Part shown: positions 1-43,823 of the stretch, one piece after another
Position numbering within the stretch: position 1 is the first letter of the stretch
Layout of the letters: the number at the start of each line of letters is the position of its first letter
NCBI RefSeq assembly: GCF_017471675.1
Contig: NZ_JAFUSK010000056.1
Location: 1 to 43,823, forward strand
Origin: Pseudobutyrivibrio sp.
GTDB lineage: Bacteria > Bacillota > Clostridia > Lachnospirales > Lachnospiraceae
DNA: 43,823 nucleotides
Reading direction: 5' to 3'
The notes under the pieces: model-generated
The model's database searches: none
The model's input: the letters and a program-made list of their open reading frames with translations, nothing else
Told to the model about the DNA's origin: nothing
Program-made: the position numbers and the translations under genes

Positions 1-7
1 TAAGCAT
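1..7 (-). CDS. First codons of a leftward gene cut by the window edge
   Basis: Reading the minus strand there is AAGGAGG, nine bases, then ATG CTT at positions 7 to 2. A near-consensus promoter lies about 50 bases further upstream (58-85). This looks like a real translation start whose gene continues beyond the window. Nothing can be said of the product. Confidence 0.5.
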
Positions 8-57
8 GCCTTCAATCCTCCTTAAAAAAGATGTCATTGCATACTCTCCCGAAAATC

Positions 58-85
58 ATTATATATTTATATATATATATATCAA
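58..85 (-). promoter_or_regulatory. Sigma-70-type promoter for the gene leaving the left edge
   Basis: On the minus strand TTGATA (85-80) and TATAAT (63-58) are separated by 16 bases inside an AT-dinucleotide run. They point at the start codon at position 7. The spacer is low complexity, so part of the match may be chance. Confidence 0.5.
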
Positions 86-162
86 TTCAATTGGCTATTT
101 ATAACAATTTTTCAGCTGTTATTTATACATATTCGATATACAAGACTCCTATCCTTATTTCA

Positions 163-458
163 CAATAATATCTGTATAGATTTTCTGTCACATGATTCTC
201 TGTGAAGCCTATGCTTTCGTTGACTCTGTGACAGAATCTCTTAAAACTTATATAGATTATGTCACTGGAAACTTCACAAACCCAGTGTTTTCGTTGGGCT
301 TGTGACAGAATATAGGGCTTTGTAGGCATTTTCTGTCACAGGAGGGACGGAAAACCCACATTCTTCGTTGACCTTGTGACAGAAACTAGGACTTTGTAGA
401 TCTGCACTGTCACAAGAGGGGCAACAAACCCATATTCTTCGTTGACCTTGTGACAGAA
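163..458. repeat. 74-bp tandem array with palindromic ends (TTCTGTCACA / TGTGACAGAA)
   Basis: TGTGACAGAA recurs with its last base at 236, 310, 384 and 458, an exact 74-base period. Each block opens with a version of TTCTGTCACA (183, about 259, 331, 405), so each unit has about 10-bp inverted ends around roughly 34 bases. The third and fourth units are clearly alike, sharing the stretch ATTCTTCGTTGACCT; the first two are more diverged. The whole unit repeats, not only a spacer-separated core. It lies between the end of uppP and the promoter at 58-85. No open frame here looks real. Confidence 0.8.
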
Positions 459-496
459 GAACACCCAGCAGAGCTGCGAAGGCGCGAAATGGTAAT

Positions 497-549
497 AAAA
501 AATGTCACAGCAGATATAGAAAAGCCATCTTTTCATATCTGCTGTGACA
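497..549 (-). terminator. Intrinsic terminator of uppP
   Basis: A perfect 15-bp inverted repeat (503-517 with 535-549) continues into a 6-bp inner stem (519-524 with 529-534) after one bulged A, closing on a CCAT loop. On the minus strand the stem is followed at once by six T. The stem base carries the same TGTCACA / TGTGACA motif as the adjacent 74-bp array, so the array may have grown from this hairpin. Confidence 0.8.
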
Positions 550-585
550 GAATAATTATCAATATTTAAATGCCAGACAAAAATA

Positions 586-1443
586 TTAGCCAATTACCCC
601 TACGATACCGCAGGCAAGGACGACGATACCGAGGACGATTCGATACCAGCCAAACACCTTGAAATCGTGCTTTTTGATATAGCCCATTAAGAACTTGATT
701 ACAAACATAGATACAACAAATGCAACTACCATGCCTACAAGAAGGATGGCTGCCTCCATGGCTGTGAAGCTGAAGCCGAACTTAAGAATCTTAAGAAGGC
801 TGGCGCCAAACATAACAGGGATGGCAAGATAAAATGTGTACTCTGCTGCAACTGTACGTGACACACCAATTAAGAGGGCGCCGACGATGGTTGCTCCAGA
901 GCGGGATGTGCCAGGGAAAATAGCAGCGATAAGCTGGAACATACCAATCAAAAATGCTGTTGTGTATGTGATATCTGCCACTGCATTAATCTTGGCGCTG
1001 TGGCCTGCTTTCATATTCTCAACTACGATAAATGCTACACCAAAAATGATAAGCATAATTGCTACTGTAGTGTAATTATAAAAAAGCGCTTCGAATAAAT
1101 CATCCCAAAGAAGCCCGACAACAGCAGCTGGCACGCAAGACACAAGAATGTGGAACCAAAGAACAAAAATATCTGTCTTAACCCATGCACCAACACCTGT
1201 CTTAGAAAGTGGAGCCTGATTGTTTTTCTTACCGAATGGCCAAATCTTATTCCAGAAGATTAAAACTACTGCAAGGATTGCGCCAAGCTGAATTACTACC
1301 TGGAACATGCTGTAGAATTCCTCTGAAACATTAAGCTTAACTATTTCATCAAGAAGAATCATGTGACCTGTACTACTGATTGGAAGCCACTCTGTGATTC
1401 CTTCAACTACGCCAAATAATATGGCTTTTAATATTTCTAACAT
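586..1443 (-). CDS. uppP: Undecaprenyl-diphosphatase UppP (BacA type)
   Basis: Integral membrane enzyme that dephosphorylates undecaprenyl pyrophosphate to recycle the lipid carrier for peptidoglycan; overproduction classically gives bacitracin resistance. At 285 residues it has family length. The N-terminal motif EGITEWLPISSTGHM (residues 14-28, with the paired glutamates E14 and E18) and the later PGTSRSGAT motif (about 176-184) are both intact, and several hydrophobic helices are evident. Start: GGAGG six to seven bases before ATG 1443. It lies 58 bases after the alarmone synthetase gene; the terminator-like hairpin at 1462-1490 is between them, so it may be expressed by readthrough. Family assignment is secure; regulation is inferred. 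Confidence 0.96.
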   Translation of the reverse strand: MLEILKAILFGVVEGITEWLPISSTGHMILLDEIVKLNVSEEFYSMFQVVIQLGAILAVVLIFWNKIWPFGKKNNQAPLSKTGVGAWVKTDIFVLWFHILVSCVPAAVVGLLWDDLFEALFYNYTTVAIMLIIFGVAFIVVENMKAGHSAKINAVADITYTTAFLIGMFQLIAAIFPGTSRSGATIVGALLIGVSRTVAAEYTFYLAIPVMFGASLLKILKFGFSFTAMEAAILLVGMVVAFVVSMFVIKFLMGYIKKHDFKVFGWYRIVLGIVVLACGIVGVIG

Positions 1444-1461
1444 AAATATCCTCCATAAAAA

Positions 1462-1490
1462 ATGAACTGCCGTAATACACGACAGTTCAT
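1462..1490 (-). terminator. Terminator or attenuator between the alarmone synthetase gene and uppP
   Basis: ATGAACTG (1462-1469) pairs with CAGTTCAT (1483-1490) and the minus strand continues as TTTTTTA directly into the uppP ribosome site. There is no room for a separate uppP promoter after it, so uppP is either read through this hairpin or starts inside the preceding gene. Confidence 0.75.
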
Positions 1491-1501
1491 ATTATAGTAT
1501 A

Positions 1502-2194
1502 CTAGATATTTTCTTTCCAGTTATTTTTGTGTCTGCGCTCAGCCTTAAGCTTTTCTTCCTCCTCAAGCTTAGTCTGCATAATGGCGTTGTTAAGCTGAAG
1601 CATCTTGGTATCCATCATGGAAACAATCTCAGAACATTCACGCAAATCACGGCTGATATAATCTGGAGCATTACCCTCGAACTTGTAATAAATCTTGTGC
1701 TCTAGGCTGGCCCAAAAATCCATTCCAATAGTACGAATCTGTATTTCTACCTTTGTGTCTACAGTCTTATCTGAAAGATAGATTGGAATAGTAACGAGCA
1801 TGTGATAGCTCTTGTATCCAGATGGCTTAGGATTCTTGATATAGTCCTTTATTGAAACTACTGTTACATCAGTTTGTCTTCCAATCATTTCTGCTATTTG
1901 ATAAATATCAGATGTGAAGGAACAAACTATTCTTACACCGGCAATATCATTACAATGCTCTATCATATTAGGAATGGAGATTTCGTATCCATTCTTCTTA
2001 AGCTTTTTTACAATACTCTCTGGTGTCTTAACTCTTGTTTTGATGTATTCAATTGGATTATATTGATGCACCTGCTGAAATTCATCATTCAAAATCTCAA
2101 CTTTAGTACGGAATTTTTTGATGGCTGATTCATACAAAAGCATGACAGTGTTCCATGAATTGACTCCGTCATCAGGAAACATACCAATATCCAC
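1502..2194 (-). CDS. relP: Small alarmone synthetase, RelP/YwaC type (GTP pyrophosphokinase)
   Basis: Single-domain RelA/SpoT synthetase that transfers pyrophosphate from ATP to GDP or GTP, making (p)ppGpp. Motifs visible: RVKTPESIVKKL (54-65), DIAGVRIVCSF (83-93), KDYIKNPKPSGYKSYH (116-131) and VEIQIRTIGMDFWASLEH (149-166, E150 being the usual catalytic acid). No hydrolase, TGS or ACT domain is present. The pattern NPIEY...RVK...DIAGVRI and MDFWASLEHKIYYK resembles Bacillus YwaC more than YjbM, which is why I use relP; the exact subfamily is an inference. The start is uncertain: GTG at 2194 lies ten bases after GGGGAG, while ATG at 2182 is four codons further in. It has its own extended -10 promoter. 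Confidence 0.9.
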   Translation of the reverse strand: MDIGMFPDDGVNSWNTVMLLYESAIKKFRTKVEILNDEFQQVHQYNPIEYIKTRVKTPESIVKKLKKNGYEISIPNMIEHCNDIAGVRIVCSFTSDIYQIAEMIGRQTDVTVVSIKDYIKNPKPSGYKSYHMLVTIPIYLSDKTVDTKVEIQIRTIGMDFWASLEHKIYYKFEGNAPDYISRDLRECSEIVSMMDTKMLQLNNAIMQTKLEEEEKLKAERRHKNNWKENI

Positions 2195-2226
2195 TGTGAA
2201 TCAGCTCCCCTTATTTACTCAATTAT

Positions 2227-2235
2227 ATTATACCA
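2227..2235 (-). promoter_or_regulatory. Extended -10 promoter of the alarmone synthetase gene
   Basis: TGGTATAAT on the minus strand (235-227 of this kilobase) is a perfect TGn-TATAAT extended -10 box about 33 bases before the coding start. No good -35 box is seen, as is usual for extended -10 promoters. Confidence 0.6.
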
Positions 2236-2304
2236 TAAAATCACGCTAAAAATTATTAAGTCTTTGTTAAATTTACGAGGATAGGCGGCGGTATAGTTTT
2301 TTTA

Positions 2305-2325
2305 TGCTCCCGAAAGCCATCTCCC
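2305..2325. repeat. Fragment of the GC-rich hairpin element family
   Basis: The first 21 bases match, at 20 positions, the left end of the element at 24345-24582 (TGCTCCCG followed by AAGCCATCTCCC). The rest of that element is not recognisable. It starts five bases after the stop of the MATE gene and reads on the plus strand. Confidence 0.55.
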
Positions 2326-2329
2326 GCCC

Positions 2330-3694
2330 CTACGAATGCCAAACGTGCTGGGTATCGTAGGCGTGGGTCCAATCCTGGGTAAGAAGCCATATCGTAAATA
2401 CGATAGTTGAGCAAGCCCAGGTAAGAGGATAGCACCAGCTGATGGTAGTAAACTTAGGTATAAAATGAACTGCTATGGTAACGTAGACAATTCTCACTCC
2501 GCACCAGAAGGTGAGCATGGTAACCATAGGAATAATTGATTTACCAGCGCCTCGCATTACACCAGCGGCGCAGTGTGAGTATGCAAGCAGGCAATAGAAA
2601 AATGCAACTGTTGCAACCTGCATGTGACCATACAAAATATCATCTGCATCCTTAATAAATATACCAAGGAGCGGATCAGCAAACAGATAGAATACTAAGC
2701 CTATCACCTCTGCAAGAACAACTCCAACAACTAAACTAAAACGAGCACCCTGCTTTGCTCTATCGTACTTTCTAGCGCCAAGGTTTTGACTAATAAATGT
2801 AGGCACAGCCATGGAAATGCTGTTGATTGGAAGGAATACAAATCCTTCTATCTTGGCATAGGCCCCCATTCCATTCATGGCATGTGGACCAAATGCATTA
2901 ATGTTCTTCTGCACCACAATATTTCCAATAGAGATTACTGAATTCTGTAGCCCCATAGGAAGCCCCTGTACCAGGATTTGCCTAATGATATGTGGATGCC
3001 AGATAAATATCTTCGAAAGCTTTACTCCTGTGTAATCAGTGATTCTAAGTAAGCGTATGAAGCATAATAGCGCTGATAATCCCTGGGAAATAACTGTAGC
3101 TGCTGCAGCGCCTACTACACCTGTGTGCAAATATGCTACAAAATATAAATCCAACACTACATTAATCACCGATGAAACAAGTAAATATATAAGTGGATGG
3201 AAGCTATCTCCCACTGACCTCATTATATTCATAAATGTATTGTACAAAACGATGGTAGAAATTCCGCCAAAATAAATCCTAAAATACTGTAAGCTATATG
3301 GCAGTACCTCTGCTGGGGTATCTATTATTCGAAGCATAACAGGAACAAATATTAAACCGATAACTGTAGCCACTGCAGAACAGATAAGTGCAAACAAAAC
3401 ATTGCTATGAATTGAATTAACAACATTTTCCTCATCCTTTGCACCAAAGTATCGGCTGATGATGATTCCACCGCCGGCGCCCATGCCGCCAAAGAATCCT
3501 ACAATAAAAAAGCTTAACGCACCGCCAGAACTGATAGCAGCAAAAGCATTACTCTCTGCAAAATTTCCCACAACCCAGGCATCAGCTATGTTGTAAAGCT
3601 GCTGCAAAAGTTGACCGATAAAAAGAGGGATGCAAAACTGAATCATCCCCCTTACAATTGACCCATTTAACAAATCAACGGATTTTTTATTCAT
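2330..3694 (-). CDS. MATE family multidrug/cation antiporter
   Basis: Twelve-helix exporter of the MATE family that couples Na+ or H+ entry to extrusion of organic cations. The 454-residue length is typical. The N-terminal signature DLLNGSIVRGMIQFCIPLFIG and the two-fold repeat of about six hydrophobic segments each are evident. I take ATG 3694 rather than the in-frame GTG at 3712 because GAGG lies five bases before it and the GTG would sit on that ribosome site. It is last in an apparent operon with the small protein at 3723 and the HAD-like protein at 4014, with 28-base gaps. The last 15 or so residues are polar and end next to a repeat fragment, so the tail may not be ancestral. Substrate unknown. 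Confidence 0.92.
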   Translation of the reverse strand: MNKKSVDLLNGSIVRGMIQFCIPLFIGQLLQQLYNIADAWVVGNFAESNAFAAISSGGALSFFIVGFFGGMGAGGGIIISRYFGAKDEENVVNSIHSNVLFALICSAVATVIGLIFVPVMLRIIDTPAEVLPYSLQYFRIYFGGISTIVLYNTFMNIMRSVGDSFHPLIYLLVSSVINVVLDLYFVAYLHTGVVGAAAATVISQGLSALLCFIRLLRITDYTGVKLSKIFIWHPHIIRQILVQGLPMGLQNSVISIGNIVVQKNINAFGPHAMNGMGAYAKIEGFVFLPINSISMAVPTFISQNLGARKYDRAKQGARFSLVVGVVLAEVIGLVFYLFADPLLGIFIKDADDILYGHMQVATVAFFYCLLAYSHCAAGVMRGAGKSIIPMVTMLTFWCGVRIVYVTIAVHFIPKFTTISWCYPLTWACSTIVFTIWLLTQDWTHAYDTQHVWHS

Positions 3695-3722
3695 AAACAC
3701 CTCTAATCCCACACATGGAAAA

Positions 3723-3986
3723 CTAATCTTCTTCTATAACATGAATCTCTAAATAATCAAATGGGATATCATCCACAAAATTGTCGCTGCCAAATCTGGC
3801 CTTGCCATGACGCTTGAATTCCCTAATAGTTGAATCAAGCCATACCGGCTTACTTGTATCAAACTCATAACATGCCTTGTCTACAGCATTAAATATCTTA
3901 TGGGTGCGAGTTTCATCAGACTCATCCTCCACCATAAAATCATGCAGCATGTGATTGTCTTTCCATGATTTAAACCATATACGCAT
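3723..3986 (-). CDS. Small conserved-looking protein of unknown function
   Basis: I do not recognise a named family. The 87-residue product is acidic and aromatic-rich, begins MRIWFKSWKDNHML, contains the pattern SDETRTHKIFNAVDKAC and ends in EIHVIEED. It has no signal peptide and no membrane segment. From memory similar short proteins occur in other Lachnospiraceae, but I cannot verify this. ATG 3986 is chosen because GGAGG lies eight bases upstream; the in-frame TTG at 4001 would overlap that site. The gene lies 27 bases after the HAD-like gene and 28 before the MATE gene, so the three are probably cotranscribed. Confidence 0.75.
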   Translation of the reverse strand: MRIWFKSWKDNHMLHDFMVEDESDETRTHKIFNAVDKACYEFDTSKPVWLDSTIREFKRHGKARFGSDNFVDDIPFDYLEIHVIEED

Positions 3987-4013
3987 AACATTATCCTCCA
4001 AGCATAATAACCT

Positions 4014-4484
4014 TTACCTAGGTAAATTCTTAATATGCTCTACCCTTTTAATTATTTTATCCTTCCATTCATCATCCTCTGCATCAAGCTGATATGTTTT
4101 AAAACCATACTGTGGTCCCATATTACATACAACATTTTCATCATCAATATGCAATGATATTCTATATCTGCTTGGCAGTTTTTGGGGAAGTATCATCTTA
4201 TTATCCCTTTGCACTTCCTTCAGATGGCGCTGTGCATTTATTATGCCATCAAAATGAACCTTGTAGTGCTTAAACAAGCCTTTAATATACCTTTCTGTTC
4301 TAAATGAAGATGTGTAAACCCATACTTCATAGCCAAGACGTTGCAGTTCGTTTATAAGTTCCGGTGTTCCCAGTCTAAGTCTTTCCTTGTATATCAAATT
4401 AAAAGGAAAGCGCAGCGGTGCCTCTGTCTTGTGGGTCACAGGCGAAACAAACAGAACCTCATCTAAATCAAATGAGACTCTCAT
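4014..4484 (-). CDS. HAD-superfamily phosphatase-like protein
   Basis: A 156-residue cytoplasmic protein with the HAD motif I SFDLDEVLF (nucleophile D6, D8), a motif II-like YTSS (57-60) and an acidic motif IV, HIDDE (112-116). There is essentially no cap insertion, so a protein or nucleotide phosphatase role is possible, but the substrate is unknown. ATG 4484 follows GAGG by about six bases and places the catalytic motif at the usual distance from the N-terminus; an in-frame ATG at 4526 would add 14 charged residues not expected in the family. First gene of the apparent HAD, small protein, MATE operon. Confidence 0.72.
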   Translation of the reverse strand: MRVSFDLDEVLFVSPVTHKTEAPLRFPFNLIYKERLRLGTPELINELQRLGYEVWVYTSSFRTERYIKGLFKHYKVHFDGIINAQRHLKEVQRDNKMILPQKLPSRYRISLHIDDENVVCNMGPQYGFKTYQLDAEDDEWKDKIIKRVEHIKNLPR

Positions 4485-4594
4485 TTTTTCCTCTTGATTT
4501 TTCCGCTGAAATCTAGTTCCTATCATAACCCTAACTATCCTTATACATTATGTCCCTTAATACCTAATATAATATATCCATTCGCATAAAAAAT

Positions 4595-4618
4595 AAATGC
4601 CAATTTGCATTGACATTT
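4595..4618 (-). terminator. Intrinsic terminator of the pfkA-TrmH operon
   Basis: On the minus strand AAATGTCAAT pairs with ATTGGCATTT (one U-G pair) around a GCAA tetraloop and runs into ATTTTTT. It lies nine bases past the stop of the methyltransferase gene. Confidence 0.85.
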
Positions 4619-4627
4619 ATCCTAAAT

Positions 4628-5434
4628 CTATTTCCTCTGGCGATGTGTCTCGTACATTAGAAGGCTGGCTGCAACTGATGCATTTAGAGATTCTAACTGC
4701 CCCTCCATCGGAATCTTTAGGTAGCTTGTGGCAAGCTCTGAAATCTCGTCAGATAAGCCATTGCCCTCGTTACCTATCATGAAGGCTGTAGGCCCTGTGA
4801 AATCCATCTCATCATAATAGCGATAGCCTTTAAGATGGGCTGCATATACATCTACCCCGTATTCATCTTCAAGCTGCTTAATGGTAGCAGCAAGGTCTTG
4901 CACTATAATATGTGGCACTCTAAAAATACTGCCCATTGTTGAGCGAACTACCTTAGGGGAGTATAAATCTACAGAAGTGGAATTGATAATAATTCCTGTA
5001 GCGCCTGCCCCCTCTGCCGTACGGATGATGGTGCCCATATTGCCAGGGTCCTGCAATGTTTCTAAAATCACCACATGGGCTGGCTTCTTAGAGCCAATTC
5101 CAAGCACATCCTGAAGTGTGAAGTCCTGCATCCTAACAACTGCAAGCACACCCTGTGGTGTTACAGTATCGCACATGGATTTAAAGACATTCGCTGTAAC
5201 CTCTTCAATGGAAGCTGAAGGAGCCTTTTCGATAATATCGTTAATGAACTCTTTGCCCTCTACTGAGGCTGCAAAACCCTCAATATAATAGACAGCAGAA
5301 AGAAGCTCTCCTGGAACCTCCAGGACAGCCCTGATTCCCTCAACCACAAAAAGCCTTTGAGCTTTACGCTCTCTGGCTTTTTTGTTAAGTGCAATTATGT
5401 TTTTGATCTGATTGTTATTAGTACTTGTAATCAT
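4628..5434 (-). CDS. TrmH/SpoU-family RNA 2'-O-ribose methyltransferase
   Basis: SAM-dependent SPOUT-class enzyme, most likely acting on 23S rRNA. The N-terminal substrate-binding domain (about 1-110, with KARERKAQRLFVVEGIRAV) is followed by the knotted catalytic domain. That domain carries motif 1 DPGNMGTIIRTAEGAGATG (about 131-149), motif 2 IGNEGNGLS (about 221-229) and motif 3 IPMEGQLESLNASVAASLL (about 242-260). At 268 residues it has family length. Its ATG lies 17 bases inside pfkA and has no good ribosome site of its own, so translation is probably coupled to pfkA. The target nucleotide cannot be read from the sequence; RlmB-like or a TsnR-like relative are both possible. Confidence 0.92.
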   Translation of the reverse strand: MITSTNNNQIKNIIALNKKARERKAQRLFVVEGIRAVLEVPGELLSAVYYIEGFAASVEGKEFINDIIEKAPSASIEEVTANVFKSMCDTVTPQGVLAVVRMQDFTLQDVLGIGSKKPAHVVILETLQDPGNMGTIIRTAEGAGATGIIINSTSVDLYSPKVVRSTMGSIFRVPHIIVQDLAATIKQLEDEYGVDVYAAHLKGYRYYDEMDFTGPTAFMIGNEGNGLSDEISELATSYLKIPMEGQLESLNASVAASLLMYETHRQRK

Positions 5435-6404
5435 TGTTCAAAGATTTGCAAATCTGATACTGATATTCGTCAACGTCCTTCTTCATAGCAAGTGCCTCGT
5501 CAATATCGAAATCAACAAACTCACCATGTCTGTAACCAACTACGCGGTTTGTCTTACCTTCGCAAAGAAGATCAACTGCCTTAGCACCCATTGTAGATGC
5601 GTAAACACGATCCTTACATGTAGGTGAACCACCACGCTGCATGTGACCAAGGATAGTAGCACGTGTCTCAATACCTGTGGCTGCCTCAATACGCTTAGCC
5701 ATAGATGTTGAATGACCAATACCCTCAGCATTGATGATGATATGATGCTGCTTACCCTTCTTACGGCCTTCGATGATGTGATTAACAAGCTTCTGCTCAT
5801 CATAATCATATCTTTCTGGAAGAAGAACATCCTCAGCACCGTTAGCAATACCGCACCAAAGAGCGATGTAACCAGCTCCACGACCCATAACCTCGATGAT
5901 AGAGCAACGCTCGTGTGATGTAGATGTATCACGAACCTTATCAATAGCTTCCATAGCTGTGTTAACAGCTGTATCGAAACCAATAGTGTATTCTGTACAA
6001 GCGATATCAAGGTCGATAGTACCTGGAAGACCGATTGTATTAATTCCGAACTTAGAAATCTTCTGAGCACCCTTGAAAGAACCGTCACCACCGATTACTA
6101 CAAGGCCATCAATACCAGCTGCGATAGCGTTCTTAGCAGCCTTCTCCTGATATTCAGGATCAAGCATCTCTAAACAACGAGCTGTCTGAAGAATAGTACC
6201 ACCGCGCTGAATAGTTTCTGAAACGCTGTGAGCGTTCATATCTATAATTTCGCCAGATAATAATCCAGCGTATCCTCTTCTAATACCTTTAACTTTCTTT
6301 CCTCTTGCAATAGCCTGACGAACAACCGCACGAATTGCAGCATTCATACCAGGGGCATCGCCACCTGAGGTAAGAACACCGATTGTGTTTACCTTATCTG
6401 CCAT
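5418..6404 (-). CDS. pfkA: ATP-dependent 6-phosphofructokinase
   Basis: Phosphorylates fructose 6-phosphate to the 1,6-bisphosphate, the committed step of glycolysis. The 328-residue length fits bacterial PfkA. GVLTSGGDAPGMN (9-21) and GGDGS (105-109) are present; the glycine at 108 instead of aspartate marks the ATP rather than pyrophosphate type. The catalytic loop reads PGTIDLDI (128-135) with base D131, where most PfkA proteins have asparagine in place of L132. MGRGAGYIA and GHMQRGG motifs are intact. ATG 6404 follows AGGAGG by ten bases; the longer in-frame start at 6482 would place the start upstream of the -10 box. Own promoter at 6454-6482; overlaps the following methyltransferase gene by 17 bases. 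Confidence 0.97.
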   Translation of the reverse strand: MADKVNTIGVLTSGGDAPGMNAAIRAVVRQAIARGKKVKGIRRGYAGLLSGEIIDMNAHSVSETIQRGGTILQTARCLEMLDPEYQEKAAKNAIAAGIDGLVVIGGDGSFKGAQKISKFGINTIGLPGTIDLDIACTEYTIGFDTAVNTAMEAIDKVRDTSTSHERCSIIEVMGRGAGYIALWCGIANGAEDVLLPERYDYDEQKLVNHIIEGRKKGKQHHIIINAEGIGHSTSMAKRIEAATGIETRATILGHMQRGGSPTCKDRVYASTMGAKAVDLLCEGKTNRVVGYRHGEFVDFDIDEALAMKKDVDEYQYQICKSLNNDYKY

Positions 6405-6453
6405 TTTTATAAATCCTCCTAAAATGAATCCCTCTTCATAATAATTCCATCCT

Positions 6454-6482
6454 ATTTTATCCTCTTTTGGCAACGTTTTCAA
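6454..6482 (-). promoter_or_regulatory. pfkA promoter
   Basis: TTGAAA (482-477) and TAAAAT (459-454) with exactly 17 bases between them on the minus strand, about 50 bases upstream of the pfkA start and just past the dnaE terminator. Confidence 0.75.
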
Positions 6483-6499
6483 TATATAACATGTAAAAA

Positions 6500-6557
6500 A
6501 CTACCCCTATTCTCACAAATTTTTTGCTATTCTTCATAGAATTTGGGAATAGGGGCA
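6500..6557 (-). terminator. Intrinsic terminator of dnaE
   Basis: CTACCCCTATTC (6500-6511) and its near complement ending at 6557 form a long stem, extended by CAAATT with AATTTG. The minus strand then reads TTTTTT. It begins four bases past the dnaE stop. Confidence 0.85.
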
Positions 6558-6561
6558 GCTA

Positions 6562-9500
6562 CTAATACCTGCGGCGTGTTTTTTCGAATTCAATCTTTTT
6601 ATCCACAACCTTTACGTTGTCTTCACCGTATAATCCACGGAGAGTTGAAAGGTTATCCAAAGAAGCGGCCAGGCTGCAATTTGCGCCCATGCGCTTAACA
6701 GCCTTCTCTTCTGTAAGGTAAATAACAAGACTATCGTTACCGTCCATTTCACGGATTGTATCAAGAAGCTGGCCTTCACTGGCGCTATAAATATCTTTAT
6801 TGGCAAACTGAATCCAGATTTCTCTAGAGCAATCATCAAAGGATTTGATGTCGTCACAAATAAGCTTAGCACCACGCTCATCTTCGTTTTGAACATGGCC
6901 CTTGATAAATACCTTGTTTCCCTCTGTAATGAGAGCGCGGGATTTCTCAAAACTGTTTGGAAATACGATAACCTCCAAAGCACCTGTTAAATCTTCGATA
7001 TTTATAAATGACATTGCCTTGCCATTTTTTGTGTATTTTACAGTGGAATCCATAATGATTCCGCCCACTACAACCTCTGCACCATCCTTGATGCTGGCGT
7101 ATGATTCCTCGCCGCTAAGTGCACCCTCATCATCTCCATCAGCATCTGACATAAATTCGCTGGCGTGGGCTGTAACATTTTTCTCTAAGATTGGGATGTA
7201 ATCATCCAAAGGATGGCCACTTACGTATACTCCCATCAGCTCCTTTTCAAAGGCAAGCATAAGCTCCTTAGGGAATTCGTCTGCCTGTGGAAGCTGAACC
7301 TTAAGCTCTTCCTTTTGCTCGTCAGTGGCAAAATCAAACAGGGACATCTGGCCTTCCATAGTGTTCTTTTTGTTATGGCTGACAGAATCCATTATCTGCT
7401 GGTAGATAAGAATCTTTTGTCTGCGGTTGCCATCTAATGTATCTAAAGCACCTGCCTTAATCAGGTTTTCTACTGTACGCTTGTTGGCATCGTATTTGCT
7501 AACGCGGGTAATGAAATCCTCAAGATCACGGTAAAGACCGTTTTTCTCTCTTTCCTCTATTATAGAAAGGACAGTGCTGCCACCCACTGACTTGATAGCA
7601 GAAAGACCATAGCGGATGCTGCCATTATCAACAGAGAAATCAGCCTCTCCATAATTAACATCAGGTGGAAGGAGCTTGATTCCAGCCTCCCTACATTCTG
7701 CTATATATTCTGCAATCTTTGTACTGCTGTTAAGCACTGATGTCATCAGAGATGCCATGTACTCTAGTGGGTAATATTTCTTAAGGTATGCTGTCTGCAC
7801 TGCCACGTAAGAATATGCAACAGCGTGAGATTTATTAAATCCGTACTCTGCGAAAGGCATAAGCTGGTCGAAAAGCCAGCCTGCATCTGCTTCACTGATT
7901 CCGTTTGTCTCAAAACATCCCTGCACGAAGGCAGGACGTTCTGCTGCAAGCTTATCCCTTTTCTTCTTACTCATGAATCGTCTTACATTATCGGCACGAC
8001 CCATGGTAAATCCGGCACAGGTAGTCATAATCTGCATAACCTGCTCCTGATAAACAGGAAAGCCGTAAGTATCAGAAAGCACATCCTTAAGAAGTGGGAA
8101 CTTCTCGATAAATGGAGACTGCTTGCCAGTATTCTTACATTCGATGATGTCAGGAATGAAATCCATAGGACCTGGTCTGTAAACTGCATTAGCAAGTACA
8201 AGGTCCCCGATGTGAGTAGGATTAAGTTGCTTTAAAAGTCCCTTCATTCCAGAGGATTCAAACTGGAATACACCCTCTGTCTTGCCATCAGCAAAAAGCT
8301 CCATTACAGCCGGGTCGTTATAATCTATCTCATGCATATCAAGCTTGATATTATAGTTTTTCTCCACCTGCTTGATAGTGTCACTGATAACAGTAAGGTT
8401 TCGAAGCCCAAGGAAGTCCATCTTAAGAAGTCCGATATCCTCGATTACTTCCTTTTCGTACTGGGTGATGATAACATCCCCCTTACCAAGTGCAAGCGGC
8501 ATGTACTCTACAGTAGGCTTGCCAGAAATAACAACACCTGCTGCATGCACGCCAGTGTTACGTGGCAGTCCTTCCAAGCTTTTGCATATATCAAGGAGCT
8601 GGCGAACCTGGTCGTCACTTTCGTAAATTGCCTTAAGCTCAGGGCTATAGGCTAATGCTGTTTCGATTGTAACCTTTTTCTCAGGAATAGCATCTGGAAT
8701 AAGCTTCTTGATGCTATTGGTAAAAGGAATTGGCAGCCCCATTACTCTTCCAACATCCTGCACCACGCTCTTAGGCTTAAGTGTACCGAAGGTAACAATC
8801 TGTGTTACGCAGTCATCACCGTACTTTTTACGGACATAATCGATTACCTCTTCACGGCCTTCCGGGTCAAAATCCGTATCAATATCAGGCATGGATACAC
8901 GCTCAGGATTAAGGAAACGCTCGAAAACCAGCTTGTATTCCATAGGATCGATATCGGTGATACCTGTGGTGTAGCTGATAAGGGAACCTGCCGCAGAACC
9001 ACGCCCTGGGCCTACAGGAATACCATGGGTTCTGGCATAATTAATGAAATCCCACACAATAAGGAAGTATTCCACATACCCCATTTCCTTAATGGTGTTA
9101 AGCTCATAAGTCAGACGTTCCTCGTAATCCTTAGCCTTTTCTTTATAGCGTTCCTTAAGACCATCAAAGCAAATCTTATTAAGATATGTCCAGGCATTAT
9201 AGCCCTCTGGCACAGCAAAAGGAGGCAAGCCTGCAATGTGATACTGAATCTCAACATTACATCTATCTGCTATCTCCTGAGTACGATAAACTGCCTCCTT
9301 GGCATAAGGGAACAGCTCTAGCATCTCCTCCTCAGACTTAACGTAGAACTCCTCTGTTTCAAAGCGCATTCTATCTACGTCGTCAAGCCTTGCTGCTGTC
9401 TGAATACAAAGAAGCACATCATGGCTATAAGCATCCTCTTTATTGGTATAGTGGCAATCGTTAGTAGCCACAAGAGGAATACCAGTCTCCTTGGAAAGAC

Positions 9501-10074
9501 GCAGCAAACCCTGATTAACATTTTGCTGTTCTGCAATACCATGATCCTGCATCTCAAGGAAATAGTTATTAGCACCAAAGCAATCCCTATACTGAATGGC
9601 AACCCTCTTAGCCTCTTCATAATCCCCACGATTTAAAGCTCTGGCTACCTCTCCTGCCAGGCAGGCAGAAAGGCAGATAATACCCTCGTGGTATTTCTCG
9701 ATAGTTTCGAAATCTACACGTGGCTTATAATAAAAGCCCTCCACATAACCTACAGATACAATCTTCATAAGATTATGGTAGCCCAAGTCATTTTCTGCAA
9801 GCAAAATAAGGTGATAGTATCTATCCTCACCCTTTACCATTTCTCTATCAAATCTGGAGCCTGGAGCCACATAGACCTCACAGCCAATAATAGGCTTAAG
9901 GCCCTGGGCCATGCACTCATCATAAAATTTGGTTACGCCATACATGTTGCCGTGGTCTGTGATGGCGGCTGCGGTCATGCCAAGATCTAGGCACTTCTTA
10001 ACATAAGACTTTATCTTATTAGAGCCATCCAGCAGCGAATACTCTGTATGTGTGTGTAAATGTACAAAACTCAT
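6562..10074 (-). CDS. dnaE: DNA polymerase III alpha subunit DnaE
   Basis: Replicative or lesion-bypass C-family polymerase, 1170 residues. Domains in order: PHP (from HLHTHTEYSLLDG, 5-17, to about 280); palm with two of the three catalytic aspartates in PDIDTDF (396-402, D397 and D399); fingers; helix-hairpin-helix region around residues 830-880; and a C-terminal OB fold (about 990-1070, VVVGGIIMDSTVKYTKNGKAM). There is no PolC-type exonuclease. Firmicutes usually also carry polC, in which case this is the second polymerase used for primer extension; that copy is not in this window. ATG 10074 follows GAGG by six bases. The upstream gap holds a structured repeat element (10102-10243). Confidence 0.97.
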   Translation of the reverse strand: MSFVHLHTHTEYSLLDGSNKIKSYVKKCLDLGMTAAAITDHGNMYGVTKFYDECMAQGLKPIIGCEVYVAPGSRFDREMVKGEDRYYHLILLAENDLGYHNLMKIVSVGYVEGFYYKPRVDFETIEKYHEGIICLSACLAGEVARALNRGDYEEAKRVAIQYRDCFGANNYFLEMQDHGIAEQQNVNQGLLRLSKETGIPLVATNDCHYTNKEDAYSHDVLLCIQTAARLDDVDRMRFETEEFYVKSEEEMLELFPYAKEAVYRTQEIADRCNVEIQYHIAGLPPFAVPEGYNAWTYLNKICFDGLKERYKEKAKDYEERLTYELNTIKEMGYVEYFLIVWDFINYARTHGIPVGPGRGSAAGSLISYTTGITDIDPMEYKLVFERFLNPERVSMPDIDTDFDPEGREEVIDYVRKKYGDDCVTQIVTFGTLKPKSVVQDVGRVMGLPIPFTNSIKKLIPDAIPEKKVTIETALAYSPELKAIYESDDQVRQLLDICKSLEGLPRNTGVHAAGVVISGKPTVEYMPLALGKGDVIITQYEKEVIEDIGLLKMDFLGLRNLTVISDTIKQVEKNYNIKLDMHEIDYNDPAVMELFADGKTEGVFQFESSGMKGLLKQLNPTHIGDLVLANAVYRPGPMDFIPDIIECKNTGKQSPFIEKFPLLKDVLSDTYGFPVYQEQVMQIMTTCAGFTMGRADNVRRFMSKKKRDKLAAERPAFVQGCFETNGISEADAGWLFDQLMPFAEYGFNKSHAVAYSYVAVQTAYLKKYYPLEYMASLMTSVLNSSTKIAEYIAECREAGIKLLPPDVNYGEADFSVDNGSIRYGLSAIKSVGGSTVLSIIEEREKNGLYRDLEDFITRVSKYDANKRTVENLIKAGALDTLDGNRRQKILIYQQIMDSVSHNKKNTMEGQMSLFDFATDEQKEELKVQLPQADEFPKELMLAFEKELMGVYVSGHPLDDYIPILEKNVTAHASEFMSDADGDDEGALSGEESYASIKDGAEVVVGGIIMDSTVKYTKNGKAMSFINIEDLTGALEVIVFPNSFEKSRALITEGNKVFIKGHVQNEDERGAKLICDDIKSFDDCSREIWIQFANKDIYSASEGQLLDTIREMDGNDSLVIYLTEEKAVKRMGANCSLAASLDNLSTLRGLYGEDNVKVVDKKIEFEKTRRRY

Positions 10075-10101
10075 TAAATACCTCTATAGTCCGCAAGCTG
10101 C

Positions 10102-10243
10102 AAACAAGTTATTTGAAGGTTTACATGCTCCCGCAGGGCACCCTCCATACCTAACCATGGGAGCCCGCCGGCGTGGGCCCCCACCCATGGTCAGGCATGG
10201 TGCCTCCCTGCTCGCGCTTGCCAAGGTTAGGTATAACTTGTTT
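10102..10243. repeat. GC-rich hairpin element, copy 1
   Basis: An outer perfect 11-bp inverted repeat (102-112 with 233-243 of this kilobase) encloses TGCTCCCG (10126-10133) on the left and CTCGCGCTTGCCAAGG (10211-10226) on the right. Between them GCAGGG pairs with CCCTGC, CCAT with ATGG and ACCATGGG with CCCATGGT, with GCCGGCGTGGGC near the apex. The core is far more GC-rich than its surroundings. The same end blocks and stem layout, with different stem sequences, occur at 24187-24330 and, inverted, at 24345-24582. It fills most of the gap between pepF and dnaE. Open frames crossing it are not coding. Confidence 0.8.
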
Positions 10244-10292
10244 TCATCTTGCTCATCTAAATTTACTACTTTATCATCGACGATTTACGAAA

Positions 10293-12089
10293 TTAAACAA
10301 GAGTCGAAAGTTCGTCGACGATGGTGCCCATCTTGCGAAGGGCGGCTTCGATTGGGGCTGGGGTGGTTAGGTCAACTCCGGCAATCTTAAGAAGCTCAAC
10401 TGGGGCATCGGTACAGCCTGATGAAAGAAACTTCTTGTAACGGGCAACTGCTGGCTCACCCTCAGTAAGTATCATGTCTGCAATGGCTACTGCTGCACAG
10501 AAGCTGGTTGCATACTGATAAACGTAGAAATTGTAATAGAAGTGAGGAATACGTGCCCACTCGTATGCAATTTCATCGTCTGAAATCATATCTGGTCCAT
10601 AATAACGTGCGTTTATGTCCTTATATAGGGACGAAAGATTTTCAGCGTTAAGGCTCTCGCCCTTTTCTACCATTTCGTTTGTGATTTTTTCAAATTCTGC
10701 AAACTGTGTCTGACGGTATACTGTACCCTTGAAGCTATCAAGATAGTGATTAAGAAGATAAGCTCTCTCTTTTTTGTCAGTGCAGTTCTTAAGTAAGTAC
10801 TCTAATAAGAGGATTTCGTTACATGTAGATGCAACCTCAGCAACGAAAATCTTGTAGTGTGAGTAGATAAATGGCTGTGCTTCATTTGAATAATGGCTGT
10901 GCATGCTGTGGCCCATTTCGTGAGCTGTTGTAAACATATCATCGAAGGTATCGTGATAGTTTAAAAGCATGTATGGGTGAACACCGTATGCTGTGTCAGA
11001 ATAAGCTCCACCCCGCTTGCCCTTGTTCTCATATACATCAATCCATCTGTTTGCGAAGCCTTCCTTAAGAAGTGCAACATAGTCATCACCTAACACTGAA
11101 AGAGCCTTGCAGATTGTCTCCTGAGCCTCCTTGTAGGTTACCTTCTTTGCAACATCTGCAATCATAGGTGTGTAGATATCGTACATATGAAGCTCATCTA
11201 CGCCTAAGCACTTCTTACGAAGAGATACATAAGCGTGAAGCTTATCCAAGTTAGCGTTTACAGTCTTAACTAAGTTATCGTAAACCTCTGGTGATACGTT
11301 GTTTGCATCAACAGCTGCCTTACGATTTGATTCGTAATTTCTAACGCGAGAATAGAACATACGCTGCTTAACTTCGCCACTGTAAGCTGCAGCAAATGTA
11401 TTTAAATAACCTTTCATTGTGCCATAGTAAGCCTTGAAAACGTTCTCTCTAACGTTTCTGTCAGCTGACATCAAAAATGGAACGAAATTACCGTTTGTAA
11501 GAGCTGACTCTTCACCGTTTTCGTCCTTCACATTAGGGAATGTAAGGTCGATGTTTGTGAATGCTTCATATACTTCTCCAGGTGTGTTTGACATTTCTGC
11601 TGTCATGGCAACAACCTTTTCAAGCTCTGCTGATAATGTGTGAGCCTTTAATCTAACGATTTCCTTAATCTCCTTTTTATAAAGCTCAAGTCCGGCTTCT
11701 TCATTGTAGAACTGCTCTAGCTTTGCGCTGTCGCAGGCTAATATTTCTGGTGTGATAAATGACAAATCTGATTCCATTTTTGCATACAATGAAACCATTT
11801 TCTGGTTCATGCTTCTATGCTTAGAATTGCCCTGATCTTCATCAAAAAGTCTTGCTGAATAAAAATATGCCTTCTCAACCTTCTCTTCTACGAAAGCTGT
11901 CTCCTCTAAAACCTTAAGAAGAGTATTTGCGCTTTCGCAAACCTTGCCTGCAAACTTTGTTAGTTCTTCAAGCTTATCGTTAACAAGCTTTACATCAGCT
12001 TCCCATAATTCCTCTGTTTCATATACGTCATTAACATTCCAGGTATCTTCAACCTTTACCTGGTCTCTAGACATTAATTCCTTTGCCAT
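10293..12089 (-). CDS. pepF: Oligoendopeptidase F (M3B zinc metallopeptidase)
   Basis: Cytoplasmic zinc endopeptidase degrading oligopeptides of roughly 7 to 17 residues. At 598 residues it has family length. The zinc motif HEMGH (390-394, catalytic E391) lies in TTAHEMGHSMHSHYS and the third ligand is probably E418 in FVAEVASTCNE. The N-terminal helical domain and the C-terminal stretch ARIPHFYYNFYVYQYATS, typical of PepF, are present. No signal peptide. GGAGG lies eight bases before ATG 12089. It stands alone: a divergent small gene is upstream and a repeat element follows it. Confidence 0.96.
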   Translation of the reverse strand: MAKELMSRDQVKVEDTWNVNDVYETEELWEADVKLVNDKLEELTKFAGKVCESANTLLKVLEETAFVEEKVEKAYFYSARLFDEDQGNSKHRSMNQKMVSLYAKMESDLSFITPEILACDSAKLEQFYNEEAGLELYKKEIKEIVRLKAHTLSAELEKVVAMTAEMSNTPGEVYEAFTNIDLTFPNVKDENGEESALTNGNFVPFLMSADRNVRENVFKAYYGTMKGYLNTFAAAYSGEVKQRMFYSRVRNYESNRKAAVDANNVSPEVYDNLVKTVNANLDKLHAYVSLRKKCLGVDELHMYDIYTPMIADVAKKVTYKEAQETICKALSVLGDDYVALLKEGFANRWIDVYENKGKRGGAYSDTAYGVHPYMLLNYHDTFDDMFTTAHEMGHSMHSHYSNEAQPFIYSHYKIFVAEVASTCNEILLLEYLLKNCTDKKERAYLLNHYLDSFKGTVYRQTQFAEFEKITNEMVEKGESLNAENLSSLYKDINARYYGPDMISDDEIAYEWARIPHFYYNFYVYQYATSFCAAVAIADMILTEGEPAVARYKKFLSSGCTDAPVELLKIAGVDLTTPAPIEAALRKMGTIVDELSTLV

Positions 12090-12212
12090 TATTCTTCCTC
12101 CAATAATTTATTCTCTTAGTACAATCTTTCAATATTTTATCACAGATTCTTCAAAGATACATTGTATTCTATTAATACTAGTTGGTAAATTTTTATTATT
12201 TAGGAGGTTGCC

Positions 12213-12575
12213 ATGGCAGGAAGAGAAGATCTTATCAAAGGTTTAAATGAGGCTATGAACGGAAGTAAGGCAGATGAGCTTGGTCGTCAGTTTTTTGCTG
12301 ATACAAATACCCTTAAAACTGGCGCTGCCGGTGGCAATGTGGAAGTGAGTGTTCTTGTCTCAAAAGCAGAATTTGCCCGCATCGCAAGCGGCGTTGTTAA
12401 GTATCATGTTACTGATAGACGTGGTATTGAAGATGGCAATGATATTACATTTAACGAAGTGGAATCTGATGGATTTACCCAGACAGGCCACAAACTCACA
12501 AAAAGGGTACTTGATGTTAAATCTTATTTGCAAGTCCCTGGCCTGAAGGATGGTTTTTCCATTGTTTCTTTCTAA
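12213..12575 (+). CDS. Small unknown protein, possibly ASCH/PUA-like
   Basis: A 120-residue cytoplasmic protein transcribed divergently from pepF. AGGAGG lies five bases before ATG 12213, so it is very likely translated. The first 50 residues are polar. The second half (VVKYHVTDRRGIEDGNDITFNEVES...GHKLTKRVLDVKSYLQVPGLKDGFSIVSF) has the order of short strands seen in DUF3850/ASCH-like beta-barrel domains, where a GD-x-I/L strand is followed by a Tyr/Leu-PGL-DG end. That is a weak resemblance by eye. ASCH-like folds often bind RNA or modified nucleotides, but no function should be assumed. Its stop codon directly abuts the stop of the convergent DHH gene with no spacer. Confidence 0.7.
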   Translation: MAGREDLIKGLNEAMNGSKADELGRQFFADTNTLKTGAAGGNVEVSVLVSKAEFARIASGVVKYHVTDRRGIEDGNDITFNEVESDGFTQTGHKLTKRVLDVKSYLQVPGLKDGFSIVSF

Positions 12576-14111
12576 CTAGATTAAATCAAAAATCTTATGG
12601 AAGATTTCACGTTCGAAGATGAATATCTCTGATGTGTTATCTTCCAACACACCTATATAATCGCCAGGCTTACCAAGTAGGTACTTCTCAGTATCATGCT
12701 TTGTAAATACCTTGGTTCTATTGTTTAATTCCTTAGCAAACATCATACTATCGCCTGCAGTGAGACAGCTGTGGGCGTATGGTATGAGCTCTAGTATCCT
12801 GCCATCTTCATCACTTCGGATTGTAGGAATATATTCTCCAGGATAAATATACTCAGATGAATCTTTTTCAAAATACTTATCGAACTGGGATTTTGAGATA
12901 GCAGAAACTTCTCCTCGTATTCCTATTACGATGATAGTATCTTCCTCTACCTCTACCTTAACATCTCCTTGAATGGTACGAATAACCGCCTTAGCTCCAA
13001 CAGGCAATACATCTGTAGCAACAATGTAGCCTGCCTTTAAAGATTTTCTTGCATAGCGCTTCATGCCAGACAAATCCATCTCGTACTCAGTAGCATAAAT
13101 AATCTCATTATTATAGAAGTAATCCTGCATTCTACTTCTGAAGAACTGCTGAATAGATGGTGGTGTGTAATCAAGCTCCTGTATCTCAAGCAGCCTTCTT
13201 TGGATGGAACCACCGGCCTTGACGGTATGGCCGCCACCATTTCCTACACCTTCGCAGATAAACTGAGCCAGCTCGTCTGCCTTAACTTCCTTGACACAGC
13301 TTCTAACAGAAATCTTAATGCTACCCTCATGGATAGAATAAACCAGGCAGCACTCAACATCCTCAACCTCTAGAAGCATATCTGAAATGATACCCAGCAC
13401 ATTAGGGTCACATGGATCAGTCTTAACTATTGCGTAATGATTGTCCCTGTAATATTCTGAGCCAAGCAGTGCTATTCCTGCAATGCGAAGCTCCTCCTGG
13501 GAGATGTTGGAGTTCTTGAACTTAGTGATGATGGATGAGCTAAACTTAAGCTCATCTCGCATATCCATGTCTATAGGATGATGTAACTCTGAGAAATTAT
13601 TACTATCGGTAAGAAGACCATAATAAAGGGCCGTAGAAAGCTTAATATCAGCATTAACATCTATCCCTTCAAGCTTTAGCAAATCCCACACTACTGTGGC
13701 ACAGCTAGCCTGATAGCTCCTTACCTCGGAAAGCTTAGGAAGAGGACCTTCCACCTGATGATGGTCGATAATAGCAATATTCTTTGCAGTAAATTTTTGG
13801 ATATTGCCTTCTAAATATTGGCCGTCCACTGTAATAAGAAGGTCTGGGAATTCCCCTTCCTTAAGACCAAGCAGCTTAGCCAATTCATCCTGTGTCTTAA
13901 CATAATCAACATCTATACCAAGGTCGGCAATCATAAGCTTTAGATTGCTCTTGGCTATCTCAAAATTACCGCCATAAACAAACCTGACATTCTTGCCATT
14001 ATCCCGTAAATATTTTAAAACAGCAAAACCAGATGCAAGTGCATCTGCATCTGGATTGTTGTGACATTGCACTATAATATTGTCAAACTCTAATAATTGG
14101 GAGAGTCTCAT
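12576..14111 (-). CDS. DHH/DHHA1 phosphoesterase with an extra C-terminal domain
   Basis: DHH-superfamily protein, 511 residues. Metal-binding motifs: NPDADA (19-24), D95 in TVDG, DHH (115-117) and D168 in LTDSN. The DHHA1 domain carries GNGGGHTVKAGG (289-300). That matches NrnA-like enzymes, which degrade nanoRNA, pAp or cyclic dinucleotides. The remaining 180 or so residues (from about 330) form a region I cannot name. It is predicted soluble, with strands such as AKAVIRTIQGDVKVEVEED and the terminal pattern LGKPGDYIGVLED. No CBS, GGDEF or membrane segment is seen, so it is neither GdpP nor a CBS-type fusion. CGGAGG lies seven bases before ATG 14111. Confidence 0.88.
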   Translation of the reverse strand: MRLSQLLEFDNIIVQCHNNPDADALASGFAVLKYLRDNGKNVRFVYGGNFEIAKSNLKLMIADLGIDVDYVKTQDELAKLLGLKEGEFPDLLITVDGQYLEGNIQKFTAKNIAIIDHHQVEGPLPKLSEVRSYQASCATVVWDLLKLEGIDVNADIKLSTALYYGLLTDSNNFSELHHPIDMDMRDELKFSSSIITKFKNSNISQEELRIAGIALLGSEYYRDNHYAIVKTDPCDPNVLGIISDMLLEVEDVECCLVYSIHEGSIKISVRSCVKEVKADELAQFICEGVGNGGGHTVKAGGSIQRRLLEIQELDYTPPSIQQFFRSRMQDYFYNNEIIYATEYEMDLSGMKRYARKSLKAGYIVATDVLPVGAKAVIRTIQGDVKVEVEEDTIIVIGIRGEVSAISKSQFDKYFEKDSSEYIYPGEYIPTIRSDEDGRILELIPYAHSCLTAGDSMMFAKELNNRTKVFTKHDTEKYLLGKPGDYIGVLEDNTSEIFIFEREIFHKIFDLI

Positions 14112-14143
14112 ATTAATCCTCCGAAATATCTAATTCGTTATAT

Positions 14144-14152
14144 ATTATAACA
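14144..14152 (-). promoter_or_regulatory. Extended -10 promoter of the DHH gene
   Basis: TGTTATAAT on the minus strand is a perfect TGn-TATAAT box 33 bases before the start codon at 14111. No convincing -35 element. Confidence 0.55.
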
Positions 14153-14252
14153 ATTTATAAAATTATATTCTATTAGCGAATTGACTTATGTTTTTAACAG
14201 TGTCATAACAAAGGTGGGCAATCTGACCAACTAATCTTTTTGCATTAAAAAA

Positions 14253-14274
14253 GCCACCGGCTATATCCGGTGGC
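14253..14274 (-). terminator. Terminator at the end of the xylo-oligosaccharide locus
   Basis: GCCACCGG (253-260) pairs perfectly with CCGGTGGC (267-274) around six bases and the minus strand continues as TTTTTT. It follows the GH8 gene by 15 bases. A weaker T run on the other side could make it bidirectional. Confidence 0.9.
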
Positions 14275-14288
14275 AAAAGAAATCTTTA

Positions 14289-15407
14289 TTAATATTTTTT
14301 GTACTTACCGCTTAGAGCAAGCATGGCAAACATATACAGACAGTTGTCGTAATATCTGCGCTCTCCTGTTCTAAGAGGGGTGTTCCAAAATTCTTCGACA
14401 GCAGCAAGGGCGTACTCTCCATCCGCTGCCAAGCTCGCCTGGGCGATGGTGGCAGTCAAGCCAATTGGATGAAGGGCTGTGCCCTCTAATATAGTGCCGT
14501 CGATTTCATATATACCTCTGTTTTTATCAGAGGGAAGAGTGAAGAAGAAGCGTTGTAAATTATTTGCAGTTTCCCTGCAAAATCTATCAAAATCGGAATC
14601 CTTTGATTCCCACTCATAAGCTAATCCTATGTTTGCAATGGTGCGATATGCGTCACTATAGAACCAATCGTGACGTCCACCAAAATGCTCATGGTCAGGA
14701 TATGGCTTTCCATCATAGTAGCTATATTCTGCTGAAAGACCTGTAACGGGATGGCAAGCCTTCTTTAGATATTCTCTACTAGCCTTAGCTGCTGTTTTCC
14801 AGAATAACCTATCCTCTTCATAGCAGTTTTCTGCAAACAAATCATAGAAATGTGGCAGATGGTAAGATGGATCTGTAAAATCCAGTCCTGGAACGAACTT
14901 GATTAGCCCGTCATCTGTCCACATGTTGTGTCCACCATAAAGTTCTTCATGATGGATGCATGTCCTAAGCAACTCTTTTGCCTGATGGCTATAGTCATAA
15001 ATACCTTCACCATCGCCCCATCTGTGGCTGGCAAAAATAAGTGACATTGCAAAAAATTCCTCTCCGTCAGGAGCTGGTCCAAAAGCATTTTTATTTCCGT
15101 CAGTTGCCACTGACCAAGCGAAGTATCCTTTATTTTCTCCCTCATCCAGATACATCTTTGTCATTGCCCAGTTCCAAAGCTGGTCGAATTCTTTTTTCTT
15201 GTCTAGCTGGACACACATCATCATGCCATAAGAAATTCCCTCAGTACGGGTGTCGTTGTTACCCGTGTCTATAAGAAATCCCATGGTACCGTCAGCCGTA
15301 GTACCATAAAAGTTATTGGCTCCGTAAAAAATCTCGTTAAATGTCTCTTCTACGCGAGCATCTATCTCAGCCTGAGATTTTCCAATCTCTAAAAAAACAT
15401 TACGCAT
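14289..15407 (-). CDS. GH8 reducing-end xylose-releasing exo-oligoxylanase (Rex)
   Basis: Releases xylose from the reducing end of xylo-oligosaccharides by inversion. The 372-residue product has no signal peptide, so it acts in the cytoplasm on imported oligomers. Catalytic candidates, by comparison with the Bacillus halodurans enzyme: general acid E56 in DTRTEGISYGMMM, base D252 in WFYSDAYRTIAN, and H313 in ALHPIGL, the histidine that favours exo action. The GPAPDGEEFFAMSL segment (110-123) is typical of GH8. ATG 15407 follows GGAG by seven bases; the longer frame up to 15473 runs into repeated motifs and has no ribosome site. It is the last gene after the first transporter set. Confidence 0.93.
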   Translation of the reverse strand: MRNVFLEIGKSQAEIDARVEETFNEIFYGANNFYGTTADGTMGFLIDTGNNDTRTEGISYGMMMCVQLDKKKEFDQLWNWAMTKMYLDEGENKGYFAWSVATDGNKNAFGPAPDGEEFFAMSLIFASHRWGDGEGIYDYSHQAKELLRTCIHHEELYGGHNMWTDDGLIKFVPGLDFTDPSYHLPHFYDLFAENCYEEDRLFWKTAAKASREYLKKACHPVTGLSAEYSYYDGKPYPDHEHFGGRHDWFYSDAYRTIANIGLAYEWESKDSDFDRFCRETANNLQRFFFTLPSDKNRGIYEIDGTILEGTALHPIGLTATIAQASLAADGEYALAAVEEFWNTPLRTGERRYYDNCLYMFAMLALSGKYKKY

Positions 15408-15423
15408 ATATAGTCTCCAAAGC

Positions 15424-15578
15424 CCGCATAATCTTGCTGAAGTTAGTCCGCATAATCTTACGTTCACAAGCATTAATATTCCTCACTCGACTTATGTCTC
15501 GTTCGAAAAATTAATAGCTTGTTAACTAGATTATGCTCACCTAAGGGCTTTATTGCTTCTAAGCAAGATTATGCTCAC
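15424..15578. repeat. Clustered 9-13 bp direct and inverted repeats upstream of the GH8 gene
   Basis: CCGCATAATCTT occurs at 15424 and 15448; AGATTATGCTCAC occurs at 15528 and 15566 (38 bases apart). The two pairs face each other, and GCATAATCTTGCT (15427-15439) and AGCAAGATTATGC (15562-15574) are exact complements over 13 bases. The cluster occupies the 192-base gap between permease and GH8 genes. It could be a set of regulator sites, an alternative RNA fold in the GH8 leader, or a duplication remnant. Confidence 0.7.
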
Positions 15579-15599
15579 TTAAATTTTATAATGTATATA

Positions 15600-16562
15600 T
15601 TATTCCTTTACTCCACCTAACGTAAGTCCGGTTACGAAGTAACGCTGAAGGAATGGGTAGATACAAATGATAGGAAGCATTGTAATAATTGTAGCTGCGG
15701 CTCTTACAGAAGTAGGGGTTACTGTTCCTGTAGAGTTCTTCATTGACTCAGCTGATGCGCTCTGGTTTGTAACTGATGAAAGGAGCTTCATAAGCTCGTA
15801 CTGTAATGTTGTTAAATCGCTACGCATTCTGTTATAAAGCATTGCATCGAACCATGAGTTCCACTGTCCTACAGCCACGAAGAGTGCAACAGTTGCATAA
15901 ACTGGCTTGCATAATGGAGAAATGATTTTTAGGAAGATTGTAGTATAGCCAGCACCATCAAGCTGCGCAGACTCTTCCAAACTGTCAGGAATACCTCTCA
16001 TATAGGTTCTTATAACTAACATGTTAAAGGCAGATAACATTCCAGGTACTACATAAACAGCAAAGCTATTTGTAAGCCCGAGGGATTTAAACAGAAGAAA
16101 GGTTGGAATTAATCCACCATTAACATACATTGTAATTACCCAAAACAGTGACAATGGCTTAGCAAACATAAAGTTCTTACGGCTAACGATAAATGCAAGA
16201 ATTGCATTTGTTACAAGAGCAAGTAATGTACCAATGACTGTTCTTGCAACTGTTACGATAGCACCAGCGATAAGGTTGTCCTTCTCAAGTACTGTCTGGT
16301 AGTTCTTCCAGGTAAATACACGTGGTACTAAGTGAATTCCACCACGAAGTGCATCTGTACCATCATTAAGTGAGATAGCAAGTGTATTTAACACTGGGTA
16401 TAAAGTAATTATTACGAATAAAAGCATGAAGATTCCATTGCAAATTCTAAAGGCCAAATCTGGACCAGAAATTTTCTTGTGTTTTCTTCTTGTGTTTGTT
16501 TTTTCTAAAGTGATTGATTTAGTTTTAACAGCGCTCATAGTTTTCATACCTACTGAATCCAT
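15600..16562 (-). CDS. Sugar ABC transporter permease, LplC type (transporter 1)
   Basis: Second permease of a CUT1-family importer for oligosaccharides, 320 residues. A cytoplasmic N-terminal tail rich in Lys and Thr is followed by six hydrophobic segments. The ATPase-docking EAA loop reads EESAQLDGAGYTTIFLKI at about residue 200, and the C-terminus ends in TLGGVKE, as in LplC/YtcP proteins. AGGAGG lies six bases before ATG 16562. It follows the LplB-type permease by 11 bases and is certainly cotranscribed with it. No ATPase gene is near, so a shared MsmX-like ATPase encoded elsewhere is expected. Oligoxylosides are the likely substrate from context only. Confidence 0.95.
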   Translation of the reverse strand: MDSVGMKTMSAVKTKSITLEKTNTRRKHKKISGPDLAFRICNGIFMLLFVIITLYPVLNTLAISLNDGTDALRGGIHLVPRVFTWKNYQTVLEKDNLIAGAIVTVARTVIGTLLALVTNAILAFIVSRKNFMFAKPLSLFWVITMYVNGGLIPTFLLFKSLGLTNSFAVYVVPGMLSAFNMLVIRTYMRGIPDSLEESAQLDGAGYTTIFLKIISPLCKPVYATVALFVAVGQWNSWFDAMLYNRMRSDLTTLQYELMKLLSSVTNQSASAESMKNSTGTVTPTSVRAAATIITMLPIICIYPFLQRYFVTGLTLGGVKE

Positions 16563-16573
16563 TACTTTCCTCC

Positions 16574-17491
16574 TTAGAATAATCTTTCTTCACCATGTCT
16601 CTTAGCAATATTGTTAAATATTACAATGAGAATAATTGATACTAAGCTCTTGAAGATACCAGCTGCTGTACCGATTGAGTAGTCACCCTGACTGATACCC
16701 CACTTAAGTACGTAGATATCAATTGTCTGTGATACGTTCTGTACTAGACCATTTCCAAGTAAGTACTGAATTTCGAAACCTGCATTAAGAACATTACCTA
16801 CATTCATAAGAAGTAAAATCATAATTGTCGGCTTAATGCCTGGAAGTGTTACGTTTTTGATTTTTGCCCATCTACCTGCACCATCGATAGCTGCTGCTTC
16901 ATATAATGAAGGGTCGATAGATGTAATAGCTGCCAAATATATAATTGCATTCCAGCCTGTTTCTTTCCATACGTTTGCAAAAGCAACAATTGGCCAGAAG
17001 TATTTCTCGTGTGCAAAGAAGTTGATTGGTTGATTGATAAGATTAAAGTGAACCAATACTTCGTTAATAATACCTGTTCCAGAAAGTGCATCGTGCAAGA
17101 TTCCTGTAACGATAATCCATGAAAGAAAGTGTGGTAAATATGAAATTGTCTGTACTACCTTCTTACCACCCTGAGTAGTAACTTCGTTTAGTAAAATGGC
17201 AAATACGATTGCCATGATAAATGTTGCTGCAAGGTTAATAACACCCATTGCAAGTGTGTTTCTAATTACACGTAAGAATGTAACATCTGAAAATAGTCTT
17301 TGGAATTTTTCAAGTCCGATAAACTGTGAATGTAATAAACCTGTAACTGGTTTGTAGTTTTGGAAGGCCATCAGCCATCCTGCTAGGGGTAAATAATGGA
17401 ATATTACACCATAGATTACAATTAATCCTGACCAGATTAAAAGTACCTTCTGATGTTTAATATCAGCCATTGTAATTGCTTTTTTGTTCAT
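16574..17491 (-). CDS. Sugar ABC transporter permease, LplB type (transporter 1)
   Basis: First permease of the CUT1 importer, 305 residues with six predicted membrane segments. The EAA loop reads YEAAAIDGAGRWAKIKNVTLPG at about residue 205. The LplB-like start, with HYLPLAGWLMAFQNYKP in the first periplasmic-side loop, is clear. ATG 17491 is preceded by GGGAGG at a five-base spacing; the in-frame ATG at 17548 would put the start inside the hairpin that separates this gene from the binding-protein gene. It forms the membrane pore together with the protein at 15600-16562. Confidence 0.95.
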   Translation of the reverse strand: MNKKAITMADIKHQKVLLIWSGLIVIYGVIFHYLPLAGWLMAFQNYKPVTGLLHSQFIGLEKFQRLFSDVTFLRVIRNTLAMGVINLAATFIMAIVFAILLNEVTTQGGKKVVQTISYLPHFLSWIIVTGILHDALSGTGIINEVLVHFNLINQPINFFAHEKYFWPIVAFANVWKETGWNAIIYLAAITSIDPSLYEAAAIDGAGRWAKIKNVTLPGIKPTIMILLLMNVGNVLNAGFEIQYLLGNGLVQNVSQTIDIYVLKWGISQGDYSIGTAAGIFKSLVSIILIVIFNNIAKRHGEERLF

Positions 17492-17516
17492 GATTTCCTC
17501 CCGATTTAAATATAAA

Positions 17517-17552
17517 AGAAGTGCCATTAGAGGGCTCTCAAATGGCACTTCT
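17517..17552 (-). terminator. Strong intercistronic hairpin between binding-protein and permease genes
   Basis: AGAAGTGCCATT (517-528) pairs perfectly with AATGGCACTTCT (541-552), with an additional AGAG/CTCT step inside. On the minus strand TTTTATATTT follows. It may act as a leaky terminator or as a 3' stabiliser, giving more binding protein than permease; the second transporter has comparable structures at the same kind of boundary. Confidence 0.75.
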
Positions 17553-17564
17553 AATTATTAAAGA

Positions 17565-19235
17565 TTACTCATATTTAGCTGCTTCTGTGATTCTTCTTTC
17601 AAGCTCTGTCTGCATTTCTGCGATGAAGTCTTCCGGCTTACACTTACTGTATTCCTTCATGTACTCATCCCAGCCCTTCTCAAAGTCATCAGCCATAACT
17701 ACCTTTGGAAGATACTGGTGCTTGATTTCACCCATCATTGTCCAAGCTGTACCACCTGGTGTAGATGTTGTCATTGTGCTTGAATATGTATACATTGGAT
17801 ACCATGGACCTGGTGCTGGAGATGTACCAAGCATCTCTACATATGTCTTAGCTCCATAAGCATCGAAGCACTCCTTAACTGTATCAGCAAGTCCATCATA
17901 GAACTCAGCTTCCTGACCAGCTGGCTTCATAGCGTTCTTACCATCACGGCTTGTTCCATCCCACTGTGGGAAGTATGAATAACCGCAAGCGTGTGATGCC
18001 TTGTAAGCTGTATCAGCTGAACGAGCTCTCTGCTCTTCTGTGCGATAGAACATACCATTCTCATCTACGTTGTAATCAACACCTTCAACGCCCCACATTC
18101 TGAGGTTGTGAACATCCTGATCAAGAAGATCATTTACAAACTGAAGTGCACCCTCAACATCCTTACATGATGTTGTGATTGCAAGACCTGAAGATACATT
18201 AAGAACTCCGCCTGAGTTGTGCCACTGGTTCTTCATGCCCTTCTCAATTGTGATTGGAAGTGGAACATACTTGCAGCCTTCGTCTTCAAGACCAGCTGTC
18301 TTGATAGCATCTTCTGCTGTGTATGCGAAATCCCACCACTGGTCAATCATACCGAGAACACGACCAGATGAAAGCTTAGCAATATACTCATCATAAGTCT
18401 GTGTGAATGACTCAGGATCAACAATACCCTTCTTGTACTCCTCGTTAAGCTTCTGGAAGTACTTCTTAGCCGTTGGTGTTGTGTTATAATCGATGATTTC
18501 CTTCTTCTCTGGATCTACGATAACAGAACCATCATTTGGATATCCATCAAGGAACTCTGGCGCATTCTCAAGACAGAAGTATCTCCAATCCTCGCAAAGG
18601 ATTGTGTAAGGGATATTCTCTGTACCATCTTCCATTGTAGGATTTGCTTCATTGTATGCTTCGATTAAGTCGAAGTACTCATCCATTGTTTCAATCTTTG
18701 GATAGTTAGCCCACTTAAGAACTCTTGTCTGAATCCAGAAAGCTTCGTCGTTGTGTGTACAAACTCTTTCTTCACCATAGATGTTAGAGAACTGTGGAAT
18801 CCAGTAGATATGTCCGTCGCTCTGACGAAGCTGATCCCATTCCTGCTCTGTAAAGAATTCTTTGATATTTGGATACTTGTCAATATAGTCGTCAAGTGCT
18901 ACAAGAGCGCCTGCTTCGTACATCTGAACTGAACCATTACCAGCCTCAACGAAATCTGGATACTCGCCACCAGCGATAAGAGTACCAATTGCCTCTTCAG
19001 CTGTCTGACCTGTAAGCCATGTCTCCTTTACCTTACATCCAGTCTTCTCAGCGATGATTTGCTGAATCTCATTGTCATCGTTGATTTCTGAACCAGGTAC
19101 TGCAAAGAATGCTGTAAATTCTTTGATACCATCCTCATTAACTGCTCCGCCGCCAGCTTGTGTTTTTCCACAGCCTGAGAACATGCCAGCAAGCATTGAA
19201 GTAAGAAGTAAGGCACTTACCATTTTCTTCTTCAT
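17565..19235 (-). CDS. Oligosaccharide-binding lipoprotein, LplA type (transporter 1)
   Basis: Extracellular solute-binding lipoprotein of 556 residues, the length of the large CUT1 binding proteins paired with YesM/YesN systems. The signal peptide starts MKKKMVSALLLTSMLAGMFSG and the lipobox cysteine is C22. Downstream are acidic and aromatic stretches typical of sugar binding. GGAGGG lies ten bases before ATG 19235. It follows the response regulator gene after a terminator, so it likely has its own regulated promoter in 19260-19335 (a TACAAT -10 candidate is present but the -35 is unclear). The immediate neighbour HK/RR pair is the expected controller. The ligand is inferred to be a xylo-oligosaccharide. 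Confidence 0.94.
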   Translation of the reverse strand: MKKKMVSALLLTSMLAGMFSGCGKTQAGGGAVNEDGIKEFTAFFAVPGSEINDDNEIQQIIAEKTGCKVKETWLTGQTAEEAIGTLIAGGEYPDFVEAGNGSVQMYEAGALVALDDYIDKYPNIKEFFTEQEWDQLRQSDGHIYWIPQFSNIYGEERVCTHNDEAFWIQTRVLKWANYPKIETMDEYFDLIEAYNEANPTMEDGTENIPYTILCEDWRYFCLENAPEFLDGYPNDGSVIVDPEKKEIIDYNTTPTAKKYFQKLNEEYKKGIVDPESFTQTYDEYIAKLSSGRVLGMIDQWWDFAYTAEDAIKTAGLEDEGCKYVPLPITIEKGMKNQWHNSGGVLNVSSGLAITTSCKDVEGALQFVNDLLDQDVHNLRMWGVEGVDYNVDENGMFYRTEEQRARSADTAYKASHACGYSYFPQWDGTSRDGKNAMKPAGQEAEFYDGLADTVKECFDAYGAKTYVEMLGTSPAPGPWYPMYTYSSTMTTSTPGGTAWTMMGEIKHQYLPKVVMADDFEKGWDEYMKEYSKCKPEDFIAEMQTELERRITEAAKYE

Positions 19236-19380
19236 AAATTATAAACCCTCCTTTTATTGTCACAGGACTTTGTGTCCTCTTTGATAATGGTATTGTATGA
19301 CAAATTTGTGAACTAAACACCCAAAAAAGTATAGATTAAAGGGGGAGAAAATTTAAACTTTTCCCCGGGTAAAAATTAAA

Positions 19381-19402
19381 GGTCTAGCCATTCGGCTAGA
19401 CC
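19381..19402 (-). terminator. Terminator overlapping the response regulator stop codon
   Basis: GGTCTAGCC (381-389) and GGCTAGACC (394-402) form a perfect nine-bp stem around ATTC. The TAG stop of the response regulator gene lies inside the stem. A T-rich stretch (TTTAATTTTTA) follows on the minus strand, then a second, weaker GGGG/CCCC hairpin at about 19342-19366. Confidence 0.75.
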
Positions 19403-20982
19403 CCCATGTTTTTCTTATATTTAGTTGGCGTACAGCCATTGGCTTCAATAAACTTGTTGACGAAATAGTCCACATCCTTGTAGCCTACAGCCTCTGCAAC
19501 CTCATATATTTTCATATCGCTTTTACGAAGTAAACGTGATGCTTCCTCAATACGCTTCTCATTAAGATAGTCCTTGAAGGAGCAACCATACTTCTTGCGA
19601 AATAGCTGTCCTAAGTATGCAGAATTAATAAAATATTTTTCTGCCAAATCTTTAAGGGTAAGATTGCTTGCAAAGTTTTTCTTAATCTCCTCTTCTATAT
19701 CACCTAAGACACCCTTGGATACGTTTTTACGAAGCTGTGCCAAGTACTCCCCATAAGCGTATGCCATTCTACAAAGGTGAGTTTTGCCGCCTCGTCTGAT
19801 TCCCTCTTCCGATGTGCTCTCGGAAATCATACGAAGGATTTCCTCCTGGTTAACCTCGCTATCAAGCTCACTGGCAAGATGTATCAGCTGGAACAGCAGG
19901 TAGTTAATGTTAAGATTCATGGTGGATTCTGTAACACCAGTATTTTTCATTTCACTGTAGAAGTCATCTACCTTCTCTCGGATTTCCACATGCTCACCCT
20001 TTTCTATTGCATCGATAAGAGCATCTAATTGCTTTTTACAAATAAGGATTCCTGAATCAGTCACCTTGTATTCCTCTTCGTAATAGTAGAGCTTTTTCTT
20101 TTCTCTGAAGCCCTGAAGGGAACGAAGCATATTGGCTGTTCCATAGGATTTAGATATATTCTTAATTCCAGACACGGTCTTACCCACAAGCACTGTTGCA
20201 GATAAATTCGTATTTACGATAATGTAATCTAGAAAATCTTCTATATATTCCTTCATGGTCATCTGCATGCGATGTCCCATCGACTCTGTATAGATAAATC
20301 CCAAGTCATATACTTTTTCACTATCTGACACATCCATGACGCACAAATCAGCATCGCTTTTTAGGAACTCGGTAGCTGCTGCATATAGTTTCTTTAGCTG
20401 TTCCTTCTTTTCATCATCGGAATAGTCCTCAGATAATGTTTCCTCATCAAGCTGCACCTCCAAGTAGCACATTTCTTCATCAATATTGATTTTATCTGAG
20501 AGATATTCTATGTTGCCCTTATCAAACTTGCCACTCAAAAGAGCCATTAAATTTCTATCAAGATAAGCCCTTTCTTTTTTAGCTCTGTCCTTATCCCTGG
20601 ATTCCTTTTCTGTATTAAGTTCGGATACTTTTCTAAGAATACTTAATAACTGATCCTTTTCTACCGGCTTCAAAATATAATCTGTACAATTATATCTAAG
20701 GGCTTCCTGTGCATAATTAAATTCTGCAAAACCGCTGAGGATTACAAAATAAACATCACTATGCTTTGTTTCTCTAAGCTCTTTTAAGAGCTCCAGCCCT
20801 GTCATCACTGGCATTCTAATATCAGCAATAACCAAATCCACCGGACTGTAATTAATAAAATCTAAAGCTTCCTTTCCATTGGTAGCAGTATGGATTTCAT
20901 ATCCTTCTGCCTCCCAATCAAGCAATAGCTTTAACCCCTGTAAAATAAATGGCTCATCATCAACTAGTAATACTTTTAACAT
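19396..20982 (-). CDS. YesN-type response regulator with AraC DNA-binding domain
   Basis: Transcription factor of 528 residues. The receiver domain (1-120) has the acidic pair D8/D9, phosphoacceptor D54 in VIADIRMPVM and K105 in YILKPV. A central region of about 280 residues links it to the C-terminal AraC double helix-turn-helix (about 425-525, with LTLKDLAEKYFINSAYLGQLFRKKYG and IYEVAEAVGYKDVDYFVNKF). Its ATG shares one base with the stop of the kinase gene (TAATG), so the two are translationally coupled. Such regulators normally activate the neighbouring sugar transporter gene on sensing extracellular oligosaccharide. Its site is unknown; the gap 19260-19335 is the first place to look. Confidence 0.96.
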   Translation of the reverse strand: MLKVLLVDDEPFILQGLKLLLDWEAEGYEIHTATNGKEALDFINYSPVDLVIADIRMPVMTGLELLKELRETKHSDVYFVILSGFAEFNYAQEALRYNCTDYILKPVEKDQLLSILRKVSELNTEKESRDKDRAKKERAYLDRNLMALLSGKFDKGNIEYLSDKINIDEEMCYLEVQLDEETLSEDYSDDEKKEQLKKLYAAATEFLKSDADLCVMDVSDSEKVYDLGFIYTESMGHRMQMTMKEYIEDFLDYIIVNTNLSATVLVGKTVSGIKNISKSYGTANMLRSLQGFREKKKLYYYEEEYKVTDSGILICKKQLDALIDAIEKGEHVEIREKVDDFYSEMKNTGVTESTMNLNINYLLFQLIHLASELDSEVNQEEILRMISESTSEEGIRRGGKTHLCRMAYAYGEYLAQLRKNVSKGVLGDIEEEIKKNFASNLTLKDLAEKYFINSAYLGQLFRKKYGCSFKDYLNEKRIEEASRLLRKSDMKIYEVAEAVGYKDVDYFVNKFIEANGCTPTKYKKNMGV

Positions 20983-22589
20983 TAAATCACACCTTCTAAT
21001 TTATCTGCAGGAATACAGATTTGTACCAAAGTACCTGTACCCCTTTCGGAATCTAAGTCAAATGTTACTGAATTGTCAGTAATCATTTTAAGTCTTAGGC
21101 ACGCATTAACCACACCAACTCTGCCTTTTTCCTTAAGCATTTCGATATTGGCGCTTCGCATTTTCCATAATAATTCTGTTGCTGCATCCTCTGGAATGCC
21201 ATTGCCAGTATCTTCTATTTCTATGGTAACTGTAGAATCGTCCCTTGATATTCTAACAAAAATCCACCCCGGTGTAGTCTTACTTTCTATTCCGTGTACA
21301 ACTGCGTTTTCCACAAAAGTTACTAAAGTAAGCTTAGGTATCAACAATTTTCTACAATCATCATCTACATCTATCTCAAAAGATAGTCTATCACCAAATC
21401 GATATTTTTGCAGTTTCAAATAGGCCTCTACAAACTCAAGCTCAGTCTCTATATAAATGTTATCCTGCTGCCATTCAGTGTACTGACGTTGAAGCTTTGC
21501 CAGGCATTCCACCATCTGAGCAGTTTCATTTTCCTTTTTTAGAAGAGAATGCATTCTTATGCTTTCTAGCGAATTAAAAAGGAAATGTGGATTAATCTGG
21601 CTATGAAGTGCTAGAAGCTCCGCGTTCTTTTTGGCAACCACTGTTTCCTGCTCTCTTAATTTGTTCTTATATGTAGTATGCATCAAATCACTTACAAAAA
21701 GTGGCAATGCAATATTCACAAGAAGCATGAAAAGTAATTGGCCCCATCTGTTTTTAAATATATACCAAAAACTGGTTGGCGCACCCACAATCTTTAGTTG
21801 AAGCTCCTTACCGTAAGCCTCAAAATTCTGAGTGTAAGATATATCATGAAGATTATCTACGGATGTGTAATCTTTAGCAACATTACTGTATTTGCCATTA
21901 GACATAAGTATATAGTCATCATCGCAAATGTACGCCCTAAACTCATAGTTTAGATTCTCTAGCTCCTCCACGAACTGAGCGTAATCAATCTCTATTAACA
22001 TAACATTTGGTGAATTATATTCATAGTAATTTAATCTCTGGAATAAATATATAGTTCTTAAAATAGATTTATTGGGTCCTATTTTTGTATCAAAATACAA
22101 GCCTTTTTTTAAGCCTGAATTCATTACGTAGTTATACCAATCTGTTCCCTTAGCCTTATCGATATTTTGAAACTCTGCACCATTTATTATTGTGTCATTA
22201 TCGGTATAAATCTTAAAATCCATTCCTGACTGGCTTGTAACCAAATGCAACAGAGTATCATCAAAGAATTGTCTATATGAATTGTAATAATCTAACCCTG
22301 ATTCGTAATTGTCATGTATAAACCGATCGACATACAGGCTGCTGTAAATGGCACTACCCAATTTAGCAGCCTGGTCAACCTGATTAAAAAATGTATAGTG
22401 AATTGCGTTAGCTTCGTTTTCTAAATGATGTCTACGAACAGTTTGCTCGGTATTATAAATAGATGTCAAAATCAAACTATCCGAAAGGATAATTGGAATC
22501 ACAACAAAAATAATATACAAAGCTATAAGTCTTCTTCTACTTACTGTTGGATTGAATCTTCCTTTAATTTTAGAAAAAAGCTTAAACAT
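20982..22589 (-). CDS. YesM-type sensor histidine kinase
   Basis: Membrane kinase of the His_kinase (LytS/YesM) class, 535 residues. Membrane segments at about 21-45 and 282-302 flank an extracellular sensor region of about 235 residues. Then comes the phosphoacceptor motif HSQINPHFLFNSLE with H335. The ATPase domain has an N box in FVENAVVHGIE and a G box in DTGNGIP. No clear HAMP domain is recognised between the second helix and the kinase core, which is short. The gene follows the GH43 gene by 13 bases, so it may be transcribed together with the upstream enzymes as well as with its partner regulator. Probable signal: xylo-oligosaccharides, by context. Confidence 0.95.
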   Translation of the reverse strand: MFKLFSKIKGRFNPTVSRRRLIALYIIFVVIPIILSDSLILTSIYNTEQTVRRHHLENEANAIHYTFFNQVDQAAKLGSAIYSSLYVDRFIHDNYESGLDYYNSYRQFFDDTLLHLVTSQSGMDFKIYTDNDTIINGAEFQNIDKAKGTDWYNYVMNSGLKKGLYFDTKIGPNKSILRTIYLFQRLNYYEYNSPNVMLIEIDYAQFVEELENLNYEFRAYICDDDYILMSNGKYSNVAKDYTSVDNLHDISYTQNFEAYGKELQLKIVGAPTSFWYIFKNRWGQLLFMLLVNIALPLFVSDLMHTTYKNKLREQETVVAKKNAELLALHSQINPHFLFNSLESIRMHSLLKKENETAQMVECLAKLQRQYTEWQQDNIYIETELEFVEAYLKLQKYRFGDRLSFEIDVDDDCRKLLIPKLTLVTFVENAVVHGIESKTTPGWIFVRISRDDSTVTIEIEDTGNGIPEDAATELLWKMRSANIEMLKEKGRVGVVNACLRLKMITDNSVTFDLDSERGTGTLVQICIPADKLEGVI

Positions 22590-22602
22590 TTCCCCAATAC
22601 CT

Positions 22603-24156
22603 TTACTCTAATTCTGTAACACTAAGCCAAGAGAAGTCACAATTGTTGTTGCTCTCTTCGCCGTTAGATGAAGTGTACATTCCCACTGTACAGCCAACAA
22701 ATCCGCCTGCCTCTTCAGTTGTATATGGAATCAAATCCACATCATCCTTTACTAGTATATAATTATTGCCGCGGATTAGCCATACACTAGCTGACTGATT
22801 TTTTGCTTTTATTTCAATTTCTGCTGATGGGTTGTGTAATAATGTTGAAGCAATAACCTTTTCCTCTCCCTTAATTACTGTTCTAACCTGAAGTGCAAGG
22901 GCTCCATTCTTCTTTACAATCTCTGCTACCAAATGATTAGCGTGATTCTGGAACAATACCAAACCACCGCATTCATTTTCATTAGCAGGATTAAATTCAA
23001 CCCTAGTATTAACCTTAAATGAATAATCCTTTTGACGCAAGCCCAAATATGATGGATAGCATGTATCTTCTATACGCTCTTTTCTAGTATGAAGTCTCAT
23101 AAAGCCTGGTCGCTCTGTAAGAGAATAAATCTCCTCATTTCGCTTCTCGATTCCAACTAATCTGTCATCAAGCTTGTCTGAATAGAAATGTAATGTATCA
23201 CTCCAATCATTTTCCTGTGGGAATGGATGCTCCTCAAATGGAACCTCAACATCATCTGTAAGCTTGCCAATACCAGGATTGATTACTGGCCATCCATCTT
23301 CCCATTCAACCTTTGCAAGGAATGTCTCACGGCCGATACTGCAGTGCTTCTGACAAGGACGTGATGCAAGCATAACGATATAGTAGTTACCGTTCTTATC
23401 ATCTACCAAATCACCATGTCCAGCATAGATGATAGGATAATCCTTACCCAGATTTCTATGTGAGAAAATTGGGTTTCTAGGGCAGCCCTCGAACCACTTA
23501 AAAAGCTCCTTTGAACGAGCCACTGAAATAGCATGCTCTGGACCTGTACCTCCCTCAGCATGAAGAAGATAATAATAGCCATCCTTCTTGTAAAGATGTG
23601 GACCTTCTGGCCAGATAACATCCTTAACTGCGCCCTTCCAGATAGCCATAGACTCACCTGTAAGCTTCATTGTATTTAAATCTAATTCCTGTACCCAAAT
23701 CTCCCAGTCTCCGTTATATCTTACTCCCTCTGGATTAGGACGTGTGCCAACATAATAGCACTTACCATCATCATCAAAGAAAAGTGATGGGTCGATGCCA
23801 GGTGCATCCTCCCCAAGATAATATGGCTTAGACCATGGGCCTGCTGGATCCTTTGCAGTAACGATGAAGTTACCGCCATGGCTCACATTTGTTGTAATCA
23901 TATAGAATGTGCCATTGTGCTCTCTAATTGTAGGAGCGAAAATTCCTCTTGAAATCTCCCCACTTACTGGAAGCTGCTCCTCGTCATGAAGCACATGACC
24001 AATCTGCTCCCAATGAGCCAAATCCTTACTATGAAAAATTGGAACCCCCGGTGCATACACAAAGCTAGAGCAAACAATATAAAAATCGTCGCCTACTCTG
24101 CATACACTTGGGTCCGGATAAAATCCCTTCAAAATAGGGTTGTGTGCTGTTGTCAT
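22603..24156 (-). CDS. GH43 beta-xylosidase / alpha-L-arabinofuranosidase
   Basis: Five-bladed propeller glycosidase, 517 residues. Catalytic triad: base D15 in FYPDPS, modulator D122 in GIDPSLFFDDD and acid E184 in IWPEGPHLYK. The propeller ends near residue 310 and is followed by a C-terminal beta-sandwich of about 190 residues (DWSDTLHFYSDKLD onward), as in intracellular GH43 xylosidases. No signal peptide. Whether xylose or arabinose is preferred cannot be told; the LLHAEGGTGPEHAISVARS stretch also occurs in arabinofuranosidase subfamilies. ATG 24156 follows AGAGG by six to seven bases. The 430-base gap upstream contains two structured repeat elements. Confidence 0.93.
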   Translation of the reverse strand: MTTAHNPILKGFYPDPSVCRVGDDFYIVCSSFVYAPGVPIFHSKDLAHWEQIGHVLHDEEQLPVSGEISRGIFAPTIREHNGTFYMITTNVSHGGNFIVTAKDPAGPWSKPYYLGEDAPGIDPSLFFDDDGKCYYVGTRPNPEGVRYNGDWEIWVQELDLNTMKLTGESMAIWKGAVKDVIWPEGPHLYKKDGYYYLLHAEGGTGPEHAISVARSKELFKWFEGCPRNPIFSHRNLGKDYPIIYAGHGDLVDDKNGNYYIVMLASRPCQKHCSIGRETFLAKVEWEDGWPVINPGIGKLTDDVEVPFEEHPFPQENDWSDTLHFYSDKLDDRLVGIEKRNEEIYSLTERPGFMRLHTRKERIEDTCYPSYLGLRQKDYSFKVNTRVEFNPANENECGGLVLFQNHANHLVAEIVKKNGALALQVRTVIKGEEKVIASTLLHNPSAEIEIKAKNQSASVWLIRGNNYILVKDDVDLIPYTTEEAGGFVGCTVGMYTSSNGEESNNNCDFSWLSVTELE

Positions 24157-24186
24157 AATCTACCTCTTTCTAATAATCGTTAGTCC

Positions 24187-24330
24187 GCCTGTTAATGCTC
24201 CAAGATGCTCATGCTCCCGTAGGGCACTCGCCATACTTTCGCAAGGGAGGCCGCCGGCGTGGGCACCCACCCTTGCTCGGTATGGTGCCTCCCTACTCGC
24301 GCTCACCAACTTTTATTTCCATTAACAGGC
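24187..24330. repeat. GC-rich hairpin element, copy 2
   Basis: Outer perfect 11-bp inverted repeat GCCTGTTAATG (24187-24197) with CATTAACAGGC (24320-24330). Core from TGCTCCCG (24212) to CTCGCGCTCACCAA (ending 24309). Inside, GTAGGG pairs with CCCTAC, CCATAC with GTATGG and GCAAGGG with CCCTTGC around GCCGCCGGCGTGGGC. Compared with copy 1 at 10102 each stem has changed on both sides. Lies between the esterase and GH43 genes, in plus orientation. Confidence 0.8.
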
Positions 24331-24344
24331 TCATTTAAGAACCA

Positions 24345-24582
24345 GCTAGCAGTACTCAACCTTGGCAAGCGCGAGCAAGATATGACCATCATTTTCCGAA
24401 TGTAATGAAGGAAAATGTTGGTCTAGTAAGCGGAGCTTACATCGGTGGCCCTCAAAGTTCCTTGCAAAGCAAGGATGCCTTTGAGGACATGCCATGTGGT
24501 TAAGGAGGGACCCTTTAGGGAGGTTCCCTTGACCGCAATGGGAGATGGCTTGCGGGAGCACGGAACACTCGGGGCTGCTAGC
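24345..24582. repeat. GC-rich hairpin element, copy 3 (inverted, longer insert)
   Basis: Reads on the minus strand. Outer inverted repeat GCTAGCAG (345-352) with CTGCTAGC (575-582). The left block TGCTCCCG is at 24560-24553 and the right block TCGCGCTTGCCAAGG at about 24374-24360. The inner closing stem is GCAAG with CTTGC. The insert is about 100 bases longer than in copies 1 and 2 and is made of further hairpins (for example GTAAGC/GCTTAC, CCTTGC/GCAAGG, CATTTTCC/GGAAAATG). It ends five bases before the stop of the esterase gene. A 71-codon open frame across it is not coding. Confidence 0.78.
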
Positions 24583-24586
24583 GTAA

Positions 24587-26284
24587 CTATTTAACTACCC
24601 CAAATCCTAGGATAGTGAATTTGTTGCGGGTGGTGTCCTGGTCCACGTGGATTTCTACGTGGTGGGTGCCGGTGGTTTGCTCATCGATGAGGATGAGTGG
24701 GTTGCAGTGGCACCAGCGGTTTACGTATGGGTCAAGGTCACGGATGAATTGGCCGTCTACGTAGGCTTTGGCGGTGGCTGCGTCTACTTCGCCGGAATCC
24801 TTCATGATGACTACAAGGGCCTTGCAGTCTATGTCCATGGCAAATACGTTGTTGTGGGACTTGCTGCCATCGTACATCCAGTTGTATGGGAACTCTGGTG
24901 TAAGATGAAGGTCCATGTTCATTTCTACTGACTGAAGGACTGTGTCTGTTTCTGTGAAACCGCTAGCATCGATTGTAGCTGCATCAGTGTTGTCCTTCTT
25001 GTCGAGAAGGAATACATTGTCGAAGGTGTTTCCAATGGCTGGTGCATCGGATAGCCTTGGGTCGTATGATGCATCGGCACCCTTTTGGATAGCTTCCTTC
25101 ATAATGTTGATTAGGCAGTCTGCCATGATTGTGTGTCCCAGATTTGTAGGATGGAACATATCGTAAAAGTACTGATGCTTTGTAAGGATACGGTTATCTC
25201 TGTCATAGAACTGTGGAGTTACTGCATCCTTTACGCTGGCCATGCCAAGGTCATATCTAAATCCAACAGGTGATAATCTATCCTGTAGGTTATAATCGTC
25301 TGCAAATACAGAGAACATAAGAAGTACCGCTGGATTGCTTGGTAGGCTAAGAGCACGTCTTACTAAGCTTTCGTAGCAGTCACCCTTTGTCTCGTCACCT
25401 TCGTCGTTTACGGCAAATTCTACTACAAGAATGTCTGGCATCACCTTGCCATAGCACAGTACATCTCTTTCAAAGCGACACATGCCAAGCTCTGAAGGTG
25501 TACCACCTACGCCTGCCTTAAGATAGTGGATGTTGTCGCCATCACCCATAAGCTTCTTGAAGCCTAGGAATGACTTATAAGCATAGCATTCTGTGTTGAT
25601 TGGTGTAGCACCTGCGCCCTGTGTAATAGAGCCACCGATATAGCAGATGTTTACATCCTCTCCTCTTTTTGCCTTTTCAACCACATCAAGGATGCGCTTT
25701 GTGTTTCCAAGGTTTACTAAGGAGCGGTCAATCATTTCCTTGTATTCTTTGGAATTTGTATCTACTGGCTTTTCCTCAAGCTGAGGTGGTGCTGTATATC
25801 CATCATTTAAAAAGAATCTTACAGAAAGATATGCCTTCTCCTCTGGGGCATCTGTATGAATTCTAATCTGGCCTGGCACATCGTCATCATCTGTCCAGTC
25901 TATATCACTCATGTAGATTCTTTCTTCTTTAGAATTCGTATTTACGGTAGCCTTTAGGTTGGCTCCACCGCCGTACAAATCCTTCTTTCCATACATCTGG
26001 AAAACAAATTCTGCTGTCTTATCCTTGTCTTCCATCTCAATTGAAACACCTACGGAATGTACAAGCTTTCTAAAGCCTTCCACTGTTTCCATAAGCTTAA
26101 GTGTAGCCTCATCAGTTACGTTTCCTGTGAAGGATGCGCTGCTGATTAAACGTCCGTCGCTTTGGTAAAGGTATGAAACACCTTTGCCGTTTTCATCTTC
26201 TGCTGTGAAGATTTCTTTGTCTTTTATTACGTAAAAATATGGCCTATCCTTTTCTGGATCCGTAGGCGCTTTAACTATTTCCAT
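24587..26284 (-). CDS. Multidomain SGNH-hydrolase, probable xylan/xylo-oligosaccharide acetyl esterase
   Basis: A 565-residue cytoplasmic protein. N-terminal beta-rich domain of about 170 residues, central SGNH hydrolase, then a C-terminal beta-rich domain of about 150 residues. SGNH blocks: I, CYIGGSITQG with nucleophile S219; II, AGVGGTPSE; III, VVEFAVND with N293; V, YDMFHPTN with D375 and H378. These are the residues of carbohydrate acetylesterases. Its place between GH3 and GH43 genes argues for removing acetyl groups from imported xylo-oligosaccharides. I cannot assign it to a named CE family. ATG 26284 is preceded by AGGAGG at eight bases; the 26314 start would overlap that site. Gap to the GH3 gene: 46 bases. 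Confidence 0.85.
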   Translation of the reverse strand: MEIVKAPTDPEKDRPYFYVIKDKEIFTAEDENGKGVSYLYQSDGRLISSASFTGNVTDEATLKLMETVEGFRKLVHSVGVSIEMEDKDKTAEFVFQMYGKKDLYGGGANLKATVNTNSKEERIYMSDIDWTDDDDVPGQIRIHTDAPEEKAYLSVRFFLNDGYTAPPQLEEKPVDTNSKEYKEMIDRSLVNLGNTKRILDVVEKAKRGEDVNICYIGGSITQGAGATPINTECYAYKSFLGFKKLMGDGDNIHYLKAGVGGTPSELGMCRFERDVLCYGKVMPDILVVEFAVNDEGDETKGDCYESLVRRALSLPSNPAVLLMFSVFADDYNLQDRLSPVGFRYDLGMASVKDAVTPQFYDRDNRILTKHQYFYDMFHPTNLGHTIMADCLINIMKEAIQKGADASYDPRLSDAPAIGNTFDNVFLLDKKDNTDAATIDASGFTETDTVLQSVEMNMDLHLTPEFPYNWMYDGSKSHNNVFAMDIDCKALVVIMKDSGEVDAATAKAYVDGQFIRDLDPYVNRWCHCNPLILIDEQTTGTHHVEIHVDQDTTRNKFTILGFGVVK

Positions 26285-26330
26285 TACATTATCCTCCTTA
26301 AAAGGCTTCTCCATTTTAGGGGGAAGGCTT

Positions 26331-28472
26331 TTAGTATTCTACTTCAGTTACGTTTCCTTCTAGTTCTATATTAAAGAGGGCGATTTTGTTGCCTGTGAGT
26401 TCCTCAGTTCTTGCGTCTGGCTGTGCACCGCCGATTGATACTGTAAAGGTACCTGGCTCCACAATGCATCTTCCCTTTTCATCGATGATTGCAAAATCTC
26501 GGGCTGAAAGCTCTATTTCAACCTTCTTTGTCTCGCCTGCTGCAAGCTCTACCTTCTTAATCTTTCTAAGAGAACGAATTGGTACTCTTATGCTTGCCTC
26601 AACATCTTTTACATATACCTGCACAGTTTCAATCTGGCTCATATCACCAGCGTTTGTGATATCACAAGTAAGCTTAAATGTATCGCCGATGTTGCCCTTA
26701 GCCTTGTCTACTGTTGCATTTTCGTATTTTACCTTTGAGTAGCTTAAACCGTATCCAAATGGATAAAGTGGTGTGCCCCTGAAATATCTGTAGGTTCTAT
26801 TATCCATTGAATAATCTTCAAAGGCAGGTAAATCCTTATCTGATGCATAGAAAGTAAGTGGTAATTTACCGCTTGGGCTTTCTTCGCCAAATAATACCTG
26901 AGCGATAGCCTTTCCGCCTCTGGCTCCTGGATACCAGCAATGCATTATGGCATTTACGTTATCCTGTGCCCAAGACAAATCAAGTGCTGAACCTGCAAGA
27001 ATTAAAAGTACAACTGGCTTTCCGATTGCTGTAATCTTCTCTAAAAGCTCCTGCTGCAAGCCTGGAAGCTTTAATCCCTTCTTATCTCCACTACCGAATT
27101 CGTTTCCAGCATCCCCTTCCTCGCCTTCGATTGTTGCATCAAGACCCAGGCACATAACTACTAAATCAGAATGCTCTGCAACTGCCATGGCCTCAGCAAA
27201 TGTATCTCTTGCCTCTGAAAGTACGTGGGTTCTGTCCTTCCAAAGTGGAGTTCCGTCAGAATGGAAGATTCTAACATCATCCCCAACATATCTTTGAATT
27301 CCTTCAAGAACTGTGATGTATTCTGAAGACATTCCCTCGTAGTTTCCAACTAATGCTGCACGTGAGTTAGCGTTTGGTCCAATAACACCAATAGTCTTAT
27401 GCTCGCCCTTCTTAAGTGGAAGGATTCCATCATTCTTAAGAAGCACAAGGCTCTTTCTTGCTGCTGCAAGGGCTAAGTCAACGTGTTCCTTGCACTCTAC
27501 TACCTCGTATGGGATTTCATCATACTTTGTTGTCTGACCCTCAAGTGTGCCAAGACGAAGTCTGATTTCCATAAGTCTTACTACTGATTCATCAATAGTT
27601 TCTTCTGTAACAAGGCCTGCCTTGTAAGCGTAAAGAAGCTTCTCGTATACACATCCACAGTTCAAATCGCAGCCGTTATTAACAGCCAAAGCTGCTGATT
27701 CCACTTCACAGCCTGTTACCTTGTGATTTTCGTGGAAATCTCTGATTGCCCAGCAATCTGAAACTACATGGCCTTCAAAGCCCCAGTCACCACGTAAAAT
27801 ATCCTTTAATAATCTCTTGCTTCCGCAGGCTGGCTCGCCGTTTACTCTGTTGTAAGCGCCCATGACAGCCTCTACCTTTGCATCCTTTACAAGACGCTTG
27901 AAAGCATACAGATATGTATCATACAAATCCTGGTCATTTACCCTAGCATCAAAATGATGTCTGTCTGCCTCTGGACCAGAGTGAACTGCAAAATGCTTTG
28001 CACAGGCCGCTGCCTTTGGATGATCAAGGTCATCACCCTGCAAGCCTTCTACAAAAGCCATACCAAGCTGACCTGTAAGATATGGGTCTTCGCCGTATGT
28101 CTCATGGCCACGTCCCCATCTAGGATCACGGAAGATATTTACGTTAGGTGCCCAATATGTAAGTCCCTTGTAGATATCTCTGTCACCATGCTTTGTAAAT
28201 TCATTATATTTTGCACGGCCTTCTGTAGATGTAACATCTGCCGCACGTCTAACTAAATCCTCATCAAATGTAGCACCAAGGCCAATTGCCTGTGGGAACA
28301 TTGTGGAATCTCCAGCTCTGGCAACGCCGTGAAGAGCCTCGTTCCACCAGCAATATTTTGGAATGCCCAGTCTGTCAATAGCCTCGGCGTGATGTAACAT
28401 TTGAGAGCATTTTTCCTCAATTGTCATCTTTGAAACAAGCTCCTTAGCTTGCTTGAGTGTTTCCTGATTCAT
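26331..28472 (-). CDS. GH3 beta-xylosidase / glycosidase
   Basis: Retaining exo-glycosidase, 713 residues, without signal peptide. The GH3 TIM-barrel domain starts at TIEEKCSQMLHHAEAIDRLG and includes CWWNEALHGVAR (41-52), a signature of xylosidase/arabinosidase-type GH3 enzymes, and RWGRGHETYGEDP (118-130). The nucleophile is D239 in VVSDCWAI. The alpha/beta sandwich (about 340-560) contains the variable acid region with IEGEEGDAGNEFGSG, and a C-terminal fibronectin III-like domain follows (about 610-700). ATG 28472 lies 29 bases inside the DUF624 gene, about ten bases after GGAG, so the two are coupled. Probable role: release of xylose from the non-reducing end. Confidence 0.94.
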   Translation of the reverse strand: MNQETLKQAKELVSKMTIEEKCSQMLHHAEAIDRLGIPKYCWWNEALHGVARAGDSTMFPQAIGLGATFDEDLVRRAADVTSTEGRAKYNEFTKHGDRDIYKGLTYWAPNVNIFRDPRWGRGHETYGEDPYLTGQLGMAFVEGLQGDDLDHPKAAACAKHFAVHSGPEADRHHFDARVNDQDLYDTYLYAFKRLVKDAKVEAVMGAYNRVNGEPACGSKRLLKDILRGDWGFEGHVVSDCWAIRDFHENHKVTGCEVESAALAVNNGCDLNCGCVYEKLLYAYKAGLVTEETIDESVVRLMEIRLRLGTLEGQTTKYDEIPYEVVECKEHVDLALAAARKSLVLLKNDGILPLKKGEHKTIGVIGPNANSRAALVGNYEGMSSEYITVLEGIQRYVGDDVRIFHSDGTPLWKDRTHVLSEARDTFAEAMAVAEHSDLVVMCLGLDATIEGEEGDAGNEFGSGDKKGLKLPGLQQELLEKITAIGKPVVLLILAGSALDLSWAQDNVNAIMHCWYPGARGGKAIAQVLFGEESPSGKLPLTFYASDKDLPAFEDYSMDNRTYRYFRGTPLYPFGYGLSYSKVKYENATVDKAKGNIGDTFKLTCDITNAGDMSQIETVQVYVKDVEASIRVPIRSLRKIKKVELAAGETKKVEIELSARDFAIIDEKGRCIVEPGTFTVSIGGAQPDARTEELTGNKIALFNIELEGNVTEVEY

Positions 28473-29097
28473 TAACTTCTTCTCCTTTTTTAGTAATCAT
28501 TTCTAACTGTTTATTAAATTCTTTACTGATATAGTAAAGTGATACTGTCGTTGCAAGAATCCAGATTAATAACCCCCACTGAATGTACCAGGCGCATATT
28601 ATATATGGAAGGAATGTTACAATAAAAATAAGTACCATCCTAGGGAAATTAAGCATCGCCATTACTGCAGAGGCTTTTACTAATTCCTTGGACTTAACAT
28701 CATATCGCGCCATAAATGGGAACATGCAATAGGTAATGGACCACGCCAGAAATGTAAGTACCCCAAGGGCTGCCTTTAAGATAAATGGCATTCCCATAGC
28801 CATTCCATAAAGTACATTGTACCAGTCAAAAGCTAATATCGCATATACGATAAGAAACAATTGCCACACACCTGTAATCTGCTTAAAATTCTCCCTAAAG
28901 GATTTAAAATAAGCCTTCACTGCACTCGGCTCCTCGCCTCTTACTATCTTCATTGATACATAATATTTAGCTGTAAATGCCGCACCTATGGTAAAAATAG
29001 GGATTGAACAAAGAAGACACAGCAGATTTATTACTATGTAATCTGCCACCTTGCCTAAAAACTCCATTACTTCACTATCTGGGTTGAAAATTTCCAT
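28444..29097 (-). CDS. DUF624 (YesL-like) membrane protein
   Basis: Membrane protein of 217 residues with about five hydrophobic segments and the DUF624 pattern near the N-terminus (FLGKVADYIVINLLCLLCSIPIFTIGAAFTAKYYV). Function is unknown for the family, which recurs beside LplABC-type importers and YesMN kinases. A role in transporter assembly or activity is a guess from that association. Start: GGAGG about ten bases before ATG 29097. A strong terminator-like hairpin (29151-29189) lies just upstream. The 3' end overlaps the GH3 start by 29 bases. Confidence 0.9.
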   Translation of the reverse strand: MEIFNPDSEVMEFLGKVADYIVINLLCLLCSIPIFTIGAAFTAKYYVSMKIVRGEEPSAVKAYFKSFRENFKQITGVWQLFLIVYAILAFDWYNVLYGMAMGMPFILKAALGVLTFLAWSITYCMFPFMARYDVKSKELVKASAVMAMLNFPRMVLIFIVTFLPYIICAWYIQWGLLIWILATTVSLYYISKEFNKQLEMITKKGEEVNESGNTQAS

Positions 29098-29140
29098 TAC
29101 AACATTACCTCCGAATACAATCTTGGAATGTTATAATTCT

Positions 29141-29189
29141 AAAAAAAATTCCCACTAACATCTACTGACAAATTTTAGATGTTAGTGGG
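29141..29189 (-). terminator. Strong terminator between binding protein 2 and DUF624 genes
   Basis: A perfect 14-bp stem, CCCACTAACATCTA (151-164) with its complement at 176-189, followed on the minus strand by AATTTTTTTT. It should stop most transcripts after the binding-protein gene. DUF624, GH3 and esterase genes then depend on readthrough or on a promoter in the 50 bases after it, where only a weak TATAAC is visible. Confidence 0.88.
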
Positions 29190-29215
29190 AGAAAATTAAA
29201 ACTCTACTTTTGAGG

Positions 29216-29338
29216 TTAAAATGCAGCCAAGGTAAGCTGCATTTTAATCTGCTTCGCAGACAGCAATTTTAAATGAATAAATTCATTCAAAATTACTGCC
29301 ATTTACGAATAGAGTTTTTTGATAAAAACTCTATTCTA
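29216..29338 (-). repeat. Four-hairpin intercistronic module, copy 1
   Basis: Starting at the TAG stop of the binding-protein gene there are four hairpins in a row: GAATAGAG/CTCTATTC (29307-29336); AATTTT..ATGAA/TTCATT..AAAATT (about 29264-29295); TCTGC/GCAGA around TTC (29248-29260); and TTAAAATGCAGC/GCTGCATTTTAA around CAAGGTAA (29216-29247). The same order, spacing and loops recur at 31055-31180 with paired substitutions. The terminator at 29151 follows in this copy only. Confidence 0.85.
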
Positions 29339-31006
29339 TTCCACTGATGTGGAAGAACCATACTTAGCTTCAAACTTTTCTGTTCTCTCATCCATGATTG
29401 CCTGTCCACCTGCTGAAAGGTAATCTGAGATACCCTGATCCCAAACCTTGTCGAAATCAGCTGGCTTTGCTGCAAGTGCTGTATCAAATACAACATCTCT
29501 CTTAGATGAAAGTGCCTCACCCATACCATTTTCTGCAACAACTTCTGGAACCTTTACGTTCTTTGCAATCTTGTTGTTTGTTGCAGCATAATCAAGTGCC
29601 TGCTGTACATCAGCTGGATCACATGATGGGTAGCTGTGTGCCATAGAAAGAAGTGTAAGATCATCATCACCAAGTGAAAGACCGTTACATGTAATTGTGT
29701 AATCGATGTTGTTACCTGAGTTCATGATTGGGTCGCCTGTTGCAGCGATGCACTCGATAGCGCCATCGTCAAGTACGTTGTGTGTTACACCTTCATCACC
29801 AATCTGTAAGTACTTGATGTGCTCTGGAGCTGAAATCCAGTCAAGGTAAAGAAGTGATGCAAGTGGCTCATCATTTGTTGTAGGGAAGAAGATTTTTCTA
29901 TCGCCTGCTGTTGAATCTACATACTTAAGTGTCTCGCCCTTTGAGTTTTCGAAGCAATCAACTGCTACATACTTAGCATCATCGCCAACGATTCTCTTAA
30001 GGTTAGCCTGGATTGAATCATCTCCACCACGGAAAGGATAATCCCAGTTGTGCTGGAATGCACCAACATAACCAGCCTTCATCATATCATCCTCTGTTGA
30101 ATCACCAGCTGTGTAAAGTGCGAAATCGTTCCAAAGTAAGCCTTCGTTGTACCACTTATTAAGTGTCTTCATAGCTTCCTTTGTTCCGTTCTGTGTAAGC
30201 TTTCTATCATCAAATCCGTTGATGTAGAATTCCTTATCTGTGATATCTGGATCCATCTCTGACTCAATAAGAAGAGCTGCTCTCCAACCTACATCAAATG
30301 AAACTGAGAATGGAACCATCTTGTCTGCATCCTTGCCAAGAAGCTCCTTAGCGTTATCACGGAATGCACAAATATCTTCGTAAAACTCTTCCTTTGTCTT
30401 TGGCTCTTCAAGACCAAGCTTATCAAGCCAATCTTTTCTCATGAATGTGTTGATACGTCTATTGTTAGCACGCTTTCCTTCGATTGCCCAAAGTGTACCC
30501 TTCTCATCATCTAAATCCCAGTAGATGTTTGTATCACCAAGCCAATCGTTAAGGTTTGTAAGCTCTGAACCATACTGATCCATAAGTGGCTTTAAATCTG
30601 TAACACCGCCCATGTTAGCGTATGTCTGAATTGTTGGGTATGAGTATGTAAGGCAGATATCTGGCGCTCCGCCTGAAGCAAGAAGGTTGTTGATTTCTTC
30701 TGTTTCTGTCCAACGTGGAACTGCAACAAACTCAACCTCTACGTTGTGATCCTCAAGCATACCCTTTTTGATGTACTCTGTGTACATGTTGTCTGTAGGG
30801 TCTGTACCGCCATCGTTTCCTCTGTCATAAACCTCAACAGTGATGTGCTTTGTCTCAGAAAACTTTCCATCAACAAGCTCAGATGCGCCTGCAGATTCGC
30901 TGCTTTCTTTTGATGTGTCTGCTGACTTTTCGCTAGAGCCACCGCAGCCCACCATTCCTAGTGCCATTGCACCGGCAAGCACTAATGCTACTAATCTTTT
31001 TTTCAT
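29336..31006 (-). CDS. Oligosaccharide-binding lipoprotein (transporter 2)
   Basis: Solute-binding lipoprotein, 556 residues from the chosen start. Signal peptide MKKRLVALVLAGAMALGMVG and lipobox C21, followed by a Ser/Lys/Glu-rich linker of about 25 residues that tethers the domain above the membrane. It resembles the large CUT1 binding proteins but is clearly different in sequence from the one at 17565. Two adjacent ATGs follow GGGAGG at three and six bases; I take the second (31006). In this transporter the binding-protein gene comes after its permeases, the reverse of transporter 1. Four-hairpin modules lie on both sides. Ligand inferred from context. Confidence 0.94.
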   Translation of the reverse strand: MKKRLVALVLAGAMALGMVGCGGSSEKSADTSKESSESAGASELVDGKFSETKHITVEVYDRGNDGGTDPTDNMYTEYIKKGMLEDHNVEVEFVAVPRWTETEEINNLLASGGAPDICLTYSYPTIQTYANMGGVTDLKPLMDQYGSELTNLNDWLGDTNIYWDLDDEKGTLWAIEGKRANNRRINTFMRKDWLDKLGLEEPKTKEEFYEDICAFRDNAKELLGKDADKMVPFSVSFDVGWRAALLIESEMDPDITDKEFYINGFDDRKLTQNGTKEAMKTLNKWYNEGLLWNDFALYTAGDSTEDDMMKAGYVGAFQHNWDYPFRGGDDSIQANLKRIVGDDAKYVAVDCFENSKGETLKYVDSTAGDRKIFFPTTNDEPLASLLYLDWISAPEHIKYLQIGDEGVTHNVLDDGAIECIAATGDPIMNSGNNIDYTITCNGLSLGDDDLTLLSMAHSYPSCDPADVQQALDYAATNNKIAKNVKVPEVVAENGMGEALSSKRDVVFDTALAAKPADFDKVWDQGISDYLSAGGQAIMDERTEKFEAKYGSSTSVE

Positions 31007-31054
31007 CATATACCTCCCAAGTATAATTTATTTTGTATATTCCCCTTAATAGGG

Positions 31055-31180
31055 TTTAAATGCAGCCAAGGTAAGCTGCATTTAAATTTGCTTTCAGCAA
31101 ACACCAATTTTAAATGAATAAATTCATTCAAAATTGATGCCATTTACGAAATGAGTTTTTTTGATAAAAACTCATTTCTA
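31055..31180 (-). repeat. Four-hairpin intercistronic module, copy 2
   Basis: Begins at the TAG stop of the permease gene. Stems: GAAATGAG/CTCATTTC (31148-31178); CAATTTT..ATGAA/TTCATT..AAAATTG; TTTGCT/AGCAAA around TTC (31087-31101); TTTAAATGCAGC/GCTGCATTTAAA around CAAGGTAA (31055-31086). It covers most of the gap up to the binding-protein gene. Loops are nearly identical to copy 1 while stems differ on both sides. Confidence 0.85.
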
Positions 31181-32146
31181 TTCTTTCACAGCACCCAAGG
31201 TTACTCCATGGATGAAGTACTTCTGTAAGAATGGATAGATGCAGAGGATTGGAATCGTAGAGAACATTACGATTGCAGCCTTTAAGGATTCTGATAAACC
31301 AGGTGTTGAGAATCCTTCCTGTGTGGCAACCTCTACTGAATTCATATTGTTCAAAATGTTATAAAGTAAAAGCTGAAGAGGATAGAAATCCTTATTCTTC
31401 ATATACATCAACGCATCTGAGTAACCGTTCCATCTACCTACCGCATAAAAGAGGGCAAGTGTTGCTATTACTGGTTTTGACAGCGGTAGGTAGATAGACC
31501 AAAGGATACGGAAGAATGATGCGCCATCAATCTCTGCCGATTCTCTTAGGGAATCTGGAATTCCATAGAAGAAGCTTCGCATGATAATCATATTGTAAAC
31601 ACTCATACATCCTGGGATGATAAGTACCAGTGGATTATCAAGAAGATTTAATTCCTTCATAAGTAAGTAGTTAGGAATTGTTCCTGCATTGAAGAACATT
31701 GTTATCGTAATTACGATATTGAAAAAAGATCTTCCCTTAAGCTTGTTAAATATAAGTGGATATGCACAAAGCACTGTCATTGTTAAGGAAATGAATGTGC
31801 AAATCACTGTTAAAAATACTGTCCAAAAGAATGACTTTACATATTTAGGGTCCCCTAAAACTGTTGAGTAAGCGTCAATATTTAGTCCCTTTGGAAGTAA
31901 ATAAACCTCTCTTCTTACAAGGAAATCTGTTCCAGAAAGAGAACGTGCTAAAAGGTTAATCATTGGAACCAGGCAGATTAAACTAATGAGTACACAAATG
32001 ACTACGAATACGATATCTCCTACCTTTGTGCCATCAGATTTAACCATACGGCTTGTTTCCATCTCGTCATCTTTTTCTTTTTTTCTAGAAAGTGCAAAAC
32101 TTTTCAAACCAAATTTTCCTTTCTTTAAAGCCATCTCGTTTGCCAT
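31178..32146 (-). CDS. Sugar ABC transporter permease, LplC type (transporter 2)
   Basis: CUT1 permease of 322 residues. A 45-residue basic and acidic cytoplasmic N-terminus precedes six membrane segments. The EAA loop reads RESAEIDGASFFRILWSIYLP at about residue 210 and the end TLGAVKE matches LplC proteins. AGGAGG lies six bases before ATG 32146, ten bases after the LplB-type permease gene. Works with 32157-33113 and the binding protein at 29336. As for transporter 1 there is no ATPase gene. The stop codon is the first base triplet of the hairpin module at 31055-31180. Confidence 0.95.
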   Translation of the reverse strand: MANEMALKKGKFGLKSFALSRKKEKDDEMETSRMVKSDGTKVGDIVFVVICVLISLICLVPMINLLARSLSGTDFLVRREVYLLPKGLNIDAYSTVLGDPKYVKSFFWTVFLTVICTFISLTMTVLCAYPLIFNKLKGRSFFNIVITITMFFNAGTIPNYLLMKELNLLDNPLVLIIPGCMSVYNMIIMRSFFYGIPDSLRESAEIDGASFFRILWSIYLPLSKPVIATLALFYAVGRWNGYSDALMYMKNKDFYPLQLLLYNILNNMNSVEVATQEGFSTPGLSESLKAAIVMFSTIPILCIYPFLQKYFIHGVTLGAVKE

Positions 32147-32156
32147 GTCGCACCTC

Positions 32157-33113
32157 CTACCATATTCCTCTTTCGCCTAGCTTTCTTGAAAGCCAGTTTG
32201 CGAAGAGTAAGAAGAATACACCAACTACTGATTGGAATAAGCCAACTGCAGTTGTAAGTGAGAACTGCAAGCCCTTAATACCGTTTTTGTAAACGAAGGT
32301 TGAAATAACCTCGGCATTCTGCATTACTAAGTTGTTCTGTAAAGCGAATGGTCTATCAAATGCTGAACCTAAGATATTTCCAAGTGCCATGATAAGAAGT
32401 ACTACGATTGTGCTCTTAATTCCTGGCAATGTAATGTGCCACATCTTTCTGAATCGTCCAGCACCATCTACTGATGCTGCCTCATACAATTCAGGTGAAA
32501 TGCCAGCGATTGCAGCTAAGTAAATAATTGAGTTCCAACCAAAGCTTTGCCATATTCCAAGGAATATATAAGTGCCTACCCATTTGCCAGGGTCGTTTAG
32601 GAATGGAACTGCATCTCCACCTAGGTTTGTAATAACCATGTTTACAAGACCATTACCTGGCGCAAAAAGCTGTATTGCCAAACCATAAATGATAACCCAT
32701 GAAAGGAAGTGTGGCATGTAAGCAATTGTCTGAACTGTCTTCTTAAACCACTTGATGTTCAGCTCGTTTAGAATTAATGCAAATATGATTGGTATCGGAA
32801 ATCCGATAACTAAATCAAGCAAATTCAAACATACTGTGTTACGTAATGCATTCAAGAAATCCTTATTGTGGAATGCCTGAATAAAATACTGAAAGCCATG
32901 ATTATCAGCCCATGGCATTTCTCCAACCTTTTGCACAATACTGTATTTTTTGAATGCTATCAGTACATACTTCATTGGGATGTACTTGAAAATCAGCAAA
33001 TACAGCATCGGTAACAAAAGTAGCGCGTACAGCTGCCAATATCTTTTGATATATGCTTTCCAGTTAAAACTGGTTGTAGATACTGCAGCATTTTTTGTTG
33101 CTAATACTTTCAT
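32157..33113 (-). CDS. Sugar ABC transporter permease, LplB type (transporter 2)
   Basis: CUT1 permease, 318 residues, six membrane segments, first gene of the second transporter operon. The EAA loop reads YEAASVDGAGRFRKMWHITLPG at about residue 220. ATG 33113 is preceded by GAGAGG with six bases between; the in-frame ATG 111 bases further upstream lies beyond the promoter and inside the gntR terminator and is rejected. Promoter and likely GntR operator are at 33132-33174. Confidence 0.95.
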   Translation of the reverse strand: MKVLATKNAAVSTTSFNWKAYIKRYWQLYALLLLPMLYLLIFKYIPMKYVLIAFKKYSIVQKVGEMPWADNHGFQYFIQAFHNKDFLNALRNTVCLNLLDLVIGFPIPIIFALILNELNIKWFKKTVQTIAYMPHFLSWVIIYGLAIQLFAPGNGLVNMVITNLGGDAVPFLNDPGKWVGTYIFLGIWQSFGWNSIIYLAAIAGISPELYEAASVDGAGRFRKMWHITLPGIKSTIVVLLIMALGNILGSAFDRPFALQNNLVMQNAEVISTFVYKNGIKGLQFSLTTAVGLFQSVVGVFFLLFANWLSRKLGERGIW

Positions 33114-33131
33114 ACATATCCTCTCCTTCGA

Positions 33132-33174
33132 ACTAGTATACAAGTATATTAGTTTTCCAGATGGCTTTTGTCCA
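33132..33174 (-). promoter_or_regulatory. Promoter of transporter 2 operon with GntR operator
   Basis: TGGACA (174-169), 17 bases, TAATAT (151-146). The 14 bases next to the -10 box (33132-33145, ACTAGTATACAAGT) match at 13 of 14 positions the perfect palindrome in the gntR promoter at 33988-34001. Position over the transcription start suits repression. Confidence 0.78.
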
Positions 33175-33181
33175 TTATAAA

Positions 33182-33218
33182 AAAACAACCAAAATGCCAT
33201 TTGCATTTTGGTTGTTTT
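33182..33218 (-). terminator. Terminator of gntR
   Basis: A perfect 16-bp stem (182-197 with 203-218) with a five-base loop, followed by T residues on the minus strand. It separates gntR from the transporter 2 promoter. Confidence 0.92.
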
Positions 33219-33251
33219 ACACATATTTATTGTTTTGCCTATTAATTCTTG

Positions 33252-33932
33252 CTAATTAGTTTCGAAATATTGCGGATATGTCTTTAAAAGCTCCTCCTGA
33301 TCCACTCTATATCGGTCTAAATGCTTTTCAACTATCTCTTTAGCCTTAGTTTTATCCTTGTCCTTGATAGCATTAAGCATGATTCCATGGTCTGCCACAA
33401 TCTTTGTATCCTTCACCGCAAGCATTGATAATGTTCGCACTCTATCAAAATGAATCATAATGGTGCGGCGCATATTGTGGATGGTCTCCTTCTTGGCTGC
33501 CACGTAAATCATCCTGTGAAACTCATTATCCAGCTCGAAAATCTTTTTTGTATTATTGCTTTTTAAATAAAATTCCTGTAAAGCTACATTTTCCTCCAGT
33601 GCAGCAATATCCTCAGGTGTTGCCAGGTCGCATGCCTCTTCTATAACGGCTATATCTAAAACCTTGCGAAGGAACACTGCTTCCTCCACATACTTAGAAT
33701 CTATAAGTGATACGTAGCTTCCCCTCTGTGGATATATTGCTATCAACGCAGCCTTATTCAATTCCTGAATAGATTCCCTGACTGGTGTACGGCTAACCCC
33801 TAGGAAGCTAGCAATTTCATTTTCACTAATAAGCTGCCCTGGTTCCAAATCTATGGATATAATATTTTCAGTAATCGCCCGCATAGCGTATTCTCTTGCT
33901 GTTTCAGAATTATATCTTTCAATCGGTCTCAT
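33252..33932 (-). CDS. GntR-family regulator, FadR (FCD) subgroup, of the sugar locus
   Basis: Repressor-type regulator of 226 residues. The winged helix is at about 15-75 (ISENEIASFLGVSRTPVRESIQEL, then the wing PQRGSYVS). The all-helical FCD effector domain has probable metal ligands D135, H139, H182 and H204. FCD regulators respond to sugar acids or other small carboxylates, so an aldonate or uronate derived from xylan is a reasonable but unproven effector. GGAG lies about seven bases before ATG 33932. It is transcribed alone from a promoter containing a perfect 14-bp palindrome, with the same site at the transporter 2 promoter, which argues for autoregulation and local control. Confidence 0.95.
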   Translation of the reverse strand: MRPIERYNSETAREYAMRAITENIISIDLEPGQLISENEIASFLGVSRTPVRESIQELNKAALIAIYPQRGSYVSLIDSKYVEEAVFLRKVLDIAVIEEACDLATPEDIAALEENVALQEFYLKSNNTKKIFELDNEFHRMIYVAAKKETIHNMRRTIMIHFDRVRTLSMLAVKDTKIVADHGIMLNAIKDKDKTKAKEIVEKHLDRYRVDQEELLKTYPQYFETN

Positions 33933-33975
33933 GAATCATCTCCTGATTTTATATTCGCTTGATGCCTATTTAATA

Positions 33976-34004
33976 CATTTAATACAAACTTGTATACAAG
34001 TCAA
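33976..34004 (-). promoter_or_regulatory. gntR promoter with palindromic operator ACTTGTATACAAGT
   Basis: TTGACT (34004-33999) and TAAATG (33981-33976) are 17 bases apart. The perfect palindrome at 33988-34001 overlaps the -35 box and half of the spacer. Its TTGTATACAA core resembles sites of FadR-subgroup GntR proteins. Confidence 0.78.
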
Positions 34005-34027
34005 GAGATTAATTTTCCCTACAAAAA

Positions 34028-34054
34028 AAATCAGGCCTTATTTAGACCTGATTT
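34028..34054 (-). terminator. Terminator of ribU (possibly bidirectional)
   Basis: AAATCAGG (028-035) pairs with CCTGATTT (047-054), with A/T runs on both sides. Confidence 0.8.
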
Positions 34055-34080
34055 TTACTACTCTTACCTTAAATTAATTT

Positions 34081-34710
34081 TTAATTATTGCCCTTAAGAA
34101 GCGGTCTCAGTGGCTGATAAATTAGTATTGTAATAATTGCAGAAATTAATCCCTTTACAAAAGTAAATGGTACGTTAAAAAGTAGCAGGCATTTTGCTAT
34201 TGAATCAATGTTTGCAAATGGCACTAATGCCTGGTATGCTGCAATAATTACATCCTTTGGCATGAAGTTATAATATACCGGATATACGATAAATAAGTTT
34301 GATGGGAAACTAATAATTGCCATAGCAAGTGCTCCAACAATAGCTCCGATAATTGCATTCTTCTTTGTCTTCTTGTGCTGATAGATTAATCCTGCTGGTA
34401 GAACAAAAGCAGCTCCAAGAATAAAGTTTGATAGCTCACCTACGCCACCTGTAGTTGTAATTAAAAGGTGTAGCAAATTCTTGATAAGACAAACTATTAC
34501 TCCACACACTGGACCAAGTGCAAATGTTGCCACAAGTGCTGGAAGCTCTGATAAATCAAGCTTGATAAATGATGGCATGATTGGCACTGCTGTGTCTAAA
34601 AACATAAGCACAAAAGCGATAGCTGATAGCATTGCTGTCACTGTCATCTTTCTTACATTTACCCTTGATTTCATTACTGCTCTCCCGTTTGTCATCTGTG
34701 TTGAATCCAT
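34081..34710 (-). CDS. ribU: Riboflavin ECF transporter S component RibU
   Basis: Substrate-binding membrane subunit of an energy-coupling-factor transporter for riboflavin, 209 residues with about six hydrophobic segments. The pattern LSAIAFVLMFLDTAVPIMPSFIKLDLSELPALVATFALGP... is typical of RibU, and the FMN riboswitch directly upstream supports the substrate. It needs the shared EcfA/A'/T module, which is not in this window. AGGAGG lies eight bases before ATG 34710. The gene is alone between its riboswitch and its terminator. Confidence 0.95.
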   Translation of the reverse strand: MDSTQMTNGRAVMKSRVNVRKMTVTAMLSAIAFVLMFLDTAVPIMPSFIKLDLSELPALVATFALGPVCGVIVCLIKNLLHLLITTTGGVGELSNFILGAAFVLPAGLIYQHKKTKKNAIIGAIVGALAMAIISFPSNLFIVYPVYYNFMPKDVIIAAYQALVPFANIDSIAKCLLLFNVPFTFVKGLISAIITILIYQPLRPLLKGNN

Positions 34711-34777
34711 TAATTCTTCCTCCTAAAAATAAAATATTATTTGTTAGGAATCTTCATTAGATTGTACGCAATCAAAA

Positions 34778-34800
34778 AGCCCTGAGATTAACTCAGGGCT
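34778..34800 (-). terminator. Riboswitch-controlled terminator before ribU
   Basis: AGCCCTGAG (778-786) and CTCAGGGCT (792-800) form a nine-bp stem with a TTTTTG run on the minus strand. It is 30 bases downstream of the FMN aptamer, in the leader before ribU, so FMN binding probably promotes termination. Confidence 0.87.
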
Positions 34801-34829
34801 CAAAAATCAATAAACAAATTGCGCTTATC

Positions 34830-34948
34830 TTCTTCCATCCAGACTATACTGTCGGTACCAGAATCTCACTGGTTCGGCCCTAAGGCTCGCGGACTATACC
34901 GCCGGTCAGGAATTGAAAGCCTTCGCTTTCGCACCTTGCCCTGAAGAT
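34830..34948 (-). ncRNA. FMN riboswitch (RFN element)
   Basis: On the minus strand the RFN consensus is plain: ATCTTCAGGGCAAGGTG at the start, CCTGACCGGCGGTATAGTC in the middle, CCGACAGTATAGTCTGGATG at the end. The flanking P1 strands ATCTTC and GAAGAT pair. Located between a good promoter and the ribU leader terminator. Confidence 0.97.
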
Positions 34949-34967
34949 TTCCTATTTAATTGAGTAT

Positions 34968-34996
34968 AATATACTACACTTATATTATTAATGCAA
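34968..34996 (-). promoter_or_regulatory. Promoter of the FMN riboswitch-ribU transcript
   Basis: TTGCAT (996-991), 17 bases, TATATT (973-968), ending about 20 bases before the aptamer. Confidence 0.65.
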
Positions 34997-35052
34997 GCAG
35001 AATATTTAAAGCATATAGTACATTCAAAAAATTGCAAACCCACTATTTGTTC

Positions 35053-35223
35053 CTAAAGTTCGATGCCAATAATTTTTTCTTTTACACTATTTTGTACTAT
35101 ATTATTCAAATAATAAGAATTTAAATGTGCTTTAGAATATGCTTTGTGGGTTCCTTTTGTGGCCTCTACTAATATACCTGTAAAAAATCTCTCCCAACTA
35201 AAATAGTTTTCACTATATTTTTC
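35053..35223 (-). pseudogene. Out-of-frame C-terminal remnant of the ATPase gene
   Basis: In the -1 frame relative to the ATPase, 56 sense codons run from 35223 to a TAG at 35053, overlapping the last 55 bases of the annotated ATPase frame. They begin EKYSENYFSWERFFTG and continue with THKAYSKAHLNSYYL. The SWERFF stretch is, from memory, close to the end of intact ATPases of this type that sit beside DUF4869 genes. The simplest reading is an internal deletion around 35220-35228 that joined the middle of the gene to its tail out of frame. No start codon or ribosome site of its own. Confidence 0.7.
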
Positions 35224-35900
35224 TTATGCTGTAATAATTTTGACAATCTTCCAATCTCTGTACCAAAGGCCGCACCATCAGCAATGATAAGACAACTATC
35301 TTCTATATCACTAACAATATCAAATATTTTAGATTTACCATTGGCACTAATCACTTCCTTGTTAGGACAAACATTATGCCAAAATTCATATCCTGAATTA
35401 GAATCCTCACAAACTATTGTTGCCGGAGATTTCGATTTTCTCACATCATAATCACCATATATGTGATAGAACTCATTGTATACTTGTTTTATTGATCCAT
35501 ATTTACCTGAAGTTCTAATTCCATATATTTCTTCTACACTGTATGGAAGATTTGGCAAACCTTCTCTAGAGACAATAACATAATAATTTGTCGAATTCTT
35601 TACCAAACTAGCAAACTCATCTGATAACACAAATGAATTTCCCTCATCAATAAAGATAATCCTATTCTCAACTCCTATGAGAGATGTTTTCCAATCTCGT
35701 CCGCCTACTACAGCACACTCAACATCACAAGTTAATTCAATACCACTATCTGATCCTAACTCATAATAATCATTAATCAATTCCAAAAGAGTAGTCTTTC
35801 CAGTAGCGCTATCTCCCTGTAAAACAGTGATATTCCTTCTAATCTCAAAATCATAACGAACAGTTGCATTCTTTACAATAATCCTATAAGTTCCCTTCAT
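35169..35900 (-). CDS. P-loop ATPase paired with DUF4869, probably truncated
   Basis: A 243-residue soluble protein with Walker A GDSATGKTT (29-37) and Walker B IIFIDE (81-86). The N-terminus YRIIVKNATVRYDFEIRRNITVLQ resembles AAA/ABC-like ATPases that start with a beta-strand pair. GAGG lies about nine bases before ATG 35900 and the gene follows the DUF4869 gene by five bases. It appears truncated: the reading frame ends in ILVGRDFLQVY while a conserved-looking tail continues in the -1 frame (35053-35223). The last 15 or so residues are therefore probably frameshift product. Family function unknown; any role in stress or defence is only a possibility. The N-terminal ATPase part could still be made. 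Confidence 0.72.
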   Translation of the reverse strand: MKGTYRIIVKNATVRYDFEIRRNITVLQGDSATGKTTLLELINDYYELGSDSGIELTCDVECAVVGGRDWKTSLIGVENRIIFIDEGNSFVLSDEFASLVKNSTNYYVIVSREGLPNLPYSVEEIYGIRTSGKYGSIKQVYNEFYHIYGDYDVRKSKSPATIVCEDSNSGYEFWHNVCPNKEVISANGKSKIFDIVSDIEDSCLIIADGAAFGTEIGRLSKLLQHKKNIVKTILVGRDFLQVY

Positions 35901-35905
35901 CGCAG

Positions 35906-36346
35906 TTACCTCACGTACTTTCCTGCAACTGGAACCAGTTCAGCCATTGAATGCACTATAAGATTCTCGTTTAAAATATTTATTTCAAAGATACCATCAC
36001 CGAAATCCATTATATGCCTAAGGTTTACAGTGACATCTTTTTCTTTTCCCATTTGAAGCAACCATTTAGCACAATTATCGCCACAAGCTGATGCATTGAA
36101 AACCCTATCTGGTGTTTGATCTATTGCGATTAAAGTCTTCACTCCACCCGATAATTCTCTAGGGCTAATTCCTCCCAAAACAGGACTATCAATTACCCTG
36201 GCATCAATTACATTGGATTTATCTACGTCCTTAATCATCTCCTTAGACCTGGCATTCAAAATCCATTCATCAGTATAACTATTTTTAAAATAAACAGGTG
36301 GATTGTATATTGCTTCATCCATGTTTCCAAAATATATGTTTAGCAT
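35906..36346 (-). CDS. DUF4869 domain protein
   Basis: A 146-residue soluble protein beginning MLNIYFGNMDEAIYNPPVYF, characteristic of DUF4869. The middle contains SPRELSGGVKTLI, which would suit an active site or ligand loop, and ACGDNCAKWLLQMG with two cysteines. No catalytic motif I can name. GAAGGGTG lies just before ATG 36346. It is the first gene of a two-gene operon with the P-loop ATPase, five bases apart. Family function is unknown; the recurring pairing suggests the ATPase acts on or delivers something to this protein. Confidence 0.85.
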   Translation of the reverse strand: MLNIYFGNMDEAIYNPPVYFKNSYTDEWILNARSKEMIKDVDKSNVIDARVIDSPVLGGISPRELSGGVKTLIAIDQTPDRVFNASACGDNCAKWLLQMGKEKDVTVNLRHIMDFGDGIFEINILNENLIVHSMAELVPVAGKYVR

Positions 36347-36377
36347 CTTTCACCCTTCAATCCTTTAATTACCTTAA

Positions 36378-36407
36378 AGTATAGCATTCTTATACGCTAT
36401 ATAGCAA
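36378..36407 (-). promoter_or_regulatory. Promoter of the DUF4869-ATPase operon
   Basis: TTGCTA (407-402), 18 bases, TATACT (383-378). The ten-base palindrome GCTATATAGC (36396-36405) overlaps the -35 box and could be an operator. Confidence 0.6.
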
Positions 36408-36419
36408 TGTATATAGAAA

Positions 36420-36443
36420 AAACTCCGACTTTCATCGGAGTTT
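36420..36443 (-). terminator. Terminator of the Na/phosphate cotransporter gene
   Basis: AAACTCCGA (420-428) pairs with TCGGAGTTT (435-443) and the minus strand runs on in T. Confidence 0.9.
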
Positions 36444-36455
36444 CGTAAGTTATAT

Positions 36456-38075
36456 TTATGCGTGTTCCTTAAGTGCATACGCTATGTTGATTGCGTGGTC
36501 GGCGCATCGTTCTAAGTCAGTAACCATATCTGAGAAGATAACGCCTGCGATTGGTTCGCATTTGTTTTCCATAAGACGCTCTACGTGATGATTGATAAGC
36601 TGCTTCTCCTGCTTATCTACCTTCTTTTCAAGCTTTTCGATAACATCCAGGTTTTCATAATTCTCAGAAGTAAAGATATCAATTGCAAGCTCAACCTCTT
36701 CCATGGAATTGTCCGCCATTTCCTTAAGCTCTTTGGCAGCCTTCTTTGAAAGCTTTGTCTTTTTGTTCTTCATACGGGTAGCGTATTCAATGATGTTTTC
36801 CGCATGGTCTGAGATACGCTCCATATCTGTAACAGCAATAGTGATTGCAGATATACGTCTAAGCATTGCTGGTGTAAGGTTAAGAGCCTGTAGCTTAACC
36901 ATAGCATCCTGGATGGAATGATTGAGGATGTTAACTGTCTCCTCACGCTGCTCCACATCCTCCACCTTTTCTGGGGAGTAATCAAAGAAGCAATCAATAG
37001 CCTTTTCAAAGTTTTCTGCTGCAATGGCGCCCATTCTGGCTGCCTCAAGCTGTGCCTGATGAATAGCCATGTTAGGTGGCACATTGTTAACCTGTGTCAT
37101 GAATACAAGCTGTCTGTCCTCGGCTGCCCTTGTCTCATCAGGAAGTTCTGGAATAAACATATATGTAAGCTTGATAATATAATCTGTAAATGGGAATATG
37201 ATAAGCACTGCAATAATAGCAAATATTGTATGTGTGTTAGCTATCTGTCTGGCTGGATCAGTTGATGTAGACTGAATCCATGACAGAAGCGGTGTGATAT
37301 TAATTACCACCACAATAACTGCTGCTCTGATAACATTGAACAAAAGGTTAAGTATAGCTGAGCGCTTACCATTTCTGTTAGCTGTAAGTGAAGCCAAAAG
37401 ATTTGGTGTAACAGAACCTATGGCTGCACCAATTACCAAATAAACTGCTACATTATAATCTAAGATTCCCTGAGCAACGAACGCCTGGAAGATAACTGTT
37501 GATGATGATGAACTCTGTAATAATGCTGTAAATGCAATACCAAAGATAAGTGCAACAAATGGATTAGTAAGGCCTGCCAAGAAATTCTTAAATACCACTG
37601 ACTGAGCAAGTGGTGCAATAGCTGCCTTCATAATAGTGATACCCTGGAACAGCATACCAAAGCCCATAAAGAATGAGCCCAAATGCTTCACTATATCCTT
37701 TTTCATAAAAAGATACATAACAGCACCAATAAACAAAATAAATGGTGTGAATGTAGCAATATTAAAAGCTGTAATCTGTGCTGTGATAGTAGTACCGATA
37801 TTGGCACCTAAGATAACTCCGATAGCCTGTGCTAATGTCATCATGCCTGAGTTTACAAAACCGATAACCATAACATCTGTGGCTGAAGAGCTCTGAACAA
37901 GGACTGTCATAAGAAGTCCAACGAATACAGCTACTGCCTTGTTAGTAGTAGCCTTCTCTAAGATAACCTGTAGATTGTCACCGCAACTATTCTTAAGACC
38001 TGTGGACATGATTGACATTCCAAATAGAAATAGTCCCACTCCACCTAGTAGCGATAGAATTTGTGCAATTGTCAT
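36456..38075 (-). CDS. Na+/phosphate cotransporter with PhoU-like C-terminal domain
   Basis: NptA-type protein of 539 residues. The membrane part (1-320) contains the two-fold repeated signature QSSSATDVMVIGFV and QSSSSSTVIFQAFV with GANIGTT. The C-terminal PhoU-like helical domain (about 345-535) has the paired ERISDHAENI and ERCADHAINIA motifs that bind metal in PhoU. Moves phosphate with sodium, or regulates its uptake. AAGGAG lies eight bases before ATG 38075. Good own promoter at 38152-38180 and own terminator. Whether it imports or balances phosphate leakage in vivo is not settled for this family. Confidence 0.94.
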   Translation of the reverse strand: MTIAQILSLLGGVGLFLFGMSIMSTGLKNSCGDNLQVILEKATTNKAVAVFVGLLMTVLVQSSSATDVMVIGFVNSGMMTLAQAIGVILGANIGTTITAQITAFNIATFTPFILFIGAVMYLFMKKDIVKHLGSFFMGFGMLFQGITIMKAAIAPLAQSVVFKNFLAGLTNPFVALIFGIAFTALLQSSSSSTVIFQAFVAQGILDYNVAVYLVIGAAIGSVTPNLLASLTANRNGKRSAILNLLFNVIRAAVIVVVINITPLLSWIQSTSTDPARQIANTHTIFAIIAVLIIFPFTDYIIKLTYMFIPELPDETRAAEDRQLVFMTQVNNVPPNMAIHQAQLEAARMGAIAAENFEKAIDCFFDYSPEKVEDVEQREETVNILNHSIQDAMVKLQALNLTPAMLRRISAITIAVTDMERISDHAENIIEYATRMKNKKTKLSKKAAKELKEMADNSMEEVELAIDIFTSENYENLDVIEKLEKKVDKQEKQLINHHVERLMENKCEPIAGVIFSDMVTDLERCADHAINIAYALKEHA

Positions 38076-38151
38076 TTCATTCTCCTTTTACTACCGTACT
38101 TTTCCTTCGCGAAAAGTAAAAACCTAAATCCTTCTCTTTTAGTCCTTAGAT

Positions 38152-38180
38152 ATCATACCATGTTAAACGCTCATTGTCTA
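38152..38180 (-). promoter_or_regulatory. Promoter of the Na/phosphate cotransporter gene
   Basis: TAGACA (180-175), 17 bases, TATGAT (157-152). A small ACTTTTC/GAAAAGT hairpin lies in the leader. Confidence 0.65.
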
Positions 38181-38216
38181 AGTATTTTGTATAATCACGA
38201 TAAACTTTTGGTAAAA

Positions 38217-39449
38217 CTAAATATATGCCTTTATAAAAATACCATCTTCCCGGTATTCTTCTGAAATAAGCTCTCCGTTTTCTCTTATTTTTGCAATACT
38301 TCCTGCTTCTGTGTATGGCACTAGCTTTTCGATATATTCCTTGTTGCCACGCATCATAGTAGCAAGGATTTCCCGAACCTTATCTAAGCCTTTGCCTGTT
38401 TTGATAGATGTATGAACTGTGTAATCAGCCCGTAAATCGTGATAGTCCAGCTCATCTGCCACCTTATCCACCTTGTTAAATATAGTAAGGATAGGTTTTC
38501 CACTGACGCCCAGCTTATCTAAGGTTTCATACACAATTTCCATCTGTCTATCCATCTGTGGATTGCTTACATCCACCACATGGATGATGTAATCCGCATA
38601 TTTTGCTTCCTCTAATGTACTCTTGAATGCGTCAACAAGATGATGAGGAAGCTTTCTGATAAAACCTACTGTATCGGTAAGAAGAATCTTTTGGTCGTTA
38701 TCTAATAATAGCTCTCTGGTGGTAGGGTCAAGTGTAGCAAATAGCGCATCCCACTCCAGGATATCTGCATCTGTAAGCTTATTAAGGAGTGATGATTTAC
38801 CTGCATTGGTGTAGCCAACAATAGCTGCTACCGGCACGCCATTCTTCTGTCTGCGGCTACGGGTAAGCTCACGATGATTTACCACATCGTTTAATTCCTT
38901 TTTGAGCTGGGAAATGCGGCCTGCAATCAGACGCTTATCCATCTCAAGCTTCTTTTCACCAGGACCACGGGTTCCAATGGCTCCACCGCCACCTGCTGCA
39001 GTACCACCCACACGGGACATGTTCTTACCAAAGCCAGTAAGGCGTGTCATCTCATATCTAAGCTGAGCAAGCTCTACCTGAATCTTACCTTCCGCTGTGC
39101 CTGCTCTTGCTGCAAAAATATCCAGGATAATAAGTGTTCTATCCATAACTTTAGTATCCAGTGCATCTGCCAGATTACGCATCTGAGCAGGGGTAAGCTC
39201 GTCATCACATACGATTCCTGTTGCTTCCTTCTCCCAGATTAAATCTGCTATTTCATCTACCTTGCCAGTGCCTACATAGGTGCCAGGATTGCGACGCTCT
39301 AAGTTCTGCATCACCTCACCTACTACCTCTGCCCCGGCAGTCTTGCACAAATCTGCCAGCTCCTTAAGGGAATCCTTGGCTTCTGCCTCGTCTCCTTCGT
39401 TCACTGATACAAGAATTACTTTTTCTATAATCTTATCTGTATTTACCAT
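38217..39449 (-). CDS. hflX: Ribosome-associated GTPase HflX
   Basis: GTPase that splits stalled or heat-damaged 70S ribosomes. The 410-residue length is typical. The N-terminal HflX domain (about 1-200) has NPGTYVGTGKVDEI and the glycine-rich loop GGTAAGGGGAIGTRGPGE (148-165). The G domain has P-loop GYTNAGKSS (212-220), DTVGF and NKVDK. The C-terminal domain is short. AAAGGA lies eight bases before ATG 39449. It is monocistronic, diverging from the thiT transcription unit. No clear promoter could be chosen with confidence. Confidence 0.96.
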   Translation of the reverse strand: MVNTDKIIEKVILVSVNEGDEAEAKDSLKELADLCKTAGAEVVGEVMQNLERRNPGTYVGTGKVDEIADLIWEKEATGIVCDDELTPAQMRNLADALDTKVMDRTLIILDIFAARAGTAEGKIQVELAQLRYEMTRLTGFGKNMSRVGGTAAGGGGAIGTRGPGEKKLEMDKRLIAGRISQLKKELNDVVNHRELTRSRRQKNGVPVAAIVGYTNAGKSSLLNKLTDADILEWDALFATLDPTTRELLLDNDQKILLTDTVGFIRKLPHHLVDAFKSTLEEAKYADYIIHVVDVSNPQMDRQMEIVYETLDKLGVSGKPILTIFNKVDKVADELDYHDLRADYTVHTSIKTGKGLDKVREILATMMRGNKEYIEKLVPYTEAGSIAKIRENGELISEEYREDGIFIKAYI

Positions 39450-39518
39450 ATATATTCCTTTATATTAACTATTCAAATGCTTTGCAGTAAATGCAACATT
39501 CATCTACAATATAACATA

Positions 39519-39547
39519 TTGACGAGGGCTTTTTATAGTGGTATTTT
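39519..39547 (+). promoter_or_regulatory. Promoter of the TPP riboswitch-thiT transcript
   Basis: TTGACG (519-524), 17 bases, TATTTT (542-547), about 20 bases before the aptamer. Confidence 0.7.
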
Positions 39548-39566
39548 AAATAAGAAATAAATAATG

Positions 39567-39648
39567 ATGCTAGGGGCGCATTTGCTGAGAGGTGGAATAA
39601 CACCGACCCTTATCACTTGAACTGGATAATACCAGCGTAAGGAAGCTT
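39567..39648 (+). ncRNA. TPP riboswitch (THI box)
   Basis: Core motifs in order: GGGGCGC, GCTGAGA, ACCCTTATCACTTGAACTGG and GGATAATACCAGCGTAAGGAAGC. This is the thiamine pyrophosphate aptamer, directly upstream of thiT. Confidence 0.97.
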
Positions 39649-39653
39649 TTTTG

Positions 39654-39681
39654 ATCTCCTAGCTTATGTATGAAGGGAGAT
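39654..39681 (+). promoter_or_regulatory. Likely Shine-Dalgarno sequestering hairpin of the TPP switch
   Basis: ATCTCC (654-659) can pair with GGAGAT (676-681), which contains the ribosome site of thiT. The overlapping CCTAGC (658-663) can instead pair with GCTAGG (569-574) at the 5' edge of the aptamer. The two pairings exclude each other, which is what translational control needs. No terminator is seen here. Confidence 0.65.
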
Positions 39682-39687
39682 TTTTTT

Positions 39688-40254
39688 ATGATTAATCACA
39701 TTTCAAACTCAGATGCAAAGGTAAGCTTTTCTGCCAAGAAGCTTGCATTTTGCGCAATGTCTATGGCACTTGCATTTGTGCTTTCAAACATCAAGGTATT
39801 TAAGTTCCCAACAGGTGGCTCAATTACATTACTTTCTATGCTTGTAGCCTGCCTGCCAGGATTTTGGTTTGGACCAGTTGTAGGTATCATCACAGGTGTT
39901 GCTTATGGATTATTAAATCTTATCGTTGATCCATATATCCTTTTCCCAGCTCAGGTAATTGTAGATTACATCCTTGCTTTTGGTGCACTTGGCTTATCAG
40001 GATTTTTCAAGAATGCTAAGCATGGTCTTATCAAGGGCTACATTGTAGCTGTTTTAGGTCGTTATGTATTTGCTGTTATTTCTGGTTGGATTTTCTTTGG
40101 CGAATGGGCTTGGGATGGTTGGAATCCATTTGCATACTCACTTGCTTACAATGCAATTTATATCTTCGCTGAAGCTGCTATAACTATTGTGATATTACTA
40201 CTTCCACCTGTGAAGCAGGTTATGAATAAGCTTAAAGATATGGCTAATGAATAA
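39688..40254 (+). CDS. thiT: Thiamine ECF transporter S component ThiT
   Basis: Membrane S component that binds thiamine and works with the shared ECF module. 188 residues, six hydrophobic segments. The family's typical loop NIKVFKFPTGGSITLLSML and GLLNLIVDPYILFPAQVIVDY and the aromatic-rich FFGEWAWDGWNP region that lines the thiamine pocket are intact. ATG 39688 lies eight bases after GGGAG; the in-frame ATG at 39670 lies upstream of that site. One of the few plus-strand genes in the window. Controlled by the TPP riboswitch, probably at translation. Confidence 0.96.
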   Translation: MINHISNSDAKVSFSAKKLAFCAMSMALAFVLSNIKVFKFPTGGSITLLSMLVACLPGFWFGPVVGIITGVAYGLLNLIVDPYILFPAQVIVDYILAFGALGLSGFFKNAKHGLIKGYIVAVLGRYVFAVISGWIFFGEWAWDGWNPFAYSLAYNAIYIFAEAAITIVILLLPPVKQVMNKLKDMANE

Positions 40255-40261
40255 ATAATAT

Positions 40262-40374
40262 TGGGGTTGCCCTCATCCGTCATCTACGGTGGCACCTTGT
40301 CTCGCCTCCCGGCTCGGTCGGTGCTAAACAGGCTCCACTGGAGCCTAGCACCCCTATCAAGGGAGAAGGCTTTT
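40262..40374. repeat. GC-rich palindromic intergenic element between convergent genes
   Basis: Begins GGGGTTGCCCTCATCCGTC and ends GGGAGAAGGC before a T run. It contains a long hairpin with nested stems GGTGCTA/TAGCACC and GGCTCC/GGAGCC (40318-40352). TCATCCGTCAT...GGTGGCACC resembles a repeat I recall as common in gut clostridia (GCCTTC..GGTGGCA..GACGGATGAGGGC), here interrupted by the inner hairpin. It separates thiT from the convergent DUF1934 gene, whose stop is at its right edge, and probably terminates thiT. It does not share the end blocks of the elements at 10102 and 24187. Confidence 0.65.
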
Positions 40375-40782
40375 TTAGATTGTTACAGTAATTTCCATTA
40401 GGGTGCGGATGGCATCCCTTGTGGCGATGTCGTAGTCTAGCATGATTTCAATGGTATCCTTTTTATCATGGATGGATAGACCTCTGGTGTAGACTGGCAC
40501 TGTCATATTGCCCATAGGGGTCTGATACAGGTTGTCAGTTTTCTTACCAGGGATGAATTCAAGCTTGGACTTTAATCCTCCCTGCTGGCTTAAGGTCATC
40601 TTGCCCGCCCCATAGCTTAGGAGACAATCAATGTCTCCATCTTCTGTATGGCGCTTGTATGATATATATTTCTTGTTGCCTCTATCAAGATAGGTTCCTG
40701 CATATACCTCTGTGGTAGTTTCTGTTTCACTTCCCATCTTTTGTCTAGAGACAACCTTTATTTCACATTTAATTCCTGTCAT
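40375..40782 (-). CDS. DUF1934 (YwiB-like) protein
   Basis: Small beta-barrel, calycin-like protein of 135 residues with the DUF1934 pattern: YISYKRHTEDGDIDCLLSYGAGKMTLSQQGG, then TPMGNMTVPVYTRG and the terminal LDYDIATRD. No signal peptide. Function unknown in the family. Starts four bases after the stop of the GntR gene and lacks a strong ribosome site, so it probably depends on translational coupling. Third gene of the ispE operon. Confidence 0.9.
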   Translation of the reverse strand: MTGIKCEIKVVSRQKMGSETETTTEVYAGTYLDRGNKKYISYKRHTEDGDIDCLLSYGAGKMTLSQQGGLKSKLEFIPGKKTDNLYQTPMGNMTVPVYTRGLSIHDKKDTIEIMLDYDIATRDAIRTLMEITVTI

Positions 40783-40786
40783 TATA

Positions 40787-41461
40787 TTACTTTTGCTCTC
40801 TAATTACTTCTCGCACAGCATTTATCTGATTTGCTAAATGGATGTGCATTATTTCCTTTAGGTAATCTACGTCTCTTTTGTCGAAACCATCAATAATCTG
40901 CTTATGCTCAGAAATAAGCTGTGCATAAACTGTAGGATTCTTAACGTATTCGTAGCGATAACGATACATCTGCTCTCTGGCAGAATTAATAATATTCTCA
41001 AGCTTTGGATTGGCAGCTGCTGCATAGATAACATCATGGAAGGCTTCGTCTGTCTCAACGATTCTTCTAACGTCATCTGTACTTGTAGCTTCCTCAAAAG
41101 CCTTCATAGCTTCTTTTAACTCCACAAACTGTGTATCTGTCATGCGCTTGCAGGCACATACAACAGCCAATGCATCAAGTGCATCTCGCACCTCTAGTAC
41201 ATCCTGCAAGTCCTTTTCAGTCATCTTGGCAACCTGGGCGCCCTTACGTGGAATAGTAACTGCAAGCCCCTCATGCTCAAGCATTCTGATTGCCTCTCTA
41301 ATAGGTGTACGGCTTACCCCAAGCTTTGTTGCCAGGTGCATTTCCATTAATCTCTCTCCTGGCTTAAGTTCCCCCTTTAAGATAGCCTCACGAAGGGTGT
41401 TAAACACCACGTCGCGAAGTGGTAAATAATCATCCATTTGTAGTGTAAGGTTTTCTGTCAT
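40787..41461 (-). CDS. GntR-family regulator (FCD subgroup) of the ispE operon
   Basis: Regulator of 224 residues. Winged helix at about 11-80 (MHLATKLGVSRTPIREAIRMLEHEG, then wing PRKGAQVAKM). The FCD domain has probable metal ligands D138, H142, H186 and H208. Its effector is unknown. It lies 25 bases after ispE and four before the DUF1934 gene, an order I recall from other Lachnospiraceae. A 17-bp near palindrome in the ispE leader (42394-42410) is a candidate operator, which would make the operon self-controlling. GGAG is 12 bases before ATG 41461, a long spacing. Confidence 0.94.
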   Translation of the reverse strand: MTENLTLQMDDYLPLRDVVFNTLREAILKGELKPGERLMEMHLATKLGVSRTPIREAIRMLEHEGLAVTIPRKGAQVAKMTEKDLQDVLEVRDALDALAVVCACKRMTDTQFVELKEAMKAFEEATSTDDVRRIVETDEAFHDVIYAAAANPKLENIINSAREQMYRYRYEYVKNPTVYAQLISEHKQIIDGFDKRDVDYLKEIMHIHLANQINAVREVIREQK

Positions 41462-41486
41462 TTTAGTATTTATCTCCTTCTCGTAA

Positions 41487-42362
41487 TTAATTCTTATTGT
41501 TATAAATAGTGGTAAGGTAAAGCTGCTTTACCATGCCTGATTTAGTAAGAGCATCCTTTGCTGCCCTTGCCTTTTTATTGTCATCAAAAAAGCCAAATAC
41601 TGTTGGCCCGCTACCACTCATCATAGCCCCCACTGCGCCATTTTCCATCATGTTAGCCTTAATATCAGCAATAACAGGATGAAGTGGAATAGTTACATCC
41701 TCAAGGACATTTCCCATGTGTCCGCAAAGTGCCTTTAAATCACCTGCCTTGATATCAGATATAAGAGCATCTATATCAGGATGCTTAACTGAATCAAAGC
41801 ATGAATCAAGTGCTGTATACACCTGCTTAGTAGAAACAGCAATGCCTGGCTTTGCTATAAGTACCGGGCATTTAATCATAGGTGGAAGTGGTGATAGCAC
41901 CTCTCCGATTCCCTCTGCAAGTGCAGTTCCTCGCATAATGCAATATGGAACATCTGCACCTATCTTAACTCCTCTTTCCATTAAATCCTTTTGACTTAAC
42001 TTTAGATTAAAAAGCTTGTTAACACCAAATAAAACTGCTGCTGCATCTGTGGAACCGCCTGCCATACCAGCTGCCACTGGAATGTGCTTTTCCAAATCGA
42101 TATGCACACCTTCCTTGATGCCAAACTCTTCTATCAACAGCCTGGCTGCCTTAATACAAAGGTTATCACCATCTACTGGAAGAAACTTAAGATTGGTAGA
42201 CATGGTAATCTTATCATCTGAAGATTTCTTAATAGTAAGCTTATCAAACAGATTGACTGTCTGCATAATCATTCTTACTTCATGATATCCATCATCCCTG
42301 ATACCTGTAACATCAAGCCCTATATTAATCTTAGCAAGGGCTTTAAGCGAAATACTATCCAT
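41487..42362 (-). CDS. ispE: 4-diphosphocytidyl-2-C-methyl-D-erythritol kinase IspE
   Basis: GHMP kinase of the non-mevalonate isoprenoid pathway, phosphorylating CDP-ME to CDP-ME 2-phosphate. 291 residues. Catalytic K11 in LKALAKINIGL and D137 in IGADVPY; ATP loop PVAAGMAGGST (95-105); C-terminal SGSGPTVFG motif. ATG 42362 is chosen since homologues begin just before the ALAKIN motif and GGAG lies ten bases upstream; the longer frame to 42428 crosses the candidate operator. Good promoter at 42438-42466. Links to uppP in supply of polyprenyl carrier, though the genes are 40 kb apart. Confidence 0.96.
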   Translation of the reverse strand: MDSISLKALAKINIGLDVTGIRDDGYHEVRMIMQTVNLFDKLTIKKSSDDKITMSTNLKFLPVDGDNLCIKAARLLIEEFGIKEGVHIDLEKHIPVAAGMAGGSTDAAAVLFGVNKLFNLKLSQKDLMERGVKIGADVPYCIMRGTALAEGIGEVLSPLPPMIKCPVLIAKPGIAVSTKQVYTALDSCFDSVKHPDIDALISDIKAGDLKALCGHMGNVLEDVTIPLHPVIADIKANMMENGAVGAMMSGSGPTVFGFFDDNKKARAAKDALTKSGMVKQLYLTTIYNNKN

Positions 42363-42393
42363 AAAACAATTGCTCCAAAATAAATTGTACAGG

Positions 42394-42410
42394 CTTGCAC
42401 ATTGTACAAG
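42394..42410 (-). promoter_or_regulatory. Candidate GntR operator in the ispE leader
   Basis: CTTGCACATTGTACAAG is palindromic but for one pair, with further half sites TTGTACA at 42385 and AAGCTTG at 42408. It lies about 20 to 40 bases past the predicted transcription start, suited to blocking elongation. The half site resembles the TTGTA arms of the other GntR site in this window. Confidence 0.55.
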
Positions 42411-42437
42411 CTTGTTCTTTGTATTCAATCTTTATAA

Positions 42438-42466
42438 ATTTTAACAAAGAACACACATATTGGCAA
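42438..42466 (-). promoter_or_regulatory. ispE promoter
   Basis: TTGCCA (466-461), 17 bases, TAAAAT (443-438). Confidence 0.75.
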
Positions 42467-42499
42467 GGATTTTGTATTAAAATAAATACAATCTAATTG

Positions 42500-42527
42500 T
42501 AAATATTTATCAATAAGCATCCGATAA
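42500..42527 (+). promoter_or_regulatory. Sigma-28 (FliA/SigD)-like promoter
   Basis: TAAATATT (500-507), 12 bases, TCCGATAA (520-527). The flagellar sigma consensus is TAAAGTTT, 11 bases, GCCGATAA; seven of eight bases of the -10 box match. It is 66 bases before the start of the 252-residue gene and on its strand. No competing sigma-70 promoter stands out. Confidence 0.6.
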
Positions 42528-42593
42528 AAAGAATAGGAAAAGGATTTCCGTCTGGTTTGTTGTATTAAGCCACGTTAACAAGGAGGTTAAACT

Positions 42594-43352
42594 ATGGAAT
42601 TAAGCACACTCTCTAGCGTATCTTCTAATATAGCTGCGACCTACACCAAGACAACTAATGCCGATGGTTCGGTTACAGAATCGTTAGAACTTAACGCTTC
42701 TAAACAAGAAATCAATGCATCAAAGTTTTCTGATGAGGCAGCTGTTTACGAAAAATCATCAGATGACAAAGCCCTTACTACAGACAATTACAAAAAGAGC
42801 GACCGCACTGCTTTAATCCAGCAGCTGAAGGCTGACCAGGAGAAGATGATGAACAATCTTCTTGATATTGTTATGAAAACAATTAGCGGGCAGGGAAGCA
42901 CATTTGCTATAGCAACTCAGGACGATATGTGGAAGTTCCTAGCTGAAGGCAAATTTGAGGCAGATCCAGAAACTATTGCAAAGGCTAAGGAAGATATTTC
43001 TGAGGATGGTTATTGGGGCGTTAACAAAACATCTGATAGAATTGTAGATTTTGCAATTGCTCTTTCTGGTGGTGATACATCAAAGGCTGATATGCTTTTA
43101 GACGCCTTCAAAAAAGGATACGAACAGGCCACAGGCACCTGGGGTAAGGATTTACCTGACATTTCAAAGAAGACCTATGAGGCTGTAGAAGATAAATTTA
43201 GTCAGTGGAAGAACGGAACCTACAAACCTGAGAACAACAATAGCTCTGCTGGCACTAATGCAGGTGTTGGTTTCAGTATCCCAGCCGGAACTAATCTAAC
43301 ATACATGGAAAATATATCAACAGTAAGTTCTTCTACAAGAATTGAAACCTAA
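42594..43352 (+). CDS. Unknown 252-residue protein, possibly motility-linked
   Basis: AAGGAGG seven bases before ATG 42594 makes translation very likely. There is no signal peptide or membrane segment. The first 45 residues are Ser/Thr/Asn-rich (MELSTLSSVSSNIAATYTKT), like the disordered ends of flagellar and secreted-by-flagellum proteins. A charged helical middle has KADQEKMMNNLLDIVMKTISG (quoted span about 79-98), and a helical C-terminal half includes SDRIVDFAIALSGGD and LPDISKKTYEAVEDKF. The last 40 residues are again Ser/Asn/Thr-rich. From memory the SDRIVDFA..LSGGD..K pattern occurs in unnamed proteins of motile bacteria (DUF5610-like), but I cannot check. The sigma-28-like promoter is the main functional hint. 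Confidence 0.8.
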   Translation: MELSTLSSVSSNIAATYTKTTNADGSVTESLELNASKQEINASKFSDEAAVYEKSSDDKALTTDNYKKSDRTALIQQLKADQEKMMNNLLDIVMKTISGQGSTFAIATQDDMWKFLAEGKFEADPETIAKAKEDISEDGYWGVNKTSDRIVDFAIALSGGDTSKADMLLDAFKKGYEQATGTWGKDLPDISKKTYEAVEDKFSQWKNGTYKPENNNSSAGTNAGVGFSIPAGTNLTYMENISTVSSSTRIET

Positions 43353-43369
43353 AACTCTATATAATAATT

Positions 43370-43401
43370 AGCGGCTAGCCAGATTATCCTGACTAGCCGC
43401 T
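43370..43401 (+). terminator. Terminator of the 252-residue protein gene
   Basis: AGCGGCTAG (370-378) with CTAGCCGC (393-400) followed by TTTATT. It merges on its right side into the first degenerate unit of the 52-bp array. Confidence 0.82.
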
Positions 43402-43432
43402 TTATTACTATCTAGTACATTTTTTACTTCTG

Positions 43433-43704
43433 AGATAGTAGGCATTTTTCATTTTATTACTATCTATGTTCTATTTTTGCTCTCAGGTAGTAGTTCATAT
43501 CTTTTTCTCTACTACCTATCCTCGATTTTTTCTCTCAGGTAGTAGTTCATATCTTTTTCTCTACTACCTATACTCTATTTTTGCTCTTAGGTAGTAGTTC
43601 ATATCTTTTTCTCTACTACCTATCCTCGATTTTTTCTCTCAGGTAGTAGTTCATGTCTTTTTCTCTACTATCTATTTCAAATTTTTGCTCTCAGGTAGTA
43701 ATCC
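43433..43704. repeat. 52-bp tandem array of hairpin units
   Basis: Unit starts at 43433 (degenerate), 43485, 43537, 43589, 43641 and a partial one at 43693 give an exact 52-base period. Each full unit carries AGGTAGTAG, 15 bases, CTACTACCT, then a T-rich half ending in CTCTC. In the first unit both arms change together (AGATAGTA with TACTATCT). A further weak half unit lies at about 43404-43432. Not a CRISPR: the sequence between the palindromes is repeated too. Confidence 0.88.
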
Positions 43705-43823
43705 ACAGTCAAGTCCATATTTGTGTGTAAATTCATCTTTCAGTTAATATTGTATTCCTCAGGCCACTCTCATTTTTATGAGCTCCTTTTGTATTTTATT
43801 GAGGTTATCGTAGTACTCCTGCA
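43705..43823. other. Right edge: AT-rich, with a possible gene end
   Basis: Nothing clear except a short minus-strand frame entering from the right edge and stopping at 43759-43761. Its 20 visible residues (EYYDNLNKIQKELIKM and neighbours) look like an amphipathic helix. Confidence 0.4.
43759..43823 (-). CDS. Possible C-terminal end of a gene entering from the right
   Basis: Open from the window edge in one minus-strand frame, 20 codons then TGA at 43761-43759. The residues are Lys/Glu/Asn-rich with heptad-like leucines. The 52-bp array would lie just downstream of it, between two convergent genes. Too short to be sure that it codes. Confidence 0.35.
   Translation of the reverse strand, partial: QEYYDNLNKIQKELIKMRVA

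Follow-up and report, generated by a model that had tools for sequence, protein, structure and literature searches.

What kind of element keeps its unpaired internal loops nearly invariant while its outer stem differs in sequence from copy to copy and still pairs? The question is raised by three GC-rich hairpins in a 43,823-nucleotide stretch of a Pseudobutyrivibrio genome (contig NZ_JAFUSK010000056.1, positions 1 to 43,823; hereafter the window). A first-pass annotation had described them as structured intergenic elements with conserved ends and covarying stems, which might be a new RNA class, a mobile hairpin or a REP-like recombination or gyrase site.

Hairpin elements in the window

Both blocks that had been reported as common to the three copies, TGCTCCCG and the 3' motif CTCGCGCTYRCCAA, are present in each of them at the reported places. 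TGCTCCCG lies at 10126, 24212 and 24553 (minus), with a fragmentary fourth occurrence at 2305; these four compare with a mean of 0.69 and a maximum of 3 in 100 shuffles. CTCGCGCTYRCCAA matches exactly at 10211, 24296 and 24362 (minus), and once with two mismatches at 16069. The outer stems of elements 1, 2 and 3 are AAACAAGTTAT/ATAACTTGTTT (11 bp), GCCTGTTAATG/CATTAACAGGC (11 bp) and GCTAGCAG/CTGCTAGC (8 bp), lying 13, 14 and 14 nt outside TGCTCCCG. These values, read directly from the sequence, agree with the earlier description, as do the closing stems GCAGGG/CCCTGC, GTAGGG/CCCTAC and GCAAG/CTTGC. The elements of the window are:

10087..10261, minus strand: GC element 1 and its site hairpin, with a TAGTCCG end (10087-10093) and a CTCATCTAA end; outer arms 10102-10112 and 10233-10243, TGCTCCCG 10126-10133, 3' motif 10211-10224
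24180..24338, minus strand: GC element 2, with a TTAGTCC end and a CTCATTTAA end; outer arms 24187-24197 and 24320-24330, TGCTCCCG 24212-24219, 3' motif 24296-24309
24345..24582, plus strand: GC element 3, inverted; outer arms 24345-24352 and 24575-24582, 3' motif 24362-24375 (minus), TGCTCCCG 24553-24560 (minus)
2290..2328, no strand assigned: truncated copy of the TGCTCCCG end (TGCTCCCGAAAGCCATCTCCC), just past the 3' end of a MatE-family gene
15438..15560, minus strand: type B hairpin TTAGTCCGCATAATCTTACG...CTAGATTATGCTCACCTAA, matched by the type B model R2 at 15445-15543 (minus, E 1.4e-13)

All three GC intervals fold better than their dinucleotide shuffles (z -3.45, -4.80 and -7.26). R1, a covariance model built from 48 copies of the GC element, matches element 1 at 10104-10242 (minus, E 7.8e-30; this copy belongs to the model's alignment), element 2 at 24190-24328 (minus, E 1.3e-22) and element 3 at 24452-24582 (plus, E 8.1e-9), with the other end of element 3 at 24344-24422 (E 0.018). 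Element 3 has extra inner hairpins at about 24378-24487, which at the same site are absent in one relative (G006) and different in another (G008). The fragment at 2290-2328 has no adjoining 3' motif and gave no R1 report at E ≤ 0.1.

A dispersed repeat family of Pseudobutyrivibrio

The GC elements are a dispersed repeat family of the genus Pseudobutyrivibrio, bigger than first described. The genome of the window (G000; 3.10 Mb, 92 contigs) has 42 matches to CTCGCGCTYRCCAA with at most one mismatch, against 1 for the reversed motif. Exact CTCGCGCTYRCCNA is present in 24 of 29 Pseudobutyrivibrio genomes and in 0 of 8 genomes from other genera of the family. It occurs in 2 of 24 genomes of the order with 1-2 matches each, where the control also gives 1-3, and R1 has no match in those loci. 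The annotation had proposed a covariance-model search of Lachnospiraceae. Such a search did yield further copies, confined to one genus as sampled: R1, with strict filters and at most 16 candidates scored per genome, found elements in 2 of 200 family genomes, both Pseudobutyrivibrio, hence in 1 of 199 genera.

The motif occurs in 97 named loci, of which 79 carry the name Pseudobutyrivibrio and 18 another name. One of these 18, named Butyrivibrio fibrisolvens 16/4 (L106), is a real GC element (R1 E 1e-25), and 16 of the other 17 have no R1 match. The remaining one, from Chromatiaceae (L116; 72% G+C), has a weak match (E 0.0009) that we take as chance. R2 has no match in the 15 of these 18 loci that were searched with it.

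From the fetched loci, 146 elements were extracted, or 120 once near-duplicates were removed. Extraction had a limit of 320 nt and required at least 3 of 6 closing pairs, so that the innermost stem is partly selected and the outer stem is not. Two of the 120 (L092, L120) are chance coding matches from other organisms and are excluded where we count 118 copies. Pattern-based typing of cores left 35 of 120 as "other" and was kept out of the counts. The reported GC richness extends to the family, with 63% G+C in the core against 39% in the 45-nt flanks of the 120 copies. The claim that all copies are intergenic holds for most of them; 15 of 120 (10 of 39 in G000) overlap by more than 60 bp a mechanical open reading frame of at least 90 amino acids, that is, a putative gene. 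Several assemblies are drafts or metagenome-derived, and in G000 a number of copies lie within a few hundred bases of the ends of contigs C9, C10, C14, C15, C89 and C92. Copy number in draft genomes is therefore probably underestimated.

At its gathering score, Rfam reports for the window an FMN riboswitch (34823-34952, minus) and a TPP riboswitch (39562-39660, plus), and nothing for the elements. With permissive settings, 24100-24640 returned four matches, none of which reached the gathering score, and there was no match in seven loci that contain GC and type B copies. A phage or plasmid origin was also considered and rejected, as element 1, the one element tried against 50,697 phage records, and element 3, the one tried against 72,556 plasmid records, had no match there.

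Pairing of the outer stems

The outer stems pair far above chance. We show this with a stem test restricted in register, in which the stem's inner end precedes TGCTCCCG by 11-16 nt and follows the 3' block by 8-12 nt. At least five perfect pairs are found in 115 of 120 copies, against 9.5% with right arms dealt among copies, and at least eight in 74 of 120, against 0.8%. The innermost 6-mers of the outer stems are distinct in 79 of 110. In G000 alone, which is free of orthologues, 38 of 39 copies have at least five pairs (8.6% with dealt arms), with 35 distinct innermost 6-mers among 38 copies. The register test was used because an earlier free stem search, in which 50 of 120 copies exceeded the control's 99th percentile, lost short stems. 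Stem and core also meet in a preferred register, with 85 of 110 copies on a single pairing diagonal. Related copies are non-independent in these pair counts, and in the orientation counts given below.

Paired changes are also seen in an alignment of 48 copies (A1), taken from those with stems of at least 6 bp and thus favouring paired cells. All nine outer pairs have double changes, as do 2 of 8 and 4 of 6 pairs in the inner helices. The covariation score, taken as a criterion of structured RNA, is above its controls: 0.437, against 0.157 when shuffled (0 of 500) and at most 0.144 with slid partners. Two other A1 measures do not stand out, namely further pair types (50 against 50.2 shuffled) and pairs with a double change (15 against 12.9 shuffled; 20 of 500). 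The internal loops of the core, which are unpaired, are invariant or nearly so.

The proposal of a structured family, in which blocks are conserved and stems keep their pairing, is thus borne out. Neither outcome that the first-pass annotation had named as telling against it is seen: homologues with paired changes exist in relatives, and the elements are not identical to an Rfam family. It had placed covariation in the stems; paired changes are also found inside the core and in type B.

Outer stems belong to the site

The outer stem is a property of the site, not of the element, and is common to related species while the interior is replaced. For this comparison, we paired non-identical copies that occupy one site (33 pairs) and scored identity over the shorter core. 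In 8 of the pairs, at six sites, core identity is 0.80 or less, which is as low as for cores from different G000 loci (median 0.795); the 7-nt stem arm is nevertheless the same in both copies, and flank identity is 0.75-1.00. Another 5 of the 33 show gain or loss of inner parts (at least 0.91 over the shorter core; for example, L148/L162, with flanks of 1.00 and 0.97), and one is mixed (0.86). Core replacement is not universal, since 19 of 33 pairs keep essentially the same core (at least 0.90 over both lengths). Measured over the longer core, 14 of 33 pairs are at 0.82 or less, and these are the 8 replacements, 5 gains or losses and 1 mixed case just given for the shorter core.

Replaced cores resemble cores found elsewhere. 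Seven of the eight low-identity pairs were re-examined, and in all seven each of the two cores has a nearer relative elsewhere in the set than its partner at the site, a comparison that sets the best of about 118 cores against one partner and so favours the other-site core. In six of the seven, the nearest core at another site is 0.92-1.00 identical, against 0.51-0.73 for the partner; in L013/L049, the nearest other-site cores are at 0.80 and 0.93, against 0.51. Among locus pairs within G000, 26 of 741 have cores at least 0.95 identical, and their stem arms are only 0.30 identical.

The L006 site, where 29 loci were compared, provides the fullest example. The stem GTATAAGCTG/CAGCTTATAC is kept in six species. 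Five of these have a core, of four kinds, G000 and G015 having the same kind (0.99). The cores of G008, G012 and G016 match best at other sites (0.85, 0.87 and 0.96, against 0.69, 0.70 and 0.78 with G000). Misassembly of drafts is unlikely for G012, whose genome assembly consists of two contigs. The sixth species (G002, L328) has the core deleted between repeats, TGCTC|GCGCTTGCC, with stem and linkers kept; a like deletion between TGCTC repeats, again with stem and linkers kept, is seen in L248 at the L027 site. Ten of the remaining loci at the L006 site have type B hairpins, as judged by eye.

Since the stem belongs to the site, stem diversity across copies mostly reflects different stems, not drift of one. 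Comparison across orthologous sites thus gives the covariation a different meaning. Covariation is the usual proof of a functional RNA; here, stems are owned by sites and tips are exchanged, and this family tests how far covariation alone can be trusted.

Type B hairpins

A second hairpin family, type B, has ends, sites and nesting in common with the GC elements. Its internal loop, GTTAC/CTAC on the strand first annotated, has 39 matches; reversing the sequences leaves 3, and each of five altered motif pairs yields 0-1. To be included, a copy had to show this loop together with 4 or more outer and 5 or more inner pairs, so such columns are paired by selection. Across 45 copies, 23 of 31 predicted pairs have double changes, partly by this selection of copies; among the inner 16 pairs (alignment columns 29-49), mostly not selected for, 14 have them. 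R2 finds at least 26 copies in G000, where all scored candidates matched; a further 149 genera of the family gave no match. Type B is nested in L039 and L153, and in L107 a GC core sits on a type B stem, with a left flank resembling that of L059, which has a type B tip.

Strand preference

The RNA-like bias sits on the reverse complement of the orientation in which the elements had first been written. That strand folds better in 108 of 120 copies, by a mean of 9.4 kcal/mol, compared with 53 of 109 random segments. With G-U pairs forbidden, the difference remains (mean 4.26, 113 of 118), so it comes partly from other features, such as loop composition. Between tandem genes, the reverse complement of GC elements is sense to both neighbours in 61 cases versus 22 (p 2e-5; in G000 alone, 19 versus 6, p 0.015), and that of type B in 33 versus 15 (p 0.013). 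The RNA strand of element 1 would be minus, as for both its neighbours, the DNA polymerase III alpha gene (6562-10074) and a peptidase M3 gene (10293-12089). That of element 2 would also be minus, as for a GH43 gene (22603-24156) and the open reading frame at 24587-26314.

In type B, G-U exceeds A-C by 44 to 6 (in 14 of the 15 informative column pairs, p 0.001), an excess that selection on RNA of the reverse-complement strand would produce. The corresponding excess in GC elements is weak (36 to 20; columns 9 to 6). These features point to the reverse complement as the strand that would be transcribed, and transcription itself we infer from sequence. In A1, the RNA strand of the GC core has many GGA/GGAGG motifs in internal loops (e.g., TTAAGGAGGGACC and CGGGAGCA), for which a CsrA-like or ribosome-related role is a speculation. 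The many intercistronic hairpins lie in genomes of rumen fibre degraders, and their effect on gene expression is directly measurable.

Occupied, empty and altered sites

Comparison of relatives at the same sites, which the annotation had suggested, shows elements present, absent or replaced. At the 24.16-kb site, the flank matches are just 10-21 bp apart in 10 of 20 readable genomes. Both GC elements of the window occur in 3 genomes, and the other 7 differ again; among these, G014 has a GC core on another stem. Element 1 is missing from the orthologous site in L202/L203. Across 13 readable genomes at the dnaE site, 5 have GC elements, on three different stems; 4 have 33-50 bp and no such hairpin, 3 have type B or a similar hairpin, and 1 has an insert of about 1 kb. 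The modules are thus dispersed; an orthologous site has one in some relatives and lacks it in others, and on a stem that persists, modules are exchanged or lost. With sites that are filled, replaced, deleted or unoccupied, the 29 related genomes offer a natural system for studying the movement of hairpin repeats.

At the L027 site, the core lies inside the loop of an intrinsic terminator with a T-tract. Judged by eye, the terminator here is bare, with unrelated stems, in 21 of 29 genomes, and G025, G008 and G016 have type B in the terminator tip. As a general rule, a place in terminators was rejected: a T-tract lies beyond the stem in just 4 of 118 copies, the same rate as at random positions (38 of 1180). 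TAGTCC- and CTCAT-like ends are both present in 17 of the 118 copies, one of them in 14 and neither in 87.

No target-site duplication was recognised by eye at six sites across the genus, where no pair gave a clean insertion boundary, and no autonomous copy turned up among the elements extracted within the 320-nt limit; the word mobile therefore rests on dispersion and on presence or absence. Among the relatives' sites that were read, none has the same stem with a bare, never-filled loop, and L248 and L328, the two cases without a core, keep their linkers.

Two further observations concern individual sites. At the L037 site, where G000 has a GC element, L276-L280, L286, L288, L290 and L295 have another intercistronic double-hairpin repeat (GGCTTCCCCTTGAGGGGAAGCTGTCAGCGAAGCTGACTGATGAGG in L277). 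By eye, L104/L084 and L016/L105 have a hairpin block in seemingly opposite orientation within the same intergenic interval of two species, as if the block had been inverted.

Relation to known repeats

Several described repeats resemble the Pseudobutyrivibrio elements in part. BOX elements of Streptococcus are mosaics, intergenic hairpin repeats in which the ends are fixed and the interior modules vary. In BOX, the outer ends are conserved in sequence; in our elements, each site has its own outer stem, and conservation is limited to blocks within it. ERIC, NEMIS (Correia) and RUP are bacterial MITEs: intergenic, hairpin-forming, non-autonomous and about 100-200 bp long (PMC2229807). Size, intergenic place, hairpin folding and non-autonomy are as in our elements. 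NEMIS occur with or without a 50-bp internal sequence, and ERIC are transcribed with their neighbours and have an orientation-dependent effect on mRNA stability (PMC2229807). A table in that source gives these families terminal inverted repeats and target duplications; the Pseudobutyrivibrio stems vary by site, with 35 different innermost 6-mers in 38 G000 copies where a MITE has conserved terminal inverted repeats, and no duplication was recognised. Exchange of interiors at a fixed stem likewise sets our elements apart from ERIC, NEMIS and RUP.

GTAG REPs are intergenic hairpins of 20-40 bp associated with RAYT genes, many of them plausibly transcribed (PMC3733652). In all 45 aligned copies of type B, GTAG stands at the foot of the inner hairpin, by construction, since its complement CTAC served to select them. 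No GTAG tag is found among the conserved blocks of the GC core. A REP/RAYT identity was rejected, as the RAYT enzyme (Y1 transposase, PF01797) has 0 matches in G000, and also in G008; it is present in 10 of 29 genus genomes. The word Firmicutes is absent from the main text of the GTAG REP/RAYT paper (PMC3733652).

IS1397 and ISKpn1 are mobile DNAs that target REP palindromes (PMC1525189). They are insertion sequences that encode a transposase, for which the Pseudobutyrivibrio modules of about 100 nt are far too short. Volvox organelle genomes have short palindromic repeats with palindromes within palindromes (PMC2670323). These are algal organelles, and conserved internal loops or tip exchange on a fixed stem, as found here, go unmentioned in the available text of that paper.

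Interspersed, transcribed hairpin repeats such as ERIC, NEMIS and REP are thus a known kind of element (PMC3733652, PMC2229807). Within the open-licence part of PubMed Central, we found no description of the Pseudobutyrivibrio family or of a site-owned stem with an exchanged tip. The apparently new feature is that the outer stem is the site's property and the tip is exchanged, which matched no family described in that literature.

Origin of the hairpin repeats

We consider it probable that the elements are modular, non-autonomous hairpin repeats of Pseudobutyrivibrio, built of a site-specific stem and an exchangeable tip, with exchange by recombination or template switching and an ERIC-like role in mRNA. 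The outer stem is about 5-20 bp long, sometimes flanked by TAGTCCG and CTCATNTAA. The GC tip module has a core, TGCTCCCG...CTCGCGCTYGCC, mostly 83-101 nt long and up to about 200 nt with extra inner hairpins. Type B is another kind of tip, with a GTAG/CGTAAC internal loop and a CAAGC/GCTTG stem, and modules can be nested. Tips may be replaced through recombination or template switching between copies over the short conserved blocks that flank them, perhaps aided by hairpin extrusion, and cores may be deleted between the TGCTC direct repeats of the two blocks. The hairpins would lie in intercistronic or 3'-untranslated RNA, preferentially in the sense of the reverse complement, and would act like ERIC RNA on mRNA processing or stability, the conserved unpaired blocks being a candidate binding or cleavage signal. 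A possibility that we consider rather unlikely is a structure-guided mobile module: non-coding tips would move between fixed stems and displace one another there, with a hairpin tip and not a sequence as target, and would spread without a dedicated transposase, possibly via RNA or single-stranded DNA that has been extruded.

Were the elements miniature transposons, with a transposase supplied in trans and insertion into the loops of existing hairpins, as with IS1397 in REPs, the outer stem would be a pre-existing target. The core in the terminator loop at the L027 site, with its bare counterparts in 21 of 29 genomes (by eye), would fit, as would type B on terminator tips in G025, G008 and G016 and nested in L039 and L153. 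We nevertheless think this unlikely, given that no relative has the same stem with a never-filled loop among the sites read, that T-tracts are at the random rate (4 of 118) and that G000 and 19 of 29 genus genomes lack the Y1 family. The preferred register of stem and core (85 of 110 on one diagonal) also speaks against it.

Improbable, in our view, is a classical structured cis-regulatory or non-coding RNA, riboswitch-like or protein-binding, that is selected at each locus and whose stems drift by compensation. At orthologous sites, the element is often absent or replaced by a different hairpin, the kind of core changes on a fixed stem, and the stem at a site is the same in related species. 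Core replacement argues against a regulatory RNA of a single locus; furthermore, the seven window genes scanned, mostly neighbours of elements, have no function in common. Such an RNA would account for the paired changes with conserved unpaired blocks (A1, 0.437 versus 0.157; type B, 23 of 31) and for the orientation bias relative to neighbouring genes. Quasi-palindrome template switching is a known mutational process, and the stem pairing could be its by-product, inverted repeats being perfected without selection. This would explain stems that are perfect yet unrelated, and we judge it very improbable: it should erase the internal loops, yet these are nearly invariant, and a G-U excess on one strand of type B is not expected at the level of DNA. 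Conserved unpaired blocks thus argue against a purely mutational upkeep of pairing, and modular repeats with exchangeable tips remain our preferred reading.

Other repeats in the window

The window contains three further repeats. A tandem repeat at 43406-43705 has four copies spaced by 52 bp, and a repeat at 202-458 has four copies spaced by 74 bp with a TTGTGACAGAA-like core and inverted matches at 503-552. Between neighbouring genes, 29214-29341 and 31053-31183 share about 130 bp of near-identical sequence (91-93%, in three pieces) with the palindrome AATTTTAAATGAATAAATTCATTCAAAATT, which looks like a duplicated regulatory region.
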